The notes beneath the pieces were generated by a model that ran no database searches, was not told the DNA's origin, and saw only the letters and a list, made by a program, of their open reading frames with translations. Below are positions 1 to 56,255 of a stretch of DNA of 56,255 nucleotides, in pieces. The translations under genes and the position numbers were made by a program. Each line of letters opens with the position of its first letter. Positions within the stretch are counted from its first letter, which is position 1. The DNA comes from an uncultured Lachnospiraceae bacterium (GTDB lineage Bacteria > Bacillota > Clostridia > Lachnospirales > Lachnospiraceae). The stretch lies in assembly GCA_902801415.1 (NCBI GenBank), contig CADCIK010000013.1, positions 1 through 56,255 of the forward strand. The letters are read 5' to 3'.

Positions 1-32
1 GATAATCTTCCCGAGGGAATACAGACATTGCA

Positions 33-67
33 AGAGCCGATCTGCATCGCAGAACGGCTCTTTTTTT
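33..67 (+). terminator. Intrinsic terminator of an upstream gene
   Basis: A 7-bp stem (AGAGCCG at 33-39 with CGGCTCT at 55-61) is followed directly by a run of seven T. It ends a transcription unit whose gene lies left of the window. Confidence 0.85.
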
Positions 68-159
68 GACCATACAAGGCTGTATGAGAGGGCCTTCAGA
101 GGGAAATCAAACAGTGGTCGCAAAGAGGGAAAAGGGCATTCGGATGATGCATTACATCA

Positions 160-188
160 TTGTAACGGACTATGCTTTGAGCTATAAT
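160..188 (+). promoter_or_regulatory. Sigma-A promoter for the L,D-transpeptidase gene
   Basis: TTGTAA (160-165) and a perfect TATAAT (183-188) are separated by 17 bp. The predicted start of transcription lies about 45 bp before the ATG at 238. A short open frame over this site is therefore unlikely to be a gene. Confidence 0.75.
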
Positions 189-237
189 GTCGTGGTATCA
201 CCAGAACGATACGGGGATGTGAGACAAGGAAGTACGT

Positions 238-1677
238 ATGATAGAAAGAAAAAATGAATTTAAGCAAGGCGCGATCGCAGCATGCATTTCCGTCGCAGCG
301 CTGGCCGGCAGCATTATATGCGGCAAAGCATACGACTATAGAGACACTTTCATTCCCGGTACGATCATCAACGGAAATGAAGTTGCTGCAATGACCGTCA
401 GTGAAGTGGAGGAGGTCCTGGGAGACTATGAAATGAAGGTTTCCTTCCGGGACGGCGATCCTCTGACAATTGAAGGAAAAGATATTGATTATCATTATGT
501 CCCGGACGGAAGGCTGGACCGCCTGATGGAGGAACAGAGTCCCTATAAATGGATCCTGGGCATATTCAGGAATACGAAGTACGAGATTCCGGAAAAGAGA
601 GAATATTCGACTGAAAAGCTGCTTGCGATCTTCCATGCAGTGCCGCAGACGCAGAGCTCCAATATGATCAAGCCGGAGGACGCATTCCTGGACTACAAGG
701 ACGGCAAGTTCTGCGTGGCGCCGGAAGTCGAAGGAACCACGCTGGACATGAAAGCTGCGGACGCGGCTGTACTGAACGCAGCTCTCATAGAGAAGAAGAA
801 CCTGGATCTGGACGCCGGGCAGGGCATCTATCTGGCGCCCAAGGTCCGCAAAGACAATGAGAGACTGGGAAAGGATGTCGAGCAGCTCAACGAACTGGCC
901 GGCGGCAGGATCGTGTATGACCTGCCGGGCGGCGGGACCAGGGTCCTGGACGGAACGGATCTCAAGGACTGGCTGGAAGTTGACGATGAAGGAGACTATT
1001 ACAGAGATGACGACATCTGGGAAGAATGCCTGACAGAATTCGTTCAGGATCTGGCGGACCAGGTGGACACGGTCTATAAAGAACACCCCTTTACGACCCA
1101 CAGCGGCGATGAGATCATGCTCCCCGGCAAGGGCTATTACGGCTACCGCATTGACAAGACGAACGAAGCGGAGGAGCTGCGGTGGGAGCTCGAAGACAAC
1201 GAACAGACAGAGAGAGAGCCTGTTTACTGGAGGACAGAGAACGCGGATCCCGATGACAACCACGGCTTTGGCGGCGACTATGTGGAAGTCGACCTCTCTC
1301 TGCAGCATCTGTGGATCTATAAGGACGGAGACGTTGTCTTTGAGACCGATGTGGTTTCGGGCAATAATGACAGTGAACACAGGACCCCGGCCGGCGCCTT
1401 CTTTGCCTATGACAAAAAGCGGGATACCACGCTCCGCGGCGACAAGCAGGACGACGGCGAGTGGGGATATGAAACAGACGTGGATTACTGGATCCGCCTG
1501 ACAGACACGGGAATCGGCCTGCACGACGCTTCATGGCGCTACTCTTTTGGCGGCAATATCTGGCGCTGGAACGGATCCCACGGATGCATCAACTGCCCCA
1601 CCTGGGCCATGCCGACGATCTATGAGCTTGTGGAGCAAAATATGCCCGTCGCGGTCCATTACGGGGATACCCAGTGA
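238..1677 (+). CDS. L,D-transpeptidase (YkuD domain) with N-terminal membrane anchor
   Basis: This protein of 479 aa probably makes 3-3 cross-links in peptidoglycan or attaches proteins to it, outside the membrane. A hydrophobic segment near residues 11-29 acts as a signal anchor. The middle region (about 40-320) resembles the peptidoglycan-binding PGD-type domain often found before YkuD in Clostridia. The C-terminus has the YkuD catalytic motif SHGCINCP, with the nucleophile at Cys450 and an upstream histidine in GLHD. AAGGAAG lies about 9 nt before the ATG. It is alone in its unit, behind its own promoter at 160-188. Family assignment is firm; the exact cross-linking activity is inferred. 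Confidence 0.92.
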   Translation: MIERKNEFKQGAIAACISVAALAGSIICGKAYDYRDTFIPGTIINGNEVAAMTVSEVEEVLGDYEMKVSFRDGDPLTIEGKDIDYHYVPDGRLDRLMEEQSPYKWILGIFRNTKYEIPEKREYSTEKLLAIFHAVPQTQSSNMIKPEDAFLDYKDGKFCVAPEVEGTTLDMKAADAAVLNAALIEKKNLDLDAGQGIYLAPKVRKDNERLGKDVEQLNELAGGRIVYDLPGGGTRVLDGTDLKDWLEVDDEGDYYRDDDIWEECLTEFVQDLADQVDTVYKEHPFTTHSGDEIMLPGKGYYGYRIDKTNEAEELRWELEDNEQTEREPVYWRTENADPDDNHGFGGDYVEVDLSLQHLWIYKDGDVVFETDVVSGNNDSEHRTPAGAFFAYDKKRDTTLRGDKQDDGEWGYETDVDYWIRLTDTGIGLHDASWRYSFGGNIWRWNGSHGCINCPTWAMPTIYELVEQNMPVAVHYGDTQ

Positions 1678-1686
1678 CTAAAGGTA

Positions 1687-1695
1687 TGCTATAAT
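1687..1695 (+). promoter_or_regulatory. Extended -10 promoter for apt
   Basis: TGCTATAAT, a TGn extended -10 with perfect TATAAT at 1690-1695, begins just after the preceding stop codon. I see no good -35, which is usual for extended -10 promoters. Confidence 0.6.
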
Positions 1696-1745
1696 AAAAT
1701 CGGCTGAGCAAACCATTAACTTTAGCATATAGAAAAGGGGTAATC

Positions 1746-2270
1746 ATGAAAAAGTTAGAAGATTATATCCGCACTATTCCCGATTTCCCGGAACCCGGCA
1801 TTATGTTCCGCGATATCACAACTGTTTTTCAGGATGCTGATGGTCTGAAACTCGCGATCGACTCCATGGAGAATATGATCAAGGATCTGGATTTTGACGT
1901 GATCGTCGGAGCGGAGTCCCGCGGCTTTATCTATGGCGCGGCGCTCGCTTACAATCTCCATAAGCCGCTCGTTCTGATCCGCAAGAAGGGCAAACTTCCC
2001 TGGAAGACCATTTCCCAGGATTATGATCTGGAATACGGCAAGGCGACGCTCGAGATGCATATCGACGCGATCCAGCCCGGACAGAAGTGCCTGGTCGTGG
2101 ATGATCTTCTGGCAACCGGCGGCACAGCAAAGGCAATGGCGCAGCTCGTTGAGAAACTGGGCGGCGAAGTCGTGGGTATGCTGTTTATGATCGAACTGGC
2201 AGGTCTGGAAGGAAGAAAGTTCCTTGAGGGCTACCGCGTCGATTCCGCTTTGATCTTCGACGGAAAGTAA
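1746..2270 (+). CDS. apt: Adenine phosphoribosyltransferase
   Basis: This 174-aa protein is of normal length for the family. It converts adenine and PRPP to AMP and diphosphate in cytoplasmic purine salvage. The N-terminus has the Apt-type IRTIPDFPEPGIMFRDITT region. The PRPP-binding loop is VVDDLLATGGTAKA, near residues 117-131, with the two acidic residues followed by ATGGT. The start is ATG 1746, preceded by AAAAGGGG. It stands as a single gene between its promoter and a strong terminator. In many Firmicutes apt lies beside relA/rsh; no such gene is here. Confidence 0.96.
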   Translation: MKKLEDYIRTIPDFPEPGIMFRDITTVFQDADGLKLAIDSMENMIKDLDFDVIVGAESRGFIYGAALAYNLHKPLVLIRKKGKLPWKTISQDYDLEYGKATLEMHIDAIQPGQKCLVVDDLLATGGTAKAMAQLVEKLGGEVVGMLFMIELAGLEGRKFLEGYRVDSALIFDGK

Positions 2271-2312
2271 GAATACGGTTTTTGGATCATTCATACAAAT
2301 TGTAATGAAAGC

Positions 2313-2344
2313 ACGGGGCTGCCAATTGGCGGCCCCGTTTTTTT
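2313..2344 (+). terminator. Intrinsic terminator after apt
   Basis: ACGGGGC (2313-2319) pairs with GCCCCGT (2332-2338) around the inner palindrome GCCAATTGGC. Seven T follow. Confidence 0.9.
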
Positions 2345-2543
2345 GCGTCTGATCCGGGCTGCCTGATCAAGGCGCTGAATAGTCTGCGCATGTCATCGTG
2401 AAGCTTTTTCAATTCCTGTATGAGAGAATGAAACGGAATTGAATCGGTTAAAAATAATCAACCAGACTGAATAAATATAATCATTCCCATAAAGCCTCTC
2501 GAGGGATAAACTGAAGTCACGGTTTTTGATAATTTTTAAACCA
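2345..2543 (+). promoter_or_regulatory. leuA upstream region with an inverted repeat and a possible -10 box
   Basis: No gene is visible in this stretch, which leads into the leuA leader. It has a perfect 9-bp inverted repeat (TTCAATTCC at 2408-2416, GGAATTGAA at 2435-2443, 18-nt loop), which could be an operator or a hairpin. A TATAAT lies at 2476-2481, but I find no convincing -35 for it. I saw no T-box core motif, so the leader is not an obvious leucine T-box. Confidence 0.4.
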
Positions 2544-2585
2544 TATGGAGCATATATAAACCTGCCGCTCCATAAAGAAGGCAGG
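2544..2585 (+). promoter_or_regulatory. Possible H-type RNA pseudoknot just upstream of the leuA ribosome binding site
   Basis: Stem 1 is TATGGAG (2544-2550) with CTCCATA (2568-2574). Stem 2 is CCTGCC (2561-2566) with GGCAGG (2580-2585). The strands interleave, giving loops of 10, 1 and 5 nt, the last being A-rich (AAGAA). This geometry fits a classical H-type pseudoknot, ending 5 nt before the GAGAGGAG ribosome binding site. Pairing is seen in the sequence; any regulatory role is inferred. Confidence 0.4.
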
Positions 2586-2606
2586 AAAACGAGAGGAGAA
2601 ACGATC

Positions 2607-4601
2607 ATGATGAACTACAGGAAATACATGCGGCAATACTTCCTTCCCCCGACGGAGTGCCTGGATTGGGCTAAGAAGGATCACATCGAGAAGGCCCCGA
2701 TCTGGTGCAGTGTCGACCTGCGCGACGGCAATCAGGCCCTGATCGAGCCCATGAGTCTTGAAGAAAAGATCGAGTTCTTCCAGATGCTGGTCGAGATCGG
2801 TTTTAAAGAGATCGAGGTCGGCTTCCCGGCTGCGTCCGAGACGGAATATGATTTCCTCCGCGCGCTGATCGAGAGAAACATGATCCCGGACGACGTCACG
2901 ATCCAGGTGCTGACACAGGCCAGAGAGCACATTATCCGCAAGACATTTGAGGCGGTCAAGGGAGCTCCCAAGGCAGTCGTACACCTCTATAATTCAACGT
3001 CCGTGGCCCAGCGCGAGCAGGTCTTTAAAAAGAACAAGGAGGAGATCAAGAAACTCGCAGTCGACGGCGCGAAGCTCCTTAAGGAACTGGCAGATGAGAC
3101 GGACGGCAACTTTATGTTCGAGTACAGCCCGGAGAGCTTCCACGGCACGGAAGTGGAGTACGCGCTCGAAGTCTGCAACGCGGTGCTGGACGTATGGCAG
3201 CCTACGCCCGAGTGGAAGGCTATCATCAACATTCCCGCAACGGTAGAGACAGCTATGCCGCACATTTTTGCCTCCCAGATCGAGTATCTGAATAAGAATA
3301 TGAAATACAGAGACGGCGTAGTGCTCAGTCTCCACCCCCACAACGACCGCGGGTGCGGCGTCGCGGACACGGAGCTCGGCGTCCTTGCAGGCGCGGACCG
3401 CGTGGAAGGCACGCTGTTCGGAAACGGCGAGAGAACCGGCAATGTGGACATTGTCGCGGTAGCTATGAACCTGTTTGCATACGGCATCGATCCGGAGCTT
3501 GACTTCACAGACATGCCCAGGATCCGCGAGACCTATGAGCGTCTGACCAGGATGGAGGTCCACGCAAGGCAGCCTTACGCGGGAGACCTCGTATTCAGCG
3601 CTTTCTCCGGTTCCCACCAGGATGCGATCTCCAAGGGAATGACTTACAAAGAGATCCACGATCCCAACAAGTGGACCGTGCCTTATCTGCCCATCGATCC
3701 GCAGGACGTCTCGAGAACCTACGATTCGGACGTCATCCGCATCAACAGCCAGTCCGGCAAGGGCGGCGTCGCGTATGTGCTCAAGCAGAATTACGCGATC
3801 GTGCTGCCTGAGAAGATGAGAGAGGAAGTGGGTTACGCGGTGAAGCAGGTCTCGGACGAGACGCACAGCGAACTGTCTCCGCAGGCTGTCTACGAGATCT
3901 TCTCAGACAGATATGTCGAGCATACGCCCCGCTTTACTATTCCCGAGTGCCATTTCCGCCAGGTGGACGGCATTATGGCAGAGGCCACGATCATGGAAGG
4001 CGACCGCAAGACCGTTGTCGATGCCAACGGAAACGGACGTCTGGATGCGGTGAGCAATACGATCAAGCAGTATTTTGGCGTGAGCTACGAGCTGTCCACC
4101 TATGAAGAGCACGCGCTTGCGAGAGGATCTTCCTCCAAGGCAATGGCTTATGTAGGCGTCCTCTGCAACGGCAAGACCTATTGGGGCGTCGGCATTCACG
4201 AGGATATCATCCACGCGTCCATCAACGCGCTGGTCGTCGCGGTCAACAAGCTCCCGCAGCTGCAGGACAGCTCTGTCGAGAAGGACAACAGACTGATCGC
4301 GATGCTCAATTTCATCCAGGCCAACTATCAGACAGTCACGCTGGAGGACCTCGCCAAAGAGTTCCATCTCTCTACGCCCTACATCTCCAAGTTCATCCGC
4401 GAGAAGTCGGGCAAGACTTTCGGAGAGCAGGTCACACAGGTCCGCATGAAGAGGGCCAAAACACTGCTCAGGAACGGCAATATGACCATTGAGAATATTT
4501 CTTATTCGATCGGTTACCCCAACGCGGAGCATTTTTCAAGGGTTTTCAAGAAGACTTTTGACGTGTCGCCCGCGCAGTACAGGAAGATCACGACCAAATA
4601 G
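2607..4601 (+). CDS. leuA: 2-isopropylmalate synthase (type II) fused to a C-terminal AraC-type DNA-binding domain
   Basis: The enzyme part condenses acetyl-CoA with 2-ketoisovalerate in leucine synthesis. Residues 1 to about 545 look like the yeast/mycobacterial LeuA class: DLRDGNQAL near residue 37 (metal-binding Asp and catalytic Arg), HPHNDRG with metal ligands His243 and His245, GNGERTGN, and a C-terminal leucine-responsive regulatory domain. Residues of about 555-664 are an AraC/XylS-type double helix-turn-helix, with LEDLAKEFHLSTPYISKFIR and the closing signature SIGYPNAEHFSRVFKK. The start is ATG 2607, with GAGAGGAG upstream; the in-frame TTG at 2526 has no such site. At 664 aa it is about 110 longer than normal for the class. 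It stands alone, with no other leu genes nearby. No frameshift or stop separates the two parts. Confidence 0.9.
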   Translation: MMNYRKYMRQYFLPPTECLDWAKKDHIEKAPIWCSVDLRDGNQALIEPMSLEEKIEFFQMLVEIGFKEIEVGFPAASETEYDFLRALIERNMIPDDVTIQVLTQAREHIIRKTFEAVKGAPKAVVHLYNSTSVAQREQVFKKNKEEIKKLAVDGAKLLKELADETDGNFMFEYSPESFHGTEVEYALEVCNAVLDVWQPTPEWKAIINIPATVETAMPHIFASQIEYLNKNMKYRDGVVLSLHPHNDRGCGVADTELGVLAGADRVEGTLFGNGERTGNVDIVAVAMNLFAYGIDPELDFTDMPRIRETYERLTRMEVHARQPYAGDLVFSAFSGSHQDAISKGMTYKEIHDPNKWTVPYLPIDPQDVSRTYDSDVIRINSQSGKGGVAYVLKQNYAIVLPEKMREEVGYAVKQVSDETHSELSPQAVYEIFSDRYVEHTPRFTIPECHFRQVDGIMAEATIMEGDRKTVVDANGNGRLDAVSNTIKQYFGVSYELSTYEEHALARGSSSKAMAYVGVLCNGKTYWGVGIHEDIIHASINALVVAVNKLPQLQDSSVEKDNRLIAMLNFIQANYQTVTLEDLAKEFHLSTPYISKFIREKSGKTFGEQVTQVRMKRAKTLLRNGNMTIENISYSIGYPNAEHFSRVFKKTFDVSPAQYRKITTK

Positions 4602-4682
4602 AGAGGCGCGGACAGTAGATTTTCCTTCTTTGTTGATCAAGAAGAAAAATTGTGGAAAATGACAATATGGATTCGGTTTGAA

Positions 4683-4711
4683 TTGAATTATTCGGTCAAA
4701 ATGTATATAAT
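4683..4711 (+). promoter_or_regulatory. Sigma-A promoter for the HPr-D-LDH gene
   Basis: TTGAAT (4683-4688), a 17-bp spacer and a perfect TATAAT (4706-4711). Upstream, an AT-rich imperfect hairpin (4619-4630 with 4639-4650) may weakly end leuA transcription. Confidence 0.8.
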
Positions 4712-4771
4712 ATCGTTAGCATATTATGTATGGAACTGTCCACATTATATTATCTGAGAGAAGGGAAATCT

Positions 4772-6070
4772 ATGAAATCATTACAGTACACAGTAAAGAA
4801 TTCGCTGGGAATCCATGCGCGTCCTGCTGCTCTTCTGGCACAGGCATGCACCAATTTCAAGAGTGCAGTTATGGTTGAGTGCAACGGAAATGTAGCCTCC
4901 GGCAACAATGTGCTCCAGATCCTCGCGCTTCATGCAGCTAAGGGATCTGTCCTGAACATTACTGCAGATGGACCGGACGAAGAAGCTGCGATCGCCAAGA
5001 TTGAGGAAGTACTTGCCGATATCGCTCCCAAGGCTAAGAAGAAAGAAATCCTGAAAGTCGCTTTCTTCGGAACCAAGGATTATGACCGCATGTTCTTCAG
5101 TGAGCTCTCCAGAGACAAGGGCGAAGGCACTTACAATGTAGACATCAAGTATTTTAACAGCCGTCTCACGATCGAGTCCGCGAATCTTGCAAAGGGCTAT
5201 GACGCAGTCTGCATCTTCGTTAATGATGAAGCTCCCCGTGAAGTCGTGCAGGTCCTCAATGAGTGCGGCGTAAAGCTGATCCTTCTTCGCTGCGCCGGAT
5301 TCAACAATGTTGACATGAAAGCAGCTGCAGAGTGCGGTATTACCGTTCTCCGTGTTCCTGCATATTCTCCCTACGCAGTTGCTGAGCATGCAATGACGAT
5401 CCTTCAGGCCGCTAACCGCCGCATCCACAAGTCCTATATCAAGGTGAAGGACAACAACTTCGCGCTGAGCGGACTTCTGGGACTTGACCTTCACAACAAG
5501 GTGGCAGGCATCATGGGAACCGGCAGGATCGGCCAGATCATGGCCAACATCTGCAAGGGCTACGGCATGACTGTTCTCGGCTGGGATGCATTCCCCAACA
5601 AGGCACTTGAGGAGAGCGGACTTCTCCGCTATGTGACCAAGGAAGAGCTTCTGCGCAAGGCTGACCTCATCTCCCTTCACGCACCGCTGGTCATGGGTAC
5701 CAATGGTACCTATCACCTGATCGACGATGACGCGATCGCGCTGATGAAGGACAACGTCATGCTGGTCAACACATCCCGCGGACCTCTGGTAGATCCCGAG
5801 GCTCTGATCAGAGGACTCAAGGCCAACAAGTTCCACTGCGTAGCTCTGGACGTTTACGAGGGCGAAGATCCCAACGTCTACAACGACAGATCCGACGAAA
5901 TGATCGATACGGATATCGTTGCAAGACTGACCATGTTCCCCAACCTGATCCTGACATCCCACCAGGCATTCTTCACAAGAGAAGCTCTGCAGGCGATCGC
6001 AGCGGTCACCATGGAGAACGCGAGAAACTTCAACGAAGGCCTTCCTTTCGGAATGTCCGAAGTCAAGTAA
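4772..6070 (+). CDS. HPr phosphocarrier domain fused to a D-lactate dehydrogenase-like 2-hydroxyacid dehydrogenase
   Basis: Residues 1-87 form a complete HPr domain with the phosphorylation motif GIHARPAA (His15). The position of regulatory Ser46 is Asn46 (VASGNNVLQIL) in a gap-free match to E. coli HPr. From about residue 95 a D-isomer 2-hydroxyacid dehydrogenase follows: VAFFGTKDYDR, NAD-binding GTGRIG (249-254), substrate Arg in NTSRG (Arg336), DVYEGE, and catalytic His397 in SHQAFFTREAL. These features match NAD-dependent D-lactate dehydrogenase. The start is ATG 4772 with GAGAAGGG upstream; an earlier in-frame ATG at 4730 lacks a site. The protein has 432 aa, the sum of the two domains. 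The gene is monocistronic between a strong promoter and a terminator. Whether the HPr part still takes phosphate from Enzyme I is unknown. Confidence 0.92.
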   Translation: MKSLQYTVKNSLGIHARPAALLAQACTNFKSAVMVECNGNVASGNNVLQILALHAAKGSVLNITADGPDEEAAIAKIEEVLADIAPKAKKKEILKVAFFGTKDYDRMFFSELSRDKGEGTYNVDIKYFNSRLTIESANLAKGYDAVCIFVNDEAPREVVQVLNECGVKLILLRCAGFNNVDMKAAAECGITVLRVPAYSPYAVAEHAMTILQAANRRIHKSYIKVKDNNFALSGLLGLDLHNKVAGIMGTGRIGQIMANICKGYGMTVLGWDAFPNKALEESGLLRYVTKEELLRKADLISLHAPLVMGTNGTYHLIDDDAIALMKDNVMLVNTSRGPLVDPEALIRGLKANKFHCVALDVYEGEDPNVYNDRSDEMIDTDIVARLTMFPNLILTSHQAFFTREALQAIAAVTMENARNFNEGLPFGMSEVK

Positions 6071-6102
6071 TTCATTTCAACCATTTAATATCGGTATTGC
6101 AA

Positions 6103-6132
6103 ACGGGGCTGCCTTCCGGGCGGTCCCGTTTT
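6103..6132 (+). terminator. Intrinsic terminator after the HPr-D-LDH gene
   Basis: A GC-rich stem (ACGGGGCTGCC with GGGCGGTCCCGT, with small mismatches) is followed by TTTTCT. Confidence 0.8.
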
Positions 6133-6147
6133 CTGTCCGGCCCCGTC

Positions 6148-6176
6148 TTGACAAAACACTCCATTAGGAGTATCTT
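6148..6176 (+). promoter_or_regulatory. Sigma-A promoter for the thiT leader
   Basis: Perfect TTGACA (6148-6153), a 17-bp spacer and TATCTT (6171-6176), placed just before the TPP riboswitch. Confidence 0.78.
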
Positions 6177-6189
6177 ACTCTCGTAAACA

Positions 6190-6298
6190 AATATTGGCTG
6201 GGGGAGCGGATGCTGAGACAGCGGCCCGTTCGCGCAAGCGACCGGAGCGGCTGACCCTTATTACTTGACCCGGGTAATACCGGCGTAAGGAAGCACAT
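6190..6298 (+). promoter_or_regulatory. TPP (THI-box) riboswitch aptamer
   Basis: The conserved core is present in order: GGGGGAGC, CTGAGA (6213-6218), a variable GC-rich hairpin (GTTCGCGCAAGCGAC), GACCC, ACTTGACCCGGGTAATACCG and GCGTAAGGAAG. These match the pyrimidine-sensing and pyrophosphate-sensing helices of thiamine pyrophosphate riboswitches. It sits in the leader of a thiamine transporter gene, as expected. The exact ends of P1 are approximate. Confidence 0.9.
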
Positions 6299-6369
6299 AG
6301 TACTGTCAGAACGGCGGGGACTGCGAATGCGTCTCGCTGCGTTTCGCGGCTGTGCTGTGACCCAACTCT

Positions 6370-6397
6370 CCTCCTGTACACACAAGGAGGTTTTTTT
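6370..6397 (+). terminator. Expression platform: terminator-like hairpin that contains the thiT ribosome binding site
   Basis: CCTCCT (6370-6375) pairs with AGGAGG (6385-6390), followed by seven T and then the ATG at 6398. The 3' arm is the Shine-Dalgarno sequence itself. The hairpin could therefore end transcription and also hide the ribosome binding site when TPP is bound. Confidence 0.7.
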
Positions 6398-6931
6398 ATG
6401 AACAAAACAACCAGGATTCTCGTCTTCAGCGCCATGTGCATCGCACTGGCCAGCATTACCAGCATGATCAAGGTCTTCGAATTTCCGACAGGCGGATCGA
6501 TCACACTGGCTTCGACATTGTTCGCGGTCCTGCCCGGATACTTCTTCGGCCCGGCAGTAGGCGTTGTGTCAGGCTTTGCCTATGGTATCTTACAGTTTTT
6601 CCTGGGCCCCTATATCCTGACGCCTGTGCAGGTCTTTATTGACTACGGCCTCGCCTTTGCCGCGTTTGGTCTTTCCGGCTTCTTTGCTTCAAAGAAGTAC
6701 GGTCTTCACATCGGTTATCTTGCGGCTTGCGTCGGCCGCTGGTTCTTTGCCTTCTTATCCGGCTGGATCTTCTTTGGCGAATACGCATGGGAGGGCTGGA
6801 ACGCTGCTGCTTACTCCGCTGTCTACAACATTATTTATATTGCCGGCGAAGCGGTCGTCGTACTGATCCTGATCAGCATTCCCGCTGTCGCAGATGCGCT
6901 CAACCGCGTCAAGATGATGGCTAATCATTGA
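6398..6931 (+). CDS. thiT: Thiamine transporter, ECF S component ThiT
   Basis: This 177-aa integral membrane protein has about six hydrophobic segments. It is the thiamine-binding S component of a group II ECF transporter and works with shared EcfA/EcfA'/EcfT subunits, which are not in this window. Family signs are the TGGSITLAS region after helix 1, GFAYGILQ, and TPVQVFIDYGLAF, with tryptophans in the last extracellular loop (EYAWEGWNAAAY) that fit the thiamine pocket. The TPP riboswitch directly upstream supports the substrate strongly. The start is ATG 6398, 7 nt after AAGGAGG. Confidence 0.93.
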   Translation: MNKTTRILVFSAMCIALASITSMIKVFEFPTGGSITLASTLFAVLPGYFFGPAVGVVSGFAYGILQFFLGPYILTPVQVFIDYGLAFAAFGLSGFFASKKYGLHIGYLAACVGRWFFAFLSGWIFFGEYAWEGWNAAAYSAVYNIIYIAGEAVVVLILISIPAVADALNRVKMMANH

Positions 6932-6965
6932 GCGGCGAACATAACTGCAGACTGGCAAAACCCAT

Positions 6966-7004
6966 ACGGGGCGTCTCTTTCCGGGGAAGGAGACGCCCCG
7001 TTTT
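6966..7004 (+). terminator. Intrinsic terminator after thiT
   Basis: A perfect 12-bp stem (ACGGGGCGTCTC with GAGACGCCCCGT) is followed by TTTT. Confidence 0.9.
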
Positions 7005-7029
7005 CATAATGTCCTGAAAATGGTATAAT
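7001..7029 (+). promoter_or_regulatory. Probable promoter for the DUF218-EEP gene pair
   Basis: A perfect TATAAT (7024-7029) lies 17 bp after TTTTCA (7001-7006). The weak -35 overlaps the U-tract of the preceding terminator. Confidence 0.5.
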
Positions 7030-7131
7030 CGGGGATGATCATTTGAAGAAAGAATACAGGTCCGCTTCCGGTGAATACAGTGACGGAGCGGAGTTCCTGT
7101 GGAAGCAGAGCAGTAAGGAGTAGAGATATAG

Positions 7132-8184
7132 ATGGGTGCCTACTGGAGCAGAGTGTTTGAATATGCAGTTCCCTGCGTGATCTTCTGGGGGATCCTTGCA
7201 ATTGCGATCGCCGCGGATCGAAGCCGGTTCAGAAACAGTATTTTCCTGCTTCTGTCTGCCGCTTCCACGGTACCGCTGGTATGCGCGCTGTCGGGTCCGT
7301 ATTTTGGCCTCACAGCAAGAGTGATCACGGTGGTGGTCTTTATTGTCCTTTTGTCGGTGCCCGGTCTTTTGATCGCGAACGGCGTGATCATGTACCGGCG
7401 GGAGGGGCACAGCCTTGCCAACATGCTGTCGCTTTTGCTGGGACTGGTCGTCGGAGCAGGAGAGGTCTGCACCTTTTTGTTCTACATCTTCCCCTATTTC
7501 TGGGCGGAGGATACGGCGCAGTTTGTCACGACCGGTATGCGGATCCTTTTATTTATCAGTTTGTCAGTGACATACGGGTCGCTTGTTTTCGTCGCTTTCA
7601 TGAGCTACACGGTCCTTTTGCAGATCATTCCCCGCAAGAGGGATTTTGACTATGTCATCATTCACGGCTGCGGACTGATCGGCGGATCCAAAGTATCCAA
7701 ACTCCTGGCTGACCGCATCGACAAGGCGATCGAGGTCTATCGCAAGGACCCCACGCCGCCGGTCATGATCCCTTCCGGCGGAAAAGGCGGGGACGAGGCG
7801 CGCTCTGAGGCGGAAGCCATGGAGGAGTACCTTCTGGAGCACGGGATCCCGCAGGACCACATTATCCGGGAGGACAGGTCAGCGACGACCCGCGAGAACC
7901 TGCTTTTCTCCAAGGCCATTATTGAGGGACGGCAGGGACCGCGCTATACGGCGCTTGTCACCAGCAATTATCATGTTTACCGGGCACTGAGCCTGTGCAG
8001 GGAAATGGACCTGGAGTGTACGGGGATCGGCGCCCATGTCGCGCCGTATTACTGGCCCAGCGCCATGATCCGGGAGTTTGCCGCGATCATCTTAAAGAAG
8101 AAGCATCTGGTCATTTTTATCGCCGGATGGCTGGCGTGCGTGATGCCCCTGATGTACAGGCTGATGAATATGTTCAGCCAGTGA
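7132..8184 (+). CDS. DUF218 (YdcF/SanA/ElyC-like) membrane protein
   Basis: The protein has 350 aa. The first 165 residues contain about five hydrophobic segments. The DUF218 domain follows at about 172-320, starting with DYVIIHGCGLIGG and including PSGGKGGDEARSEAEAM, DRSATTRENL and the TSNYHVYRA motif. A final hydrophobic segment lies near 325-343. DUF218 proteins such as ElyC and SanA act on envelope and peptidoglycan-precursor integrity; the reaction is not established. AAGGAG precedes the ATG. The next gene begins 8 bp after its stop, so the two are probably co-transcribed. Confidence 0.85.
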   Translation: MGAYWSRVFEYAVPCVIFWGILAIAIAADRSRFRNSIFLLLSAASTVPLVCALSGPYFGLTARVITVVVFIVLLSVPGLLIANGVIMYRREGHSLANMLSLLLGLVVGAGEVCTFLFYIFPYFWAEDTAQFVTTGMRILLFISLSVTYGSLVFVAFMSYTVLLQIIPRKRDFDYVIIHGCGLIGGSKVSKLLADRIDKAIEVYRKDPTPPVMIPSGGKGGDEARSEAEAMEEYLLEHGIPQDHIIREDRSATTRENLLFSKAIIEGRQGPRYTALVTSNYHVYRALSLCREMDLECTGIGAHVAPYYWPSAMIREFAAIILKKKHLVIFIAGWLACVMPLMYRLMNMFSQ

Positions 8185-8192
8185 GGAGGGAA

Positions 8193-9335
8193 ATGGATAA
8201 GGAAAACAAACAGTATAAACCGGACAATACAAATACCCGGTCCCGGAGCAAAGGTCCCGCCGCCAAAATACTGCGGTTTCTGCTGTCGATGTTCCTGCTC
8301 GCGGCGATCCTGTTCGCGGGTCTTCTCGAATATCTGACGCTGACGGAGTACAGGCCGCAGGAGAGAGAACATGTGGCAGTCAGCCCCTGGCCCGGTGATC
8401 CCATCTATCCGGGCGTTTCCCTTAAGGTGATGACCTGGAACTGCGGATACGGGGCGCTCGGCGACAACGCGGATTTCTTCATGGACGGCGGAAAGCGCGT
8501 TATGACGGCAGACAGAGAGAGAGTCCGGAGCAATCTTGCCGGTATTGAACAGACAACCGCACAGCTGCAGCCGGACGTGTGCTTTCTGCAGGAAGTAGAC
8601 CGCGACAGCACCCGTTCCTTCCATATCGATGAGCTGATCGGGATCAACAACACGCTGATGGAAGACTATGAGCTGGACTATATTCCGGCTTTTGCCTATA
8701 ACTATGACGTGGAGTTTGTTCCCTTCCCGATCCCGCCGATCGGAAAAGTCCGCAGCGGCATTATGACGCTTACGGATATCAGCATTGAGTCGGCTGAGCG
8801 GATCCAGCTTCCCTGCCCCTTCAGGTGGCCGGTCAGGCTGGGCAATCTCAAGCGCTGCCTGCTCATCACGAGAACTCCGGTGAGGGAGACTGATAAAGAG
8901 CTGGTCCTGATCAACCTGCATCTGGAAGCATTTGATGACGGCGATGGAAAGATCGCGCAGACGAAAGCGCTGCGGGACATCCTGAACGAGGAAGCAGCGA
9001 AGGGAAACTATGTCATAGCCGGCGGCGATTTTAACCAGGCGTTCAACAATACGGATATCAGCGCCTATCCGCAGCAGGAAGGCAAGTGGCAGCCCGGCAC
9101 GATCGACACAGAGGAGTTCGGGGATGCCTGGCAGTGTCTCATGGACAGCCGTGTTCCGACATGCCGTTCTCTGGATCAGCCTTACGAGGGAGCCGATCAT
9201 GACACATTCCAATACTATGTGATCGACGGGTTCATCGTCTCCTCCAACATCAATGTGAAGAGCTGTGAGACGCAGGATATGGGATTTGTCCGGACTGATC
9301 ACAATCCGGTCCTCATGGAGTGCGTGCTGAAATGA
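8193..9335 (+). CDS. Membrane-anchored endonuclease/exonuclease/phosphatase-family hydrolase
   Basis: The 380-aa protein has a basic N-terminus, one membrane segment near residues 25-46, and then an extracytoplasmic EEP domain. Metal and catalytic motifs are visible: MTWNCGYG, FLQEVD, NLHLEAFDDG, GGDFNQAF and the closing TDHNPV. The family cleaves phosphodiester or phosphoester bonds in nucleic acids, lipids or inositol phosphates; the substrate here cannot be told. The start ATG 8193 follows GAGGAGGG closely. The pairing with the DUF218 envelope gene suggests an envelope or lipid role (inference). Confidence 0.85.
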   Translation: MDKENKQYKPDNTNTRSRSKGPAAKILRFLLSMFLLAAILFAGLLEYLTLTEYRPQEREHVAVSPWPGDPIYPGVSLKVMTWNCGYGALGDNADFFMDGGKRVMTADRERVRSNLAGIEQTTAQLQPDVCFLQEVDRDSTRSFHIDELIGINNTLMEDYELDYIPAFAYNYDVEFVPFPIPPIGKVRSGIMTLTDISIESAERIQLPCPFRWPVRLGNLKRCLLITRTPVRETDKELVLINLHLEAFDDGDGKIAQTKALRDILNEEAAKGNYVIAGGDFNQAFNNTDISAYPQQEGKWQPGTIDTEEFGDAWQCLMDSRVPTCRSLDQPYEGADHDTFQYYVIDGFIVSSNINVKSCETQDMGFVRTDHNPVLMECVLK

Positions 9336-9465
9336 CAGCTGTCAACAGTTATACGCGAACATTACAAAAGGAATCAAAAAGTGTGCAAAAATACATTGTT
9401 TAAGAAATCTGTTTTTTGCATTATTATAGATATGAGATAAGCAATCAGGTGAAGGAGGTAGCACC

Positions 9466-10482
9466 ATGGCAATACTGGTTACGGGCGGAACAGGTTTTAT
9501 CGGAAGTCATACTGTAGTGGAACTGCTGCAGTCCGGTTATGAAGTTGTGATCGCGGATAATCTCTATAATTCCAAGGCAATGGTCGTTGATCGCATTGAG
9601 GCGATCACCGGAAAGAGACCTGCCTTTTACGAATTGGACATCTGCGATAAGGCAGCGCTTGACGCGCTTTTTGATAAGGAAAAGATCGACGCGGTTATTC
9701 ATTTCGCGGGTTACAAAGCGGTCGGCGAGTCGACCAGAAAGCCCATCGAATACTATGAGAACAACCTGGGATCCACACTGACGCTGTGCAAATCCATGAG
9801 AGAGCACGACTGCTTCAAGATCGTATTCTCCTCATCGGCGACTGTTTACGGCGATCCCGCGTTTGTGCCGATCACGGAAGAGTGCCCCAAGGGGATCACG
9901 ACCAATCCTTACGGCGAGACCAAATCCATGCAGGAGAGGATCCTGACAGATATCTGGAAAGCGGACAACCGCTGGAAAGTTATGCTGCTCCGTTATTTCA
10001 ATCCCATCGGAGCTCACGAGAGCGGCATGATCGGAGAGGATCCCAAGGGAATCCCCAACAACCTGCTTCCTTATGTCGCGCAGGTGGCGTCCGGAAAGCT
10101 GGAGAAGGTTCATGTATTCGGCAACGATTACGACACGCCGGACGGAACCGGAATCCGCGATTATATCCACGTTGTTGACCTGGCCAAGGGCCACGTCAAA
10201 GCGATCGAGGGCATGGAGAAGCTGGACGGCGTCAACATCTTCAACCTCGGAACCGGACACGGATACAGCGTTCTTGACATCGTCAAGGCGTTCTCCAAGG
10301 CCTGCGGCAAGGATCTTCCTTATGTGATCGATCCCAGGAGACCCGGTGACATCGCGGTCTGCTACAGCGACCCCGCAAAGGCGAAGGAAGTGCTCGGCTG
10401 GACAGCGGAGAAGAACCTGGAAGACATGTGCAGGGACGGTTGGAACTGGCAGAGCAAGAACCCTGACGGATATGTAGAATAA
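9466..10482 (+). CDS. galE: UDP-glucose 4-epimerase
   Basis: This 338-aa short-chain dehydrogenase/reductase-type enzyme interconverts UDP-glucose and UDP-galactose with bound NAD. It shows the N-terminal Rossmann motif GGTGFIGSH, DICD, FAGYKAVGES, SSSATVYG with the catalytic Ser/Thr, and the YGETK active-site Tyr-Lys pair. The GalE-specific NPIGAHESG and RDYIHVVDLA segments follow. The length is normal for bacterial GalE. AGGAGG lies about 7 nt before the ATG. It is a single gene ended by a strong terminator; no other Leloir genes are adjacent. Confidence 0.96.
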   Translation: MAILVTGGTGFIGSHTVVELLQSGYEVVIADNLYNSKAMVVDRIEAITGKRPAFYELDICDKAALDALFDKEKIDAVIHFAGYKAVGESTRKPIEYYENNLGSTLTLCKSMREHDCFKIVFSSSATVYGDPAFVPITEECPKGITTNPYGETKSMQERILTDIWKADNRWKVMLLRYFNPIGAHESGMIGEDPKGIPNNLLPYVAQVASGKLEKVHVFGNDYDTPDGTGIRDYIHVVDLAKGHVKAIEGMEKLDGVNIFNLGTGHGYSVLDIVKAFSKACGKDLPYVIDPRRPGDIAVCYSDPAKAKEVLGWTAEKNLEDMCRDGWNWQSKNPDGYVE

Positions 10483-10515
10483 TACGGATCAGTCTGCGAA
10501 TTGTTGACAGGACCG

Positions 10516-10552
10516 GCTCTCTGCCGTTGCATACGGCAGAGAGCTGTTTTTT
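10516..10552 (+). terminator. Intrinsic terminator after galE
   Basis: A perfect 11-bp stem (GCTCTCTGCCG with CGGCAGAGAGC, 7-nt loop) is followed by TGTTTTTT. Confidence 0.93.
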
Positions 10553-10626
10553 GCATCAATATCATGCGTGCAGATCACAGATCTGCACGGCAGTACATAA
10601 AATAAACACAAAAGGGTGATATTGTA

Positions 10627-11253
10627 ATGGATGAGATGAAAAAACGTCTTTTAATGTGTATAACAGGAGTATTACTGTCCGGCGTTGCCGCGGGAACTTT
10701 CGGCTTTACGGCGTTCGGCATGGACCCCTTTCAGGTCTTCGCCCACGGAACATGGGGACTGACGCCCCTCTCCTTCGGCACTTTCTATGTGATCCTGAAC
10801 GCGGTCCTGCTCGTATTTATGTTCTTTTTTAACAGGCGCATGATCGGTCTGGGCACCATCATCAATCTCTTTCTTCTGGGATATGTGGTGGAGTACACGG
10901 ACGTGATCCTCTCCCGGATCTTCCCCGCTCCCTCTGTCTTTCTGCGGGTAGTTCTGATGCTGCTGGCGCTGATCCTGGCTTCCTTTGCAGCCTCCCTCTA
11001 TTTCGTGGCGGACATGGGAGTATCGGCCTATGACTGGATCGCGCTGACGATCTCGGAGAGAAAAGGATGGACGTTCAGAATCGTGCGCGTGTCCACGGAT
11101 TTTATCTGTGTCGCGGTGGGCGGACTGCTGGGCGCCACAGTGGGCATTGGAACGGTGCTGACCGCTTTCTGTATGGGACCGGTCATCCAGTTCTTCAACG
11201 AGAAGATCTCCATGCCGCTCCGCTATGGAAAGGAGACTCCTGCAGGTAACTAA
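10627..11253 (+). CDS. YczE/YitT-like integral membrane protein
   Basis: The 208-aa protein has about five hydrophobic segments and little soluble sequence. The N-terminal AAGTFGFTAFGMDPFQVFAHG part and the later FVADMGVSAYDW part look like a duplicated motif typical of the YczE/YyaS/YitT group (small polar residues followed by G-x-x-P/A-[FY]). Function of the group is unknown. AAAGGGTGA lies upstream of the ATG. Possibly co-transcribed with the next gene, 24 bp downstream. Confidence 0.7.
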   Translation: MDEMKKRLLMCITGVLLSGVAAGTFGFTAFGMDPFQVFAHGTWGLTPLSFGTFYVILNAVLLVFMFFFNRRMIGLGTIINLFLLGYVVEYTDVILSRIFPAPSVFLRVVLMLLALILASFAASLYFVADMGVSAYDWIALTISERKGWTFRIVRVSTDFICVAVGGLLGATVGIGTVLTAFCMGPVIQFFNEKISMPLRYGKETPAGN

Positions 11254-11277
11254 GCAAATATCTTCAAGGAGTAACAA

Positions 11278-12174
11278 ATGAAAAAAGGAGTCATTGCTGC
11301 TATTATCGCAGCAGCGGCAGTCATCATCGGTGCTTTGGCCGCATATAATCACTTTAACTCCACACCGCCCGGTGTCGCAGGCAAAACGGTCAGCAAAATG
11401 CAGAAACTGAATTCCGTGACTGGTGAACTGATCGCGGATTATGACGGAACCATCTCCTATATGGGAATTGGCGTTGATATCGGAGTCGATGCCGATCTCG
11501 AAGTGCAAATACTGACCGGCGAGCACATGCGGTCCCACGAAACGGGGACTGTTACGATCGAAGCGCTCGGTTTTTCCTATCCGGTGGCGCTTGAGAATTA
11601 TGCGCTGCAGGAGGAAGATGGATTCACTTCCTACATAAATCTTCAAAAGGGTAAGTGGCTGCGGCATCATGGGACAGGGACAGAGAGCGAAAAGACAGAA
11701 TCTTTTGACAGCACCAAGTTCGTATTGGGCATGATTCAGAAGATCATGAAGGGAGAGATCAAGGCTGAAACCTCTAAGGAGACAGAGATGCTCGGCGACC
11801 GGGAAGTGCGCCGGATGGACGTCCATTTCAGCGGACCGGCGCTGCAGGACCTTGTGACAAGCGCTTCGGAGTACGGAGAGTTTGAACTGCCGGAGGATCT
11901 GGACCTGACGGAGGCCTCTGCCGATATCACCGTCTTTGTCGACAAAAAGACCGGCGATCCCGCCGAGTTCCGGTTCGACTGCACGGCGCTTGGAAATGTA
12001 ATGATGAAGCGCATGACCGGAAACCAGGATTGGGACGGAGAAGCAAAGTCTTTCACACTGACCTTCCGCTTTAACGAATTCGATACGCTTGAGAGTTTGG
12101 AGGTCCCCGCACATATCACGGAAAATGCGATCGACGTCGAGAACCTGAATATTCTGGACGGGATCCTGAACTGA
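11278..12174 (+). CDS. Membrane-anchored extracytoplasmic protein of unknown function
   Basis: The 298-aa protein starts with KKG and a hydrophobic alanine/isoleucine-rich segment (residues 4-23), then a polar beta-rich domain. There is no lipobox cysteine, so it is an uncleaved anchor or a standard signal peptide. The body alternates short strands (GTVTIEALGFSY, SADITVFVDKKTGDP) in a way that recalls LppX/LolA-like or lipoprotein-type barrels, but I do not recognise a named family. AAGGAG precedes the ATG. It shares a unit with the YczE-like gene and ends at a clear terminator. Confidence 0.6.
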   Translation: MKKGVIAAIIAAAAVIIGALAAYNHFNSTPPGVAGKTVSKMQKLNSVTGELIADYDGTISYMGIGVDIGVDADLEVQILTGEHMRSHETGTVTIEALGFSYPVALENYALQEEDGFTSYINLQKGKWLRHHGTGTESEKTESFDSTKFVLGMIQKIMKGEIKAETSKETEMLGDREVRRMDVHFSGPALQDLVTSASEYGEFELPEDLDLTEASADITVFVDKKTGDPAEFRFDCTALGNVMMKRMTGNQDWDGEAKSFTLTFRFNEFDTLESLEVPAHITENAIDVENLNILDGILN

Positions 12175-12235
12175 AAAGATCATGCAGCAGCCCAGGATCA
12201 CTGAATAGGCCAGGATCACACAAAGGCAATATTGA

Positions 12236-12264
12236 AAGAGCCGCCTCAGGGCGGCTCTTTTTTT
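12236..12264 (+). terminator. Intrinsic terminator
   Basis: AAGAGCCGCC pairs with GGCGGCTCTT through a short TCAG loop, followed by a T run. It ends the two-gene unit before it. Confidence 0.92.
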
Positions 12265-12351
12265 GTGCAGCAGAAGGCTGCGGGCTTGTGACGCGCCTGC
12301 GCAGCTGCAGACGGACAATATCAACAGGCAATGGTGTGATGGCTTCCGATT

Positions 12352-12360
12352 TGCTATAAT
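12352..12360 (+). promoter_or_regulatory. Extended -10 promoter for the LRR-VWA-AAA gene set
   Basis: TGCTATAAT with TATAAT at 12355-12360, 30 bp before the start codon at 12390. The matching -35 (TGGTGT) is poor. Confidence 0.6.
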
Positions 12361-12389
12361 TTTCAGCAGTAGGAAGGAGCATCGGATCT

Positions 12390-13277
12390 ATGCCTTTAGT
12401 TTATGACACAATAGAGTATCAGCGGGAGAAATGCCTGGAAATAACCGGATTCGAAGGGAGCGTGAAGAGTCTGACGATCCCGGAACAGATCGGCGGGCTG
12501 GCGGTGCGCAGCATCGGAAGACACGCCTTCGAGCGGCGCGCGGACCTTCTGGAGGTCAGCCTCCCGGCTTCTCTGAGGAGACTCAGCCTGTTCGCCTTCC
12601 ATAACTGCGCGAACCTCCGGAGAATGACGCTGTATGACAGTGTGGAGGACTACTATGACGGCGTGATCCGGCAGTGCAGCGAGCTGGAAACGATCGAACT
12701 GTACGGCGAGAGCCCCTATGCACTGATGAAGGAAATGCTGGGGGACAATGATCACGCCATGAGCTTTCATATGCATCTTCCGGCAGAGGAGATCTGCCTG
12801 TCATTTCCCTCCTATGCCCTGATCGCCTCGGAGAATACAATGGCAAGGACCATCCAGTTCGCTTATGAGGGAGGCGGATACGCATACAGGAACTGTGTGC
12901 ACAAAAAGGAGATCCGTTACAGAGAATACGACCGGCTCTTTTCGTTTATGGAACACGATGACCCGTCCTTCGCGGCCGTCATCGCCACGGACCGCCTGAT
13001 GTACCCCCATGACCTCGACGAAGTCTCACAGATGAGGTACACAGAGTTCCTGCGCGGGCATGCCGCTGAGGCGCTGGACTTATTCATAAAGCGCGGGATG
13101 ATCGACCGTGTGCGCATGATCACGGAGAAGGGAATGGCGGATGAGGACGCCATCGCCGCGGCGCTCCGGACAGCGTCGGACAGAAAAGAGACCGCGATCT
13201 GCGCGCTTTTGATGGAAAGCGGGCGCAAGGTTAATAAGCAGGACACCGGGCTTTCGCTGGAACTGGAAGACTGGTAA
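12390..13277 (+). CDS. BspA-type leucine-rich repeat protein
   Basis: The 295-aa protein lacks a signal peptide. Residues of about 15-110 hold LRR_5 (BspA-type) repeats: SVKSLTIPEQIGGLAVRSIG, HAFERRADLLEVSLP and AFHNCANLRRMTL. The C-terminal half is helical and contains an ankyrin-like stretch (AAEALDLFIKRGMIDRVRMI, ETAICALLMESGRKVN). This combination is often seen encoded beside a DUF2201/VWA and MoxR-type ATPase pair, as here. GGAAGGAGC lies upstream of the ATG. A cytoplasmic scaffold or target-recognition role for the pair is an inference from context. Confidence 0.7.
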   Translation: MPLVYDTIEYQREKCLEITGFEGSVKSLTIPEQIGGLAVRSIGRHAFERRADLLEVSLPASLRRLSLFAFHNCANLRRMTLYDSVEDYYDGVIRQCSELETIELYGESPYALMKEMLGDNDHAMSFHMHLPAEEICLSFPSYALIASENTMARTIQFAYEGGGYAYRNCVHKKEIRYREYDRLFSFMEHDDPSFAAVIATDRLMYPHDLDEVSQMRYTEFLRGHAAEALDLFIKRGMIDRVRMITEKGMADEDAIAAALRTASDRKETAICALLMESGRKVNKQDTGLSLELEDW

Positions 13278-13317
13278 GGGCTTACAAGAGGCTTAGCGCC
13301 TCGACATGGAGGTAATG

Positions 13318-14742
13318 ATGTCTGAGACCAGAGTAAAACTGGAAGAAATGGGATTCCGGATCCTGGACGCGGTGCGCACGGAGCTTCTTCTGTCCATGCG
13401 CTTTATGGCCCCGGCCCTGAACAGCCTCGGATTTAAGATGGATCTGAGGACCTCGTCCGTAGGAACGGACGCCGCCTATATACGGTTTAATCCGGGGTTT
13501 TTACTGCAGGTGTATGTGGAGAGACCGCGCCGCTTGAACAGGACCTATGTGCACATGCTTCTGCACTGTCTTTTCCGGCACATGTTTTCAGCCAGGAATA
13601 GGGAGGACCCGGAGCTTTGGGACCTGTGCTGTGATATAGCGGCGGAATCCGTGGTGGATTCCATGTCCTATGATGTGATCGCAAGGTCCCACTCGACGTT
13701 TCGGGAGGGCTGGTATGAAAAGCTGGAGGGAGAGCTCAAGATCCTGACGGCGGAAAAGATCTACGCGTGGTTCCTCTCGCGGGACCGCGATTACAGCGTG
13801 GAGGAGGCCCTCAGAAGGGAGTTTACGGTAGACGACCACAGCTTCTGGCAGCGCATGGAAGACGATGAGGAGCCGCAGAAAAAGCCGAAGGAGGCACCGC
13901 CCGGCGCGCCTCCCAATAAGGACGGAGAGGACGGGCAGCAAAAGACGCAGGAATCCCGTGATCTGAAACCGGTGCGGCCCAAAGAAGATGAGTGGAAGAA
14001 GAACGCGGAGCAGATCGAGGCGGATCTGGAGATCATGGGAAAAGAGAAGAGCAGCGAGCACGGCTCTCTCTCCAGGATCCTCCGCTTCGAGAGCAGAAAA
14101 CGGACCGATTACAGGGAATTTCTGCAGAGATTTTCCATCCTGCGGGAGGAAGCCGGCATAGATCTCGATTCCTTTGATTACGGCTTCTATTACTATGGAA
14201 TGGAACTGTACGGCAATATGCCCCTCATCGAGGAGAACGAGTTCCGGGAGATCCGGAAAGTGGATTCGCTTGTGATCGCCATCGATACGTCGGCTTCGTG
14301 TCAGAAAGTCCTGGTGCAGCAGTTCCTCAATGAGACGGCGGACCTCCTCTCCGGGATCAGCAGCTTCTTCAAGAAGACGCAGATCCACCTGATCGAATGC
14401 GACGACCAGGTGCAGAACGACCGCGTGATCACAGATCTGTCGGATCTGCAGCAGTACGCGAGGGAGTTTGAGGTCAAGGGGGGATTCGGCACGGATTTCC
14501 GGCCGGTCTTCAACTACGTGGAGGACCTGCGGGCAGCGGGCGAACTGGAAAATCTCAAGGGACTTATGTATTTTACGGACGGCTTTGGCGAATATCCGAA
14601 GAAGCCGACCGATTATGAGACGGCATTTGTGTTCTGGCGTGACGAGGAACTCGACGACACCGGCGTGCCGGACTGGGCAATGAAGTTATTCCTGACCCCC
14701 GAGGGGATGGAGACAGTGGAGAAACGTGAGGGAGCAAATTGA
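13318..14742 (+). CDS. DUF2201-type protein: degenerate metallopeptidase-like domain plus VWA-like domain
   Basis: The 474-aa protein has an N-terminal zincin-like region where the usual HExxH helix reads HMLLH (His79, His83), followed by CLFRH and WDLCCDIAAE. The catalytic glutamate is therefore methionine. A charged, proline-rich linker (about 180-240) leads to a VWA-like domain with the metal-adhesion motif DTSAS (Asp323) and YFTDGFG. GGAGG at 13308-13312 fits ATG 13318 (or 13315) better than ATG 13306. It is followed with a 4-base overlap by the MoxR-like ATPase gene, the classic partner of VWA proteins. Substrate unknown. Confidence 0.8.
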   Translation: MSETRVKLEEMGFRILDAVRTELLLSMRFMAPALNSLGFKMDLRTSSVGTDAAYIRFNPGFLLQVYVERPRRLNRTYVHMLLHCLFRHMFSARNREDPELWDLCCDIAAESVVDSMSYDVIARSHSTFREGWYEKLEGELKILTAEKIYAWFLSRDRDYSVEEALRREFTVDDHSFWQRMEDDEEPQKKPKEAPPGAPPNKDGEDGQQKTQESRDLKPVRPKEDEWKKNAEQIEADLEIMGKEKSSEHGSLSRILRFESRKRTDYREFLQRFSILREEAGIDLDSFDYGFYYYGMELYGNMPLIEENEFREIRKVDSLVIAIDTSASCQKVLVQQFLNETADLLSGISSFFKKTQIHLIECDDQVQNDRVITDLSDLQQYAREFEVKGGFGTDFRPVFNYVEDLRAAGELENLKGLMYFTDGFGEYPKKPTDYETAFVFWRDEELDDTGVPDWAMKLFLTPEGMETVEKREGAN

Positions 14743-16286
14743 GCATCAAACTGAACATTAAGGAAGCCAAACAGGAAGTCATCAATACAGTCAGGGCCTA
14801 CCTGAAGAAGGACGAGACCGGCGCCTATGAAATTCCGCCGGAAAGGCAGAGACCCATCCTCCTGATGGGACCTCCCGGAATAGGCAAGACAGCCATCATG
14901 GAGCAGGTCGCCGGGGAGCTGGGGATCAGCCTGATCTCTTACACCATCACGCACCACACAAGGCAGAGCGCCATAGGCCTGCCCTTCATCTCGCGCAAGG
15001 AATACGGCGGGGAGGAGCACGCTGTCACGGAATATACCATGAGTGAGATCGTGGCGTCGGTCTATGACCGGATCGAGGCCTCAGGCATAGCAGAGGGAAT
15101 CCTTTTTCTGGACGAGATCAACTGCGTCTCCGAGACGCTGGCGCCGACCATGCTGCAGTTTCTGCAGTACAAGATGTTCGGAAACCACAAGGTGCCGGAG
15201 GGCTTTATCATCGTCACAGCCGGAAATCCGCCTCAGTACAACAAGTCCGTGCGGGATTTTGACATCGTGACGCTGGACCGCGTGAAGAGGATCGATATTG
15301 AGGAGGATTTCACAGTCTGGAAGGAATACGCCTACCAGGCGGGCATCCACGGAGCCATCCTTTCTTATCTGGAAATCCGCAAGAAGGATTTCTACAGTGT
15401 CAAAACACAGATCGACGGCAGGCAGTTCGTCACCGCGAGAGGATGGGAGGACCTGTCCCGGATCCTCAAGGTCTACGAGAAGATGGGGATCGAGGCGGGC
15501 GAGAGGCTCTGCGTCCAGTATCTGCAGGATCCGGAGATCGCCTCCAACTTTGCCTCTTACTATGAACTGTACGGCAAGTACCGCACGCTTTACAGGATCC
15601 CGGAGATCCTCGAAGGCGCCGTGCCCGAGGAGAGCGGCGCGCTGCGCGAGGCTCCTTTTGACGAAAAGCTCAGTATCCTGGGACTTCTGATCGACAGCCT
15701 GAATCAGGAGTTTACCGCCTACGCGGAGAACAAGGAGATCCAGGAGCGCGTATTGCGGGAACTCGCGGGGATCCGCAGAGACCTCAAGAACGCCGGGGCG
15801 GTTTCCGCGGACGGCGGAGAACAGAGCGCCCGCGCGCTGGTGTCCGCAAGGCGCCTTGCCTGCGAGGAGGAGATCGCAAGACGGAAGAAAGCGAGAATGC
15901 TCTCCCGGGAAGAGGAGAAGATCGCCAGAAAGGTCTCTATGCGGCTCGGGGAGATGGAGAGAATGCTGCTTCTTCAGGGCACGCAGGATGCGCGGCATGA
16001 TTTTATGCTCCTTAAGGCTGCCTTTGACGCTTCTGAGGCCGACAGGAAGACGCAGATCGAAGCCGCTGACAGACACCTCACCAACAGTTTCCGCTTCCTT
16101 TCCGCCACCTTTGGCGAGGGACAGGAGATCGTCCTGTTTCTGTCGGAACTTACAGCCGGCTATTACAGCCTGCAGTTTGTCAATGAGTGCGGCAACGACG
16201 CGTTTTACCGCTACAACCGGCTGCTCCTCTTAAAGGACCGCAGGGAGACCCTGCAGCAGCAGGCCATGGAACTTCTTGCACTGTAA
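14739..16286 (+). CDS. MoxR-like AAA+ ATPase
   Basis: This 515-aa protein has Walker A GPPGIGKT (residues 44-51), Walker B LFLDEIN (Asp125), and sensor-1 in IVTAGNPPQYNKS. The lid and a long helical C-terminal region, rich in Arg/Glu, may be a coiled coil. It starts with TTG at 14739, overlapping the VWA gene stop as TTGA; no ATG occurs before the Walker motif, and GAGGGAGC lies upstream. MoxR ATPases paired with VWA proteins act as chaperones in metal insertion or complex assembly. Here the target is not evident. Confidence 0.85.
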   Translation: MSIKLNIKEAKQEVINTVRAYLKKDETGAYEIPPERQRPILLMGPPGIGKTAIMEQVAGELGISLISYTITHHTRQSAIGLPFISRKEYGGEEHAVTEYTMSEIVASVYDRIEASGIAEGILFLDEINCVSETLAPTMLQFLQYKMFGNHKVPEGFIIVTAGNPPQYNKSVRDFDIVTLDRVKRIDIEEDFTVWKEYAYQAGIHGAILSYLEIRKKDFYSVKTQIDGRQFVTARGWEDLSRILKVYEKMGIEAGERLCVQYLQDPEIASNFASYYELYGKYRTLYRIPEILEGAVPEESGALREAPFDEKLSILGLLIDSLNQEFTAYAENKEIQERVLRELAGIRRDLKNAGAVSADGGEQSARALVSARRLACEEEIARRKKARMLSREEEKIARKVSMRLGEMERMLLLQGTQDARHDFMLLKAAFDASEADRKTQIEAADRHLTNSFRFLSATFGEGQEIVLFLSELTAGYYSLQFVNECGNDAFYRYNRLLLLKDRRETLQQQAMELLAL

Positions 16287-16292
16287 GGAATA

Positions 16293-16301
16293 TGCTATAA
16301 T
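16293..16301 (+). promoter_or_regulatory. Possible extended -10 promoter
   Basis: TGCTATAAT with TATAAT at 16296-16301, just after the ATPase stop codon. It could drive the small gene, truA and later genes. Confidence 0.5.
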
Positions 16302-16345
16302 TAGGACAAACTGACGGCCGATCAGGCGGTGCGGGAGATAATGCG

Positions 16346-16681
16346 ATGGCGTTATGGGGATACAGACCGGTTCTGCCGGAATTTGCTATGGAGGATCCCG
16401 GCAGAGACTTTAAGGGATCCAGAGTCATAGAACAATATCATCTGAGTGAGAAAGCGCTCTATATACCGGACCGGGGATTTTCCTGGAGGTATATCCCGCT
16501 TGACAGGATCAGGGGCGTGATCCCGGGCCGGGAGAGCAGGGACGAAGAGAGCGCGATGGGCGGCTACCACATTGAACTGCCCACGATCCGCGTGATCTAC
16601 GGAAGCGGCGCGGAGGTGCTCACGGTGGAGAACAAGAGAGCGGCGGACGAACTGTTCGCGCTCCTGAGGAGAAAATATTAG
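16346..16681 (+). CDS. Small protein of unknown function
   Basis: The 111-aa protein is soluble, with alternating strands (ALYIPDRGFSWRYIPLDRI, GYHIELPTIRVIYGSG) and a closing helix (NKRAADELFALLRRKY). This layout recalls a bacterial PH-like domain, but I do not recognise the family. GCGGGAGA precedes ATG 16346. It lies between the AAA/VWA set and truA, and truA starts 21 bp after it. It may be a fourth member of the AAA/VWA set, or belong with truA. Confidence 0.6.
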   Translation: MALWGYRPVLPEFAMEDPGRDFKGSRVIEQYHLSEKALYIPDRGFSWRYIPLDRIRGVIPGRESRDEESAMGGYHIELPTIRVIYGSGAEVLTVENKRAADELFALLRRKY

Positions 16682-16701
16682 GGGAAATTGGCAGGTGTAA
16701 G

Positions 16702-17451
16702 ATGAAGAATTTCAAGCTTGTCGTCAGCTATGACGGCACACGGTATTTTGGCTGGGAGCATCAGCCGGATACGGATCTGACAATACAGGGGAAACTGGAG
16801 AGTGTGCTGAGCCAGATGCTGGACCTGCCCGAGGGAGAGACCGTGACGGTCATCGGCGCGGGGCGTACGGACGCGGGTGTGCACGCGCGCGCCATGACCT
16901 GCAACGTGCTTCTGGACACAGAGAAATCCGAGGATGAAATTCAGGCGTATATGAACCGCTATCTTCCCGATGACATCAGCGTGAACAGCGTGAAGCAGGC
17001 GGCAGACCGGTTCCACAGCCGCTTTAAGGCGATCGGCAAGACCTACCGCTATACCTGCTGGTACGGACCGACCAAGCCTGTATTTGACAGGCGGTATGTG
17101 ACAGTGCTGGAGCGGGAGCCGGACGTGGACCGCATGCGGGAAGCCGCGGAATATCTGACTGGCATGCACGATTACCGCAGCTTCTGCGGGAATACGCGCA
17201 TGAAAAAGTCGACGATCCGCGTTGTGGACGTGATCCGGATCGAGCAGAGCGGCAGTTATATCCGCTTCTACTACCACGGAAACGGCTTTCTGCAGAATAT
17301 GGTCAGGATCATGACGGGAACGCTTCTGGAGGTCGGTTACGGCAAGAGAGAACCGGAGGATATGGCAGGGATCCTGGAGGGCAAGAACCGGAAGCTGGCA
17401 GGCTATACGGCGCCCGCGCAGGGACTGTGTCTGATGAAGGTTGACTATTGA
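16702..17451 (+). CDS. truA: tRNA pseudouridine synthase A
   Basis: The 249-aa protein isomerises uridines 38-40 in the anticodon stem of tRNAs. The start VVSYDGTRYFGW, the catalytic GAGRTDAGVHA with Asp57, the RFHSRFKAIGKTYRY segment and the late GNGFLQNMVRIM motif are all typical. The length is normal. It may be co-transcribed with the small gene before it; the kinase gene follows after 51 bp. Confidence 0.96.
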   Translation: MKNFKLVVSYDGTRYFGWEHQPDTDLTIQGKLESVLSQMLDLPEGETVTVIGAGRTDAGVHARAMTCNVLLDTEKSEDEIQAYMNRYLPDDISVNSVKQAADRFHSRFKAIGKTYRYTCWYGPTKPVFDRRYVTVLEREPDVDRMREAAEYLTGMHDYRSFCGNTRMKKSTIRVVDVIRIEQSGSYIRFYYHGNGFLQNMVRIMTGTLLEVGYGKREPEDMAGILEGKNRKLAGYTAPAQGLCLMKVDY

Positions 17452-17502
17452 TCCTTCGAAGGACACTATCGACCGGAATGCTTTCATGATAAAGGAGGCG
17501 CT

Positions 17503-20043
17503 ATGATCGAACAGTATAAAGAAATGCTGCTGCAGTCCTTTCTGCAGGAATACAGCCGGATCTATCTGCTAGACCTGGAACAGGATACGATCGAAAAGAT
17601 CATGGAAGCGGACGATGTGCAGGACAAAGACCCAGTCCTTACCTTGTCCTATTCCGAGTTCAACAATGTCTACAGCAGCACGAGACTGGATCCCGGGTAT
17701 GCGAAGTGGAGATTCATGCAGGGAAGCGTTGAGAATATCCGCAAGCGTCTGGCCGAGCAGGATTGTTTTACGCTTTCTTACCAGATGCAGGACGGCAGCC
17801 GGAAGACCGTGGAGAACCGGATCCTTGAAAAGAGGGACGGCGTTCCCGTGAAAGCATTCGCATGCGTGCGAAAGGATGAAGGGGAACAGATCAGCGGAAC
17901 AGGACTATTATCCGGGGAAAGCGCCGACGACGCTTCTGCGGCAGAGAAAATCTCCGAGGCGCGCGGGAAGATCTTCCGGGGCACCGTCGCATATGATTCC
18001 GTCGGCACATTCGAGGCCAATGTGACCCGTAACCAGATGATCTCTGCAGACTATCTCGACAAAGATATCTTCTATCAGGTAGATGAAAGCGGAGTTACCG
18101 GCCCCTTTGACCTGCATATATCTGCGTGGAGAAAGAGGATCCTCTCGGACAACGTGCAGCAGTATGAAGAGCTGATGCGCATTGAGAATCTGCTCACATT
18201 GTTTGAGATGGGGCAGAGAGAACCCTGGACAGAATACATGGTAAAGGACAGATTCGGAAACCGTCTGTGGCTGAAGCAGATCATCGTGCTTTCCAGAGAT
18301 GATCTGACCGGAGATATCATGGCTCTGATCATAGTATGCGACGTGACAGAGAGAAAGAAGATCGAGATTGAGAATACCCGCCGCATGGATCTGATCATGG
18401 GACTGACCAAAGAGTACGAATCAGTCTACCTGGTCGATCTGGAAGCTGATTCCTATGAGATCTACAGGCGTAATGAAAGACTCATGAACAAATACAGGAG
18501 TGTATTTGTTCCCAGCTACACGGACAGCATAGAAGCTTTTGCCTATAAAGGGGTCTCCAGGCAGGACCGCGAAAACTTTTTGCAGCAGCTGGATATCCGG
18601 AACGTGGAAAAAGTACTCCGCAAAAAGAGCGGATTTACATTCACCTTCCGCACCGGAAATACAGGCGCGCCGCAGTATTATCAGGTGAAGGCAGTGCGGA
18701 TCGGATCGGGCAGATCCATGCAGATGCTGTTGGGATTCGCCAACATTGAGGAGGAGAGACAGGAGGAACTCAGAAAGAGAAGACTTCTGGAGACAGCGCT
18801 GGAACAGGCCCGTCAGGCGGATGACGCCAAGAGTACGTTCCTCTCCAATATGTCTCACGATATCCGGACGCCGATGAACGCCATCATCGGGTTTGCCAAC
18901 ATTGCTCAGGCCCATCTGGATGAGCCCGAAAGGGTCAGCGACAGCCTGCAGAAGATCAAGACGTCGAGCAACCATCTGCTGCAGCTGATCAACAACGTGC
19001 TGGATATGAGCCGGATCGAGAGCGGGCGCATGGTGCTGGAGGAGTCATGGATCAACCTGCGGGAGATCATAAAAGAGATCGAAGATCTCATGAAACCGGA
19101 GATCATGGCGCACAATCATGACTGTGAGTTCATTGTGGCAGACGAGCTGCCCGAATATGTGCTGTGCGACAAGCTCAGAATGACGCAGCTGCTGCTGAAC
19201 CTCATGAGCAATGCGGTGAAATATACGCCCAAGCAGGGCAGGATCAAACTGGAAGTGAAGGAAGGCTTTGGAGCGCCGACAGGTTATACGACGCTTGAAT
19301 TTGTGATCAGCGACACCGGTATCGGGATCAGCAAGGAATTCCAGAAGAGGCTCTTTGATCCGTTTGAGAGAGAGAACAATTCTACTGTCAGCAAGGTCAT
19401 GGGGAGCGGTCTGGGTATGCCGATCTGCAAGGGAATCGTGGATTCCATGGGCGGTTCGATGACTGTAGACAGCGTGCAGGGAAGAGGGACCGTGATCACT
19501 GTGCTTCTGGCCATGCGCTGCAGAGATTGTGACTCTGAGGAGAGGAGCAAAGAAAAAGCGGGAGAAGACCGCGATGGCAGCGACATCGCGATTTCCATCC
19601 CGACCAAAACGGCTGTGTTTACCCATAGGAGAACGCGCGGCGCCCGGAAAAAGAGCGGGCCGAGACGGATCCTTGTGGTCGAAGACAACGAGCTCAACAG
19701 GGAGATCGCGAAGGGGCTTCTGGAAGATGACGGGTACCTGGTCGAGACCGCTGAGGACGGCGAAACATCTGTTGTAATGATCGCAAGATCAGACAAGGAG
19801 TATTATGACGTGGTTCTCATGGACATACAGATGCCCGGTATTGATGGATACGAGGCGGCCAGGAGTATCAGAAGGCTATATGACAGGGAACACGCGGAGA
19901 TCCCGATCATAGCCATGACGGCCAACGCGTTTGACGAAGATATGGAAAAAGCCCGCAGCGCGGGAATGGACGGATATATTGCAAAACCCGTGGATCCCGA
20001 GTCCATCAGGAAAATCCTGGGCAGGATCCTTCCCGCGGAATAA
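17503..20043 (+). CDS. Hybrid sensor histidine kinase/response regulator
   Basis: The 846-aa protein has two PAS-like sensor regions in the first 400 residues, a short coiled coil, then a HisKA domain with the H-box SNMSHDIRTPMNAI (His452). The HATPase domain has an N-box (LMSNAVKYTP) and G-boxes (DTGIGI, GSGLGMPI). A receiver domain at the C-terminus has phospho-acceptor Asp774 (VLMDIQMPGIDGYEA). No transmembrane segment is apparent, so it should sense a cytoplasmic signal. AAAGGAGG lies before the ATG. No DNA-binding output domain or separate regulator is encoded beside it, so its output is unclear. Confidence 0.92.
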   Translation: MIEQYKEMLLQSFLQEYSRIYLLDLEQDTIEKIMEADDVQDKDPVLTLSYSEFNNVYSSTRLDPGYAKWRFMQGSVENIRKRLAEQDCFTLSYQMQDGSRKTVENRILEKRDGVPVKAFACVRKDEGEQISGTGLLSGESADDASAAEKISEARGKIFRGTVAYDSVGTFEANVTRNQMISADYLDKDIFYQVDESGVTGPFDLHISAWRKRILSDNVQQYEELMRIENLLTLFEMGQREPWTEYMVKDRFGNRLWLKQIIVLSRDDLTGDIMALIIVCDVTERKKIEIENTRRMDLIMGLTKEYESVYLVDLEADSYEIYRRNERLMNKYRSVFVPSYTDSIEAFAYKGVSRQDRENFLQQLDIRNVEKVLRKKSGFTFTFRTGNTGAPQYYQVKAVRIGSGRSMQMLLGFANIEEERQEELRKRRLLETALEQARQADDAKSTFLSNMSHDIRTPMNAIIGFANIAQAHLDEPERVSDSLQKIKTSSNHLLQLINNVLDMSRIESGRMVLEESWINLREIIKEIEDLMKPEIMAHNHDCEFIVADELPEYVLCDKLRMTQLLLNLMSNAVKYTPKQGRIKLEVKEGFGAPTGYTTLEFVISDTGIGISKEFQKRLFDPFERENNSTVSKVMGSGLGMPICKGIVDSMGGSMTVDSVQGRGTVITVLLAMRCRDCDSEERSKEKAGEDRDGSDIAISIPTKTAVFTHRRTRGARKKSGPRRILVVEDNELNREIAKGLLEDDGYLVETAEDGETSVVMIARSDKEYYDVVLMDIQMPGIDGYEAARSIRRLYDREHAEIPIIAMTANAFDEDMEKARSAGMDGYIAKPVDPESIRKILGRILPAE

Positions 20044-20057
20044 AATGAGGTAAGAAT

Positions 20058-20813
20058 ATGAGCAGTAAAGAGAAGCGGCCGGCACTGATCAGTGACTTTG
20101 ACAACACACTCTTTTTTCGCAATACAGAGGAGCGCTTTAAGGCGCAGGACATATTTGAGATCCTTTTCTTTCAGAAAAGGGGCGGTATATTCGGCATCTG
20201 CACGGGCCGCTCGCCTGACAGCGTGCTGGACACGATCAGCAGCTTTATGCACCCGGACTTTATCATCTCGGTGAGCGGCGCGCTGATCGTCGACGGGGAG
20301 GGAAATGTCCTGGACAAGCAGTGCATGGACCTAGCGACCACGGAAGCCATATACAATAGGTTTAAGGACTGCGCCAGGGTGGTCGTCCATGCGGACGGCC
20401 GCGTCTACGCGCTCTGCAAAGCGGAGTATAAACTTCAGGTGCAGATCTATTCCTGCAGCGAGCTTCCCGCAGACCGGATCTATGGTGTATCCATGCGTCT
20501 TCCGGATGAAAACGCGGCAGCAGAGGCGGCGAGGCTCATTGAGGAAGAATACGGCGATAAGGTGTCTGCCTTCCAGAACCTTGTCAATGTGGACATCGTG
20601 GCAGCCGGATGCTCCAAGGGGACGGGAGCTGCCAGAGTCAGGGAACTGTTTCCGATCGGCCGGATGGGCGGGATCGGGGATTCCTACAATGACCTGCCGC
20701 TCATCGAGGCGGCGGATGTCGGATTCACCTTCCCGACCGCGCCTGAACCCCTCAGGGACGCGTCGGACCATATCGTGCTCTCCGTATCCCAGGCGATCGA
20801 GAAGATGGGATAA
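20058..20813 (+). CDS. HAD-superfamily (Cof-like) phosphatase
   Basis: The 251-aa protein has HAD motif I DFDNT (Asp13, Asp15), an ICTGR motif II with the C2-type cap after it, a motif III lysine in CSKG, and motif IV GDSYNDLPLIEAA. These features match Cof-type HAD-IIB phosphatases, which hydrolyse sugar phosphates, cofactor phosphates or similar. The substrate cannot be read from sequence. ATGAGGTAAG precedes the start. It follows the kinase gene by 14 bp and may share its transcript. Confidence 0.88.
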   Translation: MSSKEKRPALISDFDNTLFFRNTEERFKAQDIFEILFFQKRGGIFGICTGRSPDSVLDTISSFMHPDFIISVSGALIVDGEGNVLDKQCMDLATTEAIYNRFKDCARVVVHADGRVYALCKAEYKLQVQIYSCSELPADRIYGVSMRLPDENAAAEAARLIEEEYGDKVSAFQNLVNVDIVAAGCSKGTGAARVRELFPIGRMGGIGDSYNDLPLIEAADVGFTFPTAPEPLRDASDHIVLSVSQAIEKMG

Positions 20814-20830
20814 TACATGGGCGGACATAG

Positions 20831-20873
20831 CGGACCCCCGTCCGATGCCATCGAGGCACCGGACGGGGGTCCG
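20831..20873. terminator. Strong inverted repeat between convergent genes (terminator-like)
   Basis: A perfect 14-bp inverted repeat (CGGACCCCCGTCCG with CGGACGGGGGTCCG, 15-nt loop) lies between the HAD gene and the opposite-strand lipoprotein gene. The U-tract is weak on both sides, so it may act as a bidirectional terminator or RNA 3'-end stabiliser. Confidence 0.7.
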
Positions 20874-20885
20874 ATCCTTTCGCGT

Positions 20886-22787
20886 TCAATCTGCATCAGA
20901 GGCGCTTTCCATTGCTTCTTCCCACGAAGTGAGAGAAGGCCAGCTTTCATCCCCAAGCGTTTTTCTCAGGAAACGGAAATAGAAGCCGAGCTTTTCCCGC
21001 ACATGCTCTCCGCTGAAGCAGTATTTGTAAGGACTGCTGCCTGCAAGAAGGTTTTCCATGAGCCTCGCGCGGTCCTCCATGGCGTAGGTCTTACTGTAGG
21101 GATCTATGAAGTAGACCTCATCGGCGGGCCATCCGTCCATGGCCGTGTGATCGGGGCTGCCGACCGTCTCATAGCTTTCACCGTTCTCGTCGATATATGC
21201 CTCGTAGTAAGAGAATCCCTCGGGATTCATGCTGTTCCACGCCTCCTCGTCCCAGATCCCCTCTCCCAGGAACCGGTAGTCAGCGGCGTGTGTCAGTTCG
21301 TGGATCACGGTATCAGGCGAGAGGTCGTCATACAGATCGAAGGCGAGCTGCATCACGCCGTCGGATTCTGTGGCGAAGGCGCCGGCGTTGGATATATTGC
21401 TGTCCGCGTTATGAGGCGTCAAAGGCCCCGTCAGATAGAAGGCGATGTCACGGTAATAGCTTCCCTTGAGCGCGTCAAAATATCCATCCGGATACAGGGA
21501 CAGCACATTGTCCAGTACGGACAGGGAGCCGTCGATCACGGGGGCGTCCGTAACCGGCTGCGCGGCGTAGTCGGAAAATTCAGAGGGAATATTGGTGCCC
21601 AGAACGATCCGGACGCCGTATCTTTCTTCCAGATCAGATGCCCTGCGGCTCAGATCGCCGTAGTCGGCAGCGGGCGGCTCTGTATAAGGCTCTGTATCAG
21701 GCGCCTTCCATCCAGTGCCTTTACAGGCGGCTGTGTCCCAGAGAAAGACCCGGACCGGTCCCGTGACCGGATCGCGCAGGGTCCATAAGCACCAGTCTCC
21801 GCACATCGCCGGTGAACCCGGCGCAAAGACGATGTTTCCGGCTGTGTTTTCGGGAGACTGCGCCGCCGCCCCGCCCAGGAGCATGTCCTGTACTGAATCC
21901 GGCAGTACGAGCTCTTTTTTGGCTCCGTCCGCAGGAACACAGACAGAGATCACCGGTTCGGTCCGGAAGGAGGTGCCCATGAGGCGCCCGCTCTCAAAGG
22001 CCAGATAGCGGCCGGGATCCATATCGCACTGATAATAGGCGCTCTCCCCGCTCACGGGATCCACGTCCACAAAGATCCGTTCGGAAGGATCCGTTCTCAG
22101 AGCGGTGACAAAAGACAGCTTTCCGGCATGGCCTGTGACAACGGGCGTAAGAGATCCATAGGTATAGGGCAGCTTCCAGACAGGCTCGGACAGCCCGCCG
22201 GCAGTGAGCCCGCAAATGATCCCTCTGCCGGAGGAAAGCCAGAGGCGCCCGTCCAGAGCATAGATTTCAGCGTCTGAAAACCACGAGGGAAGGACAGCCT
22301 TATCGGGGGTCTGTCCGGGCAGATAGAGAACACCGCGCCGGTCGTAAACACTCAGAGGATCTGTGGATAGAACACAGATCCCGTCCTCGTCCCATTCTTT
22401 CTCTTCCGTCTCCCCGGAGCCCGGGATCCGGTCAAAGGAGGCCAGATCTGTCACAGATCCATCCTTAAGATCCAGTGATCTGATCTGACAATGTGTAATG
22501 GAGGAGTCCCCGTCTTCGTCTGCACTGTAAAGAAGGACGAGGCGCGTCTCATCATAGAGCCCGCAGCTGAGCAGCGTGCCTGTCTGATCCACAGTCAGCG
22601 ATGTGAGGTCATAGAGTTCTCCCTCGGGCGAATCGATCCGGAGGGGTTTTATAAAGGACAGAACCTGGCTCCGGTCTCCGCCCTGAGCAGGTCCGCTCTG
22701 GCCGGAACAGGCGGTCATAATGAGAGAGCAGACCAAAAAGAGCATGATCAATACGCCTCGCAGGCGATCATTGTGTGAAAATTCCAT
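20886..22787 (-). CDS. Lipoprotein with beta-propeller-like region and C-terminal zincin motif
   Basis: The 633-aa precursor has a lipoprotein signal peptide ending at Cys27 (LIMTAC followed by SGQSG). Residues of about 40-390 are rich in short beta strands (repeated G-x-L-x-x-C/F, DGRLWLSSG), suggesting a beta-propeller. The C-terminal third has VIHELTHAADYRFLGEG, an HExxH zinc site (His496, His500) with downstream acidic residues that could supply the third ligand. It is probably a surface-exposed metallopeptidase or a relative. The start ATG 22787 has GAGG upstream and is preferred over the TTG at 22808. I do not recognise a named family. Confidence 0.75.
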   Translation of the reverse strand: MEFSHNDRLRGVLIMLFLVCSLIMTACSGQSGPAQGGDRSQVLSFIKPLRIDSPEGELYDLTSLTVDQTGTLLSCGLYDETRLVLLYSADEDGDSSITHCQIRSLDLKDGSVTDLASFDRIPGSGETEEKEWDEDGICVLSTDPLSVYDRRGVLYLPGQTPDKAVLPSWFSDAEIYALDGRLWLSSGRGIICGLTAGGLSEPVWKLPYTYGSLTPVVTGHAGKLSFVTALRTDPSERIFVDVDPVSGESAYYQCDMDPGRYLAFESGRLMGTSFRTEPVISVCVPADGAKKELVLPDSVQDMLLGGAAAQSPENTAGNIVFAPGSPAMCGDWCLWTLRDPVTGPVRVFLWDTAACKGTGWKAPDTEPYTEPPAADYGDLSRRASDLEERYGVRIVLGTNIPSEFSDYAAQPVTDAPVIDGSLSVLDNVLSLYPDGYFDALKGSYYRDIAFYLTGPLTPHNADSNISNAGAFATESDGVMQLAFDLYDDLSPDTVIHELTHAADYRFLGEGIWDEEAWNSMNPEGFSYYEAYIDENGESYETVGSPDHTAMDGWPADEVYFIDPYSKTYAMEDRARLMENLLAGSSPYKYCFSGEHVREKLGFYFRFLRKTLGDESWPSLTSWEEAMESASDAD

Positions 22788-22956
22788 TGTTGGATACCTC
22801 AGTATCAAATAAATATGATAAGATGTTACCGATCATATAACGGTATAGGATCGGAGAACACAAATCCGCAGCGGATCTTTTCTAAGATGATACCATAAAA
22901 CGCCGGATTACAATCCGGGGCTGCGGCAGGCAAATACAAAAAAGTCGGAGGCGGAG

Positions 22957-23769
22957 ATGAAAGAGTACGGATTTATCGGTGTCGGAAATATGGCGGGCGC
23001 TATGATCGGAGGGATCCTCAGGAGCCGGAAAGCAGAGCCTTCACAGATCATAGGTTCATGCAGGTCGCCTAAGAGCAGAGATAAGGCGCAGGCACTCTAT
23101 CAGATCGGGATGACGGGAGACAACCGGGAAGTCGCGAAAGAAGCGAAGATCCTCTTTCTCTGTGTCAAGCCGCAGTTTCTGGACGGCGTGATCGGGGAGA
23201 TCAGAGAGGTGATCAGGCCGGATCAGCTGATCGTCAGCATTGTGGCGGGACGGAGCGTATCGTATTTTCAGAAGGAGCTCGGAAGCGGGATCCGTCTCAT
23301 CCGCCTGATGCCCAATACGCCGGCATTGGTCGGAGAAGGCATGACGGCAGCCTGCGCGAGCGAGAGTGTTTCTGAAGAAGAAATGCAGACGATCGCGGAT
23401 CTGTGTGGCACCTTCGGAAGGTTTGAAGCCGTACCTGAGAGGCTCTTTGATGTGGTGACTGCTGTCAGCGGCAGTTCTCCCGCGTATGTCTTTATGATGA
23501 TGGAAGCAATGGCGGATGCGGCCGTACTGGGCGGCATGCCCAGGGCACAGGCCTACCAGTTTGTGGGACAGGCCGTACTGGGCAGCGCGAAGATGATGCT
23601 GGAGACCGGAAAGCATCCCGGAGAGCTCAAGGATATGGTCTGCTCCCCCGCAGGCACGACGATCGAAGCGGTCCGGGTTCTCGAAGAGAGAGGCCTTCGC
23701 TCCTCAATTATGGAGGGAACGCGCGCCTGCATGGAAAAATCTGCGGCTATGAATGCCTCAAAAAGCTGA
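22957..23769 (+). CDS. proC: Pyrroline-5-carboxylate reductase
   Basis: The 270-aa enzyme makes the last step of proline synthesis, reducing pyrroline-5-carboxylate with NAD(P)H. The N-terminal dinucleotide motif is GFIGVGNMAGAMIGG. VKPQ and MPNTPALVGEGM follow, and the C-terminal signature runs from AVSGSSPAYVFM to SPAGTTIEA. The length is normal. CGGAGGCGGAG lies before the ATG. proA/proB are not in the window. It stands alone, divergent from the lipoprotein gene. Confidence 0.96.
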   Translation: MKEYGFIGVGNMAGAMIGGILRSRKAEPSQIIGSCRSPKSRDKAQALYQIGMTGDNREVAKEAKILFLCVKPQFLDGVIGEIREVIRPDQLIVSIVAGRSVSYFQKELGSGIRLIRLMPNTPALVGEGMTAACASESVSEEEMQTIADLCGTFGRFEAVPERLFDVVTAVSGSSPAYVFMMMEAMADAAVLGGMPRAQAYQFVGQAVLGSAKMMLETGKHPGELKDMVCSPAGTTIEAVRVLEERGLRSSIMEGTRACMEKSAAMNASKS

Positions 23770-23775
23770 TAAACA

Positions 23776-23804
23776 TTGCATTTGCGGGGCAAATAGAGTA
23801 TTTT
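23776..23804 (+). promoter_or_regulatory. Probable promoter for the LCP-family gene
   Basis: TTGCAT (23776-23781), a 17-bp spacer and TATTTT (23799-23804), about 58 bp before the start codon. Confidence 0.55.
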
Positions 23805-23861
23805 AATAAAGATATTGTAAAGATAGTGTTTTTTCGTGCATAAGGAGAAATAAAGAATAAG

Positions 23862-25421
23862 ATGAGCAGTGAGAAAGTCAGCCCGCAGAGAAAGAGGACG
23901 CAGAAGAAAAAGCGCGCTGTCAGCAAACGGAAAGCACAGCAGAGAAAGATCAACAGATATATTCGCATAACGGGCCGCGTGGCGTTCATCATCCAGGCGC
24001 TGCTGTCGCTGATCCTGGTGATCACGATTGCGAGATCCCGCATGCTCCCTATGAAATACATGTTCCTGATCTTTGTGGTATTCGCATTCCTCTCGGCAGT
24101 CACACTGCTGATGAACCTGCGGCGCAACAGAAAGATCCGGATCGCCGGAACAGGCATCAGCGCCGTTATGATCGTACTGGTACTGGTGCTCACCACCTAT
24201 TTCAACAAGACCATGGGACTTCTGTCAGTCGGAAGCAAGGCCCTCAAGACAGACAATATGGTCGTTGTTGTCCGTGCCGATGATCCCGCGCAGGACCTCG
24301 GAGACGCCCGTGAGTACAATTATGCCGTACACAGACCCGCGTCAGAGACCGGCGGCAGCAATGCAATGATCACGGACATCGAGGAAGTGCTTTCCTCCAG
24401 GATCAATGTGAAGGAATACGGCAGCGATATCGAAGCGGCCAAGGCCCTTCTGGACGGCGAAGTCGACGCGGCGATCTACAACAAGGCGTATACGTCGGTC
24501 ATTGCTGAGTCACTTGAAAATGACGAATATGAAGACCAGGTCAGAGTTCTGTACCAGTATGGTATTGAGACCAGTATCGATAAGGGAGACGTCAAAGTAG
24601 GAGAGCCCTTCAACGTTATGATCAGCGGCATCGACGTTTACGGCGATATCTCGCAGACCAGCCGAAGCGACGTCAACATCATCGTTACGGTCAATCCCAA
24701 GACCAAGAAGATCCTCCTGACATCCACACCCAGAGATTACTATGTTCCGATCCCGGGCGTTTCGGACGGCGTGCGCGATAAGCTCACCCATGCCGGCATC
24801 TACGGCGTCGACGCTTCCATGAGGACCCTGGAGGAGCTCTATGGCGTGGACATCACCTATTTCGTACGCGTCAACTTTGATACTCTGATCAAACTTGTAG
24901 ACGCGATGGACGGACTGGACGTCTATGTCGAGTATCCTTTCGACTGCTATACGGATGAATACCACTTCGACAAGGGCTGGCACGACATGTTCGGCGACCA
25001 GGTCCTGGCATTCTGCAGAGAGAGATACAGTTTCGCGGACGGCGATAACCAGAGAGGACGCAACCAGGAGCAGGTGCTCAAGGCGCTTCTGGAGAAGATG
25101 ATGTCACCCGCGATCCTGCCGCACTACGCGGACATTCTTGACAGCCTGGACGGATTCTTCCAGCTCAACATGCCTCAGGAAAAGATCGCGGAGCTGGTCA
25201 ACATGCAGCTGACGGACAACGCGCACTGGGAGATCCTCAAGCAGACCGCGGAGCAGGGCGACAGCGCGCTGGAGACCACCTATTCCACAGGCTCCACGCC
25301 GCTCTATGTAATGTGGCCTGATGACGCAAGCGTCAAGGTCAACGCGGCCAGGATCGAGATGATCCTGAATGAAGGCTACAACAGGACGCAGGAGACAACC
25401 ACCGCATCCGCACAGCAGTGA
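23862..25421 (+). CDS. LytR-CpsA-Psr (LCP) family glycopolymer transferase
   Basis: The 519-aa protein has a very basic N-terminus and three hydrophobic segments (about 40-60, 64-85 and 93-112). An extracytoplasmic accessory region follows, then the LCP domain from about residue 250. LCP features include FNVMISGIDVYGD, SDVNIIVTVNP, LTSTPRDYYV with the phosphate-binding Arg, DKLTHAGIYG and RNQEQVLKALL. LCP enzymes attach wall teichoic acid-like or capsular polymers from lipid carriers to peptidoglycan. The TM pattern and an insert before the LCP core fit the larger clostridial type. It ends at a bidirectional terminator. Confidence 0.92.
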   Translation: MSSEKVSPQRKRTQKKKRAVSKRKAQQRKINRYIRITGRVAFIIQALLSLILVITIARSRMLPMKYMFLIFVVFAFLSAVTLLMNLRRNRKIRIAGTGISAVMIVLVLVLTTYFNKTMGLLSVGSKALKTDNMVVVVRADDPAQDLGDAREYNYAVHRPASETGGSNAMITDIEEVLSSRINVKEYGSDIEAAKALLDGEVDAAIYNKAYTSVIAESLENDEYEDQVRVLYQYGIETSIDKGDVKVGEPFNVMISGIDVYGDISQTSRSDVNIIVTVNPKTKKILLTSTPRDYYVPIPGVSDGVRDKLTHAGIYGVDASMRTLEELYGVDITYFVRVNFDTLIKLVDAMDGLDVYVEYPFDCYTDEYHFDKGWHDMFGDQVLAFCRERYSFADGDNQRGRNQEQVLKALLEKMMSPAILPHYADILDSLDGFFQLNMPQEKIAELVNMQLTDNAHWEILKQTAEQGDSALETTYSTGSTPLYVMWPDDASVKVNAARIEMILNEGYNRTQETTTASAQQ

Positions 25422-25520
25422 GCCCCTGCGGATGATCATGCGGCAGCCGGCAAAAGGACGCGGTTTTCCCGCAGCCACAAGTGCGCCGCGTGAATCGGAT
25501 AATAAAGATCATTAAGAAAG

Positions 25521-25555
25521 AAAAAACCCGCAGGGCTGAGCCTTGCGGGTTTTTT
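25521..25555. terminator. Bidirectional intrinsic terminator
   Basis: AAAAAACCCGCAGGGC pairs with GCCTTGCGGGTTTTTT. The A-run and T-run flank the stem, so it works for both the LCP gene (plus) and the PAP2-like gene (minus). Confidence 0.93.
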
Positions 25556-25595
25556 AAGTACATGTTTTCAGTATTATGTTCCCAATAAGCAGCGG

Positions 25596-26360
25596 TCACG
25601 CGGAGAGAACACGTCTTCCTGCGCGCCTTCTCACACGGCGGCCGCGAAATCTGACGCCCTGCTCCGGGATGAATACAAAGTTCAGTTTGTAGACAAGGAT
25701 ATAGGAGCAAAGGGCAAGTCCCGTCGCGATGACCACATCAGAGAATGAGTGCTGTTTGAGGAACATGGTGGCCAGAATGATCGAGAGCCCTACAGCCGCC
25801 ATGGCTGTCTTGCTGAGCCATGAGCGGAACAGCTTTGCATCTGTCCTCACAGCCGCGATCATCACGGCAATGGAATTATACACATGGATACTCGGCGTGA
25901 CGTTGGTAGGTGTATCAGCCGCGTACAGGATCCCGCAGATACGGGTCAAAACATTGTCTCTGGGCATCGTCTGAGGCCGCAGGAACAGAATGTTGGGAAA
26001 TACAGCCGAGACGACCAAAAACACAGTCATTCCGATCGCCAGATACGTACAGATCTCGTGATAACTCTTCTCGTCCGTAAAAAGCATATAGAGCGTAAAT
26101 CCGCTCACATACAGAAACCACAGCAGGTAGGGAATGACGAACCATTCACAGAACGGGATCATGTCATCCACCACTGTATGGATCACTGTATAATGCAGCC
26201 TGTTCCAGTTCTCAATGACAAGGAAGCCGGCGCAGTAGAAGAGCATGTAGAGCACCATGGGGACCGCGAGTCTGAGCTTACGCTGGATCTGCGGCGAAAG
26301 GCGCCTTGTTACGAGAGATCCATGCGGCTTTCCGGCATATGAATACCGATTGTTTGTCAT
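25596..26360 (-). CDS. PAP2-superfamily-like membrane phosphatase
   Basis: The 254-aa protein has about six hydrophobic segments. PAP2-type catalytic motifs lie late in the chain: TPSIHVYNSIAV corresponds to the SxxH motif, and TMFLKQHSFSDVV to the last motif, with the catalytic His and Asp. The RPQTMPRDN segment before them may supply phosphate-binding Arg. The enzymes remove phosphate from phosphatidic acid, undecaprenyl diphosphate or similar lipids. The C-terminus is strikingly arginine-rich (RFRGRRVRRRAGRR). AGGAG precedes the ATG at 26360. It is a single gene facing the LCP gene. Confidence 0.8.
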   Translation of the reverse strand: MTNNRYSYAGKPHGSLVTRRLSPQIQRKLRLAVPMVLYMLFYCAGFLVIENWNRLHYTVIHTVVDDMIPFCEWFVIPYLLWFLYVSGFTLYMLFTDEKSYHEICTYLAIGMTVFLVVSAVFPNILFLRPQTMPRDNVLTRICGILYAADTPTNVTPSIHVYNSIAVMIAAVRTDAKLFRSWLSKTAMAAVGLSIILATMFLKQHSFSDVVIATGLALCSYILVYKLNFVFIPEQGVRFRGRRVRRRAGRRVLSA

Positions 26361-26543
26361 AGAATCTCCTGATTTCGATAATATACTTCTGCGTTTGTTT
26401 TCTTGATCAATTGTGTCAAAGATGGCTTACCATCCTGCGAATTCTACATCGAAAAAGCGCGGAATGCAAGTATTGTACATAAAAAGAAGCAGAATGAACA
26501 ACGAAGTCGGCAGCCCGGGCTTCGGTTTTAGTGGAAGATTCTC

Positions 26544-26572
26544 TTGCAGAGCCTTTTAGTCCTTGCTATACT
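26544..26572 (+). promoter_or_regulatory. Sigma-A promoter for glyA
   Basis: TTGCAG (26544-26549), a 17-bp spacer and TATACT (26567-26572), with TGC as an extended -10. The leader is about 60 nt. I saw no riboswitch in it. Confidence 0.78.
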
Positions 26573-26636
26573 TACCATTGGCGACTTCTAAAAAAGACGA
26601 ATGTCCGCCCCACAAAAGCAATACAGGAGGAACTAC

Positions 26637-27875
26637 ATGTATTCGATCGAAGAAGTTAGAATGACCGACCCGGAAATCGCGGCTGCCATTGAAAAAGAGG
26701 TGCAGAGACAGAATGATCACATCGAACTGATCGCGTCTGAGAACTGGACCAGCAAAGCTGTCATGGCGGCTATGGGAAGCCCCCTGACCAACAAGTATGC
26801 GGAAGGATACTCCGGAAAACGCTATTACGGCGGATGCGCGGTCATCGATGAGATAGAGACACTGGCGATTGAAAGAGCGAAAGAGCTGTTTGGATGCGAC
26901 TACGCAAACGTGCAGCCCCACTCCGGCGCTCAGGCCAACCTGGCTGTAGAGTTCGCGATCTTAAAGCCCGGCGACACCCTGATGGGCATGAACCTCAATC
27001 AGGGCGGACATCTGACACACGGAAGCGCAGCCAATATCTCCGGTTCCTACTTTAACATTGTTCCTTACGGCGTCGATGAGAACGGCTTCATCGATTACGA
27101 CGAACTCAAGAAGATCGCGATCGAGCATAAGCCCAAGCTGATCATCGCAGGCGCGTCTGCGTATGGAAGAACAATTGATTTTGCCAAATTCAGAGAAGCG
27201 GCTGATGCCTGCGGCGCAGTCCTGATGGCTGATATCGCGCATATCGCGGGACTTGTGGCAGCAGGCCTTCATCCCAGTCCCTTCCCCTACGCGGATGTTG
27301 TCACTACAACGACTCACAAGACCCTCAGGGGTCCCAGAGGCGGCATGATCCTCGCCAATGCGGAAGCGGCTAAGAAGTATAACTTCAACAAGGCTGTATT
27401 CCCCGGCATCCAGGGCGGCCCTCTTGAGCATGTGATCGCCGCTAAGGCTGTCTGCTTCAAGGAAGCGCTGGATCCCTCCTTTAAAGTGTATGCGCAGAAC
27501 GTCATTGACAACGCGAAAGCGCTCTGCGACGGCCTGCAGGCAAGAGATATCGATATCGTGTCCGGCGGCACTGACAACCACCTGATGCTGGTTGATCTGA
27601 CCCGCTATGACCTCACCGGCAAGGAAGTCGAGAAATGGCTGGACGAGGCGTGCATCACTGCCAACAAGAATACGATTCCCAATGAGAAGAGATCGCCTTT
27701 CGTGACCAGCGGAATCCGTCTGGGATCACCGGCTGCTACAACGCGCGGCCTGAATACGGAAGATTTTGACCGTGTGGCAGAGGCTATCTCCATCGTCATC
27801 AAGAAGAGAGAGGCCGGGATCGAAGAGGCCAGGGCCATCATCAAGACCATCACAGATAAGTACCCGCTCAACTGA
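26637..27875 (+). CDS. glyA: Serine hydroxymethyltransferase
   Basis: This 412-aa PLP enzyme converts serine and tetrahydrofolate to glycine and 5,10-methylene-THF. It shows [47 protein letters not shown] and the PLP-lysine motif [14 protein letters not shown] (Lys228). The length fits. The start at ATG 26637 has ACAGGAGG just upstream; an earlier in-frame ATG at 26601 does not. It is a monocistronic gene with its own promoter and terminator. Confidence 0.97.
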
Positions 27876-27892
27876 ACAGCATTGTGAGACAC

Positions 27893-27923
27893 AAGGGGCT
27901 GCCGCAACCGCGGCAGCCCCTTT
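27893..27923 (+). terminator. Intrinsic terminator after glyA
   Basis: AAGGGGCTGCCGC pairs with GCGGCAGCCCCTT; the U-tract is short (TTTCT). Confidence 0.85.
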
Positions 27924-27989
27924 CTACTGCCTCAAAATTTCACAATTAGTCAGAAAATTCAGATAATTTAAAAAGAAAAGCTCAAGTTG

Positions 27990-28018
27990 TTGACAAATTA
28001 TACCTGATTATGTACAAT
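27990..28018 (+). promoter_or_regulatory. Near-consensus sigma-A promoter for a non-coding transcript
   Basis: Perfect TTGACA (27990-27995), a 17-bp spacer and TACAAT (28013-28018). It is among the closest to consensus in the window. No protein gene follows on this strand before the convergent gene. Confidence 0.85.
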
Positions 28019-28024
28019 AAACTC

Positions 28025-28650
28025 ACAAAGAAAAAGAACTCCTTACCGAGGGGGAAGAAAGGAAGGACGAACAGCTCCACTGGTAATCCACTGGAGAACC
28101 TATATTTGGTAACTCGGTAAACTCACAAATATCCGAATTCAAGTACACGAAGATAGCGGTGCATTTTCATCAGAGCAGATATTTCTTTAATCTTAAGAAA
28201 TTCATTTGATAGCCCACAGTAATGGATCCGATGTCAACCGGAATCATGAAAATGGAAGCGAATCAATCATTCTTAGAAGATGAAAACCCAAACTTTAAAC
28301 CTGATCGGAAACCGGAAAGGTACAGGATGAGAAATATATAGATCATATCTTATATTTCAGATCATCGCACCGATCAAATAGTAGATCAGAAGAGAGATTC
28401 AGGGTAAGTTCTAATAAGAATCATTTTTCAAAGGAATGTAAGAAGATATAAAGAAAGCATCCAAATGAGGGTCGACACTCCGTGATGCAGGACATCAGCC
28501 ATGAACATCGCAGTACAATCAGTACAAAAAGAAAAAGGGTGGAACGAAGAAAGGATCATAAAGAAAGTGCAAAGGAGGAATAAGCCATTGGACAAAGCAC
28601 ATTAAGAAAGGGTACCGGTCGTAAAGAAGATCAGTACCCTTTCTTATTGC
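28025..28650 (+). ncRNA. Candidate large structured non-coding RNA (about 625 nt)
   Basis: This AT-rich, purine-rich stretch lies between a near-consensus promoter and a 13-bp terminator and has no open frame I can support. Helices visible by eye: TTACCGAG (28043-28050) with CTCGGTAA (28113-28120), enclosing a hairpin at 28075-28096; ATTTCTT/AAGAAAT (28181-28201); TGATCGG (28302-28308) with CCGATCA (28370-28376), enclosing a 12-bp hairpin with one bulge (28331-28358); and GCATC/GATGC (28457-28488), whose 8-nt loop holds the self-complementary GTCGAC. CTCCTT near the 5' end (28039-28044) can pair with AAGGAG near the 3' end (28572-28577). Size and layout recall ornate large RNAs such as ROOL, GOLLD or OLE, but I do not recognise its sequence as any of them. 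It is not tmRNA, RNase P or 6S by motif. The start is predicted about 7 nt after the -10. Confidence 0.65.
28603..28646 (+). terminator. Intrinsic terminator of the candidate ncRNA
   Basis: A perfect 13-bp stem: TAAGAAAGGGTAC (28603-28615) with GTACCCTTTCTTA (28634-28646). The distal arm is U-rich and continues TTGC; the U-tract after it is weak. Confidence 0.75.
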
Positions 28651-28724
28651 TGTGCCGCGGACTTTTGCCGCGTCAATGCTTTGCCGGAGCCTGCCGGAGA
28701 AAAACCCCAAAAATCAGAAGAGAG

Positions 28725-28763
28725 AAAACCCCAAAGGACTCACGCCGGGTCCCTTGGGGTTTT
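28725..28763. terminator. Terminator for the dehydratase-like gene (bidirectional)
   Basis: AAAACCCCAAAGGAC (28725-28739) pairs with GTCCCTTGGGGTTTT (28749-28763) apart from one A-C mismatch. It lies just after the minus-strand stop codon and carries U-tracts in both directions. Confidence 0.88.
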
Positions 28764-28772
28764 AACAGTTTA

Positions 28773-31700
28773 TTATCTGAACAGAGATAGACCTTTACTT
28801 CTGGAAGAACGCTTTCTTCCTGCAAAGAGCTTTCTGTTTCCGGACGTCCTGCCGGTTTTGCCGTCAGATCCGGAGGCCTTCGCCGCTTCTTCCTTGCGCG
28901 CCGCGTTTTTGCCGGCTGTGGCCAGCATCAGCTTGATGCGGTTGAGCTGGTTGACTTCGCTGGCGCCGGGATCGTAGTCGATCGCAGCGATGTTGGCCAT
29001 GGGGTAGAGGCTTCGGATGTGTTTGATGACACCCTTGCCTACGACATGGTTGGGAAGGCAGCCGAAAGGCTGGATACATACGATATTCTCCACGCCGCTG
29101 TGGATCAGCTCGATCATCTCTCCGGTCAAAAACCAGCCTTCGCCGGTCTCGTTGCCGATACTGACGATCGGCTCCGCGTATTTGACCAGCTGGTAGATAC
29201 TTGCAGGCGGATCGAAATGGCGGCTCTTTTTGTACGCTCTGTTGATGGGCCCCAGGAAGGCCTCAATGGTCCTGATCCCCGCGTTGCACAACAATGCGGT
29301 CCTCTTGCTGGTACCGAGATTTTCCGCCTTGTACACCTGGTTGTAGAAGCAGTACAGCATAAAGCCCATCAGATCCGGCACATTGGCTTCTGCGCCCTCC
29401 TGCTCCAGAAGATCTACAAGGTAGTTGTTGGCGGCAGGCGCGTATTTGACCAGGATCTCGCCGACGATACCGACGCGGGGCTTTCTCTCCTCGCGGATCG
29501 GGATCGCGTCGAAGTCGCGGATCATTTCGAAGGCCATCCTGTGCACCTTGGGAAGATTGATGCCGGAGGTCGTCGTCAGGAAATGAGAGCACTTGCGCAG
29601 CCATTTCTGGTGGCAGGCCTCTACACTTCCCTCACGGAGCTCGTAAGGGCGCATACGATAGACGCAGCGCATCATGACGTCGCCGAATACGATAGCGCAT
29701 GCGGCGCGGCTGAGCATCTTGAGGTCCAGCTTAAAGCCGGGGTTCTCCTCGAGACCTGACATATTGGCGCTGATGACCGGGATCTGCTCCATGCCGGCCT
29801 TTCTGAGCGCGCGGCGGATAAAGCCCACGTAGTTGGAGGCGCGGCAGCCGCCGCCGGTCTGCGTCATGATGACAGCCGTCCTGTTCAGGTCGTATTTGCC
29901 GGAATCGAGCGCCTCCATGATCTGTCCCACTACAAAGAGGGACGGATAGCAGGCGTCGTTGTTGACGTATTTGAGGCCGAAATCGACAGCTCTGCGGTTG
30001 TCGTTGGGAAGGACCACCAGATTGTATCCGCAGGAGCGCATTGCAGGCTCGAGCAGGTCAAAGTGGATCGGCGACATCTGCGGGCACAGGATCGTGTAGT
30101 TCTTGCGCATGTCCTCTGTGAAGGGGACCTTTTTGATGGCCGTATCGCGGTATTTGCGCTTGGTCTTCTTCTTATCGCGGATGCGGATGGCAGCGATCAG
30201 GGAACGCACGCGGATGCGGGCGCTGCCCAGATTGTTGACTTCGTCGATCTTGAGGCAGGTGTAGATCTTATCAGAGCCTGACAGAATATCATCCACCTGG
30301 TCGGTCGTGACGGCGTCAATGCCGCAGCCGAAGGAGTTGAGCTGGATCAGGTCAAGATCATCCCTTGTGCGCACGTAACTGGCTGCCGCGTAAAGTCTGG
30401 AGTGGTACATCCACTGGTCCAGAACGACGATCGGACGCTCCGGATCCTGCAGGTGGGAGATGGAGTCCTCGGAGAGAACGGCAATTCCGTAGGAGTTGAT
30501 CATCTCCGGAATTCCGTGATTGATCTCGGGGTCCACATGATAGGGACGGCCTGCCAGGACGATTCCCTTCACGTTGTTCTCCTCCATGAAGCGGAGCACT
30601 TCTTCGCCCTTCTTCTGGATGTCGCGGCGGCAGTTCATGAGTTCTGTCCAGCCTTCGTAAGCGGCTTCCTCGACTTCCTTTTCGGGAATGTCGGAGAACT
30701 CCTTCTTGAGAGCCGCGCTCACTGTCCCCACATTGGTAAAAGCCATGAAGGGATTGCGGAAATCCACTTCTCCGCGCCCGATCTCCTCCACGTTGTTGCG
30801 GATGTTCTCCGGATAGGAGGTGACGATAGGGCAGTTATAGTGGTTGTCCGCGTTATCAAATTCCGCGCGCTCATAGAAAAGCGAGGGATAGAAGATAAAG
30901 TCCACGCCTTTCTGGATCAGCCACATGATATGGCCGTGCGCGATCTTGGCAGGGTAGCAGGCGGATTCGCTGGGGATCGACTCGATGCCCATCTCATACA
31001 CCTGGTGCGTGGAGAGCGGAGAGATCACGACGCGGTAGCCCAGCTTTCTGAAGAAGGTAGCCCAGAAGGGATAGTTCTCATAAATGTTGAGCACGCGCGG
31101 GATCCCGACGGTTCCCCGGAACGCCTCCTCTTTGGAAAGAGGCTTGTAAGCGAAGATCCTCCGCAGTTTGTACTTGTAGAGGTTGGGAATATTGTTCTTT
31201 TTGATCTCCTGGCCCAGGCCGCGCTCACAGCGGTTGCCAGAGATGTATTCGCGTCCGCCGCTGAAGTGGTTGACTGTCAGGCGGCAGTTGTTGTTGCACT
31301 TTCCGCAGTTGCGGATGGAAGTCTCAAATTTGAGATTCGCGATCTCGTCAAAAGAGAGCATGGTGGAAGGCGTCTCCCCGTCGTAACGCTCTCTCGCGAT
31401 CAGGGCGGCACCGAAGGCTCCCATGATGCCGGCGATATCGGGACGGATGACCTGTCCGTCGGAGATCATCTCAAGGCTCCTCAAAACAGCGTCATTATAG
31501 AATGTGCCGCCCTGCACGACGATATTGCGTCCCAGCTGGGAAGCGTCGGAGACCTTGATGACCTTGAACAGCGCGTTTTTGACAACGGAATAGGCAAGGC
31601 CCGCGGAGATGTCGGAGACTTCCGCGCCTTCCTTCTGCGCCTGCTTGACGCGGGAATTCATAAAGACGGTGCAGCGGGTGCCCAGGTCAATAGGATGCTT

Positions 31701-33125
31701 TGCAAAAAGCGCTGCTTTGGCAAAATCCTGCACGCTGAAGTCAAGGGACTTGGCAAACGTCTCGATGAAGGAGCCGCAGCCGGAGGAACAGGCCTCATTG
31801 AGGAGCACGTTGTCCACGGCGTGGTTCTTGATACGGATGCACTTCATGTCCTGGCCGCCGATGTCGAGAATGCAGTCCACGTCGGGATTGAAGAAGGCTG
31901 CCGCATAGTAGTGGGCGATCGTCTCGACTTCGCCTTCGTCCAGGAGGAAAGCCGCCTTGAGCAGGGCTTCACCGTAACCGGTGGAGCAGCTGCGCGCGAT
32001 GCGCGCGTCCTTGGGAAGGAGCTTCTTGATCTCTTTAATGGAACGGATGGAGGTCTTGATGGGACTTCCCTCGTTATTGCTGTAGAAAGAATACAGGAGG
32101 GAGCCGTCCTCGCCGACCAGGGCAAGCTTGGTCGTTGTGGATCCCGCGTCAATGCCCAGATAGCAGTTGCCGTGATAATCAGACAGATTTCCCTTTACCA
32201 CGCAGGCTTTGCTGTGACGCTCCGTAAACGCGTCGTATTCCTCCTGACTCTCGAAGAGAGGATCCATACGGCCGATCTCGAATTCCATGTGGATCTCGCC
32301 GGAGAGACGCTCCTTCATTTCAGAGAGAAGAAGGAAATTGTCCTCGCTTGCGTTCATGGCGCTTCCCATTGCCGCAAAGAGGTGGGAATTCTCCACTTCG
32401 ATGGTGTGCTCTTCATCGAGCTTGAGCGTGCGGATAAAAGCCTCCTTGAGTTCCGTGAGGAAATGCAGGGGACCGCCCAGGAACGCGACGTGGCCGCGTA
32501 TGGGTTTGCCGCAGGCAAGGCCGCTTATGGTCTGGTTGACGACGGCCTGGAAAATGGACGCCGCAAGATCTTCCTTGGTGGCGCCTTCGTTGATCAGGGG
32601 CTGGATGTCGGACTTGGCAAAAACGCCGCATCTGGCCGCGATCGTATAAAGGAATGTGTAATCCCTGGCATATTCGTTCAGTCCTGCAGCGTCTGTCTGC
32701 AGAAGGGAAGCCATCTGGTCGATAAAGGAACCTGTGCCGCCGGCGCAGATACCGTTCATTCGCTGTTCGACATTCCCGTTTTCAAAATAGATGATCTTGG
32801 CGTCCTCGCCGCCCAGCTCGATCGCAACGTCTGTCTTGGGCGCGATCTTCTCGAGTGCGGTTGAGACGGAGACGACTTCCTGGACGAAGGGAACCTTCAG
32901 ATAATTGGCCAGGGTCAGTCCGCCGGAACCGGTTATGACAGGATGAATGGTGTGGTCGCCAAGCTGCTCAATGGCTTCAGAGAGCAGTTCGTATAATGTG
33001 CCTCGAATATCGGCGTGGTGGCGCCTGTAATCCGCAAACAGAAGCTGAAGATCCGGATCAAGGATCGCGATCTTTACTGTTGTGGACCCGATATCAATTC
33101 CTAAAGTATAGTCCTTAGCAATCAC
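28773..33125 (-). CDS. Two-activase 2-hydroxyacyl-CoA dehydratase-like protein (BadF/BcrA ATPase domains, DUF2229, HgdB-like part)
   Basis: The 1450-aa protein begins with two ASKHA ATPase domains of the HgdC/BadF type: GIDIGSTTVK near residue 9 and GIDAGSTTTK near residue 320. The first has CAGGTGSF (Cys127) and AARCGVF (Cys166), the same spacing as the [4Fe-4S] cysteines of the 2-hydroxyglutaryl-CoA dehydratase activator. The second has ACSSGCGSFIE and GTRCTVF. A cysteine cluster (CGKCNNNC), a DUF2229 region and an HgdB/C-like C-terminal half follow, ending in a basic tail. The start is GTG 33125, with GTAGGAG at 33133-33139; a TTG at 33155 would overlap that site. Similar large proteins occur in many Clostridia; they presumably do ATP-driven electron transfer, but the substrate is not known. 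Its promoter is at 33185-33213. Confidence 0.88.
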   Translation of the reverse strand: MIAKDYTLGIDIGSTTVKIAILDPDLQLLFADYRRHHADIRGTLYELLSEAIEQLGDHTIHPVITGSGGLTLANYLKVPFVQEVVSVSTALEKIAPKTDVAIELGGEDAKIIYFENGNVEQRMNGICAGGTGSFIDQMASLLQTDAAGLNEYARDYTFLYTIAARCGVFAKSDIQPLINEGATKEDLAASIFQAVVNQTISGLACGKPIRGHVAFLGGPLHFLTELKEAFIRTLKLDEEHTIEVENSHLFAAMGSAMNASEDNFLLLSEMKERLSGEIHMEFEIGRMDPLFESQEEYDAFTERHSKACVVKGNLSDYHGNCYLGIDAGSTTTKLALVGEDGSLLYSFYSNNEGSPIKTSIRSIKEIKKLLPKDARIARSCSTGYGEALLKAAFLLDEGEVETIAHYYAAAFFNPDVDCILDIGGQDMKCIRIKNHAVDNVLLNEACSSGCGSFIETFAKSLDFSVQDFAKAALFAKHPIDLGTRCTVFMNSRVKQAQKEGAEVSDISAGLAYSVVKNALFKVIKVSDASQLGRNIVVQGGTFYNDAVLRSLEMISDGQVIRPDIAGIMGAFGAALIARERYDGETPSTMLSFDEIANLKFETSIRNCGKCNNNCRLTVNHFSGGREYISGNRCERGLGQEIKKNNIPNLYKYKLRRIFAYKPLSKEEAFRGTVGIPRVLNIYENYPFWATFFRKLGYRVVISPLSTHQVYEMGIESIPSESACYPAKIAHGHIMWLIQKGVDFIFYPSLFYERAEFDNADNHYNCPIVTSYPENIRNNVEEIGRGEVDFRNPFMAFTNVGTVSAALKKEFSDIPEKEVEEAAYEGWTELMNCRRDIQKKGEEVLRFMEENNVKGIVLAGRPYHVDPEINHGIPEMINSYGIAVLSEDSISHLQDPERPIVVLDQWMYHSRLYAAASYVRTRDDLDLIQLNSFGCGIDAVTTDQVDDILSGSDKIYTCLKIDEVNNLGSARIRVRSLIAAIRIRDKKKTKRKYRDTAIKKVPFTEDMRKNYTILCPQMSPIHFDLLEPAMRSCGYNLVVLPNDNRRAVDFGLKYVNNDACYPSLFVVGQIMEALDSGKYDLNRTAVIMTQTGGGCRASNYVGFIRRALRKAGMEQIPVISANMSGLEENPGFKLDLKMLSRAACAIVFGDVMMRCVYRMRPYELREGSVEACHQKWLRKCSHFLTTTSGINLPKVHRMAFEMIRDFDAIPIREERKPRVGIVGEILVKYAPAANNYLVDLLEQEGAEANVPDLMGFMLYCFYNQVYKAENLGTSKRTALLCNAGIRTIEAFLGPINRAYKKSRHFDPPASIYQLVKYAEPIVSIGNETGEGWFLTGEMIELIHSGVENIVCIQPFGCLPNHVVGKGVIKHIRSLYPMANIAAIDYDPGASEVNQLNRIKLMLATAGKNAARKEEAAKASGSDGKTGRTSGNRKLFAGRKRSSRSKGLSLFR

Positions 33126-33184
33126 TAAAAAATCTCCTACATTATTAAAAAGCAAAAAATTTCGACTTTATACATGTAAAAAAC

Positions 33185-33213
33185 AGTATAAGACAGCTAA
33201 ATCAAAAAAGCAA
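33185..33213 (-). promoter_or_regulatory. Promoter for the dehydratase-like gene
   Basis: On the minus strand, TTGCTT (33213-33208), a 17-bp spacer and TATACT (33190-33185). Confidence 0.7.
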
Positions 33214-33305
33214 TGGTATTTGATTGCGCAAAATTAAATATACGTGCCGGCAGGAGGAGAAACAGCTGCCGGCTGTAAGAATACGCGCGCTGACGATCTG
33301 TCTCG

Positions 33306-33334
33306 TTTACATTTGAAATGAGCGATGATAAAAT
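33306..33334 (+). promoter_or_regulatory. Promoter for the rhomboid-like gene
   Basis: TTTACA (33306-33311), a 17-bp spacer and TAAAAT (33329-33334). It overlaps an in-frame ATG at 33318, which rules that codon out as the start and favours ATG 33369. Confidence 0.7.
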
Positions 33335-33368
33335 GCACTCAAAAGTTCTTACGGCAGGTGGAAAGAAT

Positions 33369-34340
33369 ATGAGTGATTTTGAGAGAAAATTCGGTAAATA
33401 CGCTGTGCGGGACCTCTCGCTGAAGCTGATCATCTTATATCTGGCGGGTTATGCCCTTTATTTCTTTAACTCCCAGATCATTTTTTATTTGACGCTCAAC
33501 CCCTACGCGATCGTGCACGGGCAGATCTGGAGGATCTTCTCGTGGCTCCTGATCCCGCCGAGCACGAGCAATCTGTTCTTCATCGCGATCATGATGTTTT
33601 TTTATTACAGCATAGGAACGTCGCTGGAACGCGTGTGGGGAACCTGGCGCTACAACGTGTTTATTTTTACGGGCATCCTTCTGACAGTCGCGGCTTCGTT
33701 CGTCTGGATGGGCTTCTCCTACCTGACGGCAGGTACAACGATCTCAGCTGTCGGAGCATCGCAGTTTTTCAACTATTATTCGCTCGCGTTTTCCACATAC
33801 TATATCAACATGGGTATTTTCTTCGCCTATGCGCTGACCTTCCCGGACGCTGTGGTCCTGATGTTCTTCATCATCCCGATGAAGGTCAAGTGGCTGGGAC
33901 TTCTGGACGTCGCTTATCTGATCTATGAGTTCATCGGCGCGTCCGCAGCCACCCGGTTCGCGATCCTTGCGACATTTATCAACATCGGACTTCTGTATAT
34001 GCGCTTTAAGGGACCGGTGCGGAGAAGCAGTCTGCGCACCGGCTTTACCCGTATGTTTGAAGGAAAGGGCGGAAATCCGTTCGGAAACGGAAACGGCGCC
34101 TCCGGCGGCCGGCGCTCCGGCGCGGGAACAGCAAACAGGCGGACCCGGTCCGCGAACGGACGGATCGTGCACCGATGCGCGATCTGCGGAAGGACCCAGA
34201 TCGACAACCCGGAGCTGGAGTTCCGCTATTGTTCAAAGTGCGAGGGAGGCCTGGAATACTGCCAGGACCACCTGTTCACCCATGTGCACGTAAGAGAAGG
34301 CGAGACGCCGCATATGCAGGCGCCCGGCAGGCAGTCATGA
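33369..34340 (+). CDS. Rhomboid-like membrane protein with C-terminal zinc ribbon
   Basis: The 323-aa protein has about six hydrophobic segments in the first 215 residues, in a rhomboid/derlin-like order (WRIFSWLLIP early, SLERVWGTWRYN in the loop after the second). At the usual GxSG serine position it reads GASQ, and the last helix (YEFIGASAATRFAILATF) lacks the catalytic histidine. It is therefore probably an inactive pseudorhomboid. A Gly/Arg/Ser-rich linker leads to a Cys/His cluster (HRCAICGRT, YCSKCEGGLEYCQDH), likely a zinc ribbon. GGTGGAAAG precedes ATG 33369. The sigma-like gene follows 22 bp later. Confidence 0.75.
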   Translation: MSDFERKFGKYAVRDLSLKLIILYLAGYALYFFNSQIIFYLTLNPYAIVHGQIWRIFSWLLIPPSTSNLFFIAIMMFFYYSIGTSLERVWGTWRYNVFIFTGILLTVAASFVWMGFSYLTAGTTISAVGASQFFNYYSLAFSTYYINMGIFFAYALTFPDAVVLMFFIIPMKVKWLGLLDVAYLIYEFIGASAATRFAILATFINIGLLYMRFKGPVRRSSLRTGFTRMFEGKGGNPFGNGNGASGGRRSGAGTANRRTRSANGRIVHRCAICGRTQIDNPELEFRYCSKCEGGLEYCQDHLFTHVHVREGETPHMQAPGRQS

Positions 34341-34362
34341 CTTGAGGAGAGAACAGTTTATT

Positions 34363-35103
34363 ATGGAAGAGAAGCAGAAACAGGCGCTGTTTCTGGAGAG
34401 GATCCAGGAAGTCGTAAAGAGCGCCTCACAGAACGGCAATATGATATCAGAAGAGGAGCTTCAGGGATCCTTCGCGGACCTGTCGCTCAGCGAAGCCCAG
34501 ATGGGGCAGGTCAGGGAGTACCTGAAGAGCAGCGGGATCGGAATCGGCGAAGCGCTTCCCATCGAGGAGGTGCTCTCCGAGGAGGAGATCAATCACCTGG
34601 CCGAGTATGAGGCACTGATCGATGCGATCGAAGTGCCCGCGGAAAATGTGCTGGATGCGGTAAAGCTGTCGGCGATGGCCGGAGAGAAGGAGGCGCAGAA
34701 GCGCCTTGTGGAATACTCCCTCAGAAAGGTCGTAGACATCGCGCGTCTCTACGCCGGGCAGGGCGTCTATATGGAGGACCTGATCGGAGCCGGCAATGAG
34801 AGGCTTCTTACGGCGGTCACCCAGCTCGCGCCGCTGGAAAAGCCCGATGAAGTGGACGGATATCTGGGACGCAGGATCATGGACGCGATGGAAGATCTTG
34901 TCGCGAGCAATCTCGATGAGAAAGCCGCAGAGAAAGCGGTCGAAGAGAGGGTCAACCTTGTGGCGGACAGGGCCAGGGAACTGGCGGAGGAACTTGGAAG
35001 AAAGGTGAGCGTCGCCGAGCTGGCCAGGGAATACGATATGGATCCCGAGGATATTCAGGAGGCCGTGCGCCTTTCCGGAAACGCGATCGGAGACATCGGA
35101 TGA
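34363..35103 (+). CDS. Sigma-70-like protein lacking region 4
   Basis: The 246-aa protein has an acidic helical N-terminus (about 1-95) resembling sigma region 1. The sequence RLVEYSLRKVVDIARLY, then GVYMEDLIGAGNERLL, recalls region 2 (NLRLVVSIAKKY ... DLIQEGNIGLM). A region 3-type helix-turn-helix follows (VSVAELAREYDMDPEDIQEAV). No region 4 (-35 recognition) is present before the stop. Aromatic residues of the region 2.3 melting patch are not obvious. GAGGAGAG lies 10-11 nt before ATG 34363; the TTG at 34342 overlaps that site. It may be a sigma-derived regulator rather than a true initiator. The next gene overlaps its stop by 4 nt. Confidence 0.7.
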   Translation: MEEKQKQALFLERIQEVVKSASQNGNMISEEELQGSFADLSLSEAQMGQVREYLKSSGIGIGEALPIEEVLSEEEINHLAEYEALIDAIEVPAENVLDAVKLSAMAGEKEAQKRLVEYSLRKVVDIARLYAGQGVYMEDLIGAGNERLLTAVTQLAPLEKPDEVDGYLGRRIMDAMEDLVASNLDEKAAEKAVEERVNLVADRARELAEELGRKVSVAELAREYDMDPEDIQEAVRLSGNAIGDIG

Positions 35104-35516
35104 CGGATAACGATTTCAAATACATGATGCAGGACCTGTACAGGCTGTATTTTGGCGTTAAGTGCACTTACAGAGAGATCCTTGAAAATGAGGACGCCTA
35201 TTACAAATTCAAGGCAGTGTGCCGGCAGTACCTGGTCAAAGAAGTGGATCCGGAAACGACACTGGAGAGCCACTTGTACCATCTGACGCCTGACCAGCCG
35301 GCGGCAGAGGTCTACCGGCAGATCGGCGCGCGCGTAAAGCTGAGCGTCCCGTCGGTCAGAAAAGGTCTGTTCGGAAAAGAACAGAAGGTGTTCGCGGAGG
35401 AGATCTGGAACATTGATGAGCTCATGGCGCTGAGCGCCCACAGCAAGCAGTTCCGCGGGATCGTCCTGTCAGAACTGCAGATCCCCAAGATCAAACTGCG
35501 GGAATTCGCTGTCTGA
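35100..35516 (+). CDS. Unknown protein, translationally coupled to the sigma-like gene
   Basis: The 138-aa soluble protein begins at an ATG in the overlap ATGA with the gene before it. It is largely helical with charged residues (EILENEDAYYKFKAVCRQYL) and a basic middle (RKGLFGKEQK). I do not recognise a family, and there is no membrane segment or Cys cluster. Tight coupling suggests that it acts with the sigma-like protein, perhaps as a partner or antagonist (inference). Confidence 0.7.
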   Translation: MTDNDFKYMMQDLYRLYFGVKCTYREILENEDAYYKFKAVCRQYLVKEVDPETTLESHLYHLTPDQPAAEVYRQIGARVKLSVPSVRKGLFGKEQKVFAEEIWNIDELMALSAHSKQFRGIVLSELQIPKIKLREFAV

Positions 35517-35549
35517 CTTGACAGGGCGGCGCGGGGAAACGGATAATAG

Positions 35550-35578
35550 GACCGGAGGCATTCTGCTTCCGGTCTTTT
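35550..35578 (+). terminator. Intrinsic terminator
   Basis: GACCGG-type stem (GACCGGAGGC with GCTTCCGGTC, loop ATTCT and a minor mismatch) followed by TTTT. Ends the rhomboid-sigma-like unit. Confidence 0.85.
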
Positions 35579-35695
35579 AATCTGACATAGCTGATCAGAA
35601 ACAGATGATCTGACAGACTAAATCTGACAAAGGTTCCGGTGCCGGATTCCGGCAGTCCCCACAAATACGCGTTTCAAATCGTAAAGGCCGCCTGG

Positions 35696-35719
35696 AAAAT
35701 CGAAAATACATTCGATTTT
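35696..35719. promoter_or_regulatory. Palindrome upstream of the recA promoter, possible second LexA-type operator or terminator
   Basis: AAAATCGAA-N5-TTCGATTTT is an inverted repeat with a T run on the right. The core CGAAAATACATTCG resembles the Firmicutes LexA box with about two mismatches. A near-identical palindrome lies at 56093-56115. Confidence 0.5.
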
Positions 35720-35733
35720 TGCGCCGAAATGCC

Positions 35734-35782
35734 TTGCGCGCAGCGGGGGAGGGTGCTATACTAACACAAGAACAAATGTTCG
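35734..35782 (+). promoter_or_regulatory. recA promoter with LexA (DinR) box
   Basis: TTGCGC (35734-35739), a 17-bp spacer and TATACT (35757-35762) with TGC before it. GAACAAATGTTC (35770-35781), followed by G, matches the Firmicutes LexA box CGAACN4GTTCG and covers the transcription start. Bound LexA would block RNA polymerase; RecA-stimulated cleavage of LexA would free it. Confidence 0.88.
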
Positions 35783-35801
35783 TAATTTTGGAGGAGATCA
35801 A

Positions 35802-36860
35802 ATGAGCATAGATAATGACCAGAAGAAGAAGGCGCTTGACGCGGCCCTTCTGCAGATTGAGAAGCAGTACGGCAAGGGAGCAGTCATGAAACTTGGCGAC
35901 CCTTCCGTTCAGATGAATATCGAGACCATTCCCACAGGCTCCCTGAGCCTTGATATCGCCCTCGGCCTTGGCGGCATTCCCAAGGGAAGGATCATTGAGA
36001 TCTACGGACCGGAGTCCTCCGGCAAGACGACCGTGACCCTGCACATGATCGCGGAAGTGCAGAAGAGGGGCGGCATCGCAGGCTTCATCGACGCGGAGCA
36101 CGCGCTGGATCCCGTTTACGCCAAGAACATCGGCGTGGATATCGACAACCTCTATATTTCCCAGCCTGACAGCGGCGAGCAGGCACTGGAGATCGCGGAG
36201 ACAATGGTGCGTTCCGGCGCGATCGACATTGTCGTTGTCGACTCTGTCGCGGCCCTGGTCCCCAAGGCTGAGATCGACGGCGATATGGGTGATTCCCATG
36301 TAGGCCTTCACGCCCGCCTGATGTCACAGGCCCTGCGCAAACTCACGGCTGTCATCAGCAAGTCCAACTGTGCCGTCGTCTTTATCAACCAGCTCCGTGA
36401 GAAGGTCGGCGTCATGTTCGGCAATCCGGAGACAACAACCGGCGGCCGCGCGCTCAAGTTCTATTCTTCCGTCCGTATGGATGTGAGAAGGATCGAGTCC
36501 CTCAAGCAGAGCGGTGAGGTGATCGGTAACCGCACAAGGATCCGCGTCGTGAAGAACAAGATCGCGCCGCCCTTCAAGGAGGCTGAATTTGATATCATGT
36601 TCGGCAAGGGCATTTCCTACGTCGGAGACGTGCTGGATCTGGCTGCCAAGTGCGATATCATCAACAAGAGCGGAGCCTGGTACAACTACAACGGCAACAA
36701 GATCGGCCAGGGGCGCGAGAACTCCAAGGCTTATCTGACAGCGCATCCGGAGATCCTGGCAGAGGTGGACCGCAAGGTCAGAGAGCATTACGGGCTGGAT
36801 CCGGAAGGGGCTTTTAAGGCGCCGGAAATTCCTGCGGCCGATGAAGCGCAGGACGAATGA
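35802..36860 (+). CDS. recA: Recombinase RecA
   Basis: The 352-aa protein binds single-stranded DNA, drives strand exchange and stimulates LexA cleavage. Walker A is GPESSGKTT (69 onward), with [16 protein letters not shown] and the MAW-type loop L2 region [22 protein letters not shown]. The C-terminal tail is acidic, as usual. TTTGGAGGAG lies before the ATG. It is directly controlled by the LexA box upstream and overlaps recX by 4 nt. Confidence 0.98.
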
Positions 36861-37351
36861 GAGACCGGGAAGAGCGCCGGAAGGAGTGCCTGAGGAAGTG
36901 CGGCAATCTGCTGGCGCAGAGAGACTATACCTGCGCGCGCCTGCGCGACAAGCTCAGTAATGCCGGCTATGTGGAGGATCTGGTCACAGAGGTGATCGGG
37001 AGCCTTATTGATGCGCATTATCTGGACGACAGGCGTTATGCGCACAGTTTTGCAGAGGCACACTGGGAGGACCGGAGCAGACTGCGGATCCGCGCGGACC
37101 TGGAGGGCCGCGGCGTACCGCCGCAGATCATCAGCGAGGTCCTGGAAGAGGTGTCTGAGGAGCGCGGAAACGGGGCGGAGATCCGCCAGATCCGCAAACT
37201 GATGGAGAAAAGGGGCTTCGACCCTTCGACGGCATCGTGGGAGGAGCGGAGCAGAATTCAGGCATTCCTGTACAGAAAGGGGTACGGGAGTGCCTCTGTT
37301 CGTGCAGCCATGAGCGCGGAATTGCTTGACAGTGACGAATATAGTGTATAA
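36857..37351 (+). CDS. recX: Regulatory protein RecX
   Basis: The 164-aa, highly charged helical protein starts at an ATG overlapping the recA stop (ATGA). RecX features are visible as tandem three-helix repeats: [21 protein letters not shown], then [21 protein letters not shown] and a third in the C-terminal part ([20 protein letters not shown]). RecX modulates or inhibits RecA filaments. The gene pair shares the SOS promoter through translational coupling. Confidence 0.92.
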
Positions 37352-37465
37352 AATTAGTGAGTGCGAATCTGCTATTTTGCGATTGGTTTATGTATATATA
37401 CTATTTTGAATACATATCATCCGAAATGACGGAGAAACGCGAAACTAATAAGGAGGTGCTCCTGT

Positions 37466-39046
37466 ATGATTACTGCCATTATAGCGGTGATTTGTACACT
37501 TGCGATCTCTGTACCCGTCACTTTCCTCGTGACTTCCAACTACCGGAAGAAACAGCAGGAGGAGACGATCGGCAACGCGCAGGAGAAGGCCAGGGCGATT
37601 ATTGACGAGGCACTGACTACTGCTGAGACCAAGAAGCGCGAGGCACTTCTTGAGGTCAAGGAGGAATCCATCCGTTCCAGAAACGAGCTGGAGAAGGAGA
37701 TCCGCGACCGCAGGAATGAAGTGCAGCGAAACGAGCGCAGGGTTCAGCAGAAAGAAGAGTCCCTGGATCGGAAGATGGATACTCTTGAGCGCAAGGAACA
37801 GAGTCTGCAGGCTAAGGAAGAATCACTGCACAAGCAGAGAGACGAAGTCACGAAGCTTGGTGAGCAGCGTCAGCTGGAACTGGAACGAATTTCAGGATTA
37901 ACCTCTGAACAGGCCAAAGAATACCTTTTAAAAATTGTTGAAGACGATGTGAGACATGATTCCGCCGTTATGATCAAGGAGATCGAGGCGGAGGCTAAGG
38001 AAGAAGCGGACAAGAGAGCGAAGGAATATGTGATCAGTGCTATTCAGAGATGCGCGGCAGACCATGTTTCCGAGGCTACGATCTCTGTCGTGCAGCTTCC
38101 CAGTGATGAGATGAAGGGAAGGATCATCGGACGTGAGGGAAGAAACATCCGCACGCTCGAGACGATGACAGGCGTGGATCTGATCATTGATGATACACCC
38201 GAGGCTGTCGTAATTTCCGGATTTGAACCGATCAGGCGAGAGGTTGCCAGGATCGCGCTTGAAAAGCTGATCGTGGACGGCAGAATCCATCCCGCCAGGA
38301 TCGAAGAGATGGTCGGCAAGGCGCAGCGTGAAGTGGAAGCCCGGATCAAGGAAGAAGGCGAAGCGGCGACTCTGGAAGTCGGCGTGCACGGAATCCATCC
38401 GGAGCTGGTAAGGCTTCTCGGTAAGATGCGTTTCCGCACCAGTTACGGGCAGAATGCTCTCAAGCATTCTATCGAAGTGGCGCAGCTGTCAGGGCTTCTG
38501 GCAGGTGAGCTTGGGCTGGACATCCGTCTGGCGAAGCGCGCCGGCCTGCTGCATGATATCGGCAAGGCAGTGGACCACGAGATGGAAGGCTCCCATGTAC
38601 AGCTCGGCGCAGAACTGTGCCGCAAGTACAAGGAATCACAGACAGTTATCAACGCTGTAGAATCACACCACGGGGATGTAGAACCTACCAGTTTGATCGC
38701 ATGTATCGTACAGGCTGCAGATACGATCTCGGCAGCAAGACCCGGTGCCCGCAGAGAAACGCTGGAAACCTACACCACAAGGCTCAAACAGCTTGAAGAG
38801 ATCACCAACAGTTTTAAAGGGGTTAGTAATTCTTACGCCATTCAGGCAGGCAGAGAAGTTCGTGTAATGGTAGTTCCTGAGCAGATCAACGATACTGACA
38901 TGGTGCTTCTGGCCCGCGATATTTCCAAGAAGATCGAGAACGAAATGGAATATCCCGGACAGATCGATGCGAATGGAGACGAAAAGAAATTTTCGTCTCC
39001 ATTTTTTTTACGGATTTACTACAAAAAGTGCACAAAAAATTCATAG
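37466..39046 (+). CDS. rny: Ribonuclease Y with atypical C-terminus
   Basis: The 526-aa endoribonuclease initiates mRNA decay at the membrane. Residues 1-24 are the membrane anchor, about 30-165 a long coiled coil, then a KH domain ([15 protein letters not shown]), and an HD domain ([17 protein letters not shown], with NAVESHHGD after it). AAGGAGG lies 9-10 nt before the ATG. The end is odd: after EYPGQI the usual last strand (KVTVIRE-type, as in B. subtilis) is missing. The frame reads on through its own terminator (38973-39009) to a stop at 39044-39046. Transcripts ending at that terminator would have no stop codon. A deletion that removed the natural end is a simple explanation. Confidence 0.92.
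38973..39009 (+). terminator. Strong intrinsic terminator lying inside the rny reading frame
   Basis: ATGGAGACGAAAA (38973-38985) pairs perfectly with TTTTCGTCTCCAT (38990-39002) through a GAAA loop, followed by eight T. It precedes the in-frame stop codon of rny by about 35 nt. Confidence 0.93.
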
Positions 39047-39116
39047 ATAGGGTATAATACTACTATAAAATCACCAAAACTCTGCTATCTATATTATGTT
39101 ACAAGGGGGTCAAGCA

Positions 39117-40583
39117 ATGGCAGCAAACGAGAGGAAAAAAATATTATTTGTCGCATCAGAGTGCGTTCCGTTTATCAAGACCGGCGGATTGGCTGACGTT
39201 GTCGGCTCTTTGCCCAAGGACATTGATCCGGAGTACTATGATGTCAGAGTTATGATTCCTAAGTATTCCTGCATGAAACAGGATGTGAAGGATCAGATGG
39301 AATATGTTACCCACTTCTATATGGATTACCATTGGAAGAGTGAATATGTGGGCGTCCTGCAGACCGTAAAGAATGGGATCACCTTCTACTTCATCGACAA
39401 TGAGGGATTCTTCACCAGCGAAAAGCCTTATACAGACGATCCGCTCTTTGAGATCACCAGATTCGCGTTCTTCTCCAAGGCCTGCCTGTCCGCGCTTCCC
39501 ACAATCGGCTTCCGTCCCGACCTGATCCACTGCCATGACTGGCAGACCGGCCTGGTCCCTGTATACCTCAAGGAGAGATTCCAGGCTAATGATTTCTTCC
39601 ACGGCATCAAGACCGTCATGACCATTCACAACCTGAAATTCCAGGGCAAGTGGAATGTCAAGGATGTGGAGGACATCACAGGCCTTTCCGGCTATTATTT
39701 CACACCTGACAAGCTCGAGGCTTATAAGGATGCCAACCTCCTCAAGGGCGGCCTCGTATATGCTGACGCGATCACCACTGTCAGCCCGACTTACGCGGAA
39801 GAGATCAAGACCCAGTTCTACGGCGAGGGCCTTGACGGACTGATGAACGCCCGCGCGAACGACCTTCGCGGTATCCTCAACGGCATCGACTACACAGACT
39901 TCAGCCCGGACAACGACAAGAAGATCTTCAAGTCCTACACCGTGGATGATTTCCGCAAGAACAAGGTCAAGAACAAGATTGCCCTGCAGAAAGAGCTCGG
40001 CCTCAAGCAGGATGAGAAATGCTTCATGATCGGTATCGTCTCCCGTCTGACAGACCAGAAGGGCTTCGACCTGATCGCTTATGTACTGGAAGAGATGCTC
40101 TCTCTCGATGCGATCCAGATCGTAGTACTGGGCACCGGCGAGGAGAGATACGAGAATATGTTCCGGTACTTTGACTGGAAGTACAACGACAAGATCTCCG
40201 CGAATATCTATTATTCCGACGAGCTGTCCCACAAGATCTATGCAGCATCCGATGCGTTCCTGATGCCTTCCCTGTTCGAGCCCTGCGGACTCAGCCAGCT
40301 GATGTCCCTTCGCTACGGCACACTTCCGATCGTTCGCGAGACCGGCGGTCTCAAGGATACGGTAGAGCCTTACAACGAGTACGAGAATACCGGCACGGGC
40401 TTCACATTCGCCAATTACAACGCGCATGAGATGATGCATGCAGTCCGCTATGCGGAGAAGATCTTCTATGACAAGAAGAGAGACTGGAACAAGATGGTTG
40501 AGCGTGCGATGAATGCAGACTTCTCCTGGAAGCAGTCCGCTCTCAAGTATCAGGAGATGTATGACTGGATGATCGGCGGCTGA
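39117..40583 (+). CDS. glgA: Glycogen synthase (ADP-glucose dependent, GT5)
   Basis: The 488-aa enzyme adds glucose from ADP-glucose to the growing alpha-1,4-glucan. It shows the N-terminal ADP-glucose motif KTGGLADVVGSLPK, HDWQTGLVPVYL, and the C-terminal EPCGLSQLMSLRYGTLP and KDTVEPYN motifs of GT5. The length is normal. The start is ATG 39117, with AAGGGGG just upstream; an earlier in-frame ATG (39096) lacks one. A TATAAT at 39053-39058 suggests its own promoter, though the -35 is unclear. Other glg genes are not in the window. Confidence 0.95.
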   Translation: MAANERKKILFVASECVPFIKTGGLADVVGSLPKDIDPEYYDVRVMIPKYSCMKQDVKDQMEYVTHFYMDYHWKSEYVGVLQTVKNGITFYFIDNEGFFTSEKPYTDDPLFEITRFAFFSKACLSALPTIGFRPDLIHCHDWQTGLVPVYLKERFQANDFFHGIKTVMTIHNLKFQGKWNVKDVEDITGLSGYYFTPDKLEAYKDANLLKGGLVYADAITTVSPTYAEEIKTQFYGEGLDGLMNARANDLRGILNGIDYTDFSPDNDKKIFKSYTVDDFRKNKVKNKIALQKELGLKQDEKCFMIGIVSRLTDQKGFDLIAYVLEEMLSLDAIQIVVLGTGEERYENMFRYFDWKYNDKISANIYYSDELSHKIYAASDAFLMPSLFEPCGLSQLMSLRYGTLPIVRETGGLKDTVEPYNEYENTGTGFTFANYNAHEMMHAVRYAEKIFYDKKRDWNKMVERAMNADFSWKQSALKYQEMYDWMIGG

Positions 40584-40618
40584 TCACGGTTGTAAGTTTT
40601 CTGAAAGGCATTTATAAT

Positions 40619-40655
40619 GGGGTGACGAACGAAACGTTCGTCACCCTTTTATTTT
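40619..40655 (+). terminator. Intrinsic terminator after glgA
   Basis: GGGTGACGAACG pairs perfectly with CGTTCGTCACCC through a short AAA loop, followed by TTTTATTTT. Confidence 0.93.
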
Positions 40656-40723
40656 GCGGACATTCGGAATCCGACCATACGGATTCATAAGACAGATATA
40701 AGTACACTTGAGGAAACCAATCT

Positions 40724-42400
40724 ATGGCGGCAGATAAGAACAAAAAAAGCTCCGCGATCGGCGGAGGCAGCAATGTTGTGGCACAGGCCGGTATTCTGGC
40801 CGCGGCCAGTATTTTATCCCGTATCATCGGACTGCTTTACAGATCACCGCTGACAGCGATCATAGGCGACGAGGGAAACGGATATTACGGAACAGCGATC
40901 AACATCTATACGATCATCCTGATGGTCTCGAGCTTCGGCGTCCCGTCGGCCATATCCAAGCAGATGGCGCAGAAGATGGCTGTGGGTGACTACAGGAACG
41001 CGCAGAAAGTATTCCATTGTTCCATGGTCTATGCATTGGCCGTGGGTATTCTGGGAAGCCTTCTGCTGTTTTTTGGCGCAGGCGCGCTGGTGCCGCCCAA
41101 CAGCGTTCCCGTGCTGCAGGTCTTTGCCCCGACGGTATTCCTGTTCGGCATTCTGGGCGTGCTTCGCGGCTACTTCCAGGCCAATCAGTCCATGCTGCAG
41201 ACGTCGGTCTCCCAGATCCTGGAGCAGATCGCCAACGCAGTGGTGAGTATCGGCGCGGCGTTTCTTCTGATGCGCACAGTGGCGGGGCAGGGCGCGACGA
41301 CCGAGGCCATCCACGGCGCGATGGGAAGCGCGCTGGGAACCGGAAGCGGTGTGCTGGTGGCCCTGATCTTCATGACCTTTGTCTACTGGAAACACCGCAG
41401 CATGTTCATGGCGCGCGTGAAGGATGACACAGAGCATGAAGAGGCGCCTTTCGGGCCCCTTATGCGGGAGACGATTCTGGTCATCACACCGTTTATCCTG
41501 AGCAGCTTTATCCTGAATCTGACAACTTCCGTGAATCAGACGATCTTCATGAAGATCATGATCGGAATGCGGGGCTGGGAGGAAGTCATGACGACAACTC
41601 TCTACGGCCTGTTTTCCAACAAGGCGGTCGTCATCACCAATATCCCGATCTCCATAGCTACAGCAGTGGCGGCGGCGATCCTCCCCAATATCTCAACTTC
41701 TTTCGCGCAGGGCAACATCAAGGAGACCCGCAAGCGCAGCGTGAATGCCATCCGCATGACGCTGATCATCGCGGTTCCGTGCGCGGTCGGCCTGATGGCG
41801 CTTGCAAAGCCTGTCACAATGCTCCTGTTCCCGCAGTGGGATACGCTGGACACGGCTTCGCTTCTTCTGGCTGAACTGGCCGTTACGGTCATTTTCTATT
41901 CGGTCGGTACGATCATGAACGCAGTCCTGCAGTCCATCGGCAGGATCCATATGCCTCTGGTAAGCGCCGGTATTGCGCTGGTGATCCAGACGGTCGTGCT
42001 GGTCATCCTGATCCTCACTACGGATCTGGGCGTTCATGCGCTGGTCCTGTGCAGTGTTCTGTACTCCGTGCTGATCTTTATCATCGACAGCCGCTTTATA
42101 TGCAAATATCTGCGGATGCATCTGCGCATCTACAGAGTCTACGGCAGACCCGTCGTGGCAGCGGCGGTCATGGGGATCGTCACCAAACTTATATATGAAC
42201 TTGTTTACCGCGCAGGCGTCCTCGTCGCGGACAGGCCGTACTTCGTCAACCTGATCGCAACGGTGGCAGCCATTGTGGTCGCGATCGCCGTGTACTTCTT
42301 TGTCCTGATCCGGATCGGCGGCCTTAAGAAGAACGATATCCTGCAGGCGCCCAAGGGAACAAAGATCCTCGGCCTTCTGCAGAAGATCAGGTGGATCTGA
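40724..42400 (+). CDS. MOP-superfamily lipid-linked oligosaccharide flippase (SpoVB/MurJ-like)
   Basis: The 558-aa protein has about 14 hydrophobic segments. Signs of the SpoVB-type polysaccharide exporter group are the start SILSRIIGLLYRSPLTAIIGDEGNGYYGTA (shortened here), VPSAISKQMAQK, LRGYFQANQSM, and a middle charged loop. These proteins move lipid-linked cell-wall or spore-wall precursors across the membrane. A poly-basic N-terminal tail (ADKNKKSS) precedes helix 1. Its 3' end overlaps the convergent YgjP-like gene by 14 bp. Confidence 0.88.
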   Translation: MAADKNKKSSAIGGGSNVVAQAGILAAASILSRIIGLLYRSPLTAIIGDEGNGYYGTAINIYTIILMVSSFGVPSAISKQMAQKMAVGDYRNAQKVFHCSMVYALAVGILGSLLLFFGAGALVPPNSVPVLQVFAPTVFLFGILGVLRGYFQANQSMLQTSVSQILEQIANAVVSIGAAFLLMRTVAGQGATTEAIHGAMGSALGTGSGVLVALIFMTFVYWKHRSMFMARVKDDTEHEEAPFGPLMRETILVITPFILSSFILNLTTSVNQTIFMKIMIGMRGWEEVMTTTLYGLFSNKAVVITNIPISIATAVAAAILPNISTSFAQGNIKETRKRSVNAIRMTLIIAVPCAVGLMALAKPVTMLLFPQWDTLDTASLLLAELAVTVIFYSVGTIMNAVLQSIGRIHMPLVSAGIALVIQTVVLVILILTTDLGVHALVLCSVLYSVLIFIIDSRFICKYLRMHLRIYRVYGRPVVAAAVMGIVTKLIYELVYRAGVLVADRPYFVNLIATVAAIVVAIAVYFFVLIRIGGLKKNDILQAPKGTKILGLLQKIRWI

Positions 42401-42950
42401 TCAGCAGCATCAGACGGTTTCCGTTTTCACGCAGCCATTTTTTGCTCGCCTTGTAGTCAGGAAGCACACGTCCCACCTCTGCCCAGAAGCGAGGAGAGTG
42501 GTTCATCTCTTTTCTGTGGCACAGTTCGTGCACGACGACGTAGTCCAGTACTTCAGGCGGCGCGAGCAGCAGCAGACAGTTGAAGTTGAGGTTTCCGGCT
42601 GTGCTGCAGCTTCCCCAGCGGGTCCTCTGGCTGCGGATCGAGATGCGCCCGTAGTCGACGCCCACAAGCGGGGCAAAATATTGTACGCGCCCGGGGATCA
42701 CCTTAGCGGCTCTCCTCTTGAGGTCCCGCAGCTGCGCATCAGTCAGAGCCGGAATGGGGTAGGCTTCCTGCTGTTCCTGCCGCTTCAGGATCCTGGCGCG
42801 GTGCGCCCGGATCCATTCGCTCTTTTCAAGGAGGAATCGCTCGATCTCACGTTTGGGATAGCGCATCGGAGCGCGCACGATGATCCGCCCGTCCGGTTTG
42901 ATCTCGACGGACAGAGTCTTTCTGCGGCTTCTGATCAATTCATATTCCAT
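42387..42950 (-). CDS. YgjP-like metallopeptidase (M48 family, DUF45)
   Basis: The 187-aa protein starts with YELIRSRRKTLSVEI and has RTRWGSCSTAGNLNFN and the zinc site VVHELCHRKEMNHSPRFW (HExxH plus a downstream His). These are hallmarks of the DUF45/YgjP family (M48-like), whose substrates are not established. The start is ATG 42950, with a weak GAAAG upstream. It ends inside the last codons of the flippase gene on the other strand. Confidence 0.9.
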   Translation of the reverse strand: MEYELIRSRRKTLSVEIKPDGRIIVRAPMRYPKREIERFLLEKSEWIRAHRARILKRQEQQEAYPIPALTDAQLRDLKRRAAKVIPGRVQYFAPLVGVDYGRISIRSQRTRWGSCSTAGNLNFNCLLLLAPPEVLDYVVVHELCHRKEMNHSPRFWAEVGRVLPDYKASKKWLRENGNRLMLLIRST

Positions 42951-42978
42951 AGTGATCTTTCGTGTAAACCTTAATCAA

Positions 42979-43004
42979 ACGCCCGGAGTGTGTACTCCGG
43001 GCGT
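42979..43004 (-). terminator. Intrinsic terminator after purC
   Basis: ACGCCCGGAGT and ACTCCGGGCGT form a perfect 11-bp stem with a GTGT loop; on the minus strand a TTTGATT tract follows. Confidence 0.82.
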
Positions 43005-43073
43005 GGTTTGTGTGTTCAGTGGATGATCATCCATCTGAGATGCAGCGAAAAGCCGGTTGTCCGGCCGCGCGTA

Positions 43074-43946
43074 TTACGCGATCGTATCGCCTGTCAGAAG
43101 ATGATAAGCTTCTTTGTACTTGTCGATGGTCTTGTCGATGACGTCCTGGGGCAGCAGATAGTCGCTGTCGGGATTGGCCTTGAGCCAGTCGCGGACGAAC
43201 TGCTTGTCAAAAGAGGGCTGGCCGTGTCCGGGCTCATAGCCTTCGAGGGGCCAGAAGCGGCTGCTGTCGGGTGTGAGCATCTCGTCGCCGAGAACTACAT
43301 TTCCGTTCTCGTCCAGACCGAACTCGAACTTGGTGTCCGCGATGATGATGCCTCTTGTCAGCGCGTAATCAGCGCATTTCTTGTAGAGAGCGATGGTGCA
43401 GTCTCTGATCGTCTGCGCGTATTCCTGTCCGTGGCCGGGGAAAGCTTTCTCAAGAACTTCGATGCTCTTCTCGTAGCTGATGTTCTCGTCGTGGTCGCCG
43501 ATCTCCGCCTTAGTGCTGGGCGTGTAGATGGGCTCGGGCAGCTTGTCGCATTCCTGAAGTCCCTCGGGGAGCGAAATACCGCAAACGGTGCCGTCCTTTT
43601 TGTAGCTGGCCCAGCCGCTGCCGGTGATATAGCCGCGGACGATGCACTCGATGGGAAGCATGGTGAGCTTGCGGCACATCATGCTGTTGCCGTCAAAGCG
43701 CTCCTGACGGAAATACGCAGGCATATCGTTCACATCCACACTGATCATGTGGTTGGGGATGATATCCTTTGTGAGATCGAACCAGAAGCGGGACATCTGT
43801 GTGAGAACGGTGCCCTTCTTCACGATCTTGTTCTTCAAGATCACGTCAAACGCGGAAATCCTGTCGGTCGCTACCATGATGAGCTTGTCGCCGATGTCGT
43901 AGATCTCGCGTACCTTGCCTTCCTTGACGGGGGTATATTCCTGCAT
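43074..43946 (-). CDS. purC: Phosphoribosylaminoimidazole-succinocarboxamide synthase (SAICAR synthetase)
   Basis: The 290-aa enzyme joins CAIR and aspartate with ATP in purine synthesis. Typical features are EGKVREIYDIGDKLIMVATDR, SAFDVILKNKI, the central RGYITGSGW, and ADTKFEFGLDENG. The length suits the longer (yeast-like) PurC form. ATG 43946 has GGAGGAAA upstream; the longer in-frame extension to 44120 has no site and no family match. Other pur genes are not adjacent. Confidence 0.95.
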   Translation of the reverse strand: MQEYTPVKEGKVREIYDIGDKLIMVATDRISAFDVILKNKIVKKGTVLTQMSRFWFDLTKDIIPNHMISVDVNDMPAYFRQERFDGNSMMCRKLTMLPIECIVRGYITGSGWASYKKDGTVCGISLPEGLQECDKLPEPIYTPSTKAEIGDHDENISYEKSIEVLEKAFPGHGQEYAQTIRDCTIALYKKCADYALTRGIIIADTKFEFGLDENGNVVLGDEMLTPDSSRFWPLEGYEPGHGQPSFDKQFVRDWLKANPDSDYLLPQDVIDKTIDKYKEAYHLLTGDTIA

Positions 43947-44155
43947 GCGTCGTTTCCTCCTATGAATTGCCTGCGCATTCAGTGCGCATTCTGCATCGCT
44001 TTGTGGTATTCTGCTCTTGAAGCCGTTCCCGCAGGGGATCTGCCTCCTGCCTGCCGCTTCTTCAATGAACACTTCTTTAGTATAATCATTTTCGGGTGCA
44101 AAACAATTGTTTTTATGCACAGAAATCGTGATCTGACAGATATAACAGAGGAATA

Positions 44156-44212
44156 TTTACATAATTTTCAGTCAAAATACAGTACATGATACACTTTATG
44201 CTCCGATCGGAG
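44156..44212 (+). promoter_or_regulatory. Possible promoter and ribosome-site palindrome for the GTPase-nuclease gene
   Basis: TTTACA (44156-44161) and TACAGT (44178-44183) with 16-bp spacing are a moderate promoter. The perfect palindrome CTCCGATCGGAG (44201-44212) contains the GGAG ribosome site before TTG 44218; as a small RNA hairpin it could mask that site. Confidence 0.45.
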
Positions 44213-44217
44213 CAGGA

Positions 44218-47073
44218 TTGGACGATACTATGACGGAACAAAACATGATCCTGGGGATCCTGGCCCACGTGGACGCGGGCAAGACGACGCTGTCCGAAGC
44301 GCTTCTGCACATCACAGGCGCGGTCCGCAAAGCGGGCCGGGTGGACCACAAAGACGCGTTTCTGGATACCAACGAGATGGAAAAGGAACGCGGCATCACG
44401 ATCTTCTCCAAACAGGCCCGATTCACCTCTGTGCGCGGTGAACAGCAGAGGAGCTATACCCTGCTGGATACGCCGGGTCACGTCGATTTTTCGACCGAGA
44501 TGGAGCGCGTGCTGGGCGTCCTGGACTGCGCGGTCCTTGTCATCAGCGCGGCGGACGGCGTGAACGGACAGGTGCGGGTGCTGTGGAGACTGCTGGACCA
44601 CTATCGGGTGCCGACCTGCATATTCGTCAACAAGATGGACCAGGACGGCGCAGACAGGGCGGCCCTCCTTGCATCCATCCGCAAGGAACTGGGCACAAGG
44701 TGCGTCGATGTGATGCCGGGCAGCGGAACGCTCGCGGACCAGCTGGAGTCAGGAGACGTGCAGGAGGAGATCGCGGTATGCGACGACGCGCTTCTGGACG
44801 CCTATCTGGAGGGCGAACCGGTTTCCGTTTCACAGATGTGCAGGCTGACTGCGGAGCGAAAGCTCTTTCCGGTCCTGTTCGGCGCCGCGCTGCGCGAGCA
44901 GGGTGTTCCGGAACTGCTTGAGTGCCTGGATACATTTCTGCAACCGCCTGTATACAGCGATACCTTTGGCGCCAAAGTCTTCAAGATCACGAGAGACGGC
45001 GGCGCAAGACTCACCTGGATGAAGCTGACCGGCGGCAGACTGTCTGTCAAAACACCGCTCGCCGAATGTACCGATGAAAAGGGAAATCCCGAAAAGGTCG
45101 AACAGATCCGCTTCTATTCAGGGAATAAATTTGAGACCCGGCAGGAAGCTGCCGCAGGTGAAGTCTGTGCCGTGACGGGCCTCACCGGGACCAGAGTCGG
45201 GCAGGGCATCGGCGCGGAGGCAGGCGGCACGGAGGAGCTGCTGCAGCCGGTCCTTCGCTGTGCAGTCATCCTTCCTCCCGGAGAAGACCTTTTCAAAGCC
45301 TACAGGAGCCTGCGCACCCTGGAAGAGGAAGATCCGACTCTGCATCTTAATTATGACGAGGAGAAGAAGGAGATCACCGCGCAGATCATGGGACAGGTGC
45401 AGAAGGAGATCCTGCAGAGGATGATCCGCGAGAGACTCGGCCTTCGTGTATCTTTTGGCGACCCTTCGATCATTTATAAAGAGACGATCGCCAGAACTGT
45501 GGAAGGCGTCGGACACTTTGAGCCGCTGCGCCATTACGCGGAAGTACATCTTCTTCTGGAACCCGGCCTTCCCGGGAGCGGGCTTGTGTTTGAGAACCGC
45601 TGCAGAGCGGATGTGCTTGCGGTCAACTGGCAGCGGCTGATCATGACGCATCTGGAGGAGAAGCGGCATCGCGGCGTACTGACCGGCGCGGAGATCACGG
45701 ACATGAAGATCTCGCTCCTGACAGGAAGAGCGCACCTCAAGCACACGGAAGGCGGAGACTTCCGTCAGGCGACCTATCGCGCTGTGAGGCAGGGACTTAT
45801 GATGACGGAAAGTGTCCTTTTGGAGCCTTTCTACAGTTTCCGCATGGAGATCCCGCAGGAATCCCTGGGCAGGGCGCTGACGGATCTGCAGCAGATGGGA
45901 GCGAACTTTACACAGCCGGACCTGGAAGAGGGAAGGTCGGTGATCACCGGAAGCGCGCCGGTGTCCAGGATCGCCAATTACGCGGAGCAGCTGGCGGCCT
46001 ACACACGGGGAGAGGGGCAGATCACCTGCACGCTCAAGGGATATGAACCCTGTACGAACGCGGAGGAGATCATCGCCGCGTCGGGATATGATCCGGAACT
46101 GGATCTCAGAAACCCGCCCGGCTCTGTCTTCTGTTCGCACGGAGCGGGAACGCCCGTCCCGTGGTATGAGGTGCGGGAGCGGATGCATGTGGATTCCGGA
46201 TGGCGGGATCCGTCAGACGGCCCCATGACGGGCAAGGCATTGCTTGGCTATACAGAAGAAGATATGTGGGAAGAGGACCTGTCCTACGGAAGCGCCGGAA
46301 GGACAGGGCTTCGCGCGGGCGTCCGCAAAGAGGAAAATCCGGTATCCTTTGGCGAGAGGGAAGCCCGGTTCTTTGCAGAGGAGGATGAGCTGCGGAGGAT
46401 CTTCGAGCGCACATACGGACCGATCAAAAGCAGGTTCAGTGACGATGAGCCTGATAACGGAAGGTCTGCAAAATCCTGGAAGCGGGCGTCTCGTGTGATC
46501 AGCGCGGATCCGCCGGATAAACGCTCGCATGCGGCCCGGAAAGTGTCTGAGAAGGAATACCTCCTGATCGACGGCTACAATATTGTTTTCGCCTGGGAAG
46601 ACCTGCGGGAACTTGCCATTAAGGACATCATGGCGGCGAGGGACAAACTGATCGATCTCATCGTGGACTTCGCGGGCTTTCGCAAAGAACATGTCATTCT
46701 GGTTTTTGACGCCTATAAGGTGCGGGGCGGCCGCGGGGAAGTGATCCACGTGGGCGGTATTGATGTGATCTACACCAAAGAGGCGGAGACGGCGGATCTC
46801 TATATTGAGAAGGCGGCGCATGAGCTCAGTAAGCGCTATAAAGTGACGGTAGCTACGTCGGACGCCGTGGAACAGGTGATCATCTACGGCGCAGGCGCTT
46901 ACCGCATGTCCGCGCAGAACCTGCTCGAAGAGCTGGTCCTGACCAAAAGCCTGATGCGGGAGCATTATGAGAAGAGGGATGAAAAGAAGGCCGGCGGTAT
47001 TTTGGCACAGATGAGCGAGGAAGACGCGCAGGCTTTGAAGGAGCACCTCGAGAATCTGGAAGAAAACGAGTGA
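44218..47073 (+). CDS. TetM/EF-G-like ribosomal-protection GTPase fused to a C-terminal Rae1/YacP-like NYN nuclease domain
   Basis: The 951-aa protein starts with a translation-factor GTPase: AHVDAGKTT (G1), EKERGITIFSKQ (G2), LLDTPGHVDF (G3), FVNKMDQDG (G4). EF-G-like domains II-V follow to about residue 640, in the TetM/TetO arrangement. A variable charged linker leads to a NYN (PIN-like) domain from about residue 779: LLIDGYNIVFAW (Asp785), LVFDAYKVRGG (Asp831), ETADLYIEKAA (Asp860) and ATSDAVEQ (Asp882). This matches the YacP/Rae1 ribosome A-site mRNA endonuclease in length (about 170 aa) and acidic residues. The start is TTG 44218, 5 nt after GGAG; ATG 44230 is the alternative. Both halves act at the ribosomal A site in their own families; a joint role is inferred. 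Confidence 0.88.
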   Translation: MDDTMTEQNMILGILAHVDAGKTTLSEALLHITGAVRKAGRVDHKDAFLDTNEMEKERGITIFSKQARFTSVRGEQQRSYTLLDTPGHVDFSTEMERVLGVLDCAVLVISAADGVNGQVRVLWRLLDHYRVPTCIFVNKMDQDGADRAALLASIRKELGTRCVDVMPGSGTLADQLESGDVQEEIAVCDDALLDAYLEGEPVSVSQMCRLTAERKLFPVLFGAALREQGVPELLECLDTFLQPPVYSDTFGAKVFKITRDGGARLTWMKLTGGRLSVKTPLAECTDEKGNPEKVEQIRFYSGNKFETRQEAAAGEVCAVTGLTGTRVGQGIGAEAGGTEELLQPVLRCAVILPPGEDLFKAYRSLRTLEEEDPTLHLNYDEEKKEITAQIMGQVQKEILQRMIRERLGLRVSFGDPSIIYKETIARTVEGVGHFEPLRHYAEVHLLLEPGLPGSGLVFENRCRADVLAVNWQRLIMTHLEEKRHRGVLTGAEITDMKISLLTGRAHLKHTEGGDFRQATYRAVRQGLMMTESVLLEPFYSFRMEIPQESLGRALTDLQQMGANFTQPDLEEGRSVITGSAPVSRIANYAEQLAAYTRGEGQITCTLKGYEPCTNAEEIIAASGYDPELDLRNPPGSVFCSHGAGTPVPWYEVRERMHVDSGWRDPSDGPMTGKALLGYTEEDMWEEDLSYGSAGRTGLRAGVRKEENPVSFGEREARFFAEEDELRRIFERTYGPIKSRFSDDEPDNGRSAKSWKRASRVISADPPDKRSHAARKVSEKEYLLIDGYNIVFAWEDLRELAIKDIMAARDKLIDLIVDFAGFRKEHVILVFDAYKVRGGRGEVIHVGGIDVIYTKEAETADLYIEKAAHELSKRYKVTVATSDAVEQVIIYGAGAYRMSAQNLLEELVLTKSLMREHYEKRDEKKAGGILAQMSEEDAQALKEHLENLEENE

Positions 47074-47258
47074 CCCGGCTCACGGAGCGCGGGATGTGTG
47101 CAAAATTGTACAAGCAAATATTTCAGAAACTGTGTGCAATAGTGCATGAACGAAGACGCAGATTCATCTTTCTTTTTGATGGCGGATGAATTACAATGAA
47201 TACATATATGGGATATATTTAAAACTTGTTTGGCCGATAAGGCCGGAAAGGGGTCACT

Positions 47259-47630
47259 ATGGCAATCAGACTTTTCAAATGTGAGAAGTGCGGAAGTATG
47301 GTTTTGAAACTCAACGCAAAGGGATGTTCCCCGTCCTGCTGCGGCGAGCCCATGAAAGAGATCATCGCGGGCACGACCGACGCTGCAAGAGAGAAACACG
47401 TTCCGGCAGTTACTGTCGATGGCGATACCGTAACCGTACAGGTTGGTTCCGTTGCACATCCCATGATGGATGCGCACTACATCCAGTTCATCATTCTTGA
47501 GACCAAGACCGGCTTCCAGTTCGCAGAACTTGAGCCCGGCCAGGAGCCCAAGGCAGTCTTCAAGGCAGCTGATCCTGTAGCAGCTTATGAGTACTGCAAT
47601 CTGCACGGATTCTGGAAAGCAGATATCTGA
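47259..47630 (+). CDS. dfx: Desulfoferrodoxin (superoxide reductase)
   Basis: The 123-aa protein reduces superoxide to hydrogen peroxide. The N-terminal desulforedoxin centre has Cys8, Cys11, Cys27 and Cys28 (CEKCG, CCGE). The active iron site has His47 (EKHVPAV), His67 and His73 (GSVAHPMMDAHYIQF), Cys113 and His116 (YCNLHGFWKA). All ligands of the two-iron type are present. AAAGGGG precedes the ATG. It is alone, with its own terminator. An oxygen-defence gene of this kind fits a strict anaerobe. Confidence 0.96.
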   Translation: MAIRLFKCEKCGSMVLKLNAKGCSPSCCGEPMKEIIAGTTDAAREKHVPAVTVDGDTVTVQVGSVAHPMMDAHYIQFIILETKTGFQFAELEPGQEPKAVFKAADPVAAYEYCNLHGFWKADI

Positions 47631-47659
47631 TCCGTCCGTGTGATGAGATGAAATGAACA

Positions 47660-47691
47660 GAGGGGCCGGCGGAGTGACGCCGGCCTCTTTT
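47660..47691 (+). terminator. Intrinsic terminator after dfx
   Basis: A GC-rich stem (GGCCGGCG with CGCCGGCC, GAGTGA loop, plus flanking GAG/CTC) is followed by TTTT. Confidence 0.9.
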
Positions 47692-47797
47692 ACGCGCGTT
47701 ATACATCGGGAGATCATGACACGCTTTCGAGCGCCGGTGCATGTTGGTGCGCAGCCGGCTTACAAGTGCGGACGATAAGAAAGGGAAAGACGCTTTT

Positions 47798-48985
47798 ATG
47801 GCAGACTTTACAATTAAGACGACTAAAAACACTACAAACAGCAAAAAATCCAGATGCCCCGTGTCCAAAAAGTGCGGCGGCTGTACAATGATCGACGTTC
47901 CTTACGCGGAGCAGGCAGAGCGAAAGCAGCAGCTGGTGGAGGAACTGATCGGGGAATTCGGTCGGGTGGATCCGATCATAAGGATGAAGAATCCGGACCA
48001 TTACCGCAATAAGGTGACATCTGTATTCGCACCGGACAAGAAAGGCAAGCCGGTATGCGGCATCTACAAGGCGGGAACGCACGAAGTGGTTCCGGTCAAG
48101 TCCTGCATGCTTGAAGACCTTCGCGCGGACCGGATCATACAGACAGTGTTTGCTCTCATGGAGTCCTTCAAGATCCGCGTCTACGACGAGGACCGCGGAA
48201 CGGGCTTTCTTCGCTATGTCCAGGTGCGTACCGCCCGCGGTACCAGGCAGGTCATGGTGACGCTGGTCACTGCCGAAGCCGTTTTCCCTCCCGCGAAGAA
48301 GTTTGTGAACGCCCTTATAAAGCGCCATCCCGAGATCACCACCGTTGTGCAGAACATCAATGACAAGCACACTACCATGGTCCTGGGTGACCGGGAGAAA
48401 GTGCTGTTTGGTCCCGGTTATATCGAGGATGTCCTCTGCAAGAAGCGCTTCCGTATATCTTCGAGATCCTTCTACCAGGTCAATTCCCTGCAGACCGAGA
48501 AGCTCTATAATATCGCGTTGGACTACGCAGGCTTCTCCGGGAAGGAGAGGATCCTGGACGCTTACTGCGGCATCGGAACCATCGGAATTATTGCTTCGGA
48601 CCGTTGCAAAGAAGTGCTCAGTGTGGAGTTGAACGCCGAGGCTGTAAAAGACGCCAAGATCAACGCGAAACTTAATGGCGCTGACAATGTGGAAGTCTAC
48701 AAGAACGACGCCGGCCGCTTCATGGAGGACATGGCCGCCCGGAAAGAGAAGCTCGATATCCTCTTCATGGATCCGCCCAGGAGCGGCGCCAGCGAGGAAT
48801 TCCTGCGCGCTGCGCTGCAGCTGGGCCCCGCCAGGATCGTCTATGTATCCTGCGAGCCCACGACACTGGCTCGGGACCTCGATATTTTGACAGAGGGCGG
48901 ATACGAGATGAAGAAGGCGGTGCCGGTAGATATGTTCCCGTATACTGAGGGGGTCGAGACTGTTTGTTTACTAACACATTCTTAA
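47798..48985 (+). CDS. rlmD: 23S rRNA (uracil-5-)-methyltransferase, RlmD/RlmCD type
   Basis: The 395-aa SAM-dependent enzyme forms m5U in 23S rRNA. The N-terminus holds iron-sulfur cysteines Cys20, Cys26 and Cys29 (CPVSKKCGGC). Methyltransferase motifs are SFYQVNSLQTEKLY, DAYCGIGTIGI, MDPPRSGASEEF and catalytic Cys in YVSCEPTTLARDL. It lacks an obvious N-terminal TRAM domain, as some clostridial members do. The start is ATG 47798, preceded by AAAGGGAAAG; the longer frame to 47741 has no site. Whether it acts on one or two positions (RlmD or RlmCD) cannot be told. Confidence 0.92.
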   Translation: MADFTIKTTKNTTNSKKSRCPVSKKCGGCTMIDVPYAEQAERKQQLVEELIGEFGRVDPIIRMKNPDHYRNKVTSVFAPDKKGKPVCGIYKAGTHEVVPVKSCMLEDLRADRIIQTVFALMESFKIRVYDEDRGTGFLRYVQVRTARGTRQVMVTLVTAEAVFPPAKKFVNALIKRHPEITTVVQNINDKHTTMVLGDREKVLFGPGYIEDVLCKKRFRISSRSFYQVNSLQTEKLYNIALDYAGFSGKERILDAYCGIGTIGIIASDRCKEVLSVELNAEAVKDAKINAKLNGADNVEVYKNDAGRFMEDMAARKEKLDILFMDPPRSGASEEFLRAALQLGPARIVYVSCEPTTLARDLDILTEGGYEMKKAVPVDMFPYTEGVETVCLLTHS

Positions 48986-49010
48986 ACTGAGGAAATTGAA
49001 AAAGGCTTAG

Positions 49011-49081
49011 AATAAGGGAATTTCCGTCATCAGGAGCGGTGCGCTCACGGTAATGGAAGTCCCTTATTTTATGTCTGAAGG
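49011..49081 (+). terminator. Long terminator hairpin after the methyltransferase gene
   Basis: AATAAGGGA (49011-49019) pairs with TCCCTTATT (49070-49078), followed by TTA. The enclosed part folds partly on itself (AGCGGTGCGCT). Confidence 0.7.
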
Positions 49082-49572
49082 AACATATCCACAGTTCGGA
49101 TTTCGAAAGGGTGTGGCTACGATTTTACTATTTAGGCAAACGAGAATATGATTTCATTATTTTGGAGGGTTGTGGACATATTTTTGCTTTTCGGGTGGAT
49201 TGAGAATGCTATTTAACTAGCCTCTATATTAAGATGCCGAAGTGGCAGCTGTTGTATAGTTTTCAAAAGCACTTAACGAGCATTTAAACTAGTATTGCAT
49301 TTGTGACGTGCAAAGGCCTCTTGTTATGGTCGGAAAAGGAGCCAGCTTACTCAGCCAATGCTTTTATAGGTTGTTATACCGGGTTAGCAGCTGTTAAAAT
49401 AGAATTTAGGCTATCAGCCTATTGCTGTATGTGGTAGTAGGAGAATTGTAAATCGATATTGAGAAGTCTCAGATTATATAGAAAAACATTACGATTCAAT
49501 GTGGCACTTTGCTCAAGAATGAAATCAGAAAGAGCAATTCGGTAAATAGTATTTGACGGAAGGGAATCTGCT
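49082..49572. other. AT-rich stretch at the left edge of the defence island, no gene seen
   Basis: About 490 nt with no supportable reading frame. Base composition turns AT-rich compared with the housekeeping genes before it. I note a small hairpin (AGGCT-ATC-AGCCT near 49406-49420), a repeated GCAGCTGTT, and an inverted TTGCTC/GAGCAA pair before hsdR, but no clear promoter for hsdR. No insertion sequence, integrase or attachment repeat was found. Confidence 0.5.
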
Positions 49573-52335
49573 ATGCTGCCGGAAGAAAAAGCAAGGGTAA
49601 AAATAGATAAGCAGCTGATAAGCGTGGGTTGGGATGTTGTTTCAAGAGATGAATATGTCCCGCAGAGTGCATCTGCTGTTAAGGAAGCGCTCATGCAGGG
49701 TAACACCGAGAGCGACTATCTGCTTTTTGTGGATGATAAGGCGATTGCTGTTGTCGAGGCGAAGCGTGAAGAGAATCCGCTCGGTGAAGATGTACAGGGA
49801 CAGGCGGAGGATTATGCCAATAATCCTCAGAATTGGTACGGCTTGTGGTTCCCAGACAAGATTCCGCTGGTGTATCTCGCCAATGGCAGGAAGATTTACT
49901 TCAAGAACCTGCTACAGCCGGACAGCGACTACGTTGAACTGTCTGAAATGCATTCTCCGAAAAAGATGCTGCAGCTGATCGGCCAAGTCTCCGAATACGG
50001 CGCTCTTCCTCGTCTGGACAAGCGTGGACTGCGTGACTGTCAGTATCGCGCTGAAACCGCGTTTGAGAGATCTATCAAGGATGGCAAAAAAAAGAGCCTC
50101 GCTGTGCTGGCAACTGGCTCCGGCAAAACATACCTCGCATGCCTTGCCAGCTACAGGCTTTTGAATTATACACCAGCTCGTAAGATCCTGTTTCTCGTTG
50201 ACAGGAATAATCTAGCACGGCAGACGGAAAACGAATTCAGCACCTTCGACCGTACAGAAGACCAGCAGGAGATGAGTTCCCTTTACGAGATCAAGCGGCT
50301 AAAAAAGGAAAATGATATAAAAGCGGACATTGTGATCTCCACGATACAAAAGCTCTTTGCTGTTCTGACTGGAGTAGCCCTGCCCGGCGATGATGACGAG
50401 GATGCTGAGGATGAAAAGAACGCTGCAGATGAGGAAAAAGAAGATACAAAAGTCATACAGCTTGGTGATAATCTAAGACTTCCTTCCGATTATTTTCAGC
50501 TCATTATTGTTGATGAATGCCACCGGTCTATTTATGGAAAATGGCGTGCAGTTTTGGATTATTTCTCTGACGCTCATGTGCTGGGGCTTACCGCCACACC
50601 AACACCAGAGGCATACGCGTTCTTCAATAATAACATCATTGAAGAGTATACCTATGATGACTCGGTAGTGGATGGTGTCAATGTTCCGAACCGCGTTTAC
50701 CGGATTAAGACGAAGGTCACGGAGCACGGCGGAGCGATAAAGGCAGGGACGAGAGTTAAGGAAACCTCTCGGAGAACAGGCGTGGAGACGGTTTATAAGG
50801 CACCGGGAAGGGTTGATTATAATCCACACGAACTTGACCGCTCTGTTGTGAACCCTGACCAGATTAGGGAGGTTTTGGAAGCCTATAAGAAATCAATATA
50901 TGAAGAGCTCTACCCGGACCGGGAGAAGATATGGGATTATATTCCGAAGACACTTATCTTTGCCAAGGACGAGTATCATGCTACGCAGATTGTAGATATC
51001 GCAAAACAGGTATTCGGAACCGAGTTCGAGGACGGCATCGTACCGGAACATTTTGTACAGAAGATAACCTATACGACGGAGGACTCCAACGGCCTTATTC
51101 GAGATCTGCGGACTGAAAAGGACTTTCGCATTGCCGTCACTGTCACGCTCGTGGCAACAGGTACAGACGTAAGGCCATTAGAAGTCGTTCTTTTTATGAA
51201 GGATGTTCATTCTGAGGTGCTCTATACGCAGATGAAAGGACGAGGCTGTCGTGTTATCGATGATGATCGGTTGCGTGAAGTGACACCGAACGCTAATACC
51301 AAGGAATGCTACTATATCGTCGATGCCGTTGGTGTCACAGAGCATGAAAAGTACATCCCGCGACCAGTCATTGGTCCTGGCCCCGATAAAAAAGTGCTCA
51401 CACTGGAAGCACTGCTGGAGCACCTTGCACATAATGAACTGAGCGATGACAACCTGTGGCTGCTTCGCGATTACTGCGCCACAATAAATCGCAGGTATGA
51501 AAACAACGCCTTGTTCGGCAGGCATCTTGATTACTTTATTACGACTTATGGTTTTGCTCCGAGAACGATTGCAGGAAATATTCAAACTGCGACGGACGAA
51601 GGGCTTTTGATTGAGTGGGAATACATTGATCCTTCCCATGACAATTCCAAACGGATGGCATTGATATACAAGCTGATCAGTAATATACCTGCCCGGAAAA
51701 AGCTGTTGGAGATGCAGCGTGGGTATGTTGTAACAACGGAGGATGATCCGGATGAATTAATCTATGCTGGATTTTCTAAGGAAACAGCAAAGTCGTTCAT
51801 TGAGAATTTCGAGAAGTATCTGGAAGATAATAAGGACAACATCGAGGCACTGCGAATTATTTACAATTCAGAGGATATCGTTATTACTCACAATATGCTG
51901 ACGGAACTGCGGGATAGATTGCTGTCCGAAAGCCGTAAGTACGGGGTCTATCAGATCTGGAAAAACTACAAGGTACTGGATGAAACCGGGGACGTGGACG
52001 ATCTTGATATAAAAACAAACGTGAACGCGCTGACAAATTTGATTCAGATCGTGCGCTTTGCATATGGTAAGAATCAGAAACTTACCAGTCTCATCAAAGG
52101 ATACGCTCAGCGGTTCAGCTTATATTGCGGTCAGGCACAGCGTGTCTTGACGGATGACCAGAAGGAAATCATGCGTCAGATTGCTGAATTCGTCGTTAAC
52201 GACGGCGCGATCAATGTAATGGATCTGAACGAGATCGACACCGATCTCTGGCGCAGGGGTGTGATCAGTTTCACAGCTCCCGTCCTTGCGGAAGAAATGA
52301 TGGCAATGTCACGAATCCTGCTGAGAGCAGCATAA
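49573..52335 (+). CDS. hsdR: Type I restriction enzyme, R (endonuclease/translocase) subunit
   Basis: The 920-aa subunit cuts unmodified DNA after ATP-driven translocation. The N-terminal nuclease has a PD-(D/E)xK core (DYLLFVDDKAIAVVEAKRE). The SF2 helicase has Walker A ATGSGKT (Lys185), DECH (314-317, IIVDECHRSIYGKW) and GLTATPTPEA motif III. Helicase motifs V/VI near VTLVATGTDVRPLEVV and QMKGRGCR follow, and the tail is of the EcoEI type. AAGGGAATC precedes the ATG. It is first in an hsdR-hsdM-hsdS order. Codons and composition are more AT-rich than in the flanking core genes, which suggests transfer. Confidence 0.95.
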   Translation: MLPEEKARVKIDKQLISVGWDVVSRDEYVPQSASAVKEALMQGNTESDYLLFVDDKAIAVVEAKREENPLGEDVQGQAEDYANNPQNWYGLWFPDKIPLVYLANGRKIYFKNLLQPDSDYVELSEMHSPKKMLQLIGQVSEYGALPRLDKRGLRDCQYRAETAFERSIKDGKKKSLAVLATGSGKTYLACLASYRLLNYTPARKILFLVDRNNLARQTENEFSTFDRTEDQQEMSSLYEIKRLKKENDIKADIVISTIQKLFAVLTGVALPGDDDEDAEDEKNAADEEKEDTKVIQLGDNLRLPSDYFQLIIVDECHRSIYGKWRAVLDYFSDAHVLGLTATPTPEAYAFFNNNIIEEYTYDDSVVDGVNVPNRVYRIKTKVTEHGGAIKAGTRVKETSRRTGVETVYKAPGRVDYNPHELDRSVVNPDQIREVLEAYKKSIYEELYPDREKIWDYIPKTLIFAKDEYHATQIVDIAKQVFGTEFEDGIVPEHFVQKITYTTEDSNGLIRDLRTEKDFRIAVTVTLVATGTDVRPLEVVLFMKDVHSEVLYTQMKGRGCRVIDDDRLREVTPNANTKECYYIVDAVGVTEHEKYIPRPVIGPGPDKKVLTLEALLEHLAHNELSDDNLWLLRDYCATINRRYENNALFGRHLDYFITTYGFAPRTIAGNIQTATDEGLLIEWEYIDPSHDNSKRMALIYKLISNIPARKKLLEMQRGYVVTTEDDPDELIYAGFSKETAKSFIENFEKYLEDNKDNIEALRIIYNSEDIVITHNMLTELRDRLLSESRKYGVYQIWKNYKVLDETGDVDDLDIKTNVNALTNLIQIVRFAYGKNQKLTSLIKGYAQRFSLYCGQAQRVLTDDQKEIMRQIAEFVVNDGAINVMDLNEIDTDLWRRGVISFTAPVLAEEMMAMSRILLRAA

Positions 52336-55130
<2,795 letters not shown>

Positions 55131-55147
55131 TATAGGAGGCGAGATCT

Positions 55148-56074
55148 GTGACCCAGAAATTGCAGAGTCCGTTTCGGTTATTGATGAACAAAAGTGTTTA
55201 CGCAATACTGGACGGCGATACTAAATTTGAAGATTACGAATTCATCGATGACTGCGCCACGACAAAAATCGCCATGCCGTATTTGAGTGGCCCCGACCTA
55301 TGTGAACTTTCCACATTATTCGGGCTGCCAATGACATACGCATGGGGAGGTGTAAACCTCAGTCGGTGGCAGTATCTTGATAACCTGTTTGACCACTGTA
55401 TAAAATCGGATCGCTGTTCGGAACTGTTAGCGTATGTCTTTGGCAAGCAACAGTTTTCTACTATGTTTGCTGGTCATGAGGCAAGTGCTATCGATGCCGC
55501 ATACACGCATTTTATTCAAACCATCATTGAAAAAATTAATGGTACATTGTATTTTGGCGGTAATGAACTCGTAACTGTAGGCGACCGTTTTATCGTTAGA
55601 AAAATCGGAGCCAGAGTCGAAGTCCAGGCACCTAAAATCAAAAACATTGACCGTGAATACATCAGAAGTATTTCAACACGAGCGATGGCTGATGTTGATC
55701 AGAAAAACTTTGACAGTGCCATCACTAAGTCACGCACACTGCTCGAAGAGGTATTCTGCTATGTGATAGAGAAAAAAGGCGATACTCCATCAACTTCCGG
55801 CAATATGGGTGATTTATATAAGCAAGTTAAGAACTTGTACAATATGCATGGGGATGCCAATACAGATAAGCGTATCAATACTCTGCTTTCTGGTTTAGAA
55901 AAAATAGTGTCCTCGATCTCCGAAATGAGGAACAAAGATAGTGACGCCCATGGTGTTGGCGCGACAAGAATTGCTATTGATGAACACCATGCGCGGCTTT
56001 TTGTCAATGCGGCAATGGCAATGGCAGACTTCATTTTGTCTGTAGAAAACAAAGCTAATGCCACAGAGCAATAA
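55148..56074 (+). CDS. Abortive-infection-like protein (Abi_C-type C-terminus)
   Basis: The 308-aa soluble protein has a C-terminal region resembling the Abi_C domain: SRTLLEEVFCYVIEK, a conserved LSGLEKIVSSISEMRNK, then SDAHGVG and AIDEHHARLFVNAAMAMADFIL. The N-terminal half (about 1-150) has no motif I recognise. The start is GTG 55148, with TAGGAGGCGAGAT upstream, 17 nt after the hsdS stop, so it is likely in the same transcript. It probably adds a second defence layer or senses failure of the restriction system (inference). Confidence 0.75.
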   Translation: MTQKLQSPFRLLMNKSVYAILDGDTKFEDYEFIDDCATTKIAMPYLSGPDLCELSTLFGLPMTYAWGGVNLSRWQYLDNLFDHCIKSDRCSELLAYVFGKQQFSTMFAGHEASAIDAAYTHFIQTIIEKINGTLYFGGNELVTVGDRFIVRKIGARVEVQAPKIKNIDREYIRSISTRAMADVDQKNFDSAITKSRTLLEEVFCYVIEKKGDTPSTSGNMGDLYKQVKNLYNMHGDANTDKRINTLLSGLEKIVSSISEMRNKDSDAHGVGATRIAIDEHHARLFVNAAMAMADFILSVENKANATEQ

Positions 56075-56092
56075 GCAAGCAGAGCTTTTAAG

Positions 56093-56115
56093 AATCGAAA
56101 ATATGTTCGATTTTT
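56093..56115. promoter_or_regulatory. LexA-box-like palindrome / terminator hairpin after the defence operon
   Basis: AATCGAA-N6-TTCGATT is followed by TTT. The core CGAAAATATGTTCG differs from the Firmicutes LexA box in one base. The same element could be the intrinsic terminator of the defence operon, an SOS operator for the next gene, or both. Confidence 0.55.
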
Positions 56116-56211
56116 CTCTTGCAATTCAATACATAAAATGATACAGTAAAGTTACGGGTTGAGTGCTAAACTTAATTCCGCATTGCAGCAGTAAATTCCA
56201 TGTGGGCTGAC

Positions 56212-56241
56212 TTTACCTCCGCACATCTTTTCGGCTATACT
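56212..56241 (+). promoter_or_regulatory. Possible promoter of a gene beyond the window
   Basis: TTTACC (56212-56217), an 18-bp spacer and TATACT (56236-56241) at the very end of the window. Confidence 0.5.
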
Positions 56242-56255
56242 GCACAGGCTGATGA

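Follow-up and report, generated by a model that had tools for sequence, protein, structure and literature searches.

The window, that is, the whole stretch of 56,255 nucleotides analysed here, comes from an uncultured Lachnospiraceae bacterium and carries a predicted gene for a structured RNA of about 625 nt, delimited by a promoter and a 13-bp stem. The locus lies about 115 bp 3' of glyA (SHMT), and a convergent gene for a BadF/CoA-enzyme activase lies beyond it. The glyA gene is followed by a strong hairpin at 27894-27930 (GGGGCUGCCGC...GCGGCAGCCCC), which makes it probable that glyA and the RNA are transcribed separately. Elsewhere the window holds a TPP riboswitch at 6190-6308, barely over the Rfam cut-off (55.3 vs 54.3 bits), and no tRNA was found in it. 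The parts of the locus, in window coordinates, are the following.

27990-28018, + strand: sigma-70-type promoter, TTGACA-N17-TACAAT, 11 of 12 consensus positions matched
28025-28650, + strand: structured RNA, predicted transcript with approximate ends, from folding and alignment
28056-28083, + strand: block B, purine-rich, AGAAAGGAAGGAC...CCACUGG, without a start codon in the window
28142-28161, + strand: block C, AGUACACGAAGAUAGCGGUG, whose final 6 nt (28156-28161) pair with block D
28301-28384, + strand: conserved central domain, GAUCGGAAACCGGAAAG...AUAGUAG, with a long local helix
28506-28528, + strand: block D, CAUCGC (28506-28511, pairing with block C) followed by the GUAC hairpin
28513-28525, + strand: GUAC-AAUCA-GUAC hairpin inside block D
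28574-28587, + strand: block F, Shine-Dalgarno (SD) sequence GGAGG and spacer ending in CCA
28588-28605, + strand: mini-ORF UUG GAC AAA GCA CAU UAA (MDKAH*)
28603-28646, + strand: terminator-like hairpin, 13-bp outer stem and inner stem, with the stop codon within its 5' arm

The original prediction, made from the DNA letters, was that of a free-standing, non-coding RNA gene with its own promoter and terminator. The free-standing gene with its promoter and terminator-like hairpin holds; the purely non-coding character does not, since an SD-led mini-ORF whose frame is kept lies at the 3' end. The promoter is as near to consensus as claimed, and a similar one (TTGAC[N]-N15..19-TANNNT, within 900 nt upstream) is observed computationally at 33 of 33 member loci examined, and at none of the four loci judged chance matches of the core motif described below. 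The terminator stem, at the level of sequence, has indeed 13 perfect pairs at 28603-28646; it is absent from the automatic terminator scan, whose loop limit is 8 bases, shorter than the loop of this stem. The AT- and purine-rich composition is likewise recovered, with a G+C content of 0.387 where the window has 0.529 (as low in 5 of 1113 overlapping tiles) and a purine content of 0.61 (10 of 1113 window tiles are as high).

Concerning conventional genes, ORFs of 30 to 55 aa are present in the stretch. Seven protein ORFs, on either strand, were tested as candidates and rejected, since gaps that shift the frame, or stops, interrupt each of them in all 10 relatives aligned, with three of the seven assessed only where the alignment covered them. 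The earlier statement that there is no supportable protein gene is therefore right for these longer frames, but it missed the SD-led ORF of five codons, which is open in 10 of 10 relatives.

The RNA could not be placed in ROOL, GOLLD or OLE from its letters, and the scans agree: Rfam 15 gives no family over it in the window at gathering score, nor over it in 24 loci of relatives at E<=1. The best sub-threshold match, BTnc231 (24.8 bits vs a cut-off of 80.4, E 0.009), was discarded, lying on the other strand in the glyA terminator/promoter region. The suggested likeness to ROOL, GOLLD and OLE is sound as to size and elaboration, but the covariance models of these families give no match in the window stretch at E<=10. 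A phage origin was also considered and not adopted; 50,697 phage records contain no match to the RNA, and one viral contig carries a fragment. This fragment (L067) comprises about 120 nt of the RNA at the contig end and departs from its relative L020 after the GGAG of block F, a junction that may possibly be an integration site or an assembly chimera.

Distribution of the family

A blastn search with the 671-nt stretch gives matches in 32 of 99 genomes, the own genome included, all from one genus of the 35 sampled. Among the 30 loci fetched, glyA precedes the RNA in all 30 and the convergent activase follows it in 24. The core motif RYCRCAGTACAATCAGTACA is found in 36 stretches of the species-genome collection, four of which (L031, L035, L046 and L048), being without promoter and context, were taken as chance matches and left out of the member counts, as was the incomplete L067. 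Model R1, covering the 3' part of the RNA, matches 52 of 62 genus genomes at E<=0.01, where the weakest matches may be chance, and 42 of 62 at 1e-7 or better. Model R2, which describes the terminal unit and the terminator, matches 59 of the 62 at E<=0.1 and 50 at 1e-6 or better.

When 392 genomes from across the order were sampled, R2 matched 220 at E<=0.01; most of the listed matches below about 30 bits look like generic terminators, and order-wide or class-wide matches that score so low, or that span only about positions 25-84, were left uncounted. Full-length R2 matches of at least 38 bits occur, among the matches listed, in at least 43 genomes from 19 further genera within the family, and about 19 such loci outside the genus were inspected by reading. 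Across the class, 291 genomes were sampled at E<=1e-7; those with full-length matches above 38 bits are the own genome and members of g36, a genus of the same family, and partial matches came up in G628 and G730. One R2 match of 47.6 bits (L119/L217, genome G212) belongs to another family of the same order, f8, and is convincing by inspection as a member outside the family of the window. This locus shows three AUG-started mini-ORFs, MYNE*, MDVKASC* and MDDR*. Candidates in G067, G063 and G722, and a third match in the own genome (G000:C40), were read and not accepted as members.

The relatives that carry the RNA are mostly labelled Lachnospiraceae, from rumen and gut samples, with one isolate, Sarcina sp. 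DSM 11001, a name that NCBI puts in Clostridiaceae. The family is a computational observation, and we consider it practically certain that it is real.

Secondary structure and covariation

Folding of the single window sequence yields a z of -3.5, with 0 of 20 shuffles as good. For ten sequences of the window clade (L012 was excluded, its 5' half being misaligned), the consensus energy is -213, compared with -126 +- 7 in 40 column shuffles that preserve gap pattern and conservation class (z -12.5). Alignment of homologous regions in search of compensatory changes was the check put forward with the original prediction, and it comes out in its favour, 42 of 147 pairs in the ten sequences showing such changes as against a mean of 11.6 and a maximum of 20 in the 40 shuffles. 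A separate consensus fold of eleven rows contains 97 pairs, 27 of them changed on both sides, and recovers unprompted both the helix joining blocks C and D (28156-28161 with 28506-28511) and the GUAC hairpin (28513-28525). One further sequence, L138, was left out before counting.

The C/D helix and the GUAC hairpin were also analysed together by joining blocks C and D, which were set by eye from anchors in 39 RNAs, 32 of them aligned; an earlier script had picked block C by its pairing. Over the 32 rows, 8 of 10 pairs show a double change, a figure reached in 0 of 500 shuffles, and the covariation score is equally reached in 0 of 500. The number of further pair types does not rise above the shuffles, 24 of 500 of which reach it, and 422 of 500 in an edited alignment that otherwise agrees with the first. 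When the partners are slid out of register, the share of paired cells falls from 91.9% to at most 51.6%. In the terminator stem, double changes affect 13 of 15 pairs (7 of 500 shuffles reach 13), with 0 of 500 shuffles reaching the covariation score. The computational analysis demonstrates structure, and the structured RNA originally proposed is supported, with a z of -12.5 in the window clade and covariation of the C/D helix and the GUAC hairpin.

It should be noted that the script did not find the C/D helix in many members, and that short and long paralogues are without evident C and D blocks. Block D sits 34 to 375 nt after block C across members. The idea that the palindromic GUAC is an obligatory dimerisation site was dropped, as relatives with GUUC/GAAC, GUAU/AUAC and GUGC/GCAC stems speak against it.

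Reading frames in the terminal and repeated units

In the window, the mini-ORF begins nine bases after GGAGG. Its relation to the terminator was examined in 63 distinct members, with a start codon required and the stop codon left free, counting a stop as abutting when its end falls between -1 and +5 nt from where the stem begins. By this measure 57 of the 63 have their first in-frame stop against the stem, and in none does it come earlier; in the other two frames, by comparison, the stop abuts the stem in 3 and 1 members and comes before it in 8 and 17. L014 (contig end) and L156 and L160 (GAGAGG) were left out, the script having found no GGAGG or hairpin in them. The members were found with models covering the UUG and the ORF region and are mutually related, so the counts are neither fully blind nor independent. 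A script for the overall layout recovered it in only 11 of 29 loci, and in at least some of the unrecovered ones (L103, L107) GAGAGG or GCGAGG replaces GGAGG.

A catalogue of mini-ORFs comprises 66 members, after dropping L041 as an artefact, with 49 distinct ORFs. Its pattern demanded one of the starts AUG, UUG and GUG, GA or AA as the first two bases of the second codon, and the presence of a stop, hairpin and promoter, and it serves as a catalogue, not as a test. The 49 ORFs start with UUG in 46 cases, AUG in two and GUG in one, and the peptides range from MDDR to MDVEKTEYVS; in members outside the pattern (L238, L241, L242) the second residue is Tyr, Ala or Gly. Synonymous changes make up 14 of 34 in the mini-ORF, compared with 17% expected, or 33% if only transitions are considered, a bias that is weak and only suggestive. 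Taken as a computational observation, the frame of the terminal mini-ORF is kept, and very probably it is selected to be read. The RNA is not purely non-coding, and the term non-coding does not survive as originally worded for a molecule in which a short terminal frame is conserved, open in every one of the ten relatives and closed against the stem in 57 of 63 members.

Related units are not restricted to the 3' end. Paralogues of about 0.15 to 0.8 kb carry the unit repeated up to seven times, and block B of the window is probably, to judge from the units of relatives, a diverged copy of the SD unit. A second locus in the own genome (G000:C2:22992-23074; L121, L144) is a paralogue of about 150 nt that has two units and runs from a promoter through block B, an SD and MDKNH* to a terminator, in which the structured body is nearly absent and the SD/mini-ORF units are retained. 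Loci similar to it were seen in nine relatives (L135, L146, L147, L148, L151, L153, L154, L157 and L158). Long paralogues of 700-800 nt with MDKNS* were seen as well (L142, L143, L145, L149, L150, L152 and L159), the ones that were read having the 5' segment GACGUUACCCGGGUA. In genus g36, L110 (G123) and L117 (G100) are RNAs of about 330 nt with a different interior and a similar terminal unit and terminator, ending in the peptides MEKQK* and MEKQN*. In L245 (G037:C71:27300-28900, minus strand) seven GGUACRGWCC units follow one another as an array; several of them have AUG or UUG and an ORF only two to four codons long, and the reading frames include MK*, MKR*, MG* and MGT*.

Among 120 distinct units of the form GGUA-N2..5-NCC[AG], a standard start stands exactly after CC[AG] in 36, most of these being terminal units found partly through the models, with counts of 0 to 3 for offsets 1 to 6. 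The independent evidence comes from 61 RNAs with 89 non-terminal units, of which seven have AUG or UUG right after CC[AG] and none has a standard start at offsets 1 to 5; the codon at the start place is mostly CCG (23), AAG (13), AUU (8), AUC (6) or CCU (6). An in-frame stop nevertheless follows within six codons in 59 of the 89, where the other frames give 24 and 26 and 500 shuffles 28.2 +- 4.4 (maximum 41); these figures are inflated by the relatedness of the RNAs. An earlier, looser frame test on block B (57 blocks, 33 vs 17 and 21, shuffled mean 19.3) was superseded, its pattern having also caught several non-units. The frame is thus kept, by computation, in the other units too, and start-less units that keep it are hard to explain unless ribosomes read that frame, now or recently.

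Proposed ribosome engagement and alternative readings

Four genomes, including one from the genus, gave the 16S 3' tail as GCUGGAUCACCUCCUUUCU; they were used because 21 MAGs of the genus had no match to the 16S model. Block F can pair with this tail through GGAGG and then, past a small loop, through CCA or UCCA just before the start. The pairing has a mean of -15.4 kcal/mol vs -12.5 with shuffled spacers and is better than these in 36 of 42 cases. Both this mean and that of block B (-16.4) fall inside the range of 53 mechanical window ORFs (-20.4 to -5.6), so pairing alone is not special; what is special is its combination with weak starts and immediate stops. For Staphylococcus aureus, PMC13009471 reports that start-proximal extended SD pairing accompanies non-canonical starts, AUU included.

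The reading that we prefer, with a probability of roughly 0.5, is that of a stand-alone, large structured RNA that engages ribosomes, from a family absent from Rfam 15, whose binding and brief translation by ribosomes would be its function. The working parts would be ribosome-engaging units, each made up of an SD, a further stretch (RUCCA or CCA) likewise capable of pairing with the 3' tail of 16S, a start codon that is weak or non-canonical, and a stop few codons on, the terminal unit of the window being GGAGG-N9-UUG-GAC-AAA-GCA-CAU-UAA with its stop in the terminator foot. The folded body may display these sites and capture initiating 30S or 70S ribosomes, and the RNA would act as a decoy, or as a gauge of free ribosomes and initiation factors, with no protein product as its purpose. 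We propose the decoy or gauge because 16S pairing is combined with weak starts and immediate stops, and by analogy with the extended SD sites of S. aureus; transcription, ribosome binding and the decoy or gauge role are what we infer. That ribosome engagement is specifically what the RNA is for we would hold tentatively, at slightly under even odds. Against it, the start-place codons of most non-terminal units, such as CCG and AAG, are not known to initiate well, and the greater part of the 625 nt is structure for which the explanation gives no reason.

The neighbouring genes bear on a different use of the same parts. The claim that the RNA is not a leader is upheld in the window and the genus, where the next gene is convergent (24 of 30 loci) and a leader is unlikely, but not outside the genus, where in 15 resolved loci the next ORF is co-directional in 13, at 44 to 327 nt, and convergent in two. 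These co-directional neighbours, identified by reading their sequences, vary from genus to genus (GH3-like hexosaminidase, LytTR, MntP, GGDEF-like, amidase), so action in trans is favoured, but their common co-directional order would allow a cis role outside the genus. In a leader-peptide attenuator, a short SD-led ORF stands immediately before an intrinsic-type terminator, which is the layout seen here, the ORF abutting or overlapping the terminator-like stem in most members. A ribosome reaching the mini-ORF stop would then cover the 5' arm of the hairpin, and ribosome supply would set the balance of short RNA and readthrough, attenuating the RNA itself or its neighbour. The position of the stop and the co-directional genes outside the genus suit such a translation-gated terminator; the convergent gene in the window and most genus loci, the variety of co-directional genes among genera and the upstream units, which it leaves unexplained, make it unlikely. 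The window RNA differs from an attenuator also in having no co-directional downstream gene, and the RNAs of the family in having several units each.

OLE, ROOL and GOLLD are, as described in PMC12286853, large bacterial RNAs with elaborate secondary structure, the ROOL env-120 measuring 659 nt. The present RNA, equally large and elaborate, might work like OLE or ROOL as an ornate scaffold, its function residing in the folded body, perhaps as an oligomer or bound to proteins, and the mini-ORF only protecting or timing the 3' end. Its size, the strength of its structure and a C/D helix that spans interiors of such different length are in keeping with this, yet the interior is very variable and nearly vanishes in the 150-nt paralogue while the SD/mini-ORF units persist, and we judge the scaffold decidedly improbable. 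Differing from those RNAs, it lies beside glyA in the genus, with no tRNA in the window and no counterpart in phage records, and it contains SD/mini-ORF units.

Dual-function small RNAs such as RNAIII/hld and SgrS/SgrT are structured RNAs that hold a small ORF, and the present RNA resembles them in its own promoter and terminator, seen here in sequence, and its conserved small ORF. The RNA might act through a peptide of 4 to 10 residues, such as a signal or one that works on the ribosome. Pentapeptides are in fact conserved within clades (MDKNH, MDKAH, MDGVF), but they differ between clades, which mostly have frame and start context in common; the synonymous bias is weak, and the acidic second residue stems partly from the search pattern, Tyr, Ala or Gly replacing it in other members. 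This reading is very unlikely. The comparison is further limited by the ORF having only 4 to 10 codons at the terminator foot, with related, often start-less units upstream. A sponge that titrates CsrA, to which the GGA motifs of a purine-rich RNA might point, has next to no chance and is excluded in the genus, as csrA is found in only 2 of 62 genomes, the own genome (86% complete) not among them, vs an R2 match at 1e-6 or better in 50 of the 62.

Returning to ribosome engagement, minigenes of the lambda bar type also consist of an SD and an ORF of few codons, and are expected to hold or shed ribosomes quickly; the present units share this composition, but belong to chromosomal, structured, partly tandem RNAs kept over many genera of one family. 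Both large ornate RNAs and dual-function RNAs are already known. The extended SD sites of S. aureus, as described in PMC13009471, share the extra start-proximal pairing with the 16S tail and the weak or non-canonical starts, and differ in initiating genes and small ORFs, where here ORFs of few codons stand in a stand-alone RNA. The cyanobacterial Downstream-peptide motif, described in PMC2864571, likewise ties a structured RNA to a short conserved ORF, but it is a 5' UTR, and the ORFs that it precedes have 17 to 100 codons. No description of this RNA was recognised in the literature, covered by titles and the starts of abstracts with few subscription journals and preprints. What appears to be new in kind, as judged from the sequences, is a free-standing structured RNA made of SD/mini-ORF units, many of them start-less, and not its size; we rate it as new because such units are undescribed in the literature searched, and the novelty would shrink if they were a cis-regulatory leader of a known sort. 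A broader proposal, that these RNAs form a new class in which extended-SD ribosome-capture sites with weak or absent starts and immediate stops, single or arrayed on a scaffold, buffer or gauge ribosomes or initiation factors throughout the family, is possible and rather doubtful.

The locus also bears on annotation, since a selected reading frame as short as five codons can escape notice where DNA is called non-coding by the length of its ORFs. If the RNAs are expressed, rumen and gut bacteria would have a large RNA family within seemingly empty DNA, and its units would tie a structured RNA directly, and testably, to translation initiation, including the question of what purpose is served by Shine-Dalgarno sites that lack a start codon and by ORFs only a few codons long.
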